Source: Sulfurimonas sp. (GTDB lineage: Bacteria > Campylobacterota > Campylobacteria > Campylobacterales > Sulfurimonadaceae). Taken from it: DNA of 51,648 bases. A program made the translations under genes and the position numbers. The notes below the pieces were generated by a model, which worked only from the letters and a program-made list of their open reading frames with translations, made no database searches and was not told the DNA's origin. Below are positions 1 to 51,648 of the stretch, piece after piece (positions within the stretch are counted from its first letter, which is position 1; the number at the start of each line of letters is the position of its first letter). The stretch covers positions 1 through 51,648 of the forward strand of contig JALSLQ010000046.1 in the NCBI GenBank assembly GCA_026988235.1. Reading direction: 5' to 3'.

Positions 1-903
1 AATAGAGATTTAAATGATTCAAATGGCAACCATGTTGATTATCGAGTACGATTTCATGACATCAACGCTAGCAATAAAGTTATCACAGCACTTGATATTA
101 ATGTTACAGACAATGCTACAACATCTCATACCGACGATATACTCATTCAAACAGTACAAACTGCGATAAAAGGCTATTTTCCAAAAAATCTTAACGGTAC
201 AATGCAAACACGCCTCAATATGAACTATGTAAGAGAAAAAGACACGACCATTAACCCTACAACACTCACATTTGTAAAATATCAAGTCAACTGTACGAAT
301 GCAGGAACTGATTGTACTTTTAATGCCGATTTAATAAACAATAAAACGACTAAAGGGGTCAAAGATTTAAATGCTACGATTCCTATCAGACATTATTACG
401 GTCGCACCCATGCACCAAGAACTACAATTACAGGCACAGATGGAAATGTTTCTATCTACTATGAAGTTTTTTGTAATGGGGTTACATGTAACAAGGCATT
501 ACTCCAAGATGGTGCAAATTCAGCATATACAGATGACCCGCGTTGGTTTGTAAATACACAACATAATACTACAAGTGATGGAAACATCTCATCTGTTACT
601 CAAAAAAATGCCTCTGTTGTCACTACAAATGGTGCATTTGTTAATAGTAATGGACTCACAAAAGTACCATTAATTTATGGTACGAATGCGAATCCTGCAC
701 CAAGAGGCTACCCATATAAAGCAACTATGGAAAACAACGCTTCAGCTTGGTTGATTTATAACAAATACGATGCCAATGCAACAACAAATGAGTTTGAAGT
801 TGAATTTGTCAAGCCAGGTGGTGCATGGGCTGGGGAACATGAGACAAATACTACTACAGATACAAATGCATCCCAAAGAACAAATAGGAGAGTTATGTGG
901 TAA
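1..903 (+). CDS. C-terminal part of an unrecognised protein of a pilin cluster (5' end outside window)
   Basis: The frame is open from base 1 and ends with TAA at 901-903, giving 300 C-terminal residues; the start lies upstream of the window. I do not recognise the family. The fragment is rich in Asn, Thr and Asp, has few Cys (in short V-T-C-N or N-C-T type contexts) and no membrane segment, which suits an exported or surface domain. It overlaps the next gene, a prepilin, by 7 bases, so it is probably translated with the minor pilins. Large proteins beside minor pilin genes are often tip adhesins or PilY1-like factors, but nothing visible here proves that. One TTACATGTAA palindrome lies at 482-491. 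Confidence 0.75.
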   Translation, partial: NRDLNDSNGNHVDYRVRFHDINASNKVITALDINVTDNATTSHTDDILIQTVQTAIKGYFPKNLNGTMQTRLNMNYVREKDTTINPTTLTFVKYQVNCTNAGTDCTFNADLINNKTTKGVKDLNATIPIRHYYGRTHAPRTTITGTDGNVSIYYEVFCNGVTCNKALLQDGANSAYTDDPRWFVNTQHNTTSDGNISSVTQKNASVVTTNGAFVNSNGLTKVPLIYGTNANPAPRGYPYKATMENNASAWLIYNKYDANATTNEFEVEFVKPGGAWAGEHETNTTTDTNASQRTNRRVMW

Positions 904-1550
904 GAAGATATGCTTTTACAATGATAGAACTCATTTTTGCTATTGTTGTTATATCTATTGCCGTTATATCACTCCCTATGATGATTCAAACAAGCACAAA
1001 AGGTATAGAAAACAATCTTGTTCAAGAAGCAATTTTTGCTAGTTCTGCCAAGCTTAATGAAATAATCAGCTACCCTTGGGATGAAAACTCTATACCAAAC
1101 GGTAGCACATTTTCAGAGGTCATTTGGACAAATGCCAACGATTGTAATTCTAGTACAAAGTTACGCCCTGGTCATATTATGGAGCAACAGCATAGAAGAT
1201 GTCTTGATAGTAATTTTTCTGTTATTCAACCGACAGCTGCTGCTGCCCTTGGAATGGAAGCAAACGACAATAATGTTTATGATGATATAGATGACTTCAA
1301 TGGTGTATCAACCGCAATGTTTATAGATAACAGTGGAGCAGGTGTTATCACCTCAGCACAAGGCTATAAAAACAACTATACTATGGATGTTAATGTTTCC
1401 TATGCTGCTTTTGGCACAATAACTGCAGCAAATAAAAATATGAAAAAAATCATTATAACTATCAAAAATTCTGACAATAATGTGACTACAAAACTTACTA
1501 CATACAGTGCAAACATTGGTGAAGCTGATTACCTCAAAAGGAGCTTTTAA
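897..1550 (+). CDS. Type IV pilin-like / type II pseudopilin (minor)
   Basis: The 217-residue protein begins with a six-residue basic leader followed by A-FTMIEL and a hydrophobic stretch to about residue 30. This is the prepilin signature: peptidase cleavage before Phe, and Glu at +5 of the mature protein. Ala replaces Gly at -1, which is common in Campylobacterota pseudopilins. The C-terminal part is a soluble domain rich in Asn and Asp with two Cys. It starts inside the end of the preceding gene and its stop overlaps the next start by one base (TAATG), so the genes are translationally coupled. It probably forms part of a minor pilin or pseudopilin tip complex in the inner membrane and periplasm. 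Confidence 0.85.
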   Translation: MVRRYAFTMIELIFAIVVISIAVISLPMMIQTSTKGIENNLVQEAIFASSAKLNEIISYPWDENSIPNGSTFSEVIWTNANDCNSSTKLRPGHIMEQQHRRCLDSNFSVIQPTAAAALGMEANDNNVYDDIDDFNGVSTAMFIDNSGAGVITSAQGYKNNYTMDVNVSYAAFGTITAANKNMKKIIITIKNSDNNVTTKLTTYSANIGEADYLKRSF

Positions 1551-2434
1551 TGAGATTAAAACATGCTGCTTTTACTATGATTGAGCTTATTTTTGTTATC
1601 GTTATTATGGGTATTCTTGGAAAGTTTGGTGTTGAATTTTTATTTCAAGCTTACAATAGTTTTATAAACTCTAAAGTAAATAACGAGTTACAAGCAAACA
1701 GTGAATCTACTGTTGAATTTATAGCTAACAGACTCCAATACAGAATTAAAGATTCCGTTATAGCGAGAACTGGTATTAGTGCACCTAATTTTCAAGCTAT
1801 TGCAGATGCAAGCGGTAGCCTTTTTCAGGTACTAGAGTGGGTTGGTGCAGATGATGACGGTTTTAGAGGTAATTCTCTTCCAAACTGGAGCGGTATCATA
1901 GATTTAGACTTAAGTAATACAAATAGTCTTTATTCTCCAGAAACAAATACAACCCAAGAAAATAATTTTATCAAAGCACTTTCAAATAATAGTAGTGATA
2001 TCAATGACAGTGCTCTTTATTTTATAGGATCTAACAGTGATATTCAAAGTGGCTATGGATGGAATGGACAGATTAATGATCAAAATCAGACAATGCATCC
2101 CATCAAAAGCGATGCAAACATAAGTAAATTTTTACCTGCTGTAGGCACCGGAAACTTTCATGATGTCAATGAACACTATAAACTTGCATGGAGTGCCTAC
2201 GCTGTTTCTATGGAAGATTTCAATGTAACAACCAAAATGGGAAATTTATATTTTTATTATAACTTTCAACCATGGGAAGGTGAAGTACCTACCGATGGTA
2301 ACAAAACCTTACTTATGCAAAATGTCAGTACCTTTGAGTTTACTTCTGTTGGGTCTTTATTGAAGATTCAAGTCTGTACGAAAAGTAATTTATTAGAGGA
2401 GTACTCTTTATGCAAAGAAAAAACAATATTTTAA
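1550..2434 (+). CDS. Type IV pilin-like / type II pseudopilin (minor, PilW/GspJ-like)
   Basis: The 294-residue protein carries the prepilin motif A-FTMIELIF after a seven-residue leader, then a hydrophobic helix to about residue 30 and a long polar domain. Its size and second position after a smaller prepilin fit PilW- or GspJ-type minor pilins, but the subclass is a guess from order and size. It starts on the last base of the preceding stop codon and overlaps the next gene by 25 bases, so the cluster is tightly coupled. The C-terminus is Cys- and Lys-rich. The assembly ATPase and platform for this system are not in the left part of the window; the Tad genes at the right end belong to a different system. 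Confidence 0.85.
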   Translation: MRLKHAAFTMIELIFVIVIMGILGKFGVEFLFQAYNSFINSKVNNELQANSESTVEFIANRLQYRIKDSVIARTGISAPNFQAIADASGSLFQVLEWVGADDDGFRGNSLPNWSGIIDLDLSNTNSLYSPETNTTQENNFIKALSNNSSDINDSALYFIGSNSDIQSGYGWNGQINDQNQTMHPIKSDANISKFLPAVGTGNFHDVNEHYKLAWSAYAVSMEDFNVTTKMGNLYFYYNFQPWEGEVPTDGNKTLLMQNVSTFEFTSVGSLLKIQVCTKSNLLEEYSLCKEKTIF

Positions 2435-2904
2435 GAAGTGCTCGTTCAGGTATTGCTATGATTATGGCGATTGCCGTCATTGTCATCATTGCAACACTTT
2501 TAGCACTTTCTCTTTCGCTAACCTCTCAAACATCCAAAAAAAGCACTGATATTTATTTACATGAGCAGGCTGCATTGCTTGCCCACAGTGCTGCAGAATA
2601 CGCACTGCTTAGAATATCTCAAGATAACAACAGCACAAACCCATGCAATTTTACCGGTGCTAATTTTACACCAGATGTCGATGGTGATGGTAATGCCAAT
2701 AACGATTTATATGATATAAATATATCCGTGCGATATATTTATACAAATTTTCCTGCTACATGTAATGCTAATCAACGCTATGCAATCGTTACGACATCAG
2801 ATGAAAACGGTTCTGCATTATTAGATATTACTGTTAGTGTAAACGACACAACAGTTGCGAGTGAACCTATCAGGTATTTTAAAAGAACTCTACAAAAATT
2901 GTAA
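2410..2904 (+). CDS. PilX/GspK-like minor pilin-associated membrane protein
   Basis: A 164-residue protein with a basic N-terminus, then R-S-G-I-A-M-I-M-A and a 20-residue hydrophobic helix, followed by an amphipathic segment with H-E-Q-A and S-A-A-E-Y-A. This is the pattern of PilX/GspK proteins, whose mature N-terminus lacks the usual FTxxE. A GAGGAG ribosome-binding site at 2395-2400 supports the start inside the previous gene. The soluble domain is short, with one Cys pair and an acidic D-x-D-G-D-G-N-A-N-N-D stretch that resembles a calcium-binding loop. It ends the minor-pilin cluster; a promoter for hpf follows. The class assignment rests on the N-terminal pattern and context. Confidence 0.7.
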   Translation: MQRKNNILRSARSGIAMIMAIAVIVIIATLLALSLSLTSQTSKKSTDIYLHEQAALLAHSAAEYALLRISQDNNSTNPCNFTGANFTPDVDGDGNANNDLYDINISVRYIYTNFPATCNANQRYAIVTTSDENGSALLDITVSVNDTTVASEPIRYFKRTLQKL

Positions 2905-2914
2905 ATTCGTACGA

Positions 2915-2940
2915 TTGATTAAACTTTTTAATGTTATAAT
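2915..2940 (+). promoter_or_regulatory. Probable hpf promoter
   Basis: TATAAT lies at 2935-2940, 32 bases before the hpf start. The TTGATT at 2915-2920 is too close (14-base spacer) to be a proper -35, in keeping with Campylobacterota vegetative promoters, which rely on the -10. Confidence 0.55.
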
Positions 2941-2972
2941 TTTTTCATAAAAGAATAAAAAAGGATTTAATC

Positions 2973-3506
2973 ATGAATATTAGTATGACAGGAAGAAATT
3001 TAGAACTTACTGATGCTTTAAAAGAGCATATCTCAGCTTCTATCGAAACATTAAAAAAATTTAATTTAGATATTATTTCAGTCAGTGTCATTGTGTCTTC
3101 TCAAACAAAAAAAGGCAAAGAACACGCAATAGTTGAATTTGTTATTAACTTGGCACATAAAAATACTATAGTCATCAAACAAAATAATGAAGATGCGTAT
3201 GTCGCGATTGATTTAGCAACTAGCAGAGCACAAAAATCACTCCGCCGTTTACATGACAAAGTAACAGACCATCAAAAAGTCGGTTTAAACGAAGCGAAAG
3301 CTGAAGAAGTTGATGTAAAAGCTGTTGCAGAGGAGATGGAAGATGAAATCATCCCTGTTGAGTTAGACCTTTACAAACCTCGTGAAGTTGAAGATGTTTT
3401 ATCTGACTTAAAAACAAGCGGTAAAATGTTTGAAATTTTCTTAGACAACGAAAACAAAACACGCGTTTTATACAAAAGAAATGATGCTAAATTTGGGCTG
3501 TATTAA
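2973..3506 (+). CDS. hpf: Ribosome hibernation promoting factor, long form
   Basis: At 177 residues this matches long HPF/YfiA-type factors. The N-terminal domain (about 1-100) starts N-I-S-M-T-G-R-N-L-E-L-T-D-A-L, the usual beta-alpha start of HPF, and contains the basic S-R-A-Q-K-S-L-R-R face that sits in the 30S decoding channel. The C-terminal domain (about 125-177) ends in a Y-K-R-N-D-x-x-F-G-L-Y motif, the dimerisation tail that joins two 70S particles into inactive 100S ribosomes. It has its own TATAAT promoter and an AAGGA ribosome-binding site. It is monocistronic and converges on recG across a repeat block. Long HPFs usually act in stationary phase or starvation; no regulator site is evident beyond the promoter. 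Confidence 0.93.
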   Translation: MNISMTGRNLELTDALKEHISASIETLKKFNLDIISVSVIVSSQTKKGKEHAIVEFVINLAHKNTIVIKQNNEDAYVAIDLATSRAQKSLRRLHDKVTDHQKVGLNEAKAEEVDVKAVAEEMEDEIIPVELDLYKPREVEDVLSDLKTSGKMFEIFLDNENKTRVLYKRNDAKFGLY

Positions 3507-3741
3507 GCCTATATGCCATCAAGTTAGGTGGCTTTACGGAACCCGTACTTTAGTGCGGGCTTTATGTCTTTGAAGACTAAGGCCTAGGTTAAAACCTAGG
3601 TTCCAAGAAAAACTAAAGCTTTTTTCTTATTTCTTATAGTGCCGGCAGTTGCAATACTCTTGCCACTCTCAGCCCGCACTAAAGTACGGATTTCGAAAAA
3701 GATGCTTGATTTAATGCCGCTGGGACTAAAGTACGGGTTCC
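3507..3741. repeat. REP/REPIN-like hairpin cluster A
   Basis: This block between hpf and recG carries small hairpins of one design: GGAA, a 7-bp stem, loop TTTA, and the complementary stem. Copy 1 (+): GGAA 3538-3541, CCCGTAC 3542-3548, TTTA 3549-3552, GTGCGGG 3553-3559. Copy 2 (-): CCTAGGT/ACCTAGG at 3583-3600 with GGAA from 3601-3604. Copy 3 (-): TCCGTAC/GTGCGGG at 3673-3690. Copy 4 (-): 3720-3741, with a degraded 3' arm, overlapping the recG stop. A half copy lies near 3638-3646. The linker CTTGCCACTCTCAG (about 3658-3672) recurs in cluster B. No gene is visible here. Confidence 0.8.
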
Positions 3742-5537
3742 GAAAAAGTTTGTAAATCCTTTTTCACTTCTGCTACTATGGCTTCATCTTCAGCAAAATC
3801 TACCCATTGAAATTGGCTTCCACTTTGGACAAGTCCTTTGAGTAAATCTCCACTTTTTCTAAATTTTAAATCTAAATTGGCTATGTCAAACCCACTTTTT
3901 GTATGTATAAATTCATCTAATCGCTCAGATTTACTCTTGTTTGTATACAAATAACAATACCCTTTTAGTCCTGTACGGCTCACTCGTCCACGAAGTTGAT
4001 GCAGTGTAGAGAGTCCCAGACGCTCTGCTCCTACTATTACAACCGTACTTAAACGGGGTAGAGATATACCGACTTCTACAACTGTTGTTGCTATCAATAT
4101 ATCGCCTTTTTCTCGAAAATCCAGCAGTACCTGTTCTTTGTCTTTGTCTTTTCCATGCGTAACATAAACATTGTCAAAATTTTTCTCCCAATACCCTCGT
4201 GCTTCCTCAATACTTTGATAATCAAAAGCTTCACTCTCTTGCACTAAAGGGTAAACCAATAAAACTTGATTATTTTTTACAATTTCAGCCTTTACATGTA
4301 AGAGTAATTCTTGAAAATCATTTTTGTGTATCACTTTTGAATCTATATCTTTTGTAAAGGGTGTCGTTGTGATGAGACTTACATCTATGTGCGCACTCTC
4401 TATCATTGCCTGTGTTCGGGGAATTGGCGTTGCCGAAAACTGAATAAAATGCGGTTTGCGTTCCTGCTCTACTACCAATTTTTCAAGCATATTTCTCTGC
4501 TTAGTACCAAAACGATGCTGCTCATCGACCATAATGAGTGAAGCCTGTGGCAGTTCTCTAAAAAGTAAAGCATGCGTACCAATGATAAAATCATACTCGT
4601 CTAAATCTGTTTTTTTTGTTTTATTTGTCACAAGCATAATCTTTAATTTAGGAAGATATTTTTGTGCTTCTTCAAACAATTGATTTGCCAAAATTGTCGT
4701 GGGTGCCATTAAAAGAGAACGGTTTGGCATATTCATATATGCTGCTGCCAAAATTACCATCGTTTTACCGCTTCCAACATCACCTACAACCATGCGTTTT
4801 GCCGCCACATCTTTTTTCATGTCCTTATGTATATCTTCTATGGCTGCAAGCTGTTCATCTGTCAGTGTAAAGGGAAGTATTTTACTCCAAGGTTTATACG
4901 CCTTTGCTCCAGATGAAAGAGACTGAAAATAACGCCGTTTTCCTGCAAGTAACTGCATATAAGCAAAAAGTTCTGTATATTTAAGTGCTCTAAGATATTT
5001 TTCGCTTAACTCATTCCTATTGAGTATTTCATCAGTTGGAAAATGAAGTTGTAACAGGAGTTGTACTATATCTTCAGGGAGCTTTACATGTAAGAGATTT
5101 TCACGCGTCACAAGGCTTGCAACAAGGCGTTGCATAACATCATTTCGCAGAGCTGTTTTATATTTTGGCGTTATTTTTCCGATTTGTGTAATTTTTTTAG
5201 GCATACTCATAGAACAATGCCCCTGTTTACAGTCAATAACACCATAATAATAATCTCGCGCACCCACTTGAAACTGATGGAGCATATAAGGCTTCGGACG
5301 AAAAAGCACCCCTTGAACAGTATGTCCAAGATTGTGGGCAAAAAAAGTTATTTGAATGGAATTAGGTGCTTTGTACACAGACTCAACTGTTGCATCAATG
5401 AGTTGTGCTTTTTGTGCTATCAAACTCGCATGCAGTCTGTAATCTTCATAAGAGTGCGGTACATGTAACGCAAGTTCTATGACTGAATTTATGCCAAGTT
5501 TTTGAAACTTTGCTACTTGATCTTTTGTAAGTTGCAT
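3726..5537 (-). CDS. recG: ATP-dependent DNA helicase RecG
   Basis: RecG is a double-strand DNA translocase that remodels stalled forks and Holliday junctions. The 603-residue protein is shorter than the E. coli enzyme (about 690) because of a reduced N-terminal wedge region, usual in Campylobacterota. Visible motifs are Walker A GDVGSGKT (252-259), the DEQH box (338-341) followed by R-F-G, S-A-T-P-I-P-R-T, and the RecG-type motif VI L-H-Q-L-R-G-R-V-S-R. The last codons (TCG GAA CCC GTA CTT TAG) are supplied by a REP-like repeat, so the terminal S-E-P-V-L is repeat-derived. ATG at 5537 follows a 26-codon leader ORF by 6 bases. Two TTACATGTAA palindromes lie at 4292 and 5084, both read L-H-V. 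Confidence 0.95.
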   Translation of the reverse strand: MQLTKDQVAKFQKLGINSVIELALHVPHSYEDYRLHASLIAQKAQLIDATVESVYKAPNSIQITFFAHNLGHTVQGVLFRPKPYMLHQFQVGARDYYYGVIDCKQGHCSMSMPKKITQIGKITPKYKTALRNDVMQRLVASLVTRENLLHVKLPEDIVQLLLQLHFPTDEILNRNELSEKYLRALKYTELFAYMQLLAGKRRYFQSLSSGAKAYKPWSKILPFTLTDEQLAAIEDIHKDMKKDVAAKRMVVGDVGSGKTMVILAAAYMNMPNRSLLMAPTTILANQLFEEAQKYLPKLKIMLVTNKTKKTDLDEYDFIIGTHALLFRELPQASLIMVDEQHRFGTKQRNMLEKLVVEQERKPHFIQFSATPIPRTQAMIESAHIDVSLITTTPFTKDIDSKVIHKNDFQELLLHVKAEIVKNNQVLLVYPLVQESEAFDYQSIEEARGYWEKNFDNVYVTHGKDKDKEQVLLDFREKGDILIATTVVEVGISLPRLSTVVIVGAERLGLSTLHQLRGRVSRTGLKGYCYLYTNKSKSERLDEFIHTKSGFDIANLDLKFRKSGDLLKGLVQSGSQFQWVDFAEDEAIVAEVKKDLQTFSEPVL

Positions 5538-5543
5538 GCTATG

Positions 5544-5624
5544 TTAGCTTTTGTCTTCTTCTAAGTTTTTCATAATTTGCCTTTTTGTGTTATAATCCGT
5601 CTCAGGAATTATAAGATATTGCAT
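5544..5624 (-). CDS. 26-codon leader ORF upstream of recG
   Basis: A short ORF beginning M-Q-Y-L-I-I-P-E and ending in a charged N-L-E-E-D-K-S is preceded by AAAGGAGGT six bases before the ATG, the strongest Shine-Dalgarno sequence I saw in the window. Its stop is six bases upstream of the recG start, which suggests coupled translation. It lacks the run of regulatory codons typical of amino-acid attenuators. It might be a small protein in its own right, a translational coupler for recG, or the remnant of a longer gene; the sequence does not decide. The Shine-Dalgarno and start codon lie inside a predicted hairpin, described separately. Confidence 0.6.
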   Translation of the reverse strand: MQYLIIPETDYNTKRQIMKNLEEDKS

Positions 5625-5684
5625 CTTAACCTCCTTTCGACGGATTTGTCCTACCGAGTAATCGGTAGGAACACTCACATCATA
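5594..5684 (-). promoter_or_regulatory. Structured leader and promoter of the recG transcript
   Basis: Reading the minus strand, a TATGAT -10 box (5684-5679) is followed by a 9-bp hairpin with a 4-base loop (5670-5649). Next comes an 8-bp stem (GACGGATT at 5639-5646 with AATCCGTC at 5594-5601, plus-strand notation) that encloses a second nested hairpin (TAAGAT 5612-5617 with ATCTTA 5623-5628) and an AGGA/TCCT pairing (5604-5607, 5632-5635). The Shine-Dalgarno and most of the ATG of the leader ORF fall in paired positions, so the fold could block translation. Confidence 0.55.
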
Positions 5685-5731
5685 ACAAAAAATCAAAAAA
5701 TTTCTAAAAAATATGACAAAATGAAATAAAA

Positions 5732-6616
5732 CTAAGCATTCACTCGTTTATTTCTTTCTTCTTCTTGTGCTTTATAAAGCTCTGCACACCCTTTTGAAAG
5801 TTCACGAATTTTTAAGATGTAGTTTTGTCGCTCTGTTTGAGAGATGGCTTTTCGTGCATCAAGTACATTAAAAGTGTTTGATGCCAGCATACATAAATCA
5901 TAGGCAGGCAAAGGCAATCCTGCTTCTAATGTTCGCAAACATTCTGTACTTTTTGCAGTAAAATCTGCAAAAAGCATTGCCGTATTTGCTACTTCAAAGT
6001 TGTATTTTGAAAACTCTATCTCACTCTCTTTATGGACATCTTTATAGAGTGTTTTGTTTCCCTGTGCATCCACATTCCACACAATATCAAAGACCGTGTC
6101 AACCCCTTGCAAATACATAGCAAGGCGTTCTGTTCCGTAAGTAATTTCAACCGCTACAGGGTCACATTCAATCCCGCCAACCTGTTGAAAATAAGTAAAC
6201 TGAGTTACTTCCATACCGTTAAGCCATACTTCCCAACCAAGCCCCCAAGCGCCAAGTGTCGGAGATTCCCAGTTGTCTTCTATAAAGCGAATATCATGCT
6301 TAGCAACATCTAAACCAAGGTATTCCAATGACTGCAAATATAACTCTTGAATATTATCCGGTGAAGGTTTAATGAGTGCCTGAAATTGATAGTAAGAGCC
6401 TAGTCTATTTGGGTTTTCTCCATATCGTCCATCTGTAGGACGGCGAGAAGGTGCCACATAGGCTGTTGCCCAATGTGTAGAGTCCAGTGAGCGTAAAAAT
6501 GTAGCAGGGTGAAAAGTCCCCGCCCCCGCTGAAATATCATAAGGCTGTACAATATTACACCCCTGCTTCATCCAAAATTCTTGTAATTTGAGTAACATTT
6601 CACTAAAAGTAATCAT
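5732..6616 (-). CDS. glyQ: Glycyl-tRNA synthetase alpha subunit
   Basis: The 294-residue protein is the catalytic alpha subunit of the heterotetrameric alpha2beta2 class II glycyl-tRNA synthetase, which charges tRNA-Gly. Length matches the family (about 290-300). Characteristic stretches are W-x-x-Q-G-C near the N-terminus, [17 protein letters not shown], the class II core [19 protein letters not shown], and [10 protein letters not shown]. The beta subunit gene glyS is not in this window and must be elsewhere, as in other Campylobacterota. It is the last gene of the cheZ-to-glyQ run, 40 bases after the DUF89 gene. Confidence 0.96.
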
Positions 6617-6656
6617 TATTTGCCTTCATTTTATTAATTTTGAAATTATATCTAAG

Positions 6657-7514
6657 TTAAACTATTTTACAAATAATATCACCGACTTCTTTACCTAAAG
6701 AATTCGCAACGACATTACATTTGACTTTGAGTAAAAAACAGATGTTTTTTCTATGACTTGGGCTTAAACATTCATAGTTGCCCATCCCTTTACTGATGAC
6801 TACATCCACCTCATCAAAAAGTTTTTGTGCCTCTTTTGTGGCACGATTATAAACAAATCCGGGAGTGTTGACACCGCTGTCAACAAGATTGCAAAGTGTG
6901 TCAAATCCGGCTTCTTTTGCCTCTTTACATGTAACATCATTTATGATTGGTTTTCCCCGTACCATATAGCTACATGTAAGCTGAGGGTAGAGTTCTTGTA
7001 AAGTTTGTATAAACAAATAGTCAAAAATATGTTCTCCGACATTATCACCAAGAACAACAATACTTTTTGCACTCTGCAAAGCTTGTTGAAAAGCTTCAAA
7101 ATCATTATGAGCAAATTCAGTATAAAAAACTTTTTCAAGCTCTTCTTCAAGACTAAATTCTACCTGAGCGGCTAAATCTATCACATTACCCGCAACAGCT
7201 ATTTTTGTAGCAGTCAGTAGTTTATCATTACATGTAAGGAGTTTTTCTTGTAAAAACGGGACAAATGAGCGTGCTTTTTGTGTAGAAATTTGTTTTACTT
7301 CATCATACAAATCTTTTTTTTGTGCAATGTGAGCCATTTTTTCATATATATCTGCTGCAATTTCAGGCGGTGTTTGTGAAAATAAAAATTCTTTACTCAT
7401 TCCTTCTACAGTAGCGTAAAGCTCATTTTTCAAACTTACATCAGCATGAATTGCATCAGCTACTTTTACACTTTGATTGACAATACAACCAACACATTCA
7501 TCTTCAATCGTCAT
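6657..7514 (-). CDS. DUF89/ARMT1-family metal-dependent damage-control phosphatase
   Basis: This 285-residue protein shows the DUF89 signatures: an N-terminal C-V-G-C-I-V-N-Q, the central V-L-G-D-N-V-G-E metal-binding motif, and K-G-M-G-N-Y-E near the C-terminus. The family contains Mn/Ni-dependent phosphatases that remove harmful or side-product sugar and cofactor phosphates; the natural substrate of this short bacterial subgroup cannot be told from sequence. It lies between the DUF3972 gene (2-base gap) and glyQ. I recall no DUF89 gene at this place in Campylobacter jejuni, so it may be an insertion into a conserved operon. Two TTACATGTAA sites (6925 and 7228) lie within it, both read T-C. 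Confidence 0.82.
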   Translation of the reverse strand: MTIEDECVGCIVNQSVKVADAIHADVSLKNELYATVEGMSKEFLFSQTPPEIAADIYEKMAHIAQKKDLYDEVKQISTQKARSFVPFLQEKLLTCNDKLLTATKIAVAGNVIDLAAQVEFSLEEELEKVFYTEFAHNDFEAFQQALQSAKSIVVLGDNVGEHIFDYLFIQTLQELYPQLTCSYMVRGKPIINDVTCKEAKEAGFDTLCNLVDSGVNTPGFVYNRATKEAQKLFDEVDVVISKGMGNYECLSPSHRKNICFLLKVKCNVVANSLGKEVGDIICKIV

Positions 7515-7516
7515 AA

Positions 7517-7990
7517 TTAATTTGCATGCTCATCTATCGCTTTATTCCACATAAGCTTATATTTTCGACGCATAAACTCTACTTCTTGTTGGGAGAGTTT
7601 GAGTTGTTCTTGGAGTGTATGGATTGTTTTTCTATCTTCATCATACAACTCTTGTAAAGAAGCAAGTGCTTCACGCAAAAACTCATTTTCTACGCGTACA
7701 GCGTCAAGCGTTTCATCTTTTGCATCTAAAACTTTTTCATGCAAATTTATAATAGTGCCGATGGTCTTTTCTACAAACTCAGGCTGTACAAGCATTTCAT
7801 GCGTGTTTCTTTCAGAGAGTTCTTGTAATTTTGCAGGCACAACAGCTTCAGTTGCTCCTTTTGAAGGGTCTATATAACGAATGCCATCTTCAATTTTTAC
7901 AGTCAATTTACCTCGTTGAATCAAATCTTCTATGGAAGAAATATCTAGCCCTGTCAGCTCGCTGTATTCATCATCACTCATCCACTTCAT
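7517..7990 (-). CDS. DUF3972 family protein
   Basis: A 157-residue protein of unknown function that keeps a fixed place between purE and glyQ in Campylobacterota. The N-terminus (about 1-45) resembles a small helix-turn-helix or MerR-like fold (S-D-D-E-Y-S-E-L-T-G-L-D followed by G-K-L-T-V-K). The second half, about residues 70-150, is a long charged coiled coil rich in Leu, Glu and Gln (R-V-E-N-E-F-L-R-E-A-L). No catalytic motif is visible. An N-terminal DNA-binding-like domain with a coiled coil suggests a dimeric adaptor or regulator, but that is inference. Confidence 0.72.
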   Translation of the reverse strand: MKWMSDDEYSELTGLDISSIEDLIQRGKLTVKIEDGIRYIDPSKGATEAVVPAKLQELSERNTHEMLVQPEFVEKTIGTIINLHEKVLDAKDETLDAVRVENEFLREALASLQELYDEDRKTIHTLQEQLKLSQQEVEFMRRKYKLMWNKAIDEHAN

Positions 7991-8009
7991 TACGCAACTC
8001 CCCTTGTAC

Positions 8010-8507
8010 CTATTTAATAATAGTTTCTATCTCTAAAGAATCCATTTCCACTTTTTTCGCTTTTGCTATACGGTCTTCTTTAAGTTTTATACTTAGTTCT
8101 TCATTATCAAGTGCCAAAATTTGCATTGCCAAATATGCCGAGTTAATCGCTCCCGCTTTTCCTATGGCAACAGTAGCAACAGGCATACCCGCAGGCATCT
8201 GCACAGTTGAGAGTAGTGCATCAATACCACCCAAAGCAGAAGCAGACATCGGTACCCCGATGATAGGTTTAATCGTTTTAGAACTTAAAACACCCGCTAA
8301 GTGTGCAGCCATTCCCGCAGCAGCTATGAAAACTTGTGCCCCTTTTTTTTCAGCCTCTGCTATGTACTCTTTTGTGCGTTCAGGAGAGCGATGAGCTGAA
8401 GATATAATCATCTCATAACTCACACCAAACGACTCTAGCGTGTCAGAACACGATTTCATTACTTCATAATCACTTTTAGAACCTATTACTATTGATACAA
8501 ACTTCAT
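8010..8507 (-). CDS. purE: N5-carboxyaminoimidazole ribonucleotide mutase
   Basis: PurE moves the carboxyl group of N5-CAIR to give CAIR in de novo purine synthesis. At 165 residues it is a standard class I PurE. It has the phosphate-binding G-S-K-S-D-Y-E-V-M near the N-terminus, the catalytic-loop S-A-H-R-S-P-E-R, the A-A-G-M-A-A-H-L-A-G-V motif, and the hydrophobic core P-V-A-T-V-A-I-G-K-A-G-A-I-N-S-A. It sits between the U32 peptidase gene and the DUF3972 gene on the same strand, with spacings of 38 and 19 bases. No purine-specific leader or riboswitch was found. Confidence 0.96.
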   Translation of the reverse strand: MKFVSIVIGSKSDYEVMKSCSDTLESFGVSYEMIISSAHRSPERTKEYIAEAEKKGAQVFIAAAGMAAHLAGVLSSKTIKPIIGVPMSASALGGIDALLSTVQMPAGMPVATVAIGKAGAINSAYLAMQILALDNEELSIKLKEDRIAKAKKVEMDSLEIETIIK

Positions 8508-8545
8508 TTTCTTTTACCCCTATTTTTTAGTTTTGCAATTATACA

Positions 8546-9844
8546 TTATTTTTTCGGTGCGGTATTCATATCTGCATTTGCCGGTATTCTAAAAAATGTA
8601 TACGACGGAAATTTTGTCGGTAGTTCTATGGGGTTAATATTTCCACTATGCACCTCATCCCAAATTTTGCCGTTTTGTGCTTTGAGTTGTTTCAGCTTCA
8701 TAAAAAATCTGCCCTCTTTTTCATAAGTCGAGCCTATTTCATTATCGACAATTTGCACTTCACTTCCTAAAGGAAAGACAACTTCCATCTCATCTTCTGG
8801 CAATGTTTTATATTTACATAAAAAGTGTGTTCCCTCTGCATTTACTACACCACTAACCTGATGCGTGCCTAGCTGCATAGTAAAGTCTAAACTCTGTGTG
8901 TCATGTTTTTCAAAAGGTCGTGAAATCAGATACGCATCCGTATAACCGCGATTTTGTAAAGATTGCAACTCATACTGATAACGCTCACTGTCCAATCTGT
9001 CTGCATAATAATCATCTATCGCCATTCTATAAGCTTTTGCCGTCGTTGCCGCATAGTATGCCGTTTTTGTACGCCCTTCGATTTTTATAGAATCAACCGC
9101 ACCGCTGTCTAAAATCTCTTTAATGTGTGAAGCAAGGTTTAAATCTTTGGAGTTCATTATATAAGTGCCGACACCCTCGTCTTCTTCAAGTCGAAAGAGT
9201 GTTCCCGTCTCTGGGTTTGCCGCATACATTTCATAAGGAAAACGGCAATCATTCGCACAACTTCCACGATTTGGAACGCGTCCACTTTGTAGCGTTGAAA
9301 TCAAACAACGCCCACTGTAAGCAAAACACATAGAACCATGCACAAACACTTCAAGCTCTAAATCAGGTAAAGCCGTCTTAATCTCTATTAAATCACGCAA
9401 AGAAATCTCCCGTGCCGTAATGATACGCGTCGCACCCATTTCATGATAAATCTGCGCATCAAGCACATTCATGACATTTGCTTGCGTGGAGAGGTGTAGG
9501 GGCATATCGGGTACTAAATCATGACACAGTTTTAAAACACCGGGAGTTGCAACGATGAAAGCATCAGGCTGTAATTCACCCATTTTTATTATATGTTTTT
9601 TTAGGAGATTGAGCTGAGAATTGAATGGAAAACCGTTAATTGTCGCATAAACTTTTTTACCGCGTTCGTGTGCATACTTGATGCCCTCTGCAAACTCTTC
9701 AAAGCTAAATTCTTTGCCTGAACGAATACGCAACGAGAAGTGACTTACTCCACCATATACAGCATCAGCACCAAAATCAATGGCAATTTTTAGTTTTTCT
9801 AAGGTTCCTGCAGGAGAAAGCAGTTCTACTTTTTTACGCTTCAT
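8546..9844 (-). CDS. U32 family peptidase-like protein (TrhP/PrtC type)
   Basis: The 432-residue protein carries the U32 signature E-V-F-V-H-G-S-M-C-F-A-Y-S-G-R-C-L-I-S. The four-Cys set includes C-x-x-D-C-R in N-R-G-S-C-A-N-D-C-R. Well-studied members (TrhP/YegQ, RlhA) are Fe-S enzymes that hydroxylate tRNA or 23S rRNA using prephenate-derived chemistry, not proteases. The length and lack of a DUF3656 extension favour the TrhP type (tRNA wobble uridine hydroxylation). Older annotation calls the Helicobacter neighbour of cheZ prtC, a collagenase. The start overlaps the cheZ stop by one base (TAATG), so the two are translationally coupled. The product is cytoplasmic; its exact substrate remains inference. 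Confidence 0.85.
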   Translation of the reverse strand: MKRKKVELLSPAGTLEKLKIAIDFGADAVYGGVSHFSLRIRSGKEFSFEEFAEGIKYAHERGKKVYATINGFPFNSQLNLLKKHIIKMGELQPDAFIVATPGVLKLCHDLVPDMPLHLSTQANVMNVLDAQIYHEMGATRIITAREISLRDLIEIKTALPDLELEVFVHGSMCFAYSGRCLISTLQSGRVPNRGSCANDCRFPYEMYAANPETGTLFRLEEDEGVGTYIMNSKDLNLASHIKEILDSGAVDSIKIEGRTKTAYYAATTAKAYRMAIDDYYADRLDSERYQYELQSLQNRGYTDAYLISRPFEKHDTQSLDFTMQLGTHQVSGVVNAEGTHFLCKYKTLPEDEMEVVFPLGSEVQIVDNEIGSTYEKEGRFFMKLKQLKAQNGKIWDEVHSGNINPIELPTKFPSYTFFRIPANADMNTAPKK

Positions 9845-10530
9845 TATTTTCCAAATTGGTCTAAAAGCGCTTCAATGTCATCTGTAGAAGCTAAATCATT
9901 ATGTGTATCACCTGCAATGTGTGTTGCCGAAGCAACACGCTTGTCATCATCAATTTTGCCTTCAAAGAGTGTATTCATATACTTAGAGAGTGCGCGCATT
10001 ACATTGATAACCCGTTCAATTTTTTGTCGGTGGATGTCTTGATACTGCATAATATCCATCACATTCATAATAGAATCACCACTATTTTGTAACACTTCAA
10101 CGACCTCGGAAATTTCATTTAATGCAGTTTGATTTTTCTCTAGTTGTATTTGAAATGTTTGCACATCCGGAAATTTGTCACATAATGTAGTAAACAGTTC
10201 TATATTTGAGTTCAAAACTTCACTGACACTGTTGAGTGTTTCTTCTTTGTCCATTAAATCGCTACTGATATTTTCGATAATGTCAAAAATTTCACTTGCC
10301 TTTTCTTCACTCTCTTTTGTGACATCATCTAATTGATGCACCATTTTATTTTCATCTGTCGCAGGAAAAGGAAGCTCCGCTGACTCTACTTTTTCTACAA
10401 TTGGGTTAATATCTTCTTGGGCAGGTTCATCATCCGTCTCTTCTTCTGTATGTTCTTCCTGAGAATCATCATCCGTATCATCCATATCCATGCCACCGCT
10501 CATCAAAGCATCCAGTTCTTCTTGCGTCAT
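9844..10530 (-). CDS. cheZ: CheZ-type CheY-P phosphatase (remote Campylobacterota form)
   Basis: This 228-residue protein matches the remote CheZ of Helicobacter and Campylobacter. Residues about 70-190 form a long helical hairpin with the CheZ active-site pattern Q-D-x-x-x-Q (D165, Q169, in M-Q-Y-Q-D-I-H-R-Q-K), matching the catalytic Asp/Gln pair of E. coli CheZ. The C-terminal D-I-E-A-L-L-D-Q-F-G-K matches the CheY-binding tail. Residues 15-40 are a very acidic linker. The N-terminus M-T-Q-E-E-L-D-A-L-M-S-G-G resembles the CheY-binding peptide of FliM rather than any part of enterobacterial CheZ. Neighbour order with the U32 gene is as in H. pylori, to my recollection. It heads the operon and shares a bidirectional promoter with the hisK-type gene. 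Confidence 0.85.
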   Translation of the reverse strand: MTQEELDALMSGGMDMDDTDDDSQEEHTEEETDDEPAQEDINPIVEKVESAELPFPATDENKMVHQLDDVTKESEEKASEIFDIIENISSDLMDKEETLNSVSEVLNSNIELFTTLCDKFPDVQTFQIQLEKNQTALNEISEVVEVLQNSGDSIMNVMDIMQYQDIHRQKIERVINVMRALSKYMNTLFEGKIDDDKRVASATHIAGDTHNDLASTDDIEALLDQFGK

Positions 10531-10567
10531 AAATAATCTCCATAATTGAATAATTTATTAATTCTCA

Positions 10568-10576
10568 CTATAATAG
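10568..10576. promoter_or_regulatory. Symmetrical -10 element serving divergent cheZ and histidinol phosphatase genes
   Basis: CTATAATAG at 10568-10576 gives TATAAT on the plus strand (10569-10574) and TATTAT on the minus strand (10575-10570), offset by one base. The two start codons lie 30 bases (+) and 40 bases (-) from the element. One element could therefore serve both operons, with the two directions competing. Confidence 0.5.
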
Positions 10577-10603
10577 CATAAAATATACAATACGAGAATA
10601 AAT

Positions 10604-11383
10604 ATGATAGTTGATTTACATAACCACACCCCACTGTGTAACCATGCCCAAGGTACAATGGACGAATATATCAATGCCGCCATAAAAAAGAACATTCAAA
10701 TTTTTGGTTTTTCCGACCATGCCCCTATGGACTTTGATCCAAAATATAGAATGTCTTTTGCACAGATGAAACAATATGAAACAGATGTATTACATGTAAA
10801 GCAAAAGTATGCAGATAAACTCACCATTACACTTGGCTATGAAGTCGATTATCTTGAGGGACATATGGATAAAAGAGTTTTAGATGCCAATGTCGATTAT
10901 TTGATAGGTTCTGTACATTTTATAGATGAATGGGGATTTGACAATCCTGAATTCATCGGTCGTTATGAAAATGCAGACATCAATGAAATCTGGCAAAAAT
11001 ATTTTGATGCCGTTGAGGCTATGGCAAAGACAAAACTTTTTGATATTGTCGGACATTTAGACCTTATAAAAGTATTTAAATTTATGCCGACAAAAAGTAT
11101 AGTAAAAATTGCAAAGAATGCTCTAAAGGCCATTAAAAATGCCGATATGGTTTTAGAAATAAATGCGGCAGGCTATAGAAAACCTATAGGTGAAGCCTAC
11201 CCCTCAAAAGAACTTTTGCAAGAGGCTTATAAGCTGAATATTCCTATAACATTCAGTTCCGATGCCCATAAACCTGAACAGGTCGCCATGTTTGACAAAG
11301 AAGTCACGCAACTTGCTAAAGATGTCGGCTACACTGAGTGTGCCTACTTCATTAAAAGAGAAAGAAAAATTTTAACATTTTAA
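10604..11383 (+). CDS. PHP-domain histidinol-phosphatase (HisK/HisJ type)
   Basis: A 259-residue PHP-superfamily phosphoesterase. It opens with D-L-H-N-H-T-P-L-C-N-H-A, the first metal-binding H-x-H motif. Next come F-S-D-H-A-P-M, G-Y-E-V-D-Y, G-S-V-H-F-I-D, G-H-L-D-L and the closing S-D-A-H-K-P. This set and the C-N-H-A-x-G-T-M-D-E-Y start are typical of HisK-type L-histidinol-phosphate phosphatases, which carry out the penultimate step of histidine synthesis with a trinuclear metal centre. Other his genes are not present, so a different phosphoester substrate is possible. It converges on the truncated haemoglobin gene and overlaps its stop by four bases, with no evident terminator between them. 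Confidence 0.85.
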   Translation: MIVDLHNHTPLCNHAQGTMDEYINAAIKKNIQIFGFSDHAPMDFDPKYRMSFAQMKQYETDVLHVKQKYADKLTITLGYEVDYLEGHMDKRVLDANVDYLIGSVHFIDEWGFDNPEFIGRYENADINEIWQKYFDAVEAMAKTKLFDIVGHLDLIKVFKFMPTKSIVKIAKNALKAIKNADMVLEINAAGYRKPIGEAYPSKELLQEAYKLNIPITFSSDAHKPEQVAMFDKEVTQLAKDVGYTECAYFIKRERKILTF

Positions 11384-11823
11384 CTCTTAGTATTTACAAC
11401 CCACATAGAGAACAAATCCAAATAGTTCCAAAAAGATTCTATGTATTTTGGTGTTACTCCCTCTTGCTCAAGTGCCTCCAAAAGTGGCATATAAAGTTCC
11501 AACCACACTTTTCGTGCATTTTCATCTATGCGAAAAGGGGCATGACGCCCTACCATTTGATGTTCCCCTCTTGTTTGCGTAAAATAATCCGGCCCGCCAG
11601 AAATTTCTATCAAAAAATCTGCCGCATGTTTTTGTGCCTCGGCAAAGTCATCATCATCAAAAATCGGAAATAAAAAGGCAATATCACTTGTTTTAATCGC
11701 TTCATAATGATCAAACACCAGTTTTCTAAAGCGCTCTTCTCCTACTTCTTGATAAAAACCGGGATGAGGCTTTGCGACAGGAGGTCGTACATCAATCTTT
11801 CCATCTGTTACATGTAAGGTCAT
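11380..11823 (-). CDS. Truncated (2-on-2) haemoglobin, group II-like
   Basis: The 147-residue protein fits a truncated globin. It has an N-terminal extension of about 20 residues, F-Y-Q-x-V-G-E-E-R-F-R-K-L-V at the A/B helices, the Gly motif E-I-S-G-G-P-D-Y-F, the proximal His in G-R-H94-A-P-F, and W107 at the G8 position. The G-G-P plus R-H-x-P-F-x-I set and conserved Trp favour group II over the group III Ctb of Campylobacter. Such globins bind O2 or NO and often aid oxygen delivery or NO detoxification. It is divergent from trxA, which leads to a hemerythrin gene. TTACATGTAA at 11808-11817 spans codons 3-6, beside the ATG. Confidence 0.82.
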   Translation of the reverse strand: MTLHVTDGKIDVRPPVAKPHPGFYQEVGEERFRKLVFDHYEAIKTSDIAFLFPIFDDDDFAEAQKHAADFLIEISGGPDYFTQTRGEHQMVGRHAPFRIDENARKVWLELYMPLLEALEQEGVTPKYIESFWNYLDLFSMWVVNTKS

Positions 11824-11857
11824 TAGCTGTTTCCTTTAGTAGTATAAATTTGCGCTA

Positions 11858-11863
11858 ATTATA
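11858..11863 (-). promoter_or_regulatory. -10 box of the truncated haemoglobin gene
   Basis: On the minus strand TTGTATAAT places TATAAT at 11863-11858, 34 bases upstream of the ATG; AAAGGAAA is the ribosome-binding site. The same TTGTATAAT string precedes trxA on the other strand. Confidence 0.5.
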
Positions 11864-11913
11864 CAAATACTAGCTATAAATAAATTTAAAGTTTTAATTA
11901 ATGATAGCACTTG

Positions 11914-11919
11914 TATAAT
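11914..11919 (+). promoter_or_regulatory. -10 box of trxA
   Basis: TATAAT at 11914-11919 lies 32 bases upstream of the trxA ATG, preceded by TG. A clear AAAGG ribosome-binding site stands before the start. Confidence 0.55.
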
Positions 11920-11951
11920 ACTTTCATAACAAACAATAAAAGGATTTACTA

Positions 11952-12272
11952 ATGAGTAAATATATAGAATTAACTGGTGCAAATTTTGAAGCAACTCTTG
12001 CAGAGGGTGTATCTCTTGTGGATTTCTGGGCTCCATGGTGTGGACCATGTCGCATGATTGCTCCTGTTGTTGAAGAACTTGCAGAAGATTATGACGGAAA
12101 AGCTAAAATCTGTAAAGTCAATACAGATGAAGAACAAGATATCGCTGTGAAGTTTGGTATTCGTTCAATTCCAACTATCATGTTCTTTAAAAACGGTGAA
12201 ATGGTAGATCAAATAGTAGGCGCACAGTCTAAACAAGCGCTTTCAGAAAAAATTGACGCTCTTTTAGCGTAA
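11952..12272 (+). CDS. trxA: Thioredoxin
   Basis: At 106 residues this is a classical thioredoxin with the active site W-A-P-W-C-G-P-C (C30, C33), the buried Asp in V-D-F-W, and the cis-Pro motif S-I-P-T-I-M-F-F-K-N-G. It reduces cytoplasmic disulfides using electrons from TrxB. It has its own promoter and is followed after 16 bases by a membrane-anchored thioredoxin-fold protein and then trxB on the same strand, so both halves of the system lie in one transcript. No signal peptide is present, so it is cytoplasmic. Confidence 0.97.
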   Translation: MSKYIELTGANFEATLAEGVSLVDFWAPWCGPCRMIAPVVEELAEDYDGKAKICKVNTDEEQDIAVKFGIRSIPTIMFFKNGEMVDQIVGAQSKQALSEKIDALLA

Positions 12273-12288
12273 TTACAGTTTATTTATA

Positions 12289-12771
12289 GTGGCTAAAAAA
12301 GGAGGAAAAAGCTTTTTTTCTCTTTCCACTCTTCTCGCTTCTTTTTTTGGTGCCGCAATGATAGCAGGTGCTTTTGCCTACTTCAATTACAAATTTTCAG
12401 AGTATAAGTTTATTAACTTCAAAGATTTTGCTTATTATGAACAAAATAATATTTTTCAGCCTAAGAAACAAGAATATATAGTTGTTTTTTATTCTTCAAG
12501 AGAAAAAGGTACAATGAACAAACTTGCACATCTCAATCTAAACTTGCCAATTCTTGCAATAGACTACTACAATAAGGTACGCGCAAACACTAAAACCACA
12601 ACTTTTTTAAGAAGTGGAACCAACACATCACTAAAATTTATACAACGATTTAATATATACAATTCACCATCTCTTTTCTTTATAAAGAAAGTCAAAGATT
12701 CTCTTTATAAACAAGATAGTATGATACGAAAACTTGATAATTTAGATGAATTAGAGGAAAGAAAATTATGA
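12289..12771 (+). CDS. Membrane-anchored thioredoxin-fold protein without active-site cysteines
   Basis: A 160-residue protein that starts with GTG 16 bases after trxA. It has a basic, Ser-rich N-terminus, one membrane helix at about residues 12-31, and then a soluble domain. The domain reads [12 protein letters not shown] where a thioredoxin would have W-C-x-x-C, and later [13 protein letters not shown], matching the cis-Pro strand. It contains no Cys at all, so it cannot do thiol-disulfide exchange. The next gene, trxB, starts inside its stop codon (ATGA), which couples their translation. A membrane docking or scaffold role for the thioredoxin pair is possible; the fold call is by pattern only. 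Confidence 0.65.
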
Positions 12772-13709
12772 TACTTGATTGTGCAATTATAGGCGGAGGA
12801 CCTGCCGGTCTTACTGCAGGATTATATACTACTCGTGGCGGACTTGAAAATGTAACTATGTTTGAAAAAGGAATGCCCGGTGGACAAATAACACAAAGTT
12901 CCGAGATAGAAAATTATCCCGGTGTTACCGGTGATATAACAGGGATGGACTTAATGATGCCATGGCCCCAACAATGTCAAAAATTTGGACTTAAACATGA
13001 TATGGCAGAGGTCAGCCGCATTAGTAAAAACGGTGATATTTTCACTATTACAAAATCTGACAATACGACAGTTGAAGCACACAGTGTTATCGTATGCACT
13101 GGTTCTTCTCCTCGTCGTGCGGGATTTAAGGGTGAAGATGAGTTTTTTGGAAAAGGTGTCAGTACATGTGCTACATGTGATGGATTTTTCTATAAAGGTA
13201 AAGAAGTTGCAGTCATAGGCGGTGGAGACACAGCACTCGAAGAAGCGCTTTATTTGGCAAAAATTTGTTCAAAAGTTTATTTGGTTCACAGACGAGATGC
13301 CTTTCGTGCTGCGCCAAACACCGTAAAACGCGTCCGAGAAAATGCAAAAATAGAACTTGTACTCAATTCTGTACCCGAAGAAGTATATGGCGATGCGAGT
13401 GGTGTTAATGGCATAAAAGTCAAAAACAAAGAAGGGGAAATACGAGATATTGTTGTTCCCGGTGTTTTTACTTTTGTTGGCAATGATGTTAATCATCAAA
13501 CACTATTACAAGAAGATGGCAGTTTTTTATGTGATGTCAATGAACAGGGGCAAGTCATAGTAGATTTAAGTATGAAAACTTCCCTACCCGGTTTATATGC
13601 CGCAGGCGACATGCGTATAGAAGCGCCAAAACAGGTTATCTCAGCAGCAGGTGATGGTGCAGTTGCAGGTATTAGTGCCATCTCTTATGTAGATGAATTA
13701 TTAAATTAG
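12768..13709 (+). CDS. trxB: Thioredoxin reductase
   Basis: The 313-residue flavoprotein has the FAD-binding [10 protein letters not shown] at residues 9-18, the redox-active C-A-T-C (C134, C137) in T-C-A-T-C-D-G-F-F, the second Rossmann motif [12 protein letters not shown], and the C-terminal G-L-Y-A-A-G-D. H-R-R-D after the second Rossmann motif suits NADPH. It transfers electrons from NADPH through FAD to TrxA, encoded 500 bases upstream. The start overlaps the previous stop by four bases. A hemerythrin gene follows after 9 bases. Confidence 0.96.
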
Positions 13710-13718
13710 AGGTTACAA

Positions 13719-14159
13719 ATGACTATAAAAGACTTTATGACAAATATGCACAGAGAATGCGACCACCTTTTAACACAGGCAGAAGATTTTCTTGATAATG
13801 GAAAATTTGATGAAGCACTTGCTAAATATATAGCATTTAAAAATGAAACCTTGCACCATTTTACAATGGAAGAAGAGTATCTTTTTCCAATGCTTGAAGA
13901 AAAATCTGGCATGGGAAGTCAGGGCCCGACAAATGTCATGCGCATGGAACATGCTCAGGCAAAATCACTCTTTGAAAAGATGGATGAAGCTTATAAGGCA
14001 AAAGAGAAAGACCGAGCATTTTCACTCGGTGAATCTATGAATATTTTACTCCAGCAGCATAACCTTAAAGAAGAACAAATGCTTTATACTATGATGAACA
14101 GTGCATTAGCAGAAGATGCAGAAGAAATCGTTACGAAACTACAAAATTATGGACACTAA
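13719..14159 (+). CDS. Hemerythrin HHE cation-binding domain protein
   Basis: A 146-residue four-helix bundle of the HHE family. Likely di-iron ligands are H16 (E-C-D-H), H46 or H47 with E51-E53 (L-H-H-F-T-M-E-E-E), H78 (M-E-H-A-Q-A-K) and H114 with E118/E119 (Q-Q-H-N-L-K-E-E-Q). Family members bind O2 or NO, or act in repair of iron centres (RIC/YtfE type). This protein has no N-terminal ScdA domain. It follows trxB by 9 bases and overlaps the DUF2249 gene by 11 bases. HHE and DUF2249 genes often occur together in NO-responsive regions, so a nitrosative or micro-oxic stress role is a fair inference. Confidence 0.88.
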   Translation: MTIKDFMTNMHRECDHLLTQAEDFLDNGKFDEALAKYIAFKNETLHHFTMEEEYLFPMLEEKSGMGSQGPTNVMRMEHAQAKSLFEKMDEAYKAKEKDRAFSLGESMNILLQQHNLKEEQMLYTMMNSALAEDAEEIVTKLQNYGH

Positions 14160-14373
14160 AAAAGAAATACTCTTAGATGTCAGTGAGCTAGAAGCGCCCT
14201 ACCCCCTCGTAGAAGCCGTTAATGCCTTACATGTATTACAAGATGATGAAGTTTTAGTATTTCGTCATCGTATGAATCCTCAAATGCTTTTTCAAAATAT
14301 TTTATCGCTAGGCTTACAATATGAAATTACAAAAGAGAATGAAAATGAATTTGAAATGAGGATTTACAGATAA
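14149..14373 (+). CDS. DUF2249 domain protein
   Basis: I place the start at ATG 14149, giving 74 residues; the frame is open farther upstream to 14116, but that would overlap hemerythrin by 44 bases. The protein matches DUF2249, a small SirA/TusA-like fold: I-L-L-D-V-S-E-L-E-A-P-Y-P-L-V-E near the N-terminus, then L-H-V-L-Q-D-D-E-V-L and R-M-N-P-Q-M-L-F. It lacks the Cys of TusA sulfur carriers. DUF2249 proteins accompany hemerythrins and denitrification-related membrane proteins, but their biochemical role is not known. The stop overlaps the next start by one base (TAATG). Confidence 0.82.
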   Translation: MDTKKEILLDVSELEAPYPLVEAVNALHVLQDDEVLVFRHRMNPQMLFQNILSLGLQYEITKENENEFEMRIYR

Positions 14374-15626
14374 TGTTTCAAGGCTTAACACTTGAACAGG
14401 CTCCGCCTTATATAATCCCCATAAAATTTTACCTCACAGCTGTATTGTATCTCATTGCATTCTCAATAATGACATTTACATACGCTTTACATGTAAGCTC
14501 AAGATATGAGTATGAAGTGATTGCGATAACGCATATCTTTACTATCGGGTTTATCGCACATATTATGTTTGGCTCACTCTTTCAAATGCTGCCTGTTATG
14601 CTCAGTACAGCTTATACAAATGTAGTCAAAAATGCAAAAACAATCCATATCTTTTTAAATATTGGTATTATCGCTTTTGTAATTGGTTTTTTATTAAATA
14701 GTACGCCCTTTTTGTATCTGGGTGGCATACTTTTAGCCTTGAGCTTTTTGTATTTTTGTTTTCTCTCTTTAAAAACAATTTTTCTAAGTGAAGCGTTCAA
14801 TGCCCTTGTGCAAAATTTTGTAGCATCTTTTGTCGCACTTTTAATCGCTGTTGTCTTTGGTTTCACTGCACTGCTTGGACACTTCGGTTTTGTAGATACA
14901 ATAAAATATGGAAATATTCACATCGCTTTTATGCTTTTTGGTTGGGTTTTTATACTCATAATATCAGTATCGTATAAAATCATTCCCATGTTTTTTGTTG
15001 CCAAAGAGTTTCCTTCTTTCTTACAAAAGAGACTTTATATTATCCAACTTATACTTTTGTTTTTATTTGCCTATGCACAGATGCAAGAAGAAAGCCTACT
15101 CCTTCTAGCAAGCAAAATTTTACTCTCATCGTCTGTCATAATTTTTGCAATTTTTAGTATAAAACGCTTAAAACAAAGAAAAAGAGCAAGAAAAGACATC
15201 AGTGTCACACTCTGGTATTTTGCTATGGGCAATGCCATACTTACTTCATTACTATTTATTTTTGCCAATCTCTTACATGTAAACATCTCGTTTTATATAG
15301 GTTTTTTTGCTTTATTTGGCACGATATATCCACTCATTAATGCAATGCTTTATAAAATCATTCCTTTTCTGACTTGGTTTCATTTAAGCTCAAATATGGT
15401 TTTTGATGCGGAAATGGGTAATGTAATTGCGAAAAAAAATATGACAATGCAAATAAATTTATATTTTTTCTCCTTTTTTCTTTTTCTTTTCGTCCCCTTT
15501 TTGCACTCTTTTATTTTACTAGCTACAATCGTATTTTTATTTTCTTCTCTTTTACTCTTTGTCAATATCATTCATGCAAAAAAATATTATAATGAATACA
15601 TAAAAAAGAAAGTAGTATTTGAGTAA
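14373..15626 (+). CDS. Polytopic membrane protein, heme-copper oxidase/NnrS-like
   Basis: A 417-residue protein with about 12 hydrophobic helices. Helix-borne His residues include I-T-H-I-F-T-I-G-F-I-A-H, L-G-H-F-G-F, G-N-I-H-I-A-F and W-F-H-L-S, which recalls heme-binding helices of heme-copper oxidase subunit I or NnrS-type proteins. I cannot match it to cytochrome oxidase proper because the Cu-site pattern is not evident. The link with hemerythrin and DUF2249 upstream, with one-base overlap, suggests a gas-related or respiratory protein in the inner membrane. Two TTACATGTAA sites (14487, 15273) fall in it, both read L-H-V, so two of its His residues may be there because of the DNA motif. 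Confidence 0.65.
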   Translation: MFQGLTLEQAPPYIIPIKFYLTAVLYLIAFSIMTFTYALHVSSRYEYEVIAITHIFTIGFIAHIMFGSLFQMLPVMLSTAYTNVVKNAKTIHIFLNIGIIAFVIGFLLNSTPFLYLGGILLALSFLYFCFLSLKTIFLSEAFNALVQNFVASFVALLIAVVFGFTALLGHFGFVDTIKYGNIHIAFMLFGWVFILIISVSYKIIPMFFVAKEFPSFLQKRLYIIQLILLFLFAYAQMQEESLLLLASKILLSSSVIIFAIFSIKRLKQRKRARKDISVTLWYFAMGNAILTSLLFIFANLLHVNISFYIGFFALFGTIYPLINAMLYKIIPFLTWFHLSSNMVFDAEMGNVIAKKNMTMQINLYFFSFFLFLFVPFLHSFILLATIVFLFSSLLLFVNIIHAKKYYNEYIKKKVVFE

Positions 15627-15668
15627 TATTTTGCTATTATAAGAGCAGAAAAAATATGAGGATGTAAT

Positions 15669-16436
15669 ATGATAAAAGTAGGTGTATTCGGTGCTAGCGG
15701 TAGGGTTGGAAGACTTTTACTAGAAGATTTAAAAACGACGGCTGAAATGGATTTACATGCAGTATTTGTTAGAAATTCACTTGATTTTTCCATAGATCCT
15801 TCGGTATTGGTAACTTCAGATATGCAGGCATTTTTACATGCCTCCGATATTATTATAGATTTTTCCTTGCCTGATGCTTGTGAAATACTTTTAGAAGAAG
15901 CCATTAAAACGCCCAAACCTTTAGTCATCGGCACAACAGGCTTAAATACGCATCAACTCAATCTTTTACAGCAAGCAAGTGAACTCATGCCTATACTTTA
16001 TGCGACCAATATGTCTCTGGGCGTAGCACTCTTAAACAAACTTGTTTATCAAGCTTCAGCAGCCCTTAGAGAGTTTGACATAGAAGTAGTAGAAATGCAC
16101 CACAGACATAAAAAAGATGCACCAAGCGGTACTGCATTGACTCTAAGCGAATCGGCTGCAAAAGCAAGAGGCTTAGACTTAGACAAAGTTCGCATTAGTG
16201 GCAGAGACGGCAATATTGGTGAGCGTAGCAAAGATGAAATAGCAGTAATGGCACTTCGTGGAGGTGACATCGTCGGACGCCATACGGTAGGATTTTATAA
16301 TGACGGTGAATTTATAGAGCTAAATCATACCGCTACATCAAGAAATACCTTCTCTAAGGGTGCTCTTCGTGCAGGAAAATGGCTTATAGACAAAGAGCCC
16401 AAACTTTACAATATTAGTGACTGTTTAGAACTTTAA
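15669..16436 (+). CDS. dapB: 4-hydroxy-tetrahydrodipicolinate reductase
   Basis: DapB reduces HTPA in lysine and diaminopimelate synthesis. The 255-residue protein has the nucleotide-binding [11 protein letters not shown] at residues 5-15, G-T-T-G at 88-91, and the signature [17 protein letters not shown] (140-156), which holds catalytic His144/His145 and Lys. A weak TATTAT box lies about 35 bases upstream, with GAGGATG before the ATG. The last codons (TTA GAA CTT TAA) form one arm of a 14-bp inverted repeat whose other arm encodes the identical end of pflA. Confidence 0.96.
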
Positions 16437-16454
16437 AATCTTTAAAGTTCTAAA
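16424..16454. terminator. Bidirectional terminator-like inverted repeat at the dapB/pflA junction
   Basis: A perfect 14-bp stem (16424-16437 with 16441-16454) encloses the loop ATC. It contains both stop codons: dapB ends L-E-L-stop and pflA also ends L-E-L-stop, read from opposite arms. The stem is A+T-rich and no long U tract follows, so terminator strength is uncertain. Confidence 0.6.
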
Positions 16455-18796
16455 GCACTTTTAGCAAGTTTTGCCCATGAAGATTTTGGGTCAGCTTGTA
16501 TTGCTTCTTTATACGCTTTTTTTGCCACATCATCTCTCCATAGTTTCCCTAGAATATTCCCGAGTAAATACTTTTGCCGTGCCCGTGATTGCTTGCCCAG
16601 ATTAACAGTATCAAGTGATTTTATAACTTTTAATGCCTTGTTATACTCTTTTTTATCCATATATGCCTGATACAGCGTAAACTCTACATAAGGGCTCTCA
16701 ACATATGTCTGCGCTTTTTTTTGCAACTGCATAACTTTTTTTGCATATTTGACAATCATTGTATCATCATGACGCTCACTGCCTAATGTTACCATAGCAA
16801 CATAACGGTCAATATCTTTATAATTAAGCCTAAAAGTATCCTCTATTTTTGCCATTACATCAATCATCTTTTCTTCTTTCCCTAATCGCCTATATGTATC
16901 AAAAAGGTATCTGTAAACTTTTTTATATTTTGATTTTTTATCATCTTCTATTAAAGTGATTAAATCTTTAGCAGGTGCAATGACATCACTGTACTTACCC
17001 GTAGCAAAATCTACTTTTATATATCGATAGAGCCATTTTTTACGCTTAGCTAAATCTTTGGACTTTAAATTCTTAAGAGCTATTCGTTTAGAGAGTCCAA
17101 AATCTCCGCCTTTCATAGCACACTCATAAATACCATCATCCCATTTATCAGAAAGTGTAATATTGTATTGTTTTGATATAACAAGTACTCCTTGACATTT
17201 TTTTTGGCGTAAAGAGTCTTGCATTTCACCTTTTGCTGCGTCTTGGATGATTTTTGCAACATCCTTATATTTTGTTTTATCTAAAGATTCCAACTTATTT
17301 TTTAACGCTAGCACTTGATTGAATTTACCCTCTTGCAATAATAGCTTTGCCTTTTCATAAAGAGCACGCTTTGCAATACTATCATTTTGATATGTTTGTA
17401 TAAGTTTATCAAATTCTGCTAATTTCGCTGTAGCATTTAAGTCTGACACTTCAAAAAAGAGTGCATCTTTCGCTGTTTGCACGGCATCAACGAAGTCACC
17501 ATCCGGAAATTTTTTCAAATATTCATTCAAAGCACCTAAAGCCTTCTTCTTATCTTTCGTTTTAGCAAGCCATAACGCTCTATTTTTAAGTAAATCTTCA
17601 TATTCATCATATGTTGCATCTATTTCATCCAACATAGCATTTGCCATAGCTGCTGCGGTATTGTAATCACTATGATTCGCAAACTCCTGCATCATTTTCT
17701 GTGATGCTTTAAAATCTTCCATAAAATAACTCGGTTTTGCTTTAATAATTTTCATTGCATATTGAGCAGCTTCATTTGGTTTATAAGAAAGATATAAAGA
17801 AGCTAAATGGTATGCTGCACTTGCTGCTACTTCCAAATCTTTTGTTGTATACAAAGCTTTTTTATAATAATTTATCGCTTTTGAAGTGCCACCGGCTTCT
17901 TCAAGCATTTCACCTTTATAGATGTATCCCCATTGTGTAAATTTACTATTTTTATGTTCTGTAAATAAACGATCAAAGAAATAATCTGCATCTGTATTTT
18001 GCCCAATTTTGCTATATGCTCTAGCCATTAAAGAGAGGACTTCAGCTACATTTTCATCTGAAGAATACTCGCGTAAAAAAAATTTCGCATTATCAATCAC
18101 ATTATCCCAATCTTTAATTTTTGCATATGTTTTTATTTTATAGTATGACAATTCCGCTTTAAAAAGTGTATCAGGGTAGGCGTTAAGTACATCATTTATA
18201 GTTTCTAAACATAATTCATATTGTTTGCTTTTATAGTATTTTTTAACTTTCAAATACTCTTTGACATCTTCTATCCTTTTTATATGAACCGGATTTCCTT
18301 TTAAATCAAGACTACCGACATATGGCAACTTATCTTTGTCTAAATAAAAAGGGAACTTAAGTGCGATTTGAGAAACTTCCTCTTTTTTAAATAAAGGAAA
18401 GTTTTTTTTAAACCCTATAACACTCCAATGTTTTGAGCTATTTACATCAGCATTAAAGACTTCATTATCTACGGCTAAGTCAAATATTTCTGGAATTAAT
18501 TTAATTTTATAAAAAGGTGTAATGACAACAAAAAACTTATCCTCTTTTGTTAACGTATCTACTTTAAAAAAGTTATTTTGAATGTGTTGAAGATTTCGTG
18601 ATGGTCTTTTTGAAAATATACATATTATTTTTTTTACGGTATTAAAATCATTTTTGATTTCTTTACATGTAAAGGGATTAGCATCTCGTATGTCAAGTGT
18701 CGAGTATTTCATAAAGTTATCTTTTGCACTGTCAATTGAAATTTCTAGCGCAAAAGAATTTGTAAGAATAAAGAACAAGAGTATCCATTTTAGCAA
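16442..18796 (-). CDS. pflA: Paralysed flagellum protein PflA (TPR flagellar motor scaffold)
   Basis: This 784-residue protein begins with a signal peptide (L-K-W-I-L-L-F-F-I-L-T-N-S-F-A-L) and then has an N-terminal beta-rich domain of about 200 residues. The rest consists of repeated helical pairs of TPR/Sel1 type (for example Y-Y-K-I-K-T-Y-A-K and A-L-S-L-M-A-R-A-Y-S-K-I-G-Q). Length, layout and position directly downstream of nuoN agree with PflA of Campylobacter, where the order is the same to my recollection. PflA is a periplasmic spoke of the large Campylobacterota flagellar motor that helps hold stator complexes. The start is TTG at 18796 after AAGGGAG; no ATG is nearby. A TTACATGTAA in a 14-bp palindrome occurs at 18663. 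Confidence 0.85.
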   Translation of the reverse strand: MLKWILLFFILTNSFALEISIDSAKDNFMKYSTLDIRDANPFTCKEIKNDFNTVKKIICIFSKRPSRNLQHIQNNFFKVDTLTKEDKFFVVITPFYKIKLIPEIFDLAVDNEVFNADVNSSKHWSVIGFKKNFPLFKKEEVSQIALKFPFYLDKDKLPYVGSLDLKGNPVHIKRIEDVKEYLKVKKYYKSKQYELCLETINDVLNAYPDTLFKAELSYYKIKTYAKIKDWDNVIDNAKFFLREYSSDENVAEVLSLMARAYSKIGQNTDADYFFDRLFTEHKNSKFTQWGYIYKGEMLEEAGGTSKAINYYKKALYTTKDLEVAASAAYHLASLYLSYKPNEAAQYAMKIIKAKPSYFMEDFKASQKMMQEFANHSDYNTAAAMANAMLDEIDATYDEYEDLLKNRALWLAKTKDKKKALGALNEYLKKFPDGDFVDAVQTAKDALFFEVSDLNATAKLAEFDKLIQTYQNDSIAKRALYEKAKLLLQEGKFNQVLALKNKLESLDKTKYKDVAKIIQDAAKGEMQDSLRQKKCQGVLVISKQYNITLSDKWDDGIYECAMKGGDFGLSKRIALKNLKSKDLAKRKKWLYRYIKVDFATGKYSDVIAPAKDLITLIEDDKKSKYKKVYRYLFDTYRRLGKEEKMIDVMAKIEDTFRLNYKDIDRYVAMVTLGSERHDDTMIVKYAKKVMQLQKKAQTYVESPYVEFTLYQAYMDKKEYNKALKVIKSLDTVNLGKQSRARQKYLLGNILGKLWRDDVAKKAYKEAIQADPKSSWAKLAKSALEL

Positions 18797-18827
18797 ATTC
18801 TCTCTCCCTTACTTCTATAATTTACGA

Positions 18828-20336
18828 TTAATATCCACTATTATATACAAAATCTGTAATAAACTCTAAAAGTGGGTTTATTGCAACAAAAGCAAATATA
18901 GTTCCTACAGCAGCTATTCCTATAATGGTTTTAAGTGCCAATGTAGCATTTGCAACATACATCTGCCCATTATTGCCCATCACTGGTTCTTTCATAAACA
19001 TATAGACTATGAGTTTTAAGTAGTAATACCCTGCAATAGCAGAGTTAAGTGCCATTATAAGTGCAAGAATTGTGTACCCACTCGTTACCGCCGCACTAAT
19101 CAAATAGATTTTACCCCAAAAGAGTGCAAATGGAGGAATTCCCGCTAGACTCAACATAAACAGACCCATTATCATAGCAGGAACTGGTGCAGTTTTTATC
19201 ATACCTGAAAATTTGTCAAAACTATGATCTGACATTTGATGATCGGGTATACTTTTTTGACGAGATATCCAAAGCATAGAAAACGATCCTAAGTTTGTAA
19301 AACTAAATAATATCCAATATAAAAAGAGTGCACTATTGGCTTGTGTTGTTCCTATTAAAATAGCAGCCATAACAAAACCGGCATGTGAAATTGAGCTATA
19401 TGCTAACATACGCTTCACATCTGTTTGTACTAATGCCCACATATTTGCTACTGTCATTGTAACAATGACAAAAGCATATAAAACAATATCAAGCCAAACA
19501 ATGCCGCTATGTACTAAAAATTCGAAAAATCTCATAGCGACGACAAAGGCAGCAATTTTTGGCACGATTGACATGTAGCCTGCCATTGGTGCGGAAGAGC
19601 CTTCATAAACATCAGGCGCCCATGTATGAAATGGAATAAGTGATAATTTAAATGCAAATGCTGCTAGCATAAAAGCAGTACCCACGAGTACATACCCAAT
19701 GTCTGTATAACCATTTGAAGCTAATACTAAAGCAATTTTATTGATTTCAATTGAGCCTGTTAAAGCGTAAAATATCATAGCACCGAAGCTGAAAAAACCT
19801 GCTGCTAGAGCACCCATTGTGAAGTATTTAACTGCTGCTTCAAAAGATTTATCTCGGTTATGCATGGCAATTAATGTATATAATGCTAAAGAAGATGTTT
19901 CTAGCCCTACAAATATTAAAATAAGGTTATCAGTTGCAACCATGAACTGAAAACCTGCTATCATAAACAAAAATAACGCAAAAAATTCAGGATATGAAAA
20001 TTCATGAAAGCGTTTGTGTGTTAATGCTAATGGAATAAAAAGCATTGAAGCAAGAACTATAACAAACTGTGCTAAAAGAGCCAAGCCGTCAATCAGCATG
20101 ACATCAAACATACCCAATATGGTACCGTTTTGTGCAAAGAGATTAGAAGCATCGAGCAATGAGAAAAAATCCATTGCTAAAAACAATAAACTAAGACCCA
20201 CATAAAGTGATTTATGAAGTCCACCTTTGATAACATCAATCACTAAGATTAAAAGCGCACCTACAATTGGTATAAGCATAGGAGCTAGAGTCATTACATT
20301 TAATGAACCCATTGAAATATTTATTGGCGCTAACAT
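18828..20336 (-). CDS. nuoN: NADH-quinone oxidoreductase-like complex I, subunit N
   Basis: NuoN (502 residues) is one of the three antiporter-like proton-pumping membrane subunits of complex I. About 14 membrane helices are visible. The conserved pumping region includes a Glu in V-G-L-E-T-S-S-L-A-L-Y, Lys in the F-K-L-S-L-I-P-F-H-T-W-A-P-D-V-Y motif (TM7-8), and A-Y-S-S-I-S-H-A-G. It is the last gene of the nuo operon and starts on the last base of the nuoM stop (TAATG). The pflA gene follows after 31 bases, possibly on the same transcript. The numerous short reverse-strand ORFs here are shadows. Confidence 0.96.
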   Translation of the reverse strand: MLAPINISMGSLNVMTLAPMLIPIVGALLILVIDVIKGGLHKSLYVGLSLLFLAMDFFSLLDASNLFAQNGTILGMFDVMLIDGLALLAQFVIVLASMLFIPLALTHKRFHEFSYPEFFALFLFMIAGFQFMVATDNLILIFVGLETSSLALYTLIAMHNRDKSFEAAVKYFTMGALAAGFFSFGAMIFYALTGSIEINKIALVLASNGYTDIGYVLVGTAFMLAAFAFKLSLIPFHTWAPDVYEGSSAPMAGYMSIVPKIAAFVVAMRFFEFLVHSGIVWLDIVLYAFVIVTMTVANMWALVQTDVKRMLAYSSISHAGFVMAAILIGTTQANSALFLYWILFSFTNLGSFSMLWISRQKSIPDHQMSDHSFDKFSGMIKTAPVPAMIMGLFMLSLAGIPPFALFWGKIYLISAAVTSGYTILALIMALNSAIAGYYYLKLIVYMFMKEPVMGNNGQMYVANATLALKTIIGIAAVGTIFAFVAINPLLEFITDFVYNSGY

Positions 20337-21895
20337 TAGTGAACCTCCTCTATAATAGTTTTTTTAATAATTATAACTTTAGGTTTCACTAAATTAGGGA
20401 TTCTCTTTTTAGCTAACTCTGTTGTAGATTTATTATGCATTAACTGTACAATAGACTCTACTGATTTATTGATTGGTCCAAGAACCGGTTTTGGATAAAC
20501 ACCGAGCCATATAGCAACTATCACTAATGGAATTAAGCCAAAAAGCTCTTTCTTGTTAATATCTGGCAAGTTTTTATTTTTTTCATTTGTTACTTCACCA
20601 AAAAATGTTTTTTTGTATGCCCCAAGCATATAAATAGCACCAACAATGATACCTACGCCCGCTAAAATTGTTATAATGTGCGATTGTTGATAAAAACCAA
20701 GTAAACTTAAAAATTCTCCTACAAAGTTAATTGTAAGAGGCATACCAACAGAAGCCATCATCATAATACCAAAGATAGTTGCATACCTTGGCATAACCTG
20801 TGCCAAACCACCAAATTCACTCATCATTTTTGTATGGCGTCTGTCGTAAATGACACCAACGAGCATAAAGAGTGCCCCTGCTACAACACCGTGACCCAGC
20901 ATTAAAAAGATTGAACCTGAGATACCCTCAACATTAAGAGCAAATGTTCCAAGGATAATAATACCCATATGTGAAATGGACGAATAAGCAATAACTTGTT
21001 TAATGTCTTTTTGTGCATACGCAACCATCGCTGTGTAAATAACCATAATTACAGCAAGAATTGCAATCGGAATCATAAAATAAGCCGAAGCATCAGGGAA
21101 TAAAGGTAATGAAAATCTAACAAATGCATAGGTACCCATCTTTAAGAGAATTGCTGCCAGTATGACAGAACCTATAGTTGGTGCTTGACCATGTGCATAT
21201 GGCAACCATGTGTGAAATGGAAACATAGGTACTTTGATGGCAAAACCAATAAAAAATGCTGCAAAAAGCCATAATTGATATGATTGAGGTAATATAAGTC
21301 TATACCAGTCTAAAAGTGCAAAACTCCATACTCCTGTTGCCTGATAATAAAAATATGCCATAAAAAGCATACCAACAAGCATGACAAGAGAGCCTGTAAA
21401 TGTATATAAAAAGAATTTAACAGAAGCATAAATTCTTAAAGGTCCACCCCATGCACCTATAATATAGAGCATTGGAATAAGTGAAAGTTCCCAAAAAATA
21501 TAAAATACAATAGCATCAAGTGCAGCAAAGACACCAACCATAGTCATTTGTAAAAACAATAGTGTAATAATCATATATTTTACATTAGGGGTATCTGTTA
21601 AAGACCCAATACCTAAAAGTGTAAAAAATGCTGATAAAATAATGATAAATAGTGAAATTCCATCGACACCTAAGGTATAGTTAATACCAAATGACTGCAC
21701 TAAAGGTATGTTTTCCATAAACTGCATACCTGAGACATTGCCGTCAAATACATACCATAACCATAATGACAATGCAAATTCAATTGTGGCAACTGAGATA
21801 CCGTATGCACGCATACTCTCTTTTTGTATCATAAAACCAACCACAGCTGCTAACGCTGGAAAGAAAATTAATAACGATAAAATATGATCTAACAT
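20336..21895 (-). CDS. nuoM: Complex I subunit M
   Basis: NuoM (519 residues) is an antiporter-like pump subunit. The conserved motifs F-W-E-L-S-L-I-P-M (Glu in TM5), K-V-P-M-F-P-F-H-T-W-L-P-Y-A-H (TM7-8), and A-Y-S-S-I-S-H-M-G are in place, with about 14 helices. The last 30 residues, after H-N-K-S-T, form a basic tail ending K-K-T-I-I-E-E-V-H that is longer than in most NuoM and probably faces the cytoplasm. The spacing to nuoL is 3 bases, and it overlaps nuoN by one base. Confidence 0.97.
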   Translation of the reverse strand: MLDHILSLLIFFPALAAVVGFMIQKESMRAYGISVATIEFALSLWLWYVFDGNVSGMQFMENIPLVQSFGINYTLGVDGISLFIIILSAFFTLLGIGSLTDTPNVKYMIITLLFLQMTMVGVFAALDAIVFYIFWELSLIPMLYIIGAWGGPLRIYASVKFFLYTFTGSLVMLVGMLFMAYFYYQATGVWSFALLDWYRLILPQSYQLWLFAAFFIGFAIKVPMFPFHTWLPYAHGQAPTIGSVILAAILLKMGTYAFVRFSLPLFPDASAYFMIPIAILAVIMVIYTAMVAYAQKDIKQVIAYSSISHMGIIILGTFALNVEGISGSIFLMLGHGVVAGALFMLVGVIYDRRHTKMMSEFGGLAQVMPRYATIFGIMMMASVGMPLTINFVGEFLSLLGFYQQSHIITILAGVGIIVGAIYMLGAYKKTFFGEVTNEKNKNLPDINKKELFGLIPLVIVAIWLGVYPKPVLGPINKSVESIVQLMHNKSTTELAKKRIPNLVKPKVIIIKKTIIEEVH

Positions 21896-21898
21896 ATA

Positions 21899-23848
21899 CT
21901 AAACTCCTAAAGCTGATAAGAACAATAAAATCTCATCAGAATATCTTGCTGTTAGCCCGAACACTACAGCTAGTGATAGCAGTCCAACTAAACCTGCTAC
22001 CATCCATGTAAGCATTGTAGATAAATTACCACTTTGCATTTGCCTTGTTTTTTCACCTGTACCGTAAATAATACCTGCAATTCCATCAACAGTCGCATCC
22101 ACTATTTTTAAGTCAACTTTTGTCCAGAAAATTTCAGAAATTTCTCTATATGGTTTTACTATATACTCTGCATAAAAGTGAGGAATATAATATTGATTAA
22201 ATAGCAATTTATAAATAAATGAATTTTCTAGTCGACTTGTTCCATCTGGTACGCTAACTCGTGAATTATTATATTTTACATATGCAAAAATAATCATTGA
22301 AATAGCAAAAACTTGTGTACCTATGGTCATAATCCAAACTACAATTTGTGAATGCACATGATATTCAACTGCATTGAGCGCTTCTTGTACCATTTCAAAA
22401 AATGTTGTTTGAAATGCTCCGGCTATAATTGCCAAAATCACAAGCGGTGCTATAGCTAATAGCATAATTTTTGCTGCTTCATGCGGATGAAAACCAAATA
22501 GTTTAAATCTTTCTTCTCCATGAAATATAAGTGCGACAAGTCTAAATGAGTAAAATGCTGTTAAGCCTGCAGTAAATAACAATACTGCATAAATAATATA
22601 ATGATGTTCCATTACATGTAACGCTGTGTGGTTTCCAACAAATGCAGCTTCTAAAATAGCATCTTTTGAAAAGAAACCTGCAAATGGAAAAATACCCGAT
22701 AGTGCTAAAGAAGCAAGACCCATCATAATCCAAGTCCATTTCATCTTTTTTCTTAATCCACCCATCTTAAATGGGTCAAGTTCATCATCCATAGCATGCA
22801 TGACATTCCCTGCACCTAAAAACAGTGCTGCTTTAAAGAAGGCATGTGCCATAAGGTGAAATAGTGCAACCCAGTAAGCACCAAGACCTGCTGCTACAAA
22901 CATATACCCCAACTGTGAAAGCGTAGAGTAGGCAATAATTCTTTTCATATCACGGTTCACAAGAGCCATAGATGCAGCAAAAAGTGCAACAAAAGCACCA
23001 AGTGATGCTATAAAAAGACCAACATGAGGAATCAAACTATAAAGTTCATGTGAACGAATGACAAGATAAACACCAGCCGTAACCATTGTCGCAGCATGAA
23101 TAAGTGCAGAAACCGGGGTAGGTCCCTCCATCGCATCTGCAAGCCATGTATGTAGTGGAAACTGAGCCGATTTACCCATAGCACCAATAAATAAAAATAT
23201 TCCAATCCATGTAAGTGTAGAAATATCTAAAGTATGAAATGCTGCAAAAGCACCATCATATTGGAGTGTTCCAGTATTCCAATACACCAAAAATAACCCA
23301 ATAAGCATACCAAGGTCTGCTATACGGTTCATAATAAATGCTTCACTCGCTGCCCATGTAGCACTTTCTTTGTGATACCAAAAACCAATAAGACCCCACG
23401 AACAAAGACCAACACCTTCCCAACCTATAAAAAGACCAGCATAGTTGTCACTCATTACAAGTATCATCATCGAAAATACAAATGCTGAAAGCCATGCAAA
23501 GAATCTGTTAAAGCCTTTATCGTGATCCATATATCCAATAGAGTATATATGAACAACAGTAGAAACTAAAGTAACAACCATCATCATAGTCACAGAAATC
23601 TGGTCAACTACAAAACCAAAAGGAATGTATAAATCACCGGTTGCCATCCAAGTCATCATCGTTACATGTACAGGTTCTCCGCCTTTGAGTATATACATTA
23701 AAAGTATTGTACTTGAAACCAAAGAAGTGAATATCAATAAACTACCGACAATACCCGTAAAAAGCTTCTTCGGCGTCGCAGTAAAGAGTGCGGAGAACAA
23801 AGAGCCAACAAGCGGAGCAAAGAGTGCTATATATAAATATGTTTCCAT
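21899..23848 (-). CDS. nuoL: Complex I subunit L
   Basis: NuoL (649 residues) is the distal antiporter-like subunit, with a C-terminal extension that supplies the long lateral helix along the membrane arm. Typical stretches are G-W-E-G-V-G-L-C-S-W (TM5 Glu), S-A-Q-F-P-L-H-T-W-L-A-D-A-M-E-G-P-T-P-V-S-A-L-I-H-A-A-T-M-V-T-A-G-V-Y (quoted with gaps in meaning, at about 225-258), and A-Y-S-T-L-S-Q-L-G-Y-M. It starts 3 bases after nuoK. One TTACATGTAA occurs at 22612-22621 and is read L-H-V. Confidence 0.97.
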   Translation of the reverse strand: METYLYIALFAPLVGSLFSALFTATPKKLFTGIVGSLLIFTSLVSSTILLMYILKGGEPVHVTMMTWMATGDLYIPFGFVVDQISVTMMMVVTLVSTVVHIYSIGYMDHDKGFNRFFAWLSAFVFSMMILVMSDNYAGLFIGWEGVGLCSWGLIGFWYHKESATWAASEAFIMNRIADLGMLIGLFLVYWNTGTLQYDGAFAAFHTLDISTLTWIGIFLFIGAMGKSAQFPLHTWLADAMEGPTPVSALIHAATMVTAGVYLVIRSHELYSLIPHVGLFIASLGAFVALFAASMALVNRDMKRIIAYSTLSQLGYMFVAAGLGAYWVALFHLMAHAFFKAALFLGAGNVMHAMDDELDPFKMGGLRKKMKWTWIMMGLASLALSGIFPFAGFFSKDAILEAAFVGNHTALHVMEHHYIIYAVLLFTAGLTAFYSFRLVALIFHGEERFKLFGFHPHEAAKIMLLAIAPLVILAIIAGAFQTTFFEMVQEALNAVEYHVHSQIVVWIMTIGTQVFAISMIIFAYVKYNNSRVSVPDGTSRLENSFIYKLLFNQYYIPHFYAEYIVKPYREISEIFWTKVDLKIVDATVDGIAGIIYGTGEKTRQMQSGNLSTMLTWMVAGLVGLLSLAVVFGLTARYSDEILLFLSALGV

Positions 23849-23851
23849 GCT

Positions 23852-24160
23852 TTATCCTTTCATCGTTGCTAAGGCATCTAAGTCAATTGAACCATGGCGT
23901 TTGTACCATACGATAAGAAGTCCAAGACCAACTGCAACTTCAGAAGCTGCAATAGCAATTACGAAAAATGCAAACATTTGCCCAGTCATATCACCATAAT
24001 AGTGCGAAATGGCAGCAAAAGCCACATTCACTGCATTTAATAAGATTTCAGTTGCAAAAAACAGCAAAAGAAGGTTTTTTCTACGCATAACACCCACTAA
24101 ACCAATAGCAAATAAAATAGTAGATAAAACAAGATAGTGAGTTAAACCTATTTCCATCAT
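23852..24160 (-). CDS. nuoK: Complex I subunit K
   Basis: NuoK (102 residues) has three membrane helices. The key Glu residues of the proton path are visible in F-A-T-E-I-L-L-N-A-V-N (TM2) and A-S-E-V-A-V-G-L-G (TM3). Length equals the family norm. The start overlaps the nuoJ stop by four bases (ATGA), and nuoL follows after 3 bases. Confidence 0.96.
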   Translation of the reverse strand: MMEIGLTHYLVLSTILFAIGLVGVMRRKNLLLLFFATEILLNAVNVAFAAISHYYGDMTGQMFAFFVIAIAASEVAVGLGLLIVWYKRHGSIDLDALATMKG

Positions 24161-24723
24161 GAAAGCACCTTTTTATTTTTTTCTTCTTCAATTGCAGCAT
24201 CATTCATAAGTGTAATTGAAAGATCCATTTTTTTACCGGCAAGTACAATACCTGCAATCATTGCCACTAAAAGCATAATTGCAGCTACTTCAAACGGTAC
24301 AAGGTATTTTGTAAAAAGCACTAAACCAACTTCTTGGGTGTTGCCAACACCATCGATCGCAGGGTAAAGTGCTACTACATTTTGGGACACCATAGGTACT
24401 GCAACGATAACAACAACTAAAATTGCTGCCAATGTAGAAAGTCCTACAATAATATATTTGTTTCCCTTTTTCTCTTTAACATCTCTTGTTGTATCAAAAA
24501 ACATCATACCAAAAGCATACAGAGCCATTACTGCACCAGTATAGACAATAATCTGCACCGCACCTAAAAAATCAGCACCTAAAATAAAGAAAAATGCCGA
24601 TATGAAAATCATTCCTGCTGCCAATGCAGTTAATGCATATAATGCCTGTGATGTTGTCACTGTTATGAAAAACATCGCAATTGTTAAAAATGCAAACAAG
24701 TAAAACGCTATCGCTTCAAACAT
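24157..24723 (-). CDS. nuoJ: Complex I subunit J
   Basis: NuoJ (188 residues) has five predicted helices, including the conserved TM3 stretch with A-V-Q-I-I-V-Y-T-G-A-V-M-A-L-Y-A-F-G-M-M, where the helix distorts between open and closed states of complex I. A charged C-terminal tail (E-E-E-K-N-K-K) overlaps the start of nuoK. It follows nuoI by 12 bases. Confidence 0.96.
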   Translation of the reverse strand: MFEAIAFYLFAFLTIAMFFITVTTSQALYALTALAAGMIFISAFFFILGADFLGAVQIIVYTGAVMALYAFGMMFFDTTRDVKEKKGNKYIIVGLSTLAAILVVVIVAVPMVSQNVVALYPAIDGVGNTQEVGLVLFTKYLVPFEVAAIMLLVAMIAGIVLAGKKMDLSITLMNDAAIEEEKNKKVLS

Positions 24724-24735
24724 AATCTAAACTCC

Positions 24736-25353
24736 TTAATATGCTAGAGGTGTTTTTTTAACACGCTCATCTTCATGTGGTGTAATTGCACCAAAACCTT
24801 CAAACTCCATTTGAGTTCCGGCTTTCATTTTGTCTATTGGTGTCAACATATATTCATAATCAACAAAATGCTCACGCTGTTGTGATGCATTTTCATACTC
24901 TCCACCATGTGTAATAGCAAGTTCCGGACAAACTTCAGCGCAATAACCACAAAAGATACAACGCCCTAAATTAATTGTATACTCCGAAACTTCTTTACGA
25001 GAGTTTTCATCTATTTTTGTATCCATTCTAATACAATCAGAGATACAAATTTTTTCACAAAGTCCACAACCAATACAACGCTCAGTATCACTTTCCCAAA
25101 GTCTTTTCATCTCATGCACTGCACGATAACGAGGACCTATTGGCAATTTTTCTTCAGGATATTGTACAGTGTGAATATCAAATTTAATCATTTCACGAAG
25201 CACAACCCATAGACCTACAAAAAGTTCACCTCTGAAGCTTCTTTTGACAACACGCTTAAATTTACCCCAACCATCAGTAGGATAATCTTCAATATCAACT
25301 AGAAAATAACCATTATCGGCTACATTTCTGTCATTAAATTGTTCCATTTTCAT
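24736..25353 (-). CDS. nuoI: Complex I subunit I, 2x[4Fe-4S] ferredoxin-like
   Basis: NuoI (205 residues) carries clusters N6a and N6b that hand electrons to NuoB. The two motifs are C-I-G-C-G-L-C-E-K-I-C and C-I-F-C-G-Y-C-A-E-V-C-P. The N-terminal 70 residues precede the ferredoxin fold and include an amphipathic segment typical of the family, with G-P-R-Y-R before the first cluster. A 30-residue tail after Y-M-L-T-P is longer than in E. coli. The start at 25353 has a second Met two codons later; AAGGGG upstream fits either. Confidence 0.96.
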   Translation of the reverse strand: MKMEQFNDRNVADNGYFLVDIEDYPTDGWGKFKRVVKRSFRGELFVGLWVVLREMIKFDIHTVQYPEEKLPIGPRYRAVHEMKRLWESDTERCIGCGLCEKICISDCIRMDTKIDENSRKEVSEYTINLGRCIFCGYCAEVCPELAITHGGEYENASQQREHFVDYEYMLTPIDKMKAGTQMEFEGFGAITPHEDERVKKTPLAY

Positions 25354-25364
25354 TCATTATCCCC

Positions 25365-26354
25365 TTAAAACATCATCACTAAACCAGTGATTACAACATT
25401 AATCACGGCTAATGGCATTAGTACTTTCCAACATAACCACATCAATTGATCCGGTCTTACATCCGGCCAAGCAGCTCTTGTCCATAAAAAGAAGAAAAAG
25501 AAAAATGCTACTTTTCCTATAAGTCCCAATGCACCAAGCAAACTTCCATCGCCATATCCACCTAAAAAGATAAGAGGAATAACAAAGGAGATAAAGAACA
25601 TATTTGCATATTCACCGATGAAGAAAAGCCCCCATCGCATACCCGAATACTCCGTACCAAAACCATCAATAATCTCATGGTCATTTGCTATAAGGTGAAA
25701 TGGTGTACGACCTGTTTCAGCAAAAGCTGCTATCCAGAACAATACAAATGCTACCGGTTGAGACCAGATAATCCAATGACTGATTCCTCCTGTTTGGTAA
25801 TTGTTAAAATCAATCAAAGATAAAGAACCGACCATCATAATCGGTGCAAGTATCGACAAACCACTTACTACCTCATACGAAATAAATACGGCTGCAGTAC
25901 GCGCTGCTGAAAGCAATGAAAATTTATTTGCCGAGGCCATACCGCCTAATAATGGTCCAAATAGACCAACTGCCATAACACCAAGAATATATAAAATACC
26001 GATGTTTAAATCAGCGACAATAGGATGCACCGTATAACCAAAGATTGTAAACTGTGGAAAAAATGGAATTGCTGCCGCCGCTATAAATGCAGTCGCTGCA
26101 GTAATAACCGGTGCAATTTTAAAGATAGGGCCTACAACATTTGTAGGAATAATATCTTCTTTTGTAAAAAGCTTTATACCATCTGCTGCTACCTGCAATA
26201 GTCCGTATGGTCCAACATACATTGGCCCTAAACGGCGTTGCATAAATGCAAGTATCTTCCGTTCAAAATATGTACCGATACCCGCTAATGCAGAGAATAT
26301 AAGTAAAATTACTACGACTTTTATAATCGTTTCAATTAAATATGCTGTATCCAT
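25365..26354 (-). CDS. nuoH: Complex I subunit H
   Basis: NuoH (329 residues) joins the hydrophilic and membrane arms and lines the quinone cavity. Family motifs include Y-F-E-R-K-I-L-A-F-M-Q-R-R-L-G-P near the N-terminus, G-P-Y-G-L-L-Q-x-x-A-D-G-I-K-L, and A-E-T-G-R-T-P-F-H-L with the conserved acidic residues on the loop. About eight helices are seen. It lies 3 bases downstream of the second nuoG gene. Confidence 0.97.
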   Translation of the reverse strand: MDTAYLIETIIKVVVILLIFSALAGIGTYFERKILAFMQRRLGPMYVGPYGLLQVAADGIKLFTKEDIIPTNVVGPIFKIAPVITAATAFIAAAAIPFFPQFTIFGYTVHPIVADLNIGILYILGVMAVGLFGPLLGGMASANKFSLLSAARTAAVFISYEVVSGLSILAPIMMVGSLSLIDFNNYQTGGISHWIIWSQPVAFVLFWIAAFAETGRTPFHLIANDHEIIDGFGTEYSGMRWGLFFIGEYANMFFISFVIPLIFLGGYGDGSLLGALGLIGKVAFFFFFFLWTRAAWPDVRPDQLMWLCWKVLMPLAVINVVITGLVMMF

Positions 26355-26357
26355 ATA

Positions 26358-28853
26358 TTACCCCTTTTGGATTGAAGCTGCACTAAAACGGTAGCCGTCA
26401 AAGAGTGCTTCTGAGTTTAATTTTTTGTCAAATGTCGGTAAAACTATAATCTCACCCGCAATTTTATTATCACTTACTACTTTTGCAGTCAATGAACCTT
26501 TTGCGCTTGTTACTGTTACAGTGTCACCTTCGTTATAATCAGTTTTAGATAAGTACTCTTCACTCATATAAATACCACTTACTTCATCAAGATTTGTTGT
26601 CTTGTATGTAAAATCTGTAAATTGTCTTACAGGATTAGCTAAATAAATTATACACCCTTCTAACTTATCTTCACTGAATTTTTCTACACTTTCATCACCA
26701 GTCGGTGTAACTGCTACATTTTCTAACACATAACCTCTTACTTCTGTACCATCATTTTCATAATGATTCGGCAAGTTATCAAATTTTTCTGATTGAAAAC
26801 CTACCTCAGTCGGTAATTTTTGTGTATATTCAATGACATGTTCTGCCGTAAGTCCCAGAGCATTTGCAATATCATTAAGCTCATAACCGCCATAGCCGAT
26901 AGCTGCATTTGTTGGATTTACACGCTTGTTTACAGATGTTAAAGTGCCCTCTTGCTGATTGATTGCCGGCATATCCAAGTCGCATTCGCTCCCCTCACCA
27001 AGTCCTGAGAGAACAAAATCGCCACTTGTGTTATACCCAATACTGTAGCTTCCTTTTTCATCATCAAGCTCACATATAAGTGAAACACCCAATGAATTTG
27101 TCAATGCTGGAATCATTACTAACTCAAATTTTGAATATTTTTCAATCAAAGCAACTAAACGAGCTAAATTTTTCGCATTTGGATGCGTATATAAATCCGG
27201 TCCAACCATCAGAGCAAAAGTTTCTTTTTTCTTTAGGTTTTTTTCTAAAGTTTCCATAAATTTATCATCAGCACCAAGAATCTCTAAAAGCCTATTATCA
27301 TCTACAACGACTTCTTTTGAAACTTTTTTAGAAACCATCTTAGATTTCTCTACTTCAATCTCTTCTTCTTCACCTGTCTCTTCATTGACTTTCATCTCTT
27401 TGACTAGTTCTACAACTTTTTCTTTGACAACTTCTTCAACGGTAATAGTCTTCTCAGAATGAAAAGATGCAAGATATTCAACAATATCAGACGGAAGTTT
27501 TGATTTGTCTGCAAACAAATCAAGCACCAAATACAAAGCAGCTTCTTCTTGCAGTGGAGCATGTGTAACCGTCATAATAGACTTCGCAATCCCTTCAATA
27601 ATAGGATCTTTTACAGGGTGAAAATAAAGACCTGCACCTTTAGAAACAGTTAAAGAGTTGTTTAAGGCATAACGCGCATTTGGATTATCTGTTTTTAATG
27701 CACTTCCAACTGAAACTATAAAGTTTGTTGTATGTACAGCTTCTAAATCACTTCCATACAATTTTTTACCACTTATCTCACTATAGTTATGTAAAAATGT
27801 TTGCAATGCTTTTGCTTCATTATTTACAAGCTTAACTCCAAACTTCTCTTTCATTTTTTGCAAAAGATAAGCTTCTTCATTTGTAATCGTAGAAGTAAAA
27901 GAAATAGTATCTGCCTTTTTAAAAGCTTCTATTGCCTTAGCAAACGCCACTTCATCTTTTACTGCATCAGCATTCTGATAATCAAACCCATATCGACCTG
28001 CACCACATAATGAAACATAGTTCCATTCATTCATCACACGATAAATTTTATCTTTAGGGTTGTCGATACTTGCATGTTTCACATCATAAGATATTTGACA
28101 TCCAGCAGAACAGTGTCCACAAGTTGCAGGAATCTGCTTAAGCTCCCATGCATTTGATTTATACATAAATTGCGTATCCACCAAAGCCCCAACAGGGCAA
28201 ACAGCAGCACACTCTCCACATGAGGTACAATCAAGCACATCCGTTCCATTTGTTAAACCAATCACTGACTTATTGAGCTTGTTCCACATAGCATACGCAT
28301 CTTTTGGCATTTCTGCTTTATAGTCGGCGTTGAGAGGGTCAGAACCACGAGCAATAGTTTTAAGAGAGTTGTCCCCTATCATATCTTTACATGCAGTAAC
28401 ACATCTCTCACACACAATACAAAGACCCGGATCATAATGCAGGTGACCCCAATCATGGGAGCTTCTATCTACATCTTTAACAGTATAATGTTGTATATCT
28501 ACACCCATCTCTAATGTATAATTTTGCAGTTCACATTCCCCTGACTGATCACATACACCACACTGAAGCGGATGATTTACATCATATACTTCCATAATTG
28601 CACGGCGCTCTTTTTCTATCGTTTGTGTCGAGGTTGTTATATTCATTCCATCTTTGGCTTTTGCATTACAAGCATATACTTGTTTGCCATCTGCTTCAAC
28701 AAGACAGATACGACAAGCTAAAGTCGGGCTACACCTTGTCAAATAACATATTGCAGGAATAAAAATATCATTTGCACGAGCGGCATTGAGTAAAAACTCA
28801 CCCTCTTGCGTTTGTACTTCTTTCCCATCAATATTTATAGTAATTTTACTCAT
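26358..28853 (-). CDS. nuoG: Complex I subunit G, second paralogue (NuoG2)
   Basis: The 831-residue protein has the full NuoG Fe-S set. The [2Fe-2S] ligands are C36, C47, C50, C62; His-ligated cluster H94, C98, C101, C107; then C145/C148/C151/C155 and C209/C212/C215/C219; and an N7-type site C245, C248, C252, C283. The remaining part is a molybdopterin-oxidoreductase-like domain without visible cofactor ligands. Residues about 468-518 form a highly charged insertion rich in Glu and Lys that is absent from NuoG1. It starts on the last base of the nuoG1 stop. All four extra cluster sites being intact argues that both copies are used. The symbol is shared with the copy upstream. Confidence 0.92.
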   Translation of the reverse strand: MSKITINIDGKEVQTQEGEFLLNAARANDIFIPAICYLTRCSPTLACRICLVEADGKQVYACNAKAKDGMNITTSTQTIEKERRAIMEVYDVNHPLQCGVCDQSGECELQNYTLEMGVDIQHYTVKDVDRSSHDWGHLHYDPGLCIVCERCVTACKDMIGDNSLKTIARGSDPLNADYKAEMPKDAYAMWNKLNKSVIGLTNGTDVLDCTSCGECAAVCPVGALVDTQFMYKSNAWELKQIPATCGHCSAGCQISYDVKHASIDNPKDKIYRVMNEWNYVSLCGAGRYGFDYQNADAVKDEVAFAKAIEAFKKADTISFTSTITNEEAYLLQKMKEKFGVKLVNNEAKALQTFLHNYSEISGKKLYGSDLEAVHTTNFIVSVGSALKTDNPNARYALNNSLTVSKGAGLYFHPVKDPIIEGIAKSIMTVTHAPLQEEAALYLVLDLFADKSKLPSDIVEYLASFHSEKTITVEEVVKEKVVELVKEMKVNEETGEEEEIEVEKSKMVSKKVSKEVVVDDNRLLEILGADDKFMETLEKNLKKKETFALMVGPDLYTHPNAKNLARLVALIEKYSKFELVMIPALTNSLGVSLICELDDEKGSYSIGYNTSGDFVLSGLGEGSECDLDMPAINQQEGTLTSVNKRVNPTNAAIGYGGYELNDIANALGLTAEHVIEYTQKLPTEVGFQSEKFDNLPNHYENDGTEVRGYVLENVAVTPTGDESVEKFSEDKLEGCIIYLANPVRQFTDFTYKTTNLDEVSGIYMSEEYLSKTDYNEGDTVTVTSAKGSLTAKVVSDNKIAGEIIVLPTFDKKLNSEALFDGYRFSAASIQKG

Positions 28854-31096
28854 TATACTACTCTCACTATTTTGGATTTTTCAAATCTATATCTACTGAA
28901 ATCCTGACCTAAATCAAAGGTAGGATTCAATGCTATAGTTCCTTTTAATTCATCATCTTGCTTAAATACTCTTTGGATGGTTTTGGATGCAAAACTAATT
29001 TCAATCACATCACCATCCGCAATTCTTGCAGCTGCAGCAAATTGTGCCGAACCTCTTAAGCTTGTATCTTTTTCTAACTGATGTGTTTTATTTGTAAATT
29101 CATTAAACTGCAGTACAGGATTACATTGATAAACCACGGTACCATTAAACTCCGGTAAATCCTCTATTTCTTCAATTGTTCCGTCCATGTTACATGTAAC
29201 TTCATCTAAAATATAACCTCTTTTGTCTTCACCGTAAGGTATAAGAAAATTTTCCAAGTCATCAAAAGCTATAGATTTAAAGCCTTTTGCATTGTCTAAC
29301 TCTTTTGTATAATCAATCGTATTTTCTTTTTTAATTCCTAAGGCATTGGCTATATCATTTAAAATATAACCATCAAATGAAAGTGCAACATTTAACGGCA
29401 ACACTTGATTGTCAACATTAACGACTGTTCCTTCTACTTGATTGAGTGCCGGCATTGCCAAATCTGCATCTTTTAACGATGACATTATAAAGTCACCCTC
29501 AGCATTATAAGCAACAACATTGCTTATATTTTCATCAATATCAAGCTTACATGTAAGCGCAACACCTGCAGTATTAATTTCTGCTGGAACTATAAGTAAT
29601 GAAAAATCCGTATATTTTTCAATCAAAGCAGCTAATTTAGCAATATTTTTTGCACGCATGTGTGCAAAAATATCACTGCCTATGACAAGTACATGCTTGT
29701 TCGCTCTTTGAAATGACTTTGTCATTAATTTTAGTTCATCATCGCCTACATTACTTTCAGCCTCTAAGTAACCTAAGTCTAAATCATTTAAAAATGTTCT
29801 TGTTTGCTCATCCACATCACTGTTTTTCAAGAGTTCATTTGCTAAAAGTGCCATAACACCCTCTTCTGTTCCTACCTCATATTTCATAAACTGTGTCGCA
29901 GTATTTTTCATTAAGACATCTTCAAGAGGATGAGCATAAACAACTTTTGCCCCATTATGTTGTGAAGCCGTTCGTATTGCATAGCGAATCATAGGATTAT
30001 CAGTCGTGATTCGCGTGCCAATTACTATAATTGCATCTGCTTGTTTTATAGCATCCATAGAAGCACTATGGTGTAATTTTCCACTCACTGATGAATAAGT
30101 AGACATAAACTCAGCATAGAGACGCGCATCTTCATTAAAAAGTTTTACACCTAATTTTTCTTTTAAGAGCTGTAGTATATGGGCTTCTTCATTAGTAATC
30201 ATAGAAGAAAAACGAATCGCATTTGTATTTTTAATGGCATCAACAGCTTTGGTAAACGCGTGTTCATCTTTATCTGCACGATTTTCAAAATCAAATCCAA
30301 AACGCCCTGCTCCGCAAAGTGAATTAAATTCAAAGTTATTTTTCACTCTATATATTGAGTCATCACCGTTCGCACCTGCATGGCGTGTTTCATACTCTAA
30401 AGCACACCCTGCAGAACAATGTGCACAAGTCGAAGGGACACGAGAAAGTTCCCAAGCATTTGCTCTATATTTAAAATCACTACTTACTAATGCTCCAACA
30501 GGGCAAACGGCTATACATTCCCCACAAAAGGTACAATCAAGCGTCTCGGCATTCTTTGGAATAATAACAGAAGAGTACCCGCCGAATTTCACTTCTATAG
30601 CGTCATCTCCTATCACTTCATTACACACATGTACACATTTTTCACACATAATACAAAGTGCCGGATCATAATTAATTAATCCCCAATCTTCCGTTTTTCG
30701 TAATTGATCGCGTGCTGAAAACTCTTGTTGTGATACATTAAATTCTAAAGTCATATTTTGCAAATCACACTCACCAGACTTATCACATACGCCACATTCC
30801 AACGGATGATTCACATCATACAATTTCATAATGTTTGTACGCTCGACTTCAAGCTCAGTTGAATTTGTTTTTACTTCAATTCCTTCAGTCGGGGGTGTAT
30901 TGCAAGAGAGAATAAACCCCTCAACACCTTCGACTTCTACAGAACAAATACGACATGATGCACAAGCTGAAGTTTTAGAAATGTAACACATAGTAGGAAT
31001 ATAAATGTCATGTTTTCTAGCAGCCTGCAGGATTGTTTCTCCTTTGCTTGCTGTGACATCTTTGTCGTTAATTTTAAAATTAATAATTTTACTCAT
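28853..31096 (-). CDS. nuoG: Complex I subunit G, first paralogue (NuoG1)
   Basis: The 747-residue NuoG has [2Fe-2S] ligands C37, C48, C51, C65 (plus an extra C45), the His-ligated site H97, C101, C104, C110, two ferredoxin-type clusters (C148/151/154/158 and C188/191/194/198), and the N7-type site C224, C227, C231, C261. It lacks the charged insert of NuoG2, and the two are clearly divergent, so this is an old duplication. It follows the F' flavoprotein gene by 12 bases. Two TTACATGTAA sites (29190, 29547) are read V-T-C and L-T-C, so two Cys outside the cluster motifs are imposed by the DNA motif. NuoG normally accepts electrons from NuoF. Confidence 0.93.
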   Translation of the reverse strand: MSKIINFKINDKDVTASKGETILQAARKHDIYIPTMCYISKTSACASCRICSVEVEGVEGFILSCNTPPTEGIEVKTNSTELEVERTNIMKLYDVNHPLECGVCDKSGECDLQNMTLEFNVSQQEFSARDQLRKTEDWGLINYDPALCIMCEKCVHVCNEVIGDDAIEVKFGGYSSVIIPKNAETLDCTFCGECIAVCPVGALVSSDFKYRANAWELSRVPSTCAHCSAGCALEYETRHAGANGDDSIYRVKNNFEFNSLCGAGRFGFDFENRADKDEHAFTKAVDAIKNTNAIRFSSMITNEEAHILQLLKEKLGVKLFNEDARLYAEFMSTYSSVSGKLHHSASMDAIKQADAIIVIGTRITTDNPMIRYAIRTASQHNGAKVVYAHPLEDVLMKNTATQFMKYEVGTEEGVMALLANELLKNSDVDEQTRTFLNDLDLGYLEAESNVGDDELKLMTKSFQRANKHVLVIGSDIFAHMRAKNIAKLAALIEKYTDFSLLIVPAEINTAGVALTCKLDIDENISNVVAYNAEGDFIMSSLKDADLAMPALNQVEGTVVNVDNQVLPLNVALSFDGYILNDIANALGIKKENTIDYTKELDNAKGFKSIAFDDLENFLIPYGEDKRGYILDEVTCNMDGTIEEIEDLPEFNGTVVYQCNPVLQFNEFTNKTHQLEKDTSLRGSAQFAAAARIADGDVIEISFASKTIQRVFKQDDELKGTIALNPTFDLGQDFSRYRFEKSKIVRVV

Positions 31097-31108
31097 TCAC
31101 AGCCTCCT

Positions 31109-33145
31109 TTATGCCTGTACCATTGCTATATAATAACAACGCATACACCTGTCTGCTTCACTCAGTGCTTGTTCTTGCGTAAATCCAAGATTTACTTCAG
31201 CATTATTATGTTTTCTTACATCAACATCAAGTACGGAAGAATGTTCACGAGGAAGACCCGGAAGCCAACCTGTTACTTTTTCTTTTTTATCATACACTTT
31301 AAGTTTGACTAAATGATCTTCCATAATTTCATCATCGCTTAAAGTTACTTCACCTGTCTGAATATATCGAGCCATCACTGATGCTGCACGCTTTGCTTGC
31401 CCGACGGCATTGACAATCGTCATCGGACCATATTCACAATCACCTGCGGCAAAAATGCCTTTGCGTGAAGTCATATAATCTTTACCATTTGTTTTTATGG
31501 TCGCCCATGAAGTCATCTCAATATCCCACTCCTCAGGCAGTAAGTCCAAATCAGCCGACTGAGAAACAGCCGGAACAAGGTAATCTGCTTCTATAGTATA
31601 GGATTCGCCTTCTATTTTTACAAGTTGCGCGCGTCCACCATTCGGGTCAGGAACAAGTTCAAATTTATCTATTAAAAGCTCACGCAAAATATCATTTTCA
31701 TCTGTCGTAATTTTATTAACAGCCGAGTGAAAAAGAAATTCTACACCTTCTTCAACAGCCTCATGGTACTCTTCATAAGTTGTGTTACGAATAATTGTTT
31801 TTTCATCACGACGATAAATCATATAGACTTTTTTCGCATTGGCTCGAATTGCACAACGCACGACATCCATAGAAGTAAACCCACCACCAACACAAACAAC
31901 CGTTTTTCCAGTCAAGTCCACATAGTCAGTCGTTAAAAGGTTCTCTTCTTGTTCTTCTTTTGATATTGTATAACCATATTTTTCATATAGGTTTACTTTA
32001 TCAAGAAAATCTATAGCGCCCCAATATCCTTGAATCTCTGGTCTTTCATTTTCACAACGAACTTTTTTAGAAATTCTTGTTCCAACAGCCACCATTGTTG
32101 CGTCATACTCATTTTCAAATCTACGCATATCATCTGCTGAAATTCTAGAATTTGTAATGAAATTAACACCCATATCACGAACACACTCGATATCTTGATT
32201 GTATTTATCTACAGGCATACGGTATTCAGGAACACCAACAGCTACTTCACCGCCTAAAACAGGAAGGTCTTCATATACATCAACTTCTACACCCTCTGCT
32301 GCGAGATAATATGCAGTCGTAAGTCCGGCAGGACCGGCTCCAATGACAGCAACTTTTTTATCAATCGGTGGCTTTTTCTCCATCGGATGAAAAAAGTCAT
32401 ATTCATGGTCTGTTTCCCAGTCTGCACCAAGTCGCTTGAGTGCCATAATAGAAATAGGCTCATCAAGGTTTGTTCGACGACAAGCATCTTCACAAGGATG
32501 TGGACAAACACGCCCACAAGTATGTGCAAGTGGCATTGTTTGTCGTGTTGCTTCCAAAGAATCATCAAAACGCAAGTCTCTTACACCTTCAATGTACCCA
32601 GGAATATCAACATGTGCAGGACAGGCATCTGTACATGGTGCCGTTATTTTCGCTATGTAGCCGATTGACTCATCATAATGTTTTGACTTTTTCTTTTGAT
32701 TGATACACTCCAAAAATGTATCTTCAAAATGCGTCATTAAGTCCAAAATAGGATTTGGAACTGTTTTTCCAATCTCACATTTAGAAGTAATCTGCATACT
32801 TTTGCCAATCTCTTTTAAGTGATCCAAATCAGCCAATTCACCTTCACCACGAGCAATTTTATCAAGTTGGTCATATAAAATACGACCACCCCATCTCCCA
32901 GGAGCACATCTTCCACATGCTTCTGAATAAACTTGATACTGTGCAGCGTATTCCATCGCTAAACGAATAACATCTACATCCTCATTAAATAACGAAACAC
33001 CATCCCAGCCTATAAAAGCCTTTGAATCACGATGGTCATCATATTGTGCCGGTAAATTATAAGCTGATTCTTCCCACTCTTCTTGGGGTTTGCCAATATT
33101 ATTTATAAGCTCACCATTCCAAGTAGAAAAATATACTTTGCTCAC
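31109..33145 (-). CDS. Fusion of an eroded NuoF Fe-S domain with a GltD-like FAD/NAD(P) oxidoreductase (complex I F' subunit)
   Basis: This 678-residue protein occupies the nuoF position. Residues about 60-150 match the C-terminal N3-cluster domain of NuoF: E-A-C77-G-R-C80-A-P-G-R, then D-L, and K-C123-E-I-G. The third cluster Cys is Gly83. The FMN- and NADH-binding part of NuoF is missing. From about 160 on, it is a glutamate synthase small-subunit-like protein: Fe-S motif C171-x3-C175-P-A-H-V-D-I-P-G-Y, Cys 210/214/218/222, FAD motif V-I-G-A-G-P-A-G-L (267-275), a second Rossmann G-G-G-F-T-S, F-A-A-G-D, and a terminal C667-x2-C670. It likely supplies electrons to NuoG from NAD(P)H or a ferredoxin-type donor; the donor is not known from sequence. 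Confidence 0.85.
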   Translation of the reverse strand: MSKVYFSTWNGELINNIGKPQEEWEESAYNLPAQYDDHRDSKAFIGWDGVSLFNEDVDVIRLAMEYAAQYQVYSEACGRCAPGRWGGRILYDQLDKIARGEGELADLDHLKEIGKSMQITSKCEIGKTVPNPILDLMTHFEDTFLECINQKKKSKHYDESIGYIAKITAPCTDACPAHVDIPGYIEGVRDLRFDDSLEATRQTMPLAHTCGRVCPHPCEDACRRTNLDEPISIMALKRLGADWETDHEYDFFHPMEKKPPIDKKVAVIGAGPAGLTTAYYLAAEGVEVDVYEDLPVLGGEVAVGVPEYRMPVDKYNQDIECVRDMGVNFITNSRISADDMRRFENEYDATMVAVGTRISKKVRCENERPEIQGYWGAIDFLDKVNLYEKYGYTISKEEQEENLLTTDYVDLTGKTVVCVGGGFTSMDVVRCAIRANAKKVYMIYRRDEKTIIRNTTYEEYHEAVEEGVEFLFHSAVNKITTDENDILRELLIDKFELVPDPNGGRAQLVKIEGESYTIEADYLVPAVSQSADLDLLPEEWDIEMTSWATIKTNGKDYMTSRKGIFAAGDCEYGPMTIVNAVGQAKRAASVMARYIQTGEVTLSDDEIMEDHLVKLKVYDKKEKVTGWLPGLPREHSSVLDVDVRKHNNAEVNLGFTQEQALSEADRCMRCYYIAMVQA

Positions 33146-33154
33146 ATCAAATCC

Positions 33155-33379
33155 CTATTTTTTTACTACGATAGTCCAGTCGACTTCGTTAAATTTTAGT
33201 GAGTTATACAGTTCATACCCACACTCCTTTACTACATCAGCACTTCTTTGAATCGGAGAAAAATCTCCTATTTCAAAAAGAAAAATCAAAGTCTCCGTCG
33301 GTTTATGTTTCTCTTGCAAAATCTCTTTCATACGAGGTTCAAAATCATCTTTTAAGTGTCTTAAGTCATATCTTTTCAT
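33155..33379 (-). CDS. Small Campylobacterota complex I protein at the nuoE position
   Basis: A 74-residue protein that starts on the last base of the nuoD stop codon. It contains no thioredoxin-like [2Fe-2S] motif of true NuoE and only one Cys (in K-E-C-G-Y-E). The opening [13 protein letters not shown] and the stretch F-L-F-E-I-G-D-F are, to my recollection, similar to the short protein between nuoD and the F-like gene of Campylobacter jejuni. It is probably a lineage-specific accessory that helps dock the non-canonical input module. The function is inferred only from position. Confidence 0.75.
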   Translation of the reverse strand: MKRYDLRHLKDDFEPRMKEILQEKHKPTETLIFLFEIGDFSPIQRSADVVKECGYELYNSLKFNEVDWTIVVKK

Positions 33380-34620
33380 TATCTGTCCACTTCCCCAAAA
33401 ACTATGTTAGTTGTTCCAATAATAGAAACAACATCCGGAATATAGTGACCCGGTAAAAGGTCCGTTAAAATTCCTGTATGCCAAAATGACGGCGCACGCA
33501 GTTTTAATCTGTACGGATATGGTCCACCTTGAGAATTTATGTAAAAACCTAACTCCCCTTTTGGTGATTCTGTCGGTACATATACTTCTCCTACCGGTGG
33601 TCTCATTCCTTGTGTTACAAGTACAAAGTGTTGCATCAAAGAGTAATTTTGTGTCATTATGTCAAGCTTTGGTGCTGAAATATATTTCGGTGCATGTGCC
33701 ATAAGTTCAGTTTGTCCCTCTTTCTCACATTTTTCATACATCTCTATACATTGATACAAAATCTTCGCACTCTGTCGCATTTCTTCCATATATATACGGT
33801 AACGAGCAAAGTTATCGCCTTTGTCTGAAAAAGGCACATCAAATTCCACTTCATCATATAATTCATACGGCTCTTCCTTACGAATATCCCAAGCAACACC
33901 TGAAGCTCTAAGCATTGGACCTGTACAGCCCCATGAAAGTGCCATTTCAGTAGAAACTATTCCCACTTCTTCCATTCTCATCAACCAAATACGGTTAGAA
34001 TCAAGTAAGTCTTCATAATCTTTAATATTTTGAGGTAGTTTATTTAAAAACACTCTTAATTGATGTAAAAAACTGTCTTGAATATCTAATGGAACACCAC
34101 CTATACGAATAGCCGCATGTGTAAGTCTCGCTCCACAATAGCCTTCTATGATATCCATCAAATATTCTCTTTCACGGAATGCAAACAAGAATACTGTCAT
34201 AGCCCCAATGTCAAGTGCCGTCGTTGCCAACCAAAAAAGGTGAGACATTAAACGGTTTATTTCTAAAAGAAGCATACGAATAACTTTTGCGCGACGTGGT
34301 ACTTCAAGCCCTATAAGTTTTTCAACAGCTAAAGCAAAACCATAATTGTTTGAAGATGATGCAATATAATCCATGCGGTCAGTTGTTGGCATAAATTCGT
34401 TATAAATCATATTTTCAGCCATTTTTTCCATACCACGGTGCAAGTACCCAATATCTGGATGTGCTTTTACAATCTGTTCTTGTTGCAAATGGAGCATTAA
34501 ACGCAACTGTCCGTGTGCAGAGGGGTGCTGAGGACCAAAGTTGAGTACGAGTTCATTATCATCTCTATCAAATGTTATATTTTCAAAAAACGGTGTTAAT
34601 CTGTTTTTTACCTGTGCCAT
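33379..34620 (-). CDS. nuoD: Complex I subunit D
   Basis: NuoD (413 residues) is the 49-kDa quinone-site subunit related to the large subunit of NiFe hydrogenases. Diagnostic stretches are [11 protein letters not shown] near the N-terminus (quinone-headgroup His), [28 protein letters not shown], and [13 protein letters not shown]. It ends G-E-V-D-R with the final bases shared with the next start. NuoD is the catalytic partner of NuoB, with no Ni ligands. Confidence 0.97.
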
Positions 34621-34633
34621 ATCTTATACCACC

Positions 34634-35440
34634 TTATCTTTGTGGATCATCAATAACTATTGATGACTCTTTATCAAGTTTTTTAACGAGGAAAACGCCG
34701 CCCTCTTCTTGGTAAGACGCTGAAACAGCCGGCTCATCACCAGTAATTTCAGTTCCCTTAGGAACTTCATGTCCGAGCCGTGCAAAACGCTCAGAATCGT
34801 ATCTGTCTACATGTGCAGTATCACGAAGTTCAGGTCCAATGATGTCTCGTGCTTCTTTTCCATAAATTTTATCTACTTCGTACCATGCTGCAAATTCATC
34901 CCCTTCAAGTGGATATGTTTTAAGCAATGGATTTCCTTGCCAATCATACGGCAAAAGAATTCTTTTCATAAACGGATGATTATTCGCTTCAATGCCAAAC
35001 ATATCAAACATTTCACGCTCAGACCAGTCGGCACTTCTAAAAAGTTTTTCAACACTGTCAACTGCCTGTCCATTTTTAATGAAATATTTCACACGAATAC
35101 GCTTTCGTTTTGTCATAGAAAGCATTTGGTAGAAAATTTCAAAGGTATCATCTTTTGCTAGCCAGTCAATAGCAGACATTTCTGAAAGCTGTGTATATGC
35201 CAATTCATCTCTCATGAGTTCAAGTACGCCGTATATATCATTTGCATTGATATGAATCACCATTTGTTCGACTTGAATATAAGCATCTTTTACTTCAAAT
35301 TTTGCTTTAATAACAGCTAAATCATTTGCAAATATCTCATCTTCTTCAACAGAACTCTTTGGAACTTGTGGTGCTACATAAAATCTATCTGTATAGTAAG
35401 CTTTTGCTTGTACATCATCTTTAGGTTTATACGCTCTCAT
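34634..35440 (-). CDS. nuoC: Complex I subunit C
   Basis: NuoC (268 residues) is a peripheral-arm subunit with the usual E-R-E-M-F-D-M-F-G-I and R-I-L-L-P-Y-D-W-Q-G-N-P-L motifs. The first 50 residues and the last 50, which is charged and includes H-V-D-R-Y-D-S-E-R, go beyond the core domain, as in other members of the class. It is separate from NuoD, not fused as in E. coli. It begins 2 bases after nuoB, with a 13-base gap to nuoD. Confidence 0.95.
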   Translation of the reverse strand: MRAYKPKDDVQAKAYYTDRFYVAPQVPKSSVEEDEIFANDLAVIKAKFEVKDAYIQVEQMVIHINANDIYGVLELMRDELAYTQLSEMSAIDWLAKDDTFEIFYQMLSMTKRKRIRVKYFIKNGQAVDSVEKLFRSADWSEREMFDMFGIEANNHPFMKRILLPYDWQGNPLLKTYPLEGDEFAAWYEVDKIYGKEARDIIGPELRDTAHVDRYDSERFARLGHEVPKGTEITGDEPAVSASYQEEGGVFLVKKLDKESSIVIDDPQR

Positions 35441-35442
35441 AA

Positions 35443-35952
35443 TTACATTAACCTTTTAGCTTTTTGTGCATTTCCTGCTTTGTTAGCACGGATTTTCTGT
35501 TGAAGTAACATTACACCATATTGTAATGTTTCAGGACGCGGGGCACAACCAGGAAGATACAAGTCAACAGGTATAATTCTATCAACACCTTGCACTGTTG
35601 CGTAGGTATTAAACATACCTCCTGTATTTGCACAAGACCCCATTGAAATAACCCATCTAGGTTCTGTCATTTGATCATATAAACGCTTAATAAACTCTGC
35701 ATGCTTTTTAGTCAAAGTCCCCGCAACAATCATCACATCTGCTTGACGAGGCGATGCTCTAAAAATCGTACCAAAACGGTCAAAATCGTATCGTGAAGCA
35801 CCTGATGCCATCATTTCAATACCACAGCATGCAAGACCATATGTCAATGCCCAAAGAGAGTTTGAACGCCCCCAATTTACAATTTTATCTACACTCGTAA
35901 GAGCTATTGGCAAGCCACCGTTTTGTGTGTAATTTACTTTATGTTGTGCCAT
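35443..35952 (-). CDS. nuoB: Complex I subunit B (N2 cluster)
   Basis: NuoB carries the terminal cluster N2. Adjacent Cys are seen in L-A-C-C-G-I-E-M-M, with the other ligands in [10 protein letters not shown] and [10 protein letters not shown] chose the ATG at 35952 (169 residues) over the farther one at 35973 because AAAGGAG lies seven bases upstream of 35952 and itself forms part of the longer reading. This leaves a 19-base overlap with nuoA. G-T-L-T-K-K-H and the Arg-rich C-terminus are typical. Confidence 0.96.
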
Positions 35953-36323
35953 TCTAACGCTCCTTTTTTCCATGCATATACGAAACCGATTGCCAATAAT
36001 AATATAAACATTATCATTTCAACAAAACCGAACCAACCTAGAACTTTAAAATCAACTGCCCAAGGGAACATAAATACAATTTCAACATCAAATAGTAAAA
36101 ATAGTAGTGCAAACAGATAAAACTGCGGTGACACTCTATTTGGCTGTTTTGTAATTTCAGGTCCACATTCATACACCGAAAGCTTTATTTTTTCGCTATC
36201 TTTACGCGCTAATGCACGACTTGCTAATCTCGCCATAACAGTTGTTGTAATAAATGCACCAAATGTAATAACAAAAAGTACAAATACCCCAAAATACGGA
36301 TTTGCAGTACTAATATGCTCCAT
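35934..36323 (-). CDS. nuoA: Complex I subunit A
   Basis: NuoA (129 residues) is the first gene of the operon and has three membrane helices. The family motif [10 protein letters not shown] lies in the loop between TM1 and TM2, followed by [19 protein letters not shown] (acidic residues of the proton path, quoted in part). The ribosome-binding site AAAAGGTAGG precedes the ATG, downstream of an AT-rich leader hairpin. Confidence 0.96.
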
Positions 36324-36345
36324 ATAACCTACCTTTTATTTAAAA

Positions 36346-36370
36346 AGTTATATTTATAAAAAATATAACT
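36346..36370 (-). promoter_or_regulatory. Hairpin in the nuoA leader
   Basis: A 10-bp A+T stem (36346-36355 with 36361-36370) with a 5-base loop lies 23 bases before the nuoA ATG in the presumed 5' untranslated region. It is perfectly paired but weak in energy. It could protect the mRNA end or mask the ribosome-binding site only marginally. Confidence 0.35.
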
Positions 36371-36455
36371 AATTTTTATATTTGTTATCTAACAATGAAA
36401 AACAGCAACTGTTGTGTACTCTTTTTCATTTTATTCTAGAAAAAACAGTTACTGC

Positions 36456-36461
36456 ACTATA
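36456..36461 (-). promoter_or_regulatory. Probable nuo operon -10 box
   Basis: On the minus strand GCTATAGTGC gives TATAGT at 36461-36456, about 132 bases before nuoA, following T-rich DNA. It implies a leader of about 125 bases. This is the best -10-like match in the gap between the AAA+ gene and nuoA, but it is not unique. Confidence 0.35.
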
Positions 36462-36475
36462 GCAAAATGAAGTTT

Positions 36476-36525
36476 AAAAAAAAGTTTTGCGGGGGATAAC
36501 TCATGCCGAATGTCACTTATCGCAA
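36476..36525 (-). terminator. Possible intrinsic terminator of the AAA+ ATPase gene
   Basis: On the minus strand TTGC and GATAA pair with TTATC and GCAA around a CCCC bulge, and eight T residues follow (from 36483-36476). It lies 18 bases after the AAA+ stop and just before the presumed nuo promoter. The bulge makes the call uncertain. Confidence 0.4.
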
Positions 36526-36542
36526 CACCGACAAAGGAAGAT

Positions 36543-38279
36543 TTATTTATTTAAAAAGCCCATTGACTTTTCACTATCAAAATTGGCGTCTTTTTCGCGT
36601 TTTATCTCATCAATAAAATCTTTATGTGTAAAAAGGGGAGTTTCTCTTACAGCTATTTTATAGGCTGTGTTTTTTACTATAAGATTAATTTGACCACCCG
36701 TTAAAGAGTATTCAGCAAGTGTCTCAACATTGAAGTTTTCTTCATACGGTGCCTCAGACGGCAACATTTTTTTCCACAACTCAAGGCGTTGTCCTTTATC
36801 AGGCTTTTTAAACTCGATTTTATAGTTAAAGCGTCTTGAAAATGCTTTGTCTATATTTTCAAGTAAATTTGTCGTAGCGATGAGCATGCCACGAAAATTT
36901 TCAATCTGCTCAAGAAAAATATTTTGCATTTGGTTATGCATCTGATCTGATCCCGTAATGTTACCGCTACTTCTTGCCCCTAAAAACTGATCTGCTTCAT
37001 TTAGTAACAGTATTGGCTCTGTTTTTGTTTTTTCAGTCAAATCATAAAAAGTATCAAAAATTTTACGCACATTTTTTTCACTCTCTCCCACATACATAGA
37101 AAGAATTTTAGAACAATCAAAAGCAAGTACTTGGCGCTTGAGAGATTTTGCCAAAGAGTATGCCGTCATTGTTTTTCCCGTTCCCGCAGGTCCATAAAAT
37201 ATTATGCGTGCATCTATACCGCTTTTTTTATCTTTTATGCCCCATTTTACAAGACGAGAAACCACTTCTTTGTCTACCTGTTTCATCAAGTTTTCAAGTG
37301 TCTCTTTTGTTTTATCATTGAGTACCACATCATCCAAAGAAGTATCACTCTCAACAAGTTCAAAAATATCCTGTTCTTCCACTAAAGCATTCAGCTTCAA
37401 TCGTGTTACCTTTTTCGTTTTTTGCGGATGTATAATGCGTTGCAAGACATCATCTACTATATAGAATGAACGACTGATGCCACCAAAAGGGTTGAGCATC
37501 TCTTCATAATCTATAATACCATTACTTAAAAGGTTAGAACCCTCTTCAAGCAATGAACGATTTTTTATGCGTTCATATTCATCCAACGAAATTAAATCTA
37601 TAAGCGTATTCATTTCGCGTAAAGAAGACTCAGTCGAACCATATTCTTCACGAAGCAATGCAATAAAGATAACCTGTTCATAAGTACTCATCTTCTTTTG
37701 TTTGAAGAATTTGTCGAGTACAAGATTTTCAGAACTTTGTTTCACTCGTTCTTCAATCCTCATTTCAAGTAACTTAAGCTTATTTTGTAACCTGTCAATT
37801 CCAAGTGAGTGTTCATGAACATTTTGACGAATTACACTCATTTTTTGATACAACTCTATTCTGAAAAACTGATCTTGCAGATATTCCAAATGGTCAGAGT
37901 ATGGTTTCACCTCAGGCAAATCCAAGTCAAGTGTTCCATCTTGTAACAGTTTTAAAAACGCAGGCGTCAGTCCAACTGCAGTATTTAAAAGTTCAAGCGG
38001 TGTGACATCGGCAATTTTGATAGGTGTAAAACTCTGCTGGTGTAACCAACCGAGTTCTAACAGATTTTTGAGTTCTTTAAGATGTTTTAAATGCTCATAA
38101 TTTTCACTTTTATACAAATCTTGTAGTAAATCAAGCACAAGTACATCATCTTGCCCTTTCAGATATTTTTGTGCAATATATTGAAGCATTTTTGCTTCAT
38201 CAATACTGCACTTTAAATGTATAAATATTTCTGATTTTTCAATCTCTTTTTCGTTTAAAAAATTCACTAATGTTTTCAA
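36543..38279 (-). CDS. AAA+ ATPase of unknown target
   Basis: A 578-residue protein with a single C-terminal AAA+ domain: Walker A G-P-A-G-T-G-K-T (363-370), Walker B L-L-L-N-E-A-D (425-430, with Asn427 where most AAA proteins have Asp), sensor 1 A-T-T-N471, and Arg finger candidates R482/R483. The N-terminal 300 residues are helical, with a Leu-rich region and a coiled-coil patch around 145-185, and resemble no domain I can name. No protease or membrane segment is attached. It follows the FadL gene by 8 bases and probably shares its transcript. It may remodel a protein partner; the substrate is unknown. Confidence 0.8.
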   Translation of the reverse strand: MKTLVNFLNEKEIEKSEIFIHLKCSIDEAKMLQYIAQKYLKGQDDVLVLDLLQDLYKSENYEHLKHLKELKNLLELGWLHQQSFTPIKIADVTPLELLNTAVGLTPAFLKLLQDGTLDLDLPEVKPYSDHLEYLQDQFFRIELYQKMSVIRQNVHEHSLGIDRLQNKLKLLEMRIEERVKQSSENLVLDKFFKQKKMSTYEQVIFIALLREEYGSTESSLREMNTLIDLISLDEYERIKNRSLLEEGSNLLSNGIIDYEEMLNPFGGISRSFYIVDDVLQRIIHPQKTKKVTRLKLNALVEEQDIFELVESDTSLDDVVLNDKTKETLENLMKQVDKEVVSRLVKWGIKDKKSGIDARIIFYGPAGTGKTMTAYSLAKSLKRQVLAFDCSKILSMYVGESEKNVRKIFDTFYDLTEKTKTEPILLLNEADQFLGARSSGNITGSDQMHNQMQNIFLEQIENFRGMLIATTNLLENIDKAFSRRFNYKIEFKKPDKGQRLELWKKMLPSEAPYEENFNVETLAEYSLTGGQINLIVKNTAYKIAVRETPLFTHKDFIDEIKREKDANFDSEKSMGFLNK

Positions 38280-38287
38280 TTATTTCC

Positions 38288-39466
38288 TTAAAATTTATAA
38301 CCAAGACCTGCAGAGATGATGAGTACATCACCGCCTGTAAACTCTCCGTTAATTGCATTATCATTCACACTTGAAGAAACAGTTCTACTCTTATGTATTG
38401 AATAAAGTGCTGATAATCCTAGATCTAGTTTATCATTTATTTTATAACGACTGCCCAATGAGACGGCAACTGTATCTGTACCAGGAAGCTCAAAACCTAA
38501 AGTTTTTTCAGGAACAGGTGATTCATCTATAACTAAACCTGCCATAAGCGTCATCGTGTTTAACTCCTGAGTCAATCCAAATCTAAATGTGTTTGTGTCT
38601 TTCCAATTTTTTGGTTTTGGATTACCCAAAACAAATTCAGAAGTTGCATTTGCAAAATTAAAATCAAGATTTGAATATGCTGACCAGTATGTTCTTTCAT
38701 AAACAGCTTCTAGTGTTGTTTTAGTAGGAAAAGTATATGCAAATGCAAGATTCAAAGCAGCCGGCAGAGGTAAACTTACACTCACATCACCATTAGCTCC
38801 AGCAACAACTCTACTTGTCGTGCCATCAACATTCATATTGATTTTTGAACGATATGTGACACCAATTTCTAAAGCTTCCATCGGTTTGTATTCCAAAGCT
38901 AGGTTATAACCAAAATCTAATCCTGTTCCTGTCATGTCATAATAAGCATTAGTAACAATTCCATCTGAGTAAAGTGCTCTAAAACCTGCAGCTACCGATA
39001 ATGTATTGTTGATTTTAAATGCTACTGTTGGATTCACTTCAACTGTTTTTAGGGTAAACTCTTTTGCACTTGTCGATCCCGGAGCATCATTCCATTTTTT
39101 AGAAAGTCCCCCAGGTGAAGTAATACTCAGCCCTACTCTCACACCATTAGCCCCTAATGCACCAGATACATAATGTAAAGTTGGAACATAAAAGTTTTCA
39201 TACTTAGACTTAATTTCATTGCCACCTACAGGTTTATATGTAATTTTATCAAGCCCAATATATGTTACATCCGCTTCAATGTGATTTTCATCCGACATAA
39301 AGACCATCTTTGCAGGATTATAATACGCTGCATCTGCACTATTTTGATTATGTGCAATATTTGCCGCACCGAGTGCTACTGCATTTGTTGATGTTTCAGG
39401 AATTTTATATCCATTTGCCATCATAATAGAACTTGCCACAAGTGACATAAAAACTATCTTTTTCAT
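38288..39466 (-). CDS. FadL/TodX-family outer membrane transport protein
   Basis: A 392-residue protein with an N-terminal signal peptide (about 1-19, M-M-A-N-G-Y) and then the FadL-type hatch region, S-T-N-A-V-A-L-G-A-A-N-I-A with D-A-A-Y-Y-N-P-A-K-M. The rest is alternating amphipathic strands, ending in the Phe-terminated beta-barrel signal A-G-L-G-Y-K-F. Such porins admit hydrophobic compounds such as long-chain fatty acids or aromatic hydrocarbons. Length is slightly below the E. coli FadL. A TAATAT -10-like box in the upstream AT-rich stretch precedes GGGAAA; cluster B of the REP-like repeats lies just upstream. Confidence 0.9.
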   Translation of the reverse strand: MKKIVFMSLVASSIMMANGYKIPETSTNAVALGAANIAHNQNSADAAYYNPAKMVFMSDENHIEADVTYIGLDKITYKPVGGNEIKSKYENFYVPTLHYVSGALGANGVRVGLSITSPGGLSKKWNDAPGSTSAKEFTLKTVEVNPTVAFKINNTLSVAAGFRALYSDGIVTNAYYDMTGTGLDFGYNLALEYKPMEALEIGVTYRSKINMNVDGTTSRVVAGANGDVSVSLPLPAALNLAFAYTFPTKTTLEAVYERTYWSAYSNLDFNFANATSEFVLGNPKPKNWKDTNTFRFGLTQELNTMTLMAGLVIDESPVPEKTLGFELPGTDTVAVSLGSRYKINDKLDLGLSALYSIHKSRTVSSSVNDNAINGEFTGGDVLIISAGLGYKF

Positions 39467-39530
39467 ATTTTCCCTTTTTTCTATATTTTTCTGCTTGTCA
39501 TATTATCTTATTTTTCCTCAAATAACTATA

Positions 39531-39806
39531 AAATAAAGGATGGGTTCCGAAATACAGCATCTTCCAGGAACCGGTACTTCAGTGCCGGCTATTACTTTCT
39601 TGCCACTCTCAGCCCACCCTAAAGGATGGGTTCCAACAAAGAGAGGCTTCCGAGAAAGCATTAATTTTCTTAACTTAATGGCATCGGGACTGCAGTCCGC
39701 GTTGCGAGATGTTTCGGAACTAGCTATTACAATTTTCCTGAGACTCTCAGCCTTGACTGAAGTCTGCGTTGCTAGATGTTTCGGAACCGGTACTTCAGTG
39801 CCGGCT
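39531..39806. repeat. REP/REPIN-like hairpin cluster B
   Basis: This 345-base gap between nfo and the FadL gene holds no gene, only repeats of the cluster A type. Half copy at 39531-39548 (-). Copy (+): GGAA 39567-39570, CCGGTAC 39571-39577, TTCA 39578-39581, GTGCCGG 39582-39588. Copy (-): stem GGATGGG 39624-39630 with CCCACCC 39613-39619 around TAAA, then TTCC. Degenerate copies lie at about 39686-39700 and 39752-39768, with flank GTTGC-GATGTTTCGG (39701-39717; GCTAGATGTTTCGG at 39771-39784). Copy (+): 39783-39804, identical to the first complete one. The linker TTGCCACTCTCAG (39600-39612) matches cluster A. Confidence 0.8.
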
Positions 39807-39811
39807 AAAAG

Positions 39812-40696
39812 CTAAAATGAGTATAAAAGTGCTATTTCTTCAGCCCATATCGTTTCATCGATTGTTTCAAGTATAAGCGGAATATCATCCATCCGTTCAT
39901 CATTCATAATAAATCTAAAAGCATCAAGCCCGATTTCACCCTTGCCTAAAGAGTGATGTCTATCTACTTTTGCACCCAAAGGCGGTTTTGAGTCATTGAT
40001 ATGCATACCACTTAAATACTCAAAGCCAACAATCTCACCAAATTCATTCCATGTTTTCTCATACGCTTCTTTTGTTCGTATGTCATACCCTGCGGTAAAC
40101 ATATGACAGGTATCTATACATACCCCAATGCGTGATTTGTCTTTAATTCTTTCTATAATATACGCTAAATGTTCAAACTTATACCCAAGATTACTGCCTT
40201 GTCCTGCTGTATTTTCTATCACTGCTTTTACATTTTGCGTTTGTTCTAGTGCAAGGTTAATCGACTCAGCAATGACATCAAGACATTTGTTTTCTATTGT
40301 CTGCAATAAAGCACTCTCTTCTTTTTGTTTTTTTGTCAGCTTTGCCAAATGACTGCCGGGGTGGAAATTGAGTTTATCAAGTCCGAGTGCATCACATCGT
40401 TCTAATTCATCTATAAAAGCAGCTCGTGATTTTTCAAGTTTTTCAACCTCTGGATGCCCTAGGTTGATTAGATAACTGTCATGTGGCAAGACATGTTTTG
40501 CTGATATGCCACTTGCATCAAGTGCTTCTTTGAACTTTGCTATTGTTTCATCATCAAGCGGTTTTGCAACCCACTGTCTTTGATTTTTAGTAAAAAGGGC
40601 AAAAGCTTTTGCCCCTATCTCTTTTGCATTCATGGGCGCATTGTAAACGCCCCCACTTGCACTTACATGTGCTCCTACAAATTTACGGCTTGTCAT
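39812..40696 (-). CDS. nfo: Endonuclease IV
   Basis: Nfo (294 residues) is a Zn-dependent AP endonuclease that incises at abasic sites and removes 3' blocking groups in base excision repair. Metal-site motifs are visible: [44 protein letters not shown], and L-I-L-E-T. The opening [10 protein letters not shown] is the family start. It overlaps the upstream lipoprotein gene by four bases (ATGA). Its stop lies just 6 bases from a REP-like hairpin. Confidence 0.95.
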
Positions 40697-41163
40697 CTCT
40701 GTAATTCCTTAATTTTTATAAGTATATGATTTGTTTTGTCTTTAAAATAAATTTCTTGAGAGTTTACACTATATTTTATATTTACATCTGAAGTTTTTAT
40801 GTTCTGTACAAATCCGTCATCTTTTTTTAAGCTATTTTTTCCATTATATATTTTTTTACCTAAAATGACATTTTGCAGCAAAGAAGCGGGATAGGATGCT
40901 GACAAATACTCTTCATTAAAACTACTTTTACTCATGCACCCTTCATTAACACAAATCAAATGATTGATATGAATCCGTTGATAAACATGCCCTGCTATAA
41001 AAAGTTCTAACTCTATCGCATCATCAGTATGTCTAACATAACCTATATCGGAAAATTTTAATTTTGGAGATTTTATCGTGACGATTTTTGCGCGTGTGTG
41101 CTCATAATTTTTAATACTACAAGCACTAAAAAACAGAGCAAAAGCGATGAAAAGGTATTTCAT
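40693..41163 (-). CDS. Putative lipoprotein
   Basis: A 156-residue protein with a short lipoprotein signal: [13 protein letters not shown] at residues 3-15, where C15 would be lipidated. The mature part contains alternating beta-type segments and a C-V-N-E-G-C pair that could form a disulfide. I do not recognise the family. It starts right after the stop of the 52-residue Cys protein and overlaps nfo, so the three are coupled. The product is probably outer-membrane or periplasmic. Confidence 0.7.
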
Positions 41164-41322
41164 CTATTTTTGTAAGAATTTACCGCATTTTTTTGTAGCT
41201 GTTCCGCCAAACTCTTTTATCTCACGAGCTGTGCCGTTTTTTGCTATTACCTGTCTTTTACATTCATCTTTTGCTATACATTCTGGGTTTTCACATCCTA
41301 TATCTTCTGGTACCTGTGCCAT
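41164..41322 (-). CDS. Small 52-residue Cys-containing protein
   Basis: This short gene reads M-A-Q-V-P-E-D-I-G-C-E-N-P-E-C with Cys at 10, 15, 21 and 46 (C-x4-C-x5-C-x24-C), which suits a small metal-binding fold. The ribosome-binding site AAGGAAGG is seven bases before the ATG. A TATAAT at 41360-41355 on the minus strand lies about 32 bases upstream of the ATG. The stop codon abuts the lipoprotein start. There is no signal peptide, so it should be cytoplasmic. It probably heads the operon with the lipoprotein gene and nfo. I do not recognise the family. Confidence 0.7.
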   Translation of the reverse strand: MAQVPEDIGCENPECIAKDECKRQVIAKNGTAREIKEFGGTATKKCGKFLQK

Positions 41323-41354
41323 ATCTGCCTTCCTTATTTAAAAAATTTGATGAA

Positions 41355-41360
41355 ATTATA
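41355..41360 (-). promoter_or_regulatory. -10 box for the small protein-lipoprotein-nfo operon
   Basis: TATAAT on the minus strand (41360-41355), 32 bases before the ATG at 41322. The TTGACA nearby (41375-41370) is only 9 bases away and cannot be its -35. Confidence 0.5.
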
Positions 41361-41423
41361 ATATATTTTTGTCAATTTGCAATAAATTAAGACTATTTCT
41401 TTTACACATGCTACTCTAACAGT

Positions 41424-42692
41424 ATGAAAATCCATATAGACATTGACTGTTTTTTTGTAAGTGCTGCGAGAATTGTTGCACCTGAACTTGAGCATAAAGC
41501 AGTTGCAATCGGTGGGCGGAGTGATACAAAAATTTTTACGCAAGACGCCAAAAACCAAACAGTGAATTTTGAAAACTCTGGTTCTTTTGTGCCGACTTTT
41601 TATAAAACCTATGAAAACGGGGACGATTTAAAAAGTTTTCAAGATGAAGACGGACGCATTCGCGGTATTCTCACGACTTCAAGTTATGAAGCTCGTGCGT
41701 ATGGTATAAAAACGGCTATGAGTATTCGCGAGGCCTTACAACTCTGCCCACAGCTCATTATAAAAGCACCAAATATGTCTTTGTATCAAGAACTTTCACA
41801 TAAACTCCACGAATTTTTAGCACGCAAAATTCCACTGATAGAGCAGGCATCTATTGACGAATTTTACGGAGATGTAAGCGGCTGGATAAAAGACGAAGAG
41901 ATTCCCGAGTTCATAGATAATCTAAGACATGAAATCAAAAAAGAGTTACAACTGCCGGTTTCCATAGGTGCTGCAAATACTCGCTATATTGCAAAACTTG
42001 CAACTACTTACGCCAAGCCTTTTGGATGTAAAACCATCACGCAATATGAATTTGACAGCTTTGTCAATCCCATCAAGGTGGAGGATTTTGCCGGCATAGG
42101 AAAAAGTATGAAAAATAAACTCCATGCTGTACACATCAAAACACTTGGAGAATTGAGAAACAGGAAAGGAACCGTTGAGTCATGGGGACCTTATGCAAAA
42201 GAACTCTATAAGCGTGTCAACGGAGAGAGTGATGCGGAGATTCAAACAAATCACAAAAGAAAATCTATAGGAATATCTAGAACTTTCGATGCCCTCTATG
42301 AAAGGTTAGAACTCCAAAGACGGGTACATGTACTCGCAAGACATCTTAGTTTTGCCATTATGAAACTCAAAGTTATTCCTACGGTATTTCATGTAAGTAT
42401 TCATTATGAAATGAATCAAAAATCTCACAAAAATGTTTCTCTTGCCGAAATATTTACCGAAAAAAAATTCGATAGTTTATGTTTAAACCTTTTTTTAGAA
42501 GCAGACATACATAAACGCTTGAAAGTGATACGACTCAGTATAAACTGTTCAAGTTTTACAAGAGATTCAAAAAAAGAACTCTCGCTTATAGGCTTTGAAG
42601 AAGAGCAAAAGATGTATACGCTTACATGTAAGGTGCAAAAACTGCGTGTAAAATACGGTATAGACACACTCAAGTTTGCAAGTGAACTCTAA
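41424..42692 (+). CDS. Y-family DNA polymerase (DinB/Pol IV-like)
   Basis: A 422-residue translesion polymerase. The palm acidic residues are visible: D6 and D8 in H-I-D-I-D-C-F-F, and D145-E146 in A-S-I-D-E-F-Y-G-D. The fingers have A-R-A-Y-G-I-K-T-A-M-S, and the thumb has helix-hairpin-helix F-A-G-I-G. A polar insert of about 45 residues (33-80) between the first strands and the fingers is not present in E. coli DinB. No C-terminal beta-clamp peptide of the Q-L-x-L-F type is evident. It stands alone, divergent from the small protein gene. One TTACATGTAA (42622) near the end is read L-T-C-K. No LexA-type box was found. Confidence 0.88.
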   Translation: MKIHIDIDCFFVSAARIVAPELEHKAVAIGGRSDTKIFTQDAKNQTVNFENSGSFVPTFYKTYENGDDLKSFQDEDGRIRGILTTSSYEARAYGIKTAMSIREALQLCPQLIIKAPNMSLYQELSHKLHEFLARKIPLIEQASIDEFYGDVSGWIKDEEIPEFIDNLRHEIKKELQLPVSIGAANTRYIAKLATTYAKPFGCKTITQYEFDSFVNPIKVEDFAGIGKSMKNKLHAVHIKTLGELRNRKGTVESWGPYAKELYKRVNGESDAEIQTNHKRKSIGISRTFDALYERLELQRRVHVLARHLSFAIMKLKVIPTVFHVSIHYEMNQKSHKNVSLAEIFTEKKFDSLCLNLFLEADIHKRLKVIRLSINCSSFTRDSKKELSLIGFEEEQKMYTLTCKVQKLRVKYGIDTLKFASEL

Positions 42693-42793
42693 AATATTTA
42701 ATTATATATTATACTTATAATTATATTTTCAATAAAGTAACATATTAAATCATTTTTTCTTATTTTACTACTTTTTTAAAAAATAAGCACATA

Positions 42794-42827
42794 CTTAAAA
42801 TTACTTTAAGCATATCTTCCATACAAT
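42794..42827 (+). promoter_or_regulatory. Possible tad promoter with operator-like inverted repeat
   Basis: CTTAAA-N5-TTTAAG (42794-42810) lies 11 bases before a TACAAT -10-like box (42822-42827). The inverted repeat would sit over the -35 region, a common place for a repressor or activator. It lies upstream of the first Tad gene in a 180-base A+T-rich gap. Only one copy was seen. Confidence 0.35.
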
Positions 42828-42872
42828 AGCTCAAATATCACAAAAATATCAAAAAAGTGTGTAAGGAATGTG

Positions 42873-43274
42873 ATGATTGTATTCGTTTACTTTATAATTA
42901 TTGCTTCTGTGATTTCATATATTGATAGTAAAAAAAGAATTATTCCGGACAAGGTAATTATTCCAGCATTTATTGGCTTAGTTTTTCTAAAATATTTAGA
43001 ACACTCTTTGTCTGTAAATGATGTGATTGCAATCGGTTTGGTTCTTGTCATCTTTTTGATACCTATCATTTTAAATATGGCTTTTGGTGGCGGTGATTTA
43101 CGATTTGGTGCTTTTTGTGCGCTCTTTGTAGGTTTGGAACAAGTCGGGTACTTTATTTTACTTGCCGGTATGATTCATTTAATCATTTTAGCGGTTGTAA
43201 AAAAGAAAAGTTATGGTTTTGCTCCGGCAATGAGCATCGGCGCACTTATAAGCTACGGTATAGGAAAAATATGA
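42873..43274 (+). CDS. Tad prepilin peptidase (TadV/CpaA)
   Basis: A 133-residue aspartic membrane peptidase that trims Flp-type prepilins and pseudopilins. I start it at ATG 42873, with AAGGA at 42863-42867; GTG at 42870 is an alternative. The catalytic Asp pair is D18 (S-Y-I-D-S-K-K-R) and D75 (G-G-G-D-L-R-F-G), with about five membrane segments. It lacks the N-terminal methylase and the zinc motif of PilD, as the TadV class does. Its end overlaps the next gene by four bases. No Flp pilin gene is present upstream or downstream in the window. Confidence 0.85.
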   Translation: MIVFVYFIIIASVISYIDSKKRIIPDKVIIPAFIGLVFLKYLEHSLSVNDVIAIGLVLVIFLIPIILNMAFGGGDLRFGAFCALFVGLEQVGYFILLAGMIHLIILAVVKKKSYGFAPAMSIGALISYGIGKI

Positions 43275-43546
43275 GAAGAGGTTCTGCGGCACTTGTACCA
43301 TTGTTATTGGCAATTATGCTGTTGTTTTGGTTCATCTGGTTTATGGGTGGAGAAAGTGACAACTTGCATAAAGTCAACCAGTTAGAAAATTTGCAGCACA
43401 CACAGGAGCGTTTGATTCTTGCAGCATGTCGAAAAAAGCAGGAACTTTATGATGCAAACAGAAGTCTCACTGATGAGCAACTAAATGTGAAAGTGAGTCA
43501 ATATATTCATAATATTATGATTTTAAATAACATAGATGAAAATTAA
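43271..43546 (+). CDS. Single-TM protein of the Tad locus, TadE-like N-terminus
   Basis: A 91-residue protein with the start M-R-R-G-S-A-A-L-V-P and a membrane helix at about residues 7-26, then a hydrophilic helical tail ending N-N-I-D-E-N. The R-R-G-S-A-A start followed by a Pro-containing hydrophobic stretch resembles TadE/TadF pseudopilins, but the length is small and the usual Glu in the helix is absent. It overlaps the peptidase gene (ATGA), 12 bases before the next gene. It could be a pseudopilin-like subunit; no firm family match. Confidence 0.7.
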   Translation: MRRGSAALVPLLLAIMLLFWFIWFMGGESDNLHKVNQLENLQHTQERLILAACRKKQELYDANRSLTDEQLNVKVSQYIHNIMILNNIDEN

Positions 43547-43558
43547 AAAGGGGAAAAA

Positions 43559-45403
43559 ATGAAAAAAATTATAGTTTTAAGTTTGTTTGTACTGACACTG
43601 GTACTCTCGGCAAAAACAACAACTAATGTTACATTGCAAACACCATATGAAGAAGGTCAAGTGCAAAATGACTATGGCGATAAGATTATGTATCAGAATG
43701 TAAAAATCAATACGCAAAATTTTAAAATCAACAATTTTTGGGGAAAATTTTCAGATGCTGCACAAAACCAATCTAATTTTACCAACATTGCAACCGCCGC
43801 CAATGTAAAGCTAACTATAGAAAATGCCTTTACATGTAAAGATGGTGGTTTGCCAGAAGAGGGATGTTCAGGACAAAAACCTTTCCTAATCAATCAAGGG
43901 ACTTTAGGTAACTCAGAACTAACAAAAGATGCTATGGGACAAAATTTACCAGCAGGTGAATATAGAATTCCTTTTGATTCTGCTACAAATTACAACAGCT
44001 TAAATAATGATGCTTTTTATGCTTTAGATGTTTTTAGAGATGGAAAGTATTATCAAGATAATAATACAAATGATTATAATAATGCCAAACCAAAAACTTT
44101 TTTTGGTTATATGGTTAAATTAATTAAGACATATTTTTCTCCGCAAAATGACACAACTATAATATCTGCTTTGACACAAAATACCGTTGAAGCAAGAAAC
44201 AGATATATGGCAAACATTGTTTTTGGTCTGCAACAAGACTACCGTATAAAAAAAGAATCTGCCATTGATACAAACAGCATCAATCAGGCTTCTGCTACAA
44301 AACAGCCTTCACTGCTTGATTATAATGCCTTAATGATAAATAATACCACAGGATGTGACGGCATCTTTTTTACTTTTAGTCCAAATAGCCTTACATGTAA
44401 ATTTCAAAACTTTTTCGGTATGAGCCAATGGATGCCATTTTTTGGAAACGATACTAGTTTATTTGGTAAGGATATCATTGGGAATACAATACAGTCAAAC
44501 TCTGTTTTAGAAGACACAGAAACAACACTTCTTACACTCGCAAGCAAACTGGATAATACCAATTATGTACAGCCTAAAATTGATCCCCAGACAGGCAAAA
44601 TAAGTCTTCTAGGGCAAATTTTCAAACCAATGACATTCATGGCAAAATCAATGTTTCGCTTTTTCTTTGGTGCAAATTCAAAAAATCTTACAGAAGTTGT
44701 TTCCGTAGATTTTAATTTTACAAACCATATGCCTTTAACCTTTATGGAGGTGCAAAATGGCATAGTCAAAGGTTTTAAATATTTTGAGCTTTTAGGCATT
44801 GAAAGTGTTTATGGTACAGAGGTGCAAGAGTGTACAGTAAAACAGACAAAAAAGTTTTTCTTTTTTCCGATTGGATGGGACACTAAAACCTTCACAGAAG
44901 GTGTCGCAACAAATACTCAGTTTGATATGAATGATGGTCTATTTGGTTGGGCTAGTGATTCAACTCAATACAATTTATTAAATCTGACAACAGAAAAACA
45001 TTGGTATTGGTTCCCTAAAACTACACACGATATCGTAAATCTTTCAACAAATGATTGGTTGAACTGGTGTAAAAGACATCAAGGAAAACAAAAGAAAGGT
45101 TTATTTGGACGATTCTTTGATACTATTGGAAATATCACCAGTTTTGTCTTGTACGGAAGACAATCAACAAAAGATTATGATGCACAGGTTGACAAAGTAT
45201 TACGCGATGATGATTGGAGTGTAAAAACTTATAAAGAAAAAGTACATAAAGGTCTTATATTACATCTAAAAAATATAAATTCATCAGATATAAATTCATC
45301 AACTCCGGGAACAACGACAGAGTATAAAGTCATGAAGGTCTCACGAGGAAATCAGAGCAACAATAATCAAAACAGTAACAACCAAAGCAAAGGAATGCAT
45401 TAA
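43559..45403 (+). CDS. Large exported Tad-locus protein of unknown family
   Basis: A 614-residue protein with a Sec signal (about 1-18, K-K-I-I-V-L-S-L-F-V-L-T-L-V-L-S-A). The mature protein is rich in Asn, Thr and Phe, with F-F-F-G-A-N, F-F-F-F-P-I-G-W and several Trp, and ends in an N/Q/S-rich low-complexity tail of about 20 residues. I find no known fold by eye. Its place between the Tad membrane genes and tadZ, with a shared stop-start (TAATG) to tadZ, implies a surface or secretin-linked function, for example pilus tip or adhesin. Two TTACATGTAA copies (43830, 44391) code F-T-C and L-T-C. Confidence 0.75.
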   Translation: MKKIIVLSLFVLTLVLSAKTTTNVTLQTPYEEGQVQNDYGDKIMYQNVKINTQNFKINNFWGKFSDAAQNQSNFTNIATAANVKLTIENAFTCKDGGLPEEGCSGQKPFLINQGTLGNSELTKDAMGQNLPAGEYRIPFDSATNYNSLNNDAFYALDVFRDGKYYQDNNTNDYNNAKPKTFFGYMVKLIKTYFSPQNDTTIISALTQNTVEARNRYMANIVFGLQQDYRIKKESAIDTNSINQASATKQPSLLDYNALMINNTTGCDGIFFTFSPNSLTCKFQNFFGMSQWMPFFGNDTSLFGKDIIGNTIQSNSVLEDTETTLLTLASKLDNTNYVQPKIDPQTGKISLLGQIFKPMTFMAKSMFRFFFGANSKNLTEVVSVDFNFTNHMPLTFMEVQNGIVKGFKYFELLGIESVYGTEVQECTVKQTKKFFFFPIGWDTKTFTEGVATNTQFDMNDGLFGWASDSTQYNLLNLTTEKHWYWFPKTTHDIVNLSTNDWLNWCKRHQGKQKKGLFGRFFDTIGNITSFVLYGRQSTKDYDAQVDKVLRDDDWSVKTYKEKVHKGLILHLKNINSSDINSSTPGTTTEYKVMKVSRGNQSNNNQNSNNQSKGMH

Positions 45404-46596
45404 TGATAATCGCCTATGTATCAAAAATAGACAAAGAGTGTTACAGCGACTTAAAAGATGAATTTACAGATGTAAAAAACTTCAACTCCATTAGTGATTT
45501 TATCAGTTTTTATGCGGCAAGTAAAAATCGTGATGTAGTACTGCTCTACAGAGTTGAAAACTTGGAAGATATAGAAAAAATCTCTGACATTCATTTTAAT
45601 AATAATATTTATATGATAGTTTTAGGCAAGAATGATACAAAATTTTCTTTGCTTGCAGGAAAAATCGGTGTAGATGTTTACCTCAGTGAAGAAGAAGCCG
45701 ATTCGGGGCTTATCACGAACCTCATCATAAAATCGCAAAGCATCATAAAGCAACGACGCGGGAACAGTAATATTTCTGTTTTTACAGGCATCAGCGGCGG
45801 TGTCGGCACGACTACCATTTCTATGAACCTGGCAAAAACACTGGCACAACATCATCCAGACAAGAATGTACTCTTTTTAGACTTTGCTTACACAAAAGCT
45901 GTTTCAAACCTCTTTTTCAATCATCCTCAGCCTAAAAAAACCATCGTAGACATATCTAATGTGCAAAATCTGGATATGCAAGAACTCTTTGAAAATGGCT
46001 TGGAAAAATTAAATGACAACCTTTACTTTGTACCGGGTGTGCAAAAACATACAGACAGAGAAGAGTTAGAAAAACCCGAAAATATACAGATGTTTTTAAA
46101 TTTCATCATGTTTATCAAAGAGAAATTTGATTTTATCATTATAGATGTAGGCGTTTTTGAAGATGTGGATTTAGAGATAGACATACAAGAAATCGCAGAC
46201 AATATTTTTGTCATTACCGAATTTTCTATTCCCTCAATGTCTATTTTAAAAACCTACATTGACATCATAGATAAAAGCGGTTGGTACGCAAAAACACATA
46301 TTGTGGCGAACCGTTCAGACTCTTTTGGAAGTGTTACGCAAGAAGAAGCGAGAAAAATACTCTCAAAAGGATTAAAGCATAACTTTGAAATTGCCTTTGC
46401 TCTACCAAACGATGCTGTGCATCTACGAGAGTGCTGGAATGAAGCACAACTCGTGTGTGACGAGTACCCCGATTCGCCTTTTATGACAAAGCTTAAAGAA
46501 TTTGGAGAAAACTTTTTTATTCATGATGCTGCACTCTATGAAAATGCACATAAAGGGCAAAATTCTTTTTGGGCTAAGGTTAAGCGATGGCTTTAA
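45403..46596 (+). CDS. tadZ: TadZ/CpaE-like pilus localisation ATPase
   Basis: The 397-residue protein has an N-terminal receiver-like or related domain (1-115, lacking an obvious phospho-acceptor pattern) and a MinD/ParA-type ATPase domain. Walker A reads S-G-G-V-G-T-T-T (131-138), missing the usual second Lys, as is typical of CpaE/TadZ proteins. Later features are L-F-L-D-F-A and I-I-D-V-G. TadZ homologues place the Tad machine at the cell pole. It overlaps tadA by 10 bases. Confidence 0.87.
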   Translation: MIIAYVSKIDKECYSDLKDEFTDVKNFNSISDFISFYAASKNRDVVLLYRVENLEDIEKISDIHFNNNIYMIVLGKNDTKFSLLAGKIGVDVYLSEEEADSGLITNLIIKSQSIIKQRRGNSNISVFTGISGGVGTTTISMNLAKTLAQHHPDKNVLFLDFAYTKAVSNLFFNHPQPKKTIVDISNVQNLDMQELFENGLEKLNDNLYFVPGVQKHTDREELEKPENIQMFLNFIMFIKEKFDFIIIDVGVFEDVDLEIDIQEIADNIFVITEFSIPSMSILKTYIDIIDKSGWYAKTHIVANRSDSFGSVTQEEARKILSKGLKHNFEIAFALPNDAVHLRECWNEAQLVCDEYPDSPFMTKLKEFGENFFIHDAALYENAHKGQNSFWAKVKRWL

Positions 46597-48152
46597 AAGA
46601 AAAAATAAAAGAGCGCCATAGCCATACTGAAGAGAATGTGCAGGTTAAAAGTGTAGCTTCAACGGTACACATTGAAGAAAACCTCTGTTCAGAGTTTTGT
46701 TTTCCGCTTATTTACCGAAATGACGAATATTTTGCCCTTGCCTGTTCTATTTATGATGCTTTTGTTGAAAAGCTTAACATTAATGGTCAACTCACAGAAA
46801 AGATGATACGAGAAGTAGTGATTAAACATATTTCAGAATTTAACTTGCCAAAACCTGCTCTCAAAAATGAAATAGCAGACTTTGTCATAGACAACCTTCT
46901 TAATTATGGACCGATTTCAAGCATAATTCGTCTTGCGGGACAAGGCTTAAACGATATTTTAGTCAATACTAAAGATTATATTGATGTGATTTACAACGGG
47001 CAAACCATAGCAACACCTTTTAAGTTTAGAAGTGAAGAGGAGTTGCGCCGATTTATCAACAGAATGTTGATGGCTTCCAACAGAAAAATAGATGAATCTC
47101 ACCCTATTGCTTCGGCAAAACTCCCTGATGGTTCGCGTATAGAAATCCAAATACCACCTGTTTCTGCAAACTTGGACAGTGACGGAAACCCCGGTTCTTA
47201 TGTTACAGTGAGAAAATTTCGTGAAATTCCTCTGCTATTTGAAACACTTATAGACTCAAATATGATAGATTTAAAAATGGCTTATTTTCTTACAAAAGCT
47301 GTTAAAGGAAAACTTAATATTGTCGTTTCAGGCGGTACTTCAAGCGGAAAAACAACTTTTTTAAATGCCATAACAAGGTTTATAGACGAAGGCGATCAAC
47401 TCCTTACCATAGAAGACACAAAAGAGATGAAACCGCAAATGCCCTGCCATGCCATTCGTTCGTTTGAAGCGCGTCCGCCAAACGAAGAGGGCGCAGGTGC
47501 TATTACTATAGAGAGCCTGTTGCGTACAGCTTTGCGTTCAAGCCCGAGGCGTATCATCGTCGGGGAGTGTAGAGGTCCCGAGATTGTCACTATGCTTAAT
47601 GCTATGAACACGGGGCATCCCGGTTCTATGACAACAATTCACGCCGATGATACAAAAGAGGCAATCGTGCGAATAGAAAACATGTTTTTAGAGGCGAGAC
47701 CAACGGCAAATATGACTTTTGTGCGTTCTCAAATCATCTCTGCGGTTGACTTAATCGTACAAATCGTTCGTTTTCCCGATGGAACAAGGCGTATCATAAA
47801 AATATCGGAACCCGAAAGACGCATAGAAGAAAACGGTGTGGTCTCTATGCTTGATTTATTTGAATTTCAACGCAATGTTAACAGTGACAATCCAATGGAT
47901 TCAAGTGGAAATTTCAAAGCTATTTCAGGCTCTTCAAGAGCGATTTTAAAAATGTTACAAAACGGCATCATGATGGAATCGCGTATATTTGACAATGATT
48001 TTGTTGTCAGTAAAGAAATGCTCACAAATGAGCTCAAAAACTTTCATCCAAAAAGAATGTGCGGGTGGAAAACAAACTATATGTCCGAGATTATCCAATC
48101 ATCATATATCTCCGGAAAAAGCATATTAGAACGATGGCCGAACTTAAAATAA
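46587..48152 (+). CDS. tadA: Tad secretion ATPase TadA/CpaF
   Basis: A 521-residue hexameric ATPase of the type II/IV secretion family that powers pilus assembly. Walker A G-G-T-S-S-G-K-T-T is at 249-257, the Asp box with I-E-D-T is near 275, Walker B R-I-I-V-G-E327-C-R-G-P-E, and the His box G-H-P-G-S-M-T-T-I-H-A-D at 343-354. The N-terminal 100 residues form the usual TadA helical head. The C-terminus extends beyond the family core by about 60 residues, with S-N-P-M-D-S-S-G. Its stop (48150-48152) shares a base with a possible tadB start. Confidence 0.93.
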   Translation: MALKEKIKERHSHTEENVQVKSVASTVHIEENLCSEFCFPLIYRNDEYFALACSIYDAFVEKLNINGQLTEKMIREVVIKHISEFNLPKPALKNEIADFVIDNLLNYGPISSIIRLAGQGLNDILVNTKDYIDVIYNGQTIATPFKFRSEEELRRFINRMLMASNRKIDESHPIASAKLPDGSRIEIQIPPVSANLDSDGNPGSYVTVRKFREIPLLFETLIDSNMIDLKMAYFLTKAVKGKLNIVVSGGTSSGKTTFLNAITRFIDEGDQLLTIEDTKEMKPQMPCHAIRSFEARPPNEEGAGAITIESLLRTALRSSPRRIIVGECRGPEIVTMLNAMNTGHPGSMTTIHADDTKEAIVRIENMFLEARPTANMTFVRSQIISAVDLIVQIVRFPDGTRRIIKISEPERRIEENGVVSMLDLFEFQRNVNSDNPMDSSGNFKAISGSSRAILKMLQNGIMMESRIFDNDFVVSKEMLTNELKNFHPKRMCGWKTNYMSEIIQSSYISGKSILERWPNLK

Positions 48153-49087
48153 TGACTCCTTTACATATAGATATACTACTCATTTTCATTGTTACATGTA
48201 GTGCTACTGCACTTGGCTATATTCTTTATGGTGAGTATCAACGCACAAAACATATTAATTACATTAAACATGTCATATCACTTGTGGATGTCGATGAAGA
48301 TGATATTTTGCAAGAAAAACAACAAGAGAGTAAAAATACACTGAAAAATAAAATCAACGCGCTCATGCTCCAAGCAGGCTTTCGTTTTTCCCCTTATATT
48401 TTTGTGCTTATTTTTCTTGCCTTTTCTTTATTGACAGGGTCTCTTTTTGCACTTTTTTTACGCCATTGGGTTGGCTATTTCATAGGCATACCTTTTGGTA
48501 TTTTCATCTTTTACATGATTTTACAAGCCATTATAGACAACAGAAAAAAGAAATTTAACAAAGCATTAGCCGTTGCGATTTCCGTACTTGTCAAAATGAT
48601 GAAAAATGGTATAGGCTTCGAGCAGGCACTTAGCAAATCAGTAGCGGTTTCAGGTTCTAAACTCTTTCGCGATATTTTTGCAAAATTTTTCCAAGAAAAA
48701 AATACTATCGGAGAGATGGAAGCATTTACGAATTTAAACCAATTTGTTCACTCCAAAGAATTACGCATATTTGCCCTAGCCATTAAAATAGGACGAGAGA
48801 GTGGCGGACAATTTTCAAATACTTTGGAAAAAGTTGAAAAAACAATTAGCTACAGAGAAAAAATGCAGGAAAAGGTAGATGTCGTTACAAGAGAAAGCAG
48901 TGTTGGTTCTTATGTGGTCGTCCTCATCACCATCTTTTTATATTTTTCACTCAATGGAAATTTTGATGGCAAACTGCATCACTATTTTATGGAATCCCCT
49001 TATGGAAGATTTGAGCTTTTGGGCATAGCATTGTGGGTATTTACAGGCATTATGATAAATAAAATGCTGACAAAGGTAAACAAATGA
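48152..49087 (+). CDS. tadB: Tad inner-membrane platform protein TadB
   Basis: I start this at ATG 48152 (311 residues), overlapping the tadA stop by one base; ATG 48134 would add six residues. The frame is open back to 48059, within tadA, which I regard as fortuitous. It has an N-terminal membrane helix, two further central helices, the GspF-type domain with K-N-G-I-G-F-E-Q-A-L and I-G-R-E-S-G-G, and a C-terminal pair of helices. TadB and TadC form the platform on which TadA acts. It overlaps tadC by four bases. TTACATGTAG at 48192 is a one-base variant of the common palindrome. Confidence 0.9.
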   Translation: MTPLHIDILLIFIVTCSATALGYILYGEYQRTKHINYIKHVISLVDVDEDDILQEKQQESKNTLKNKINALMLQAGFRFSPYIFVLIFLAFSLLTGSLFALFLRHWVGYFIGIPFGIFIFYMILQAIIDNRKKKFNKALAVAISVLVKMMKNGIGFEQALSKSVAVSGSKLFRDIFAKFFQEKNTIGEMEAFTNLNQFVHSKELRIFALAIKIGRESGGQFSNTLEKVEKTISYREKMQEKVDVVTRESSVGSYVVVLITIFLYFSLNGNFDGKLHHYFMESPYGRFELLGIALWVFTGIMINKMLTKVNK

Positions 49088-49920
49088 TAGAAACATTGTC
49101 ATATACCCTACTTTTTATTTCTCTCGCTATTCTTCTTGTTTTTACTTGTTTATATGCTTATGAGCAGTATAAACATAGTTCACTTTTATCCAACATATTT
49201 GCTACACAAGATGATACGATTATAAGTGATAATTTTAGTGCCAAAAAAGCAGAGTTTAAACTCAAACTTCAAAGAGCAGGTCTTGAAAGAAAACAGTTTA
49301 ATGAAATCATTTTTGCAAGTGTATTAGCGGGGATTTCATTAATTTCTTTAATCTTTATCATGCAGTTTAGTTTTTTAAATGAACTGCTTTTATTTGCTTT
49401 AGGAGTTGCCATTGCAATATTAATGCCTTATTTGTATTTGGAAGAGCAAATAAAAGCAAGAATTAAAAGAATAGATAATGATTTACCTATCTTTATTGAT
49501 CTACTCATTATCATTCTCGAAGGCGGTGGCGGACTCAACAATGCCATAGATAAAGTAACCACAGAAGGAGCAAGTGTCTTGGGACCAGACCTGCTAAGCG
49601 AGTCTAAAAAGTTTAAAAATGAGTTTATAACATACTCTAGTGATGTCGCATTTACCAATCTTGTCAATCGTACTGGAAGTGACGCGATTGCCACTATTGT
49701 TGGCTTTATGCGGCTCTCTGAAGAAACAGGAATCGGTGTTAAATCAATATTTGAAAATCAGGCACAGGAGCTTAAATCAATGGAGATGTTAAATATAGAG
49801 AAAAAAGCCGCAACAATGAATATAGGCATTACCTTAGTAATGTTTTTGTTCATCTTACCGGCAGTTATTGCAATGATAGCATTTCCATTGGCAGCAAATG
49901 CCTTAATGCCGGGATTTTAA
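49084..49920 (+). CDS. tadC: Tad inner-membrane platform protein TadC
   Basis: The 278-residue protein has the second GspF-type platform fold: N-terminal helix, a pair of helices at about 80-120, then G-G-G-L-N-N-A-I-D-K and S-E-E-T-G-I-G-V in the cytoplasmic part, and two C-terminal helices. The start overlaps the tadB stop (ATGA). Together with TadB it likely makes a heteromeric core. It is followed after 11 bases by the cpaB-type gene with GGGAG as ribosome-binding site. Confidence 0.9.
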   Translation: MIETLSYTLLFISLAILLVFTCLYAYEQYKHSSLLSNIFATQDDTIISDNFSAKKAEFKLKLQRAGLERKQFNEIIFASVLAGISLISLIFIMQFSFLNELLLFALGVAIAILMPYLYLEEQIKARIKRIDNDLPIFIDLLIIILEGGGGLNNAIDKVTTEGASVLGPDLLSESKKFKNEFITYSSDVAFTNLVNRTGSDAIATIVGFMRLSEETGIGVKSIFENQAQELKSMEMLNIEKKAATMNIGITLVMFLFILPAVIAMIAFPLAANALMPGF

Positions 49921-49931
49921 AAGGGAGTAAT

Positions 49932-50819
49932 ATGAAAAATAGAAAAACAAGAATAATCATGGGAATCATGGTCGGATTGGTGCTTTTTAGCTCATCTGTA
50001 GCATTGCTTTTATACCTTAAACAAGGGAAAATAAAAGAGCATACAGAAGCAGAGGTCGAAGTTTTTGTCGCAGCAAAAAACATTAAAAAAGGCGAACAGT
50101 TGAACGCTGATGCTCTCAAAAAAGCAAGGTTGCCAAAAAGCTACATTGGCTTTACGCCACTTACCGATGCTGAGATTGTAGGACGGTATGCAAATGTAAA
50201 TATTTACAAAGATGAACCTATACGCGCAGAAAAAATTGCACAAACACCGCCGAGCATACAAACACAACAACATATACAGCCTGTAGCTTCAAAAACCAAT
50301 GTAAAGCCACTCGTAAACAAAAAAGTAGAACAACTCGACAAAGACACACTCTCGCTTGCCCTCTCTGTTTTTAAAAATCAGGACAGTTCCTTGCGTGCAG
50401 GTGATTTTGTAGATATAGCCTGTGCCTTGTCCTCAACAAAAAAACCGGATGTTTTTTATACAAAGTATGTAGCCTTACATGTAAGGATAAACAATTTTGT
50501 AAGCAACGGCACTGTAACAGACAAACCGCTCTCTTACACTGCAAAAAAACAGGTAATCAAGGCAGATACTATTGTGCTTCAGATGTCACCAAAAGAGATA
50601 AAAAACTTTTTGGCACTCTACTATAAAACACAAGCGCTCAACAATAATAGAGTCTACAATACTAGAAACTACGGTGGACAACTTTGGATGATAAAAACAC
50701 CCAAAGAAATCGATGCCAAGCTGCAAAAACAAAAAGAACTTCTTCTTGTAGACAGAAAAATTTCTAAAAAACAGAGAAAAAAATATGTACAAAGAGCGAA
50801 AATATCGTATGAAAACTAA
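49932..50819 (+). CDS. cpaB: CpaB/RcpC-type pilus assembly protein with SAF domain
   Basis: A 295-residue protein with one N-terminal membrane helix (about 8-27) and a SAF domain (about 39-95, V-F-V-A-A-K-N-I-K-K-G-E-Q-L, then V-N-I-Y-K-D-E-P-I-R-A-E-K-I). A second beta domain follows, with R-A-G-D-F-V-D-I in the middle. CpaB/RcpC proteins sit in the periplasm and act with the secretin, RcpA. It overlaps the next gene by 11 bases. The C-terminal 40 residues are Lys/Arg-rich. TTACATGTAA at 50475 sits in a 14-bp palindrome and is read L-H-V-R. Confidence 0.88.
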   Translation: MKNRKTRIIMGIMVGLVLFSSSVALLLYLKQGKIKEHTEAEVEVFVAAKNIKKGEQLNADALKKARLPKSYIGFTPLTDAEIVGRYANVNIYKDEPIRAEKIAQTPPSIQTQQHIQPVASKTNVKPLVNKKVEQLDKDTLSLALSVFKNQDSSLRAGDFVDIACALSSTKKPDVFYTKYVALHVRINNFVSNGTVTDKPLSYTAKKQVIKADTIVLQMSPKEIKNFLALYYKTQALNNNRVYNTRNYGGQLWMIKTPKEIDAKLQKQKELLLVDRKISKKQRKKYVQRAKISYEN

Positions 50820-51234
50820 ACACAACTTTCGTAACGGCTTTGGCATGGGACAAATTATGGCAATGTTGCTTGTTGTTCTGCCAACTTTGGCTTTTATTAT
50901 TACGCTGATGATAGACTATTGGAGTGTTATGCAAGAAGATTATAAACTCAAGCTTATAGCTAATCAGGTTTCCACAGTGCTGGACAGCCAACAAGATTTA
51001 CGAGCAGCTAATTTAAACACTACCCTGAGTACACAAATAGGGAGTAATCTCTGTCCTCGAGGCACAACAATAAGTTTTTCGGCTCCGGCAGATGCTCCTA
51101 CACTTGGACAGGTCATTGTTACAATAAAATACACCCATAACGGTCATTATTTTAAAAATAAAACCTTAAATACACAGATGCAAACCTATTCGTATCACGA
51201 TCAAAACATATCAATCACCGGCACTTGCCAATAA
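50809..51234 (+). CDS. TadE/TadG-like pseudopilin
   Basis: I place the start at ATG 50809 (141 residues); an ATG at 50785 lies 24 bases farther upstream within cpaB. The N-terminal part, N-G-F-G-M-G-Q-I-M followed by a 20-residue hydrophobic helix with a Pro in it and D-Y-W-S-V after it, looks like the TadE/G start. The rest is a small exported domain with Cys residues at L-C-P-R-G and near the C-terminus (G-T-C-Q) that could pair. It probably forms part of the pseudopilin set. The next gene follows after 12 bases. Confidence 0.7.
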   Translation: MKTKHNFRNGFGMGQIMAMLLVVLPTLAFIITLMIDYWSVMQEDYKLKLIANQVSTVLDSQQDLRAANLNTTLSTQIGSNLCPRGTTISFSAPADAPTLGQVIVTIKYTHNGHYFKNKTLNTQMQTYSYHDQNISITGTCQ

Positions 51235-51246
51235 AAAGGGGAAAAA

Positions 51247-51648
51247 ATGAAAAAAATACTACTATTACTTGGAATTTGTCTGCATCTTTTTGCAAATGAC
51301 ATTCTTGTCTTTAACAATGAGTACCAGGTCTTGCCCTTGCAAAAAAAGATTAAAAAACTCATTGTCGGTAACAGAGAAAACATTAATGTTTCTCTTTTGG
51401 AGAGCTCGGCAAAAGGAAGTTTACTCAAAATATTTGGCAAGAAAACAGGCAATACTTCTATTCTCATCATCTACAGAGACAACTCTATAGAAAATTATCA
51501 TGTTTATGTGAATGAAAACCTCGGTTATATTCAAAAGATGATTAATATCATAGAACCAAATCTTTCACTGAGTAAAGTTGGCAAGGGTTCTACTGTCATT
51601 ACCGGTATATTTAAAGACCCTCATGATAAAAAAAGAATTTATGAAATT
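51247..51648 (+). CDS. Secretin RcpA/CpaC, N-terminal part (runs off the window)
   Basis: The frame starts at ATG 51247 after AAAGGGG and stays open to the last base (134 codons). A signal peptide (K-K-I-L-L-L-L-G-I-C-L-H-L-F-A) is followed by a pilus-assembly N-terminal domain with K-L-I-V-G-N, L-L-K-I-F-G-K-K-T-G-N-T-S-I-L-I and later the start of a BON-like or N-domain. The missing 3' part should carry the secretin core. The outer-membrane gate is expected at this point in a Tad operon. The first bases around the start match those before the 614-residue protein (26 identical bases). Confidence 0.8.
   Translation, partial: MKKILLLLGICLHLFANDILVFNNEYQVLPLQKKIKKLIVGNRENINVSLLESSAKGSLLKIFGKKTGNTSILIIYRDNSIENYHVYVNENLGYIQKMINIIEPNLSLSKVGKGSTVITGIFKDPHDKKRIYEI

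What the first reader, a model, noticed from the sequence alone, without database searches (positions are those of the whole stretch)
5544..5684. recG leader hairpin can sequester the Shine-Dalgarno and start of a 26-codon ORF
An 8-bp stem (5594-5601 with 5639-5646) encloses a nested 6-bp hairpin and an AGGA/TCCT pairing. The AAAGGAGGT ribosome-binding site and AUG of the leader ORF fall in this fold, and the ORF stops six bases before recG. A second stable 9-bp hairpin (5649-5670) lies right after the likely transcription start. Such a design suggests control of recG translation by temperature, ligand, or helicase/ribosome coupling. Structured regulated leaders of recG are not known to me.
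Basis: partly seen in the sequence, partly recalled or inferred. Interest (0 to 1): 0.65.

Follow-up and report, generated by a model that had tools for sequence, protein, structure and literature searches.

The report
Broken toxin-like leader before recG
In front of the DNA-repair gene recG, this Sulfurimonas genome carries the shortened remnant of an intricately folded RNA that in related bacteria hides the start of a tiny membrane peptide and faces a promoter on the opposite strand, which looks like a self-silenced toxin gene rather than a switch for recG.

Summary
In detail: the 5' hairpin, the 8-bp stem, the AGGA/TCCT pairing, the start-codon hairpin and the 26-codon ORF are all at the stated places, and the fold is far stronger than chance (z -5.5). 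Its meaning changes once relatives are read. The window is Sulfurimonas. Of 110 recG upstream regions read, about 30, plus two more found by peptide search, carry a recognisable copy of one ~170-nt module (32 in all). It has a 5' hairpin, a long-range stem that pairs the Shine-Dalgarno with an anti-SD, a start-codon hairpin, a conserved 25-codon hydrophobic ORF1, a 3' hairpin, an antisense -10 box (28/32 copies) and then a 35-codon membrane ORF2. The long-range stem covaries (0 of 20,000 partner swaps reach the observed pairing). The window copy has lost 80 nt of ORF1 and most of ORF2, so the "26-codon ORF" is a fusion of leftovers. One divergent copy lies away from recG. Best reading: an eroded copy of an undescribed type I toxin-antitoxin-like module that works like Helicobacter AapA/IsoA. 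It is not shown to be a member of that family; toxicity and the antisense RNA are untested. Thermosensor or ligand control of recG is not supported; coupling of the fused ORF to recG remains possible.

The parts
5713..5727 (.). Palindrome ATTTCATTTTGTCAT (genus form ATTGCANNNTGCAAT) upstream of the recG promoter
   Evidence: A similar palindrome in 84 of 110 recG upstream regions; near-unique in the genomes checked
5679..5686 (-). Predicted sense -10 box GTTATGAT; start expected at about 5675-5671
   Evidence: Promoter scan; matches the gnTAnaAT sigma70 -10 motif of Epsilonproteobacteria 4-8 nt before the start (PMC3847290) at all but one fixed position; a -10-like box lies just before the hairpin in nearly all relatives
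5649..5670 (-). 5' terminal hairpin, 9 bp
   Evidence: present with different sequences in relatives
5639..5646 (-). 5' arm of the long-range stem, AATCCGTC
   Evidence: Pairs with 5594-5601; own-partner pairing against swapped partners in 27 loci, 0 of 20,000 permutations
5629..5637 (-). Shine-Dalgarno AAAGGAGGT of ORF1, AGGA of it paired with the anti-SD
5611..5627 (-). Start-codon hairpin TAAGAT-GCAAT-ATCTTA around AUG 5624-5622
   Evidence: conserved as TTAAGATG..CATCTTAA in class A relatives
5544..5624 (-). 26-codon ORF: first codons of ORF1 fused in frame with remains of ORF2
   Evidence: 80-nt internal deletion relative to G094 after ATCTTA, and a second deletion in ORF2
5604..5607 (-). 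Anti-SD TCCT, part of the 3' arm of the long-range stem
5594..5601 (-). 3' arm of the long-range stem, GACGGATT
5589..5596 (+). Predicted antisense -10 box GTTATAAT; start expected at about 5600-5604, reading back across the leader
   Evidence: 28 of 32 module copies have gnTAnaAT here against 1.5% of 34-nt windows in loci without the module
5544..5573 (-). Remnant of ORF2 (MKNLEEDKS) with its own SD AAAAAGG at 5580-5586, outside the fold
   Evidence: ORF2 family alignment, distribution, alignment to G094
3726..5537 (-). recG (603 aa), no SD of its own; likely translated by coupling to the ORF before it
   Evidence: NCBIfam NF008169 RecG, 848.7 bits, cut-off 555; 0 of 25 module loci against 43 of 68 module-free loci have an SD-like motif before recG

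Best explanation
The leader is an eroded copy of a small two-peptide module found in scattered members of the genus Sulfurimonas. In intact copies a transcript starts at a 5' hairpin and folds into a four-helix structure closed by a long-range stem. In that stem a 3' anti-SD covers the Shine-Dalgarno of ORF1, and a second hairpin covers its start codon, so the full-length RNA is translationally silent. A promoter on the opposite strand, at the 3' arm of the stem, would make an antisense RNA across ORF1. ORF1 encodes a 25-residue hydrophobic peptide. The arrangement is that of a type I toxin-antitoxin: a folded, silent toxin mRNA that becomes translatable only after processing or refolding, with an antisense RNA removing the active form. 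Shown by sequence: the fold, its covariation, purifying selection on ORF1, the conserved antisense -10 box, repeated disruption of ORF1, and one copy away from recG. Inferred: that the antisense RNA exists, that the peptide is toxic, and that processing activates it. In the window ORF1 has lost 80 nt, so no such peptide can be made and what is left is a fossil inside the recG operon leader.
For: Homologous full-length modules upstream of recG in relatives. Elements fold with z -7.5 to -10.8. Long-range arms pair with their own partner at -12.9 kcal/mol on average against -5.9 for swapped partners, 0 of 20,000 permutations. Class A ORF1 is 25 codons in 21 loci, with synonymous changes in excess (dN/dS-like 0.28) and a hydrophobic, mostly +2 product. 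Antisense gnTAnaAT in 28 of 32 copies against 1.5% of control windows. ORF1 is broken in 7 of 32 copies. The module is scattered on the recG tree, at least 20 changes. A divergent ORF1+ORF2 copy with the same four-helix fold lies away from recG in G122. The window copy equals G094's full-length copy minus 80 nt in ORF1 and part of ORF2, with identical stem arms. Translation block by a long-distance interaction plus SD-hiding hairpins is the described mechanism of aapA/IsoA (PMC6733600).
Against: All copies but one lie directly before recG, which a freely acting toxin-antitoxin would not need. No intrinsic terminator follows the stem on the sense strand, so the RNA would run on into ORF2 and recG unless processed; an obvious antisense terminator is also missing. 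No transcript data, no toxicity test. Neither peptide matches a family in Pfam or NCBIfam, nor does the RNA match Rfam.
Confidence: 0.62

Rival explanations
1. A dedicated regulatory leader of the recG operon: the folded RNA and the small ORFs set how many ribosomes reach recG, by coupling or attenuation.
For: All copies but one sit between a promoter and recG; the upstream neighbour changes while the leader stays with recG; recG has no SD in 25 of 25 module loci checked against 43 of 68 others with one; several deletions spared both stem arms.
Against: The fold hides ORF1, not the SD of ORF2 to which recG is coupled; most congeners' recG lacks the leader; one copy has no recG; the peptide itself is under purifying selection; the opposing -10 box is not needed for this.
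Confidence: 0.2
2. In this genome the remnant has been put to a new use: the deletions placed the hidden start in one frame that ends 6 nt before recG, so opening of the fold now feeds ribosomes into recG.
For: In-frame fusion of ORF1 start and ORF2 end; recG lacks its own SD; the stem is still intact.
Against: The ORF2 start at 5573 with an exposed SD enters the same frame without opening the fold; no relative shares the fusion, so conservation cannot be tested; a random deletion keeps an open path often enough.
Confidence: 0.12
3. ORF1 and ORF2 form a pair of small membrane peptides in which ORF2, not an antisense RNA, is the antidote or partner.
For: Class A modules come with ORF2 directly behind ORF1, including the copy away from recG.
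Against: ORF2 also occurs without ORF1 and class B modules lack ORF2; heavy RNA folding and the antisense promoter would be superfluous.
Confidence: 0.1
4. An RNA thermometer or ligand-binding riboswitch for recG.
For: SD hidden in a hairpin.
Against: No Rfam match; very stable GC-containing stems; the hidden start is not recG's; absent from most relatives.
Confidence: 0.03

Closest known systems
AapA/IsoA type I toxin-antitoxin family of Helicobacter (PMC6733600, PMC8322730)
   Same: Same phylum; short hydrophobic peptide; stable 5' stem-loop; SD blocked by a 5'-3' long-distance interaction plus short SD-hiding hairpins near the start; promoter on the opposite strand; covariation; disrupted 'ghost' copies.
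   Different: IsoA starts inside the aapA ORF, here the antisense -10 lies behind ORF1 in the 3' arm; no sense terminator follows; a second small ORF and recG follow in the same direction; one copy per genome at recG; no AapA-like sequence was matched; toxicity unknown.
Other type I toxins with long-range mRNA folding, such as hok/sok (own knowledge)
   Same: Silent full-length mRNA closed by a long-range pairing, antisense RNA, small membrane peptide.
   Different: No sequence relation tested or seen; different gene order; no mok-like overlapping frame.
Leader-peptide attenuators and uORF coupling (for example PMC8092293)
   Same: Small ORF in a structured leader ahead of a coupled gene.
   Different: No terminator/antiterminator switch; peptide conserved as a hydrophobic peptide; structure hides the small ORF and leaves the next SD free.

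Membership tests
Type I toxin-antitoxin (general) | Small hydrophobic peptide gene under selection as protein | tested here: met
   25-codon ORF1 in 21 loci, dN/dS-like 0.28 (overlapping RNA structure is a caveat); hydrophobic. Not met by the window copy itself
Type I toxin-antitoxin (general) | Toxin mRNA with sequestered SD | tested here: met
   SD paired with an anti-SD in a covarying long-range stem
Type I toxin-antitoxin (general) | Antisense RNA overlapping the toxin mRNA | tested here: inconclusive
   Conserved antisense -10 box in 28 of 32 copies; no transcript data and no clear terminator
Type I toxin-antitoxin (general) | Peptide toxic when expressed, neutralised by the antisense RNA | not testable with these tools
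   Needs expression experiments
AapA/IsoA family | 5'-3' long-distance interaction covering the SD, plus SD-hiding hairpins near the start | tested here: met
   described in PMC6733600
AapA/IsoA family | Antisense promoter inside the toxin ORF, about 80-nt antisense RNA | tested here: not met
   Here the -10 box lies downstream of ORF1 in the 3' arm; IsoA3 -10 lies in the ORF (PMC6733600)
AapA/IsoA family | Toxin sequence related to AapA | not tested
   No AapA sequence was compared directly; no Pfam or NCBIfam match, no PDB match for class B
AapA/IsoA family | Several copies per chromosome | tested here: not met
   One copy per genome, two in G122 only
Known Rfam leader or riboswitch | Covariance-model match | tested here: not met
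   No hit at gathering score in the window; below-threshold hits only in relatives

The most novel reading that the evidence does not exclude
An undescribed toxin-antitoxin-like module of Sulfurimonas that lives in the leader of recG and combines three controls (covarying long-range mRNA fold, opposing antisense promoter, a second small membrane protein as partner or antidote), so that a membrane peptide is tied to transcription of a DNA-repair helicase.
Probability: 0.13. Interest if true: 0.75.

Novelty: new variant of a known kind. Interest (0 to 1): 0.5.

Why it matters
If right, AapA-like control of a hidden peptide by a long-range mRNA fold is not confined to Helicobacter and its animal-associated relatives but also occurs, with unrelated-looking peptides and an altered layout, in free-living vent and sediment Sulfurimonas, where it sits in the operon leader of a DNA-repair helicase. 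The many natural intact, peptide-swapped and broken copies make it a good system for asking how such modules are gained, lost and domesticated. For the window itself the practical point is that an impressive fold with a small ORF can be a fossil.

Tried and rejected
Known RNA family: no Rfam match at gathering score in the window; weak hits in relatives (microRNA precursors, PrrB/RsmZ, CrcZ) are far below their cut-offs. Known peptide family: none for ORF1; class B has no PDB sequence match. Spread beyond the genus: ORF1 class A absent from other genera sampled; class B hits outside the genus lie inside unrelated coding genes; no viral contig carries class A; broadened ORF2 hits outside the genus are weak and mostly inside long frames. 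Intrinsic terminator around the leader: none found, so attenuation was dropped. RNAalifold on a MAFFT alignment underestimates the stem because the arms slide in register, so the partner-swap test was used instead; an RNA covariance model was not built for the same reason. The ATTGCANNNTGCAAT palindrome was followed as a possible repair operator, but its few other sites gave no repair regulon.

Full report
Observation. The 141-nt strand folds to -38.9 kcal/mol, z -5.48, with no shuffle as good. A -10-like box (TATGAT 5684-5679) puts the predicted start just before the hairpin. In C. jejuni and H. pylori the sigma70 motif is gnTAnaAT, 4-8 nt before the start (PMC3847290).

Where it is. The window is contig C46 of a 1.8-Mb draft genome; 122 of 135 genomes of the genus, this one included, have a matching recG. 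The nearest named records with this recG are Sulfurimonas. The gene after the leader is RecG by NCBIfam.

What relatives show. I read the region upstream of recG in 110 genomes. About 30 carry recognisable copies of one module, and with two more (G094, G113) from the peptide search I worked with 32. A typical intact copy reads: promoter; 5' hairpin (sequence differs between copies); a stem arm; GGAGG; a start-codon hairpin; a 25-codon ORF1; a hairpin beginning at its stop codon; the other stem arm with an anti-SD; a TATAAT on the other strand; then ORF2, about 35 codons with a membrane segment and a charged tail, ending at recG. Class A ORF1 (consensus MKYLNIILKVLTIIYIIVKIFQELN) is intact in 21 of these copies. 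Four have a different, strongly cationic peptide, class B, in the same RNA frame, and seven, the window's included, are broken. Minimum-energy folds give the same four-helix structure closed by the long-range stem, with z -7.5 to -10.8 in the full-length copies tested.

Covariation. The stem arms differ widely between copies (AATCTAC/GTAGATT, AATCTGC/GCAGATT, TTGCCG/CGGCAA, TTCCAGACT/AGTCTGG, TTAACACGA/TCGTGTTAA and others). For 27 copies the own-partner duplex energy averages -12.9 kcal/mol, against -5.9 when partners are swapped; none of 20,000 permutations reaches it. Each duplex was free to choose its register, in own and swapped pairs alike, so the test does not depend on an alignment; relatedness between copies makes swapped partners fit better, so it is conservative.

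The peptide. Class A ORF1 differences are fewest at second and most at third codon positions (34/20/46% at positions 1/2/3) and the dN/dS-like ratio is 0.28; the overlapping RNA structure also constrains these bases, so this is supportive, not proof. The product is hydrophobic; class B is +8 to +9. The window's product MQYLIIPETDYNTKRQIMKNLEEDKS is neither. Against G094, which has the same stem arms, the window lacks 80 nt between ATCTTA and TAATTCC, and most of ORF2. So the 26-codon ORF is a fusion of the first ORF1 codons with leftovers. Other broken copies include L015 (stop at codon 2), L095 (no start codon), L045, L072, L011 and L093 (deletions).

The opposite strand. The 3' arm carries gnTAnaAT on the other strand in 28 of 32 copies; in 80 recG loci without the module only 1.5% of 34-nt windows have it. 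It is conserved also in class B copies that lack ORF2, so it is not explained by ORF2's ribosome-binding site. In the window it is GTTATAAT at 5589-5596, predicting an RNA that starts near 5600-5604 and runs back across the leader. This is a prediction; there are no transcript data and I found no clear terminator.

Is it a recG device? For: with the exception below, peptide and hairpin searches find the module only at recG (class B was searched by peptide only in an order-wide sample), and recG in module loci has no SD of its own (0 of 25, against 43 of 68 elsewhere), so it is likely coupled to ORF2. Against: the fold hides ORF1 and leaves the SD of ORF2 free; on a recG tree of 90 genomes the module is scattered with at least 20 changes, and sister genomes differ (G115 with, G116 without). 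G122 has a divergent copy of the whole ORF1-ORF2 unit at another place, with no recG behind it, with the same four-helix fold, z -4.35. That one copy is the best sign that the unit is self-contained; it rests on one contig of one draft genome. The window leader is 88% identical to that of G094 although the RecG proteins are only 70% identical, which fits strong constraint or exchange of the leader between lineages.

Mechanism and comparison. The nearest described system is AapA/IsoA of Helicobacter. There the full-length mRNA is kept silent by a 5'-3' long-distance interaction and by transient SD-hiding hairpins, and an antisense RNA removes the active form (PMC6733600; PMC8322730). The intact Sulfurimonas module has the matching anatomy but not the layout: the antisense -10 is behind the ORF, no terminator follows, a second ORF and recG follow. 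I therefore say it works like AapA/IsoA and do not file it as a member. Toxicity, the antisense RNA and activation by processing are inferred. Literature searches of the held library found no Sulfurimonas type I system and, among the titles listed, no described recG leader of this kind; absence there is weak evidence, since many papers are not held. Confidence: about 0.9 that the window feature is an eroded copy of this module, about 0.6 that the module is a type I toxin-antitoxin-like unit.

Noticed in passing
window 5713-5727; recG upstream regions in 84 of 110 loci: A palindrome of the form ATTGCANNNTGCAAT / ATGACANNNTGTCAT precedes the recG promoter across the genus and is near-unique in the genomes checked. 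It is often followed by a T-run, so it may be an operator or an AT-rich terminator of the upstream gene.
   Followed up: partly
L324 (G122:C60:28400-29700): Second, recG-unlinked ORF1-ORF2 module with peptides MKRDFIDTLLKVLKAIYLILQILKEF and MLEFIKSIDTEIILALIVIIQGYMHSNLVKRVKALEDEKVH, with a nitroreductase-like frame downstream on the other strand (the frame was read by eye).
   Followed up: partly
L013, L024, L085, L098: Class B: the same kind of leader fold with an unrelated, strongly cationic 24-residue peptide (LKRFTLKVRLKLKPFSLTIKVSGR type) and no ORF2; includes Sulfurimonas indica.
   Followed up: partly
L021, L051, L083, L086, L087, L108: ORF2 alone, without ORF1, directly before recG; ORF2 is a 35-residue membrane protein found almost only there.
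   Followed up: no
L325 and L077 (G069 contigs C333 and C37): The module is split between two contig ends in one draft genome, near ORF1 codon 13; assembly break or real rearrangement not decided.
   Followed up: no
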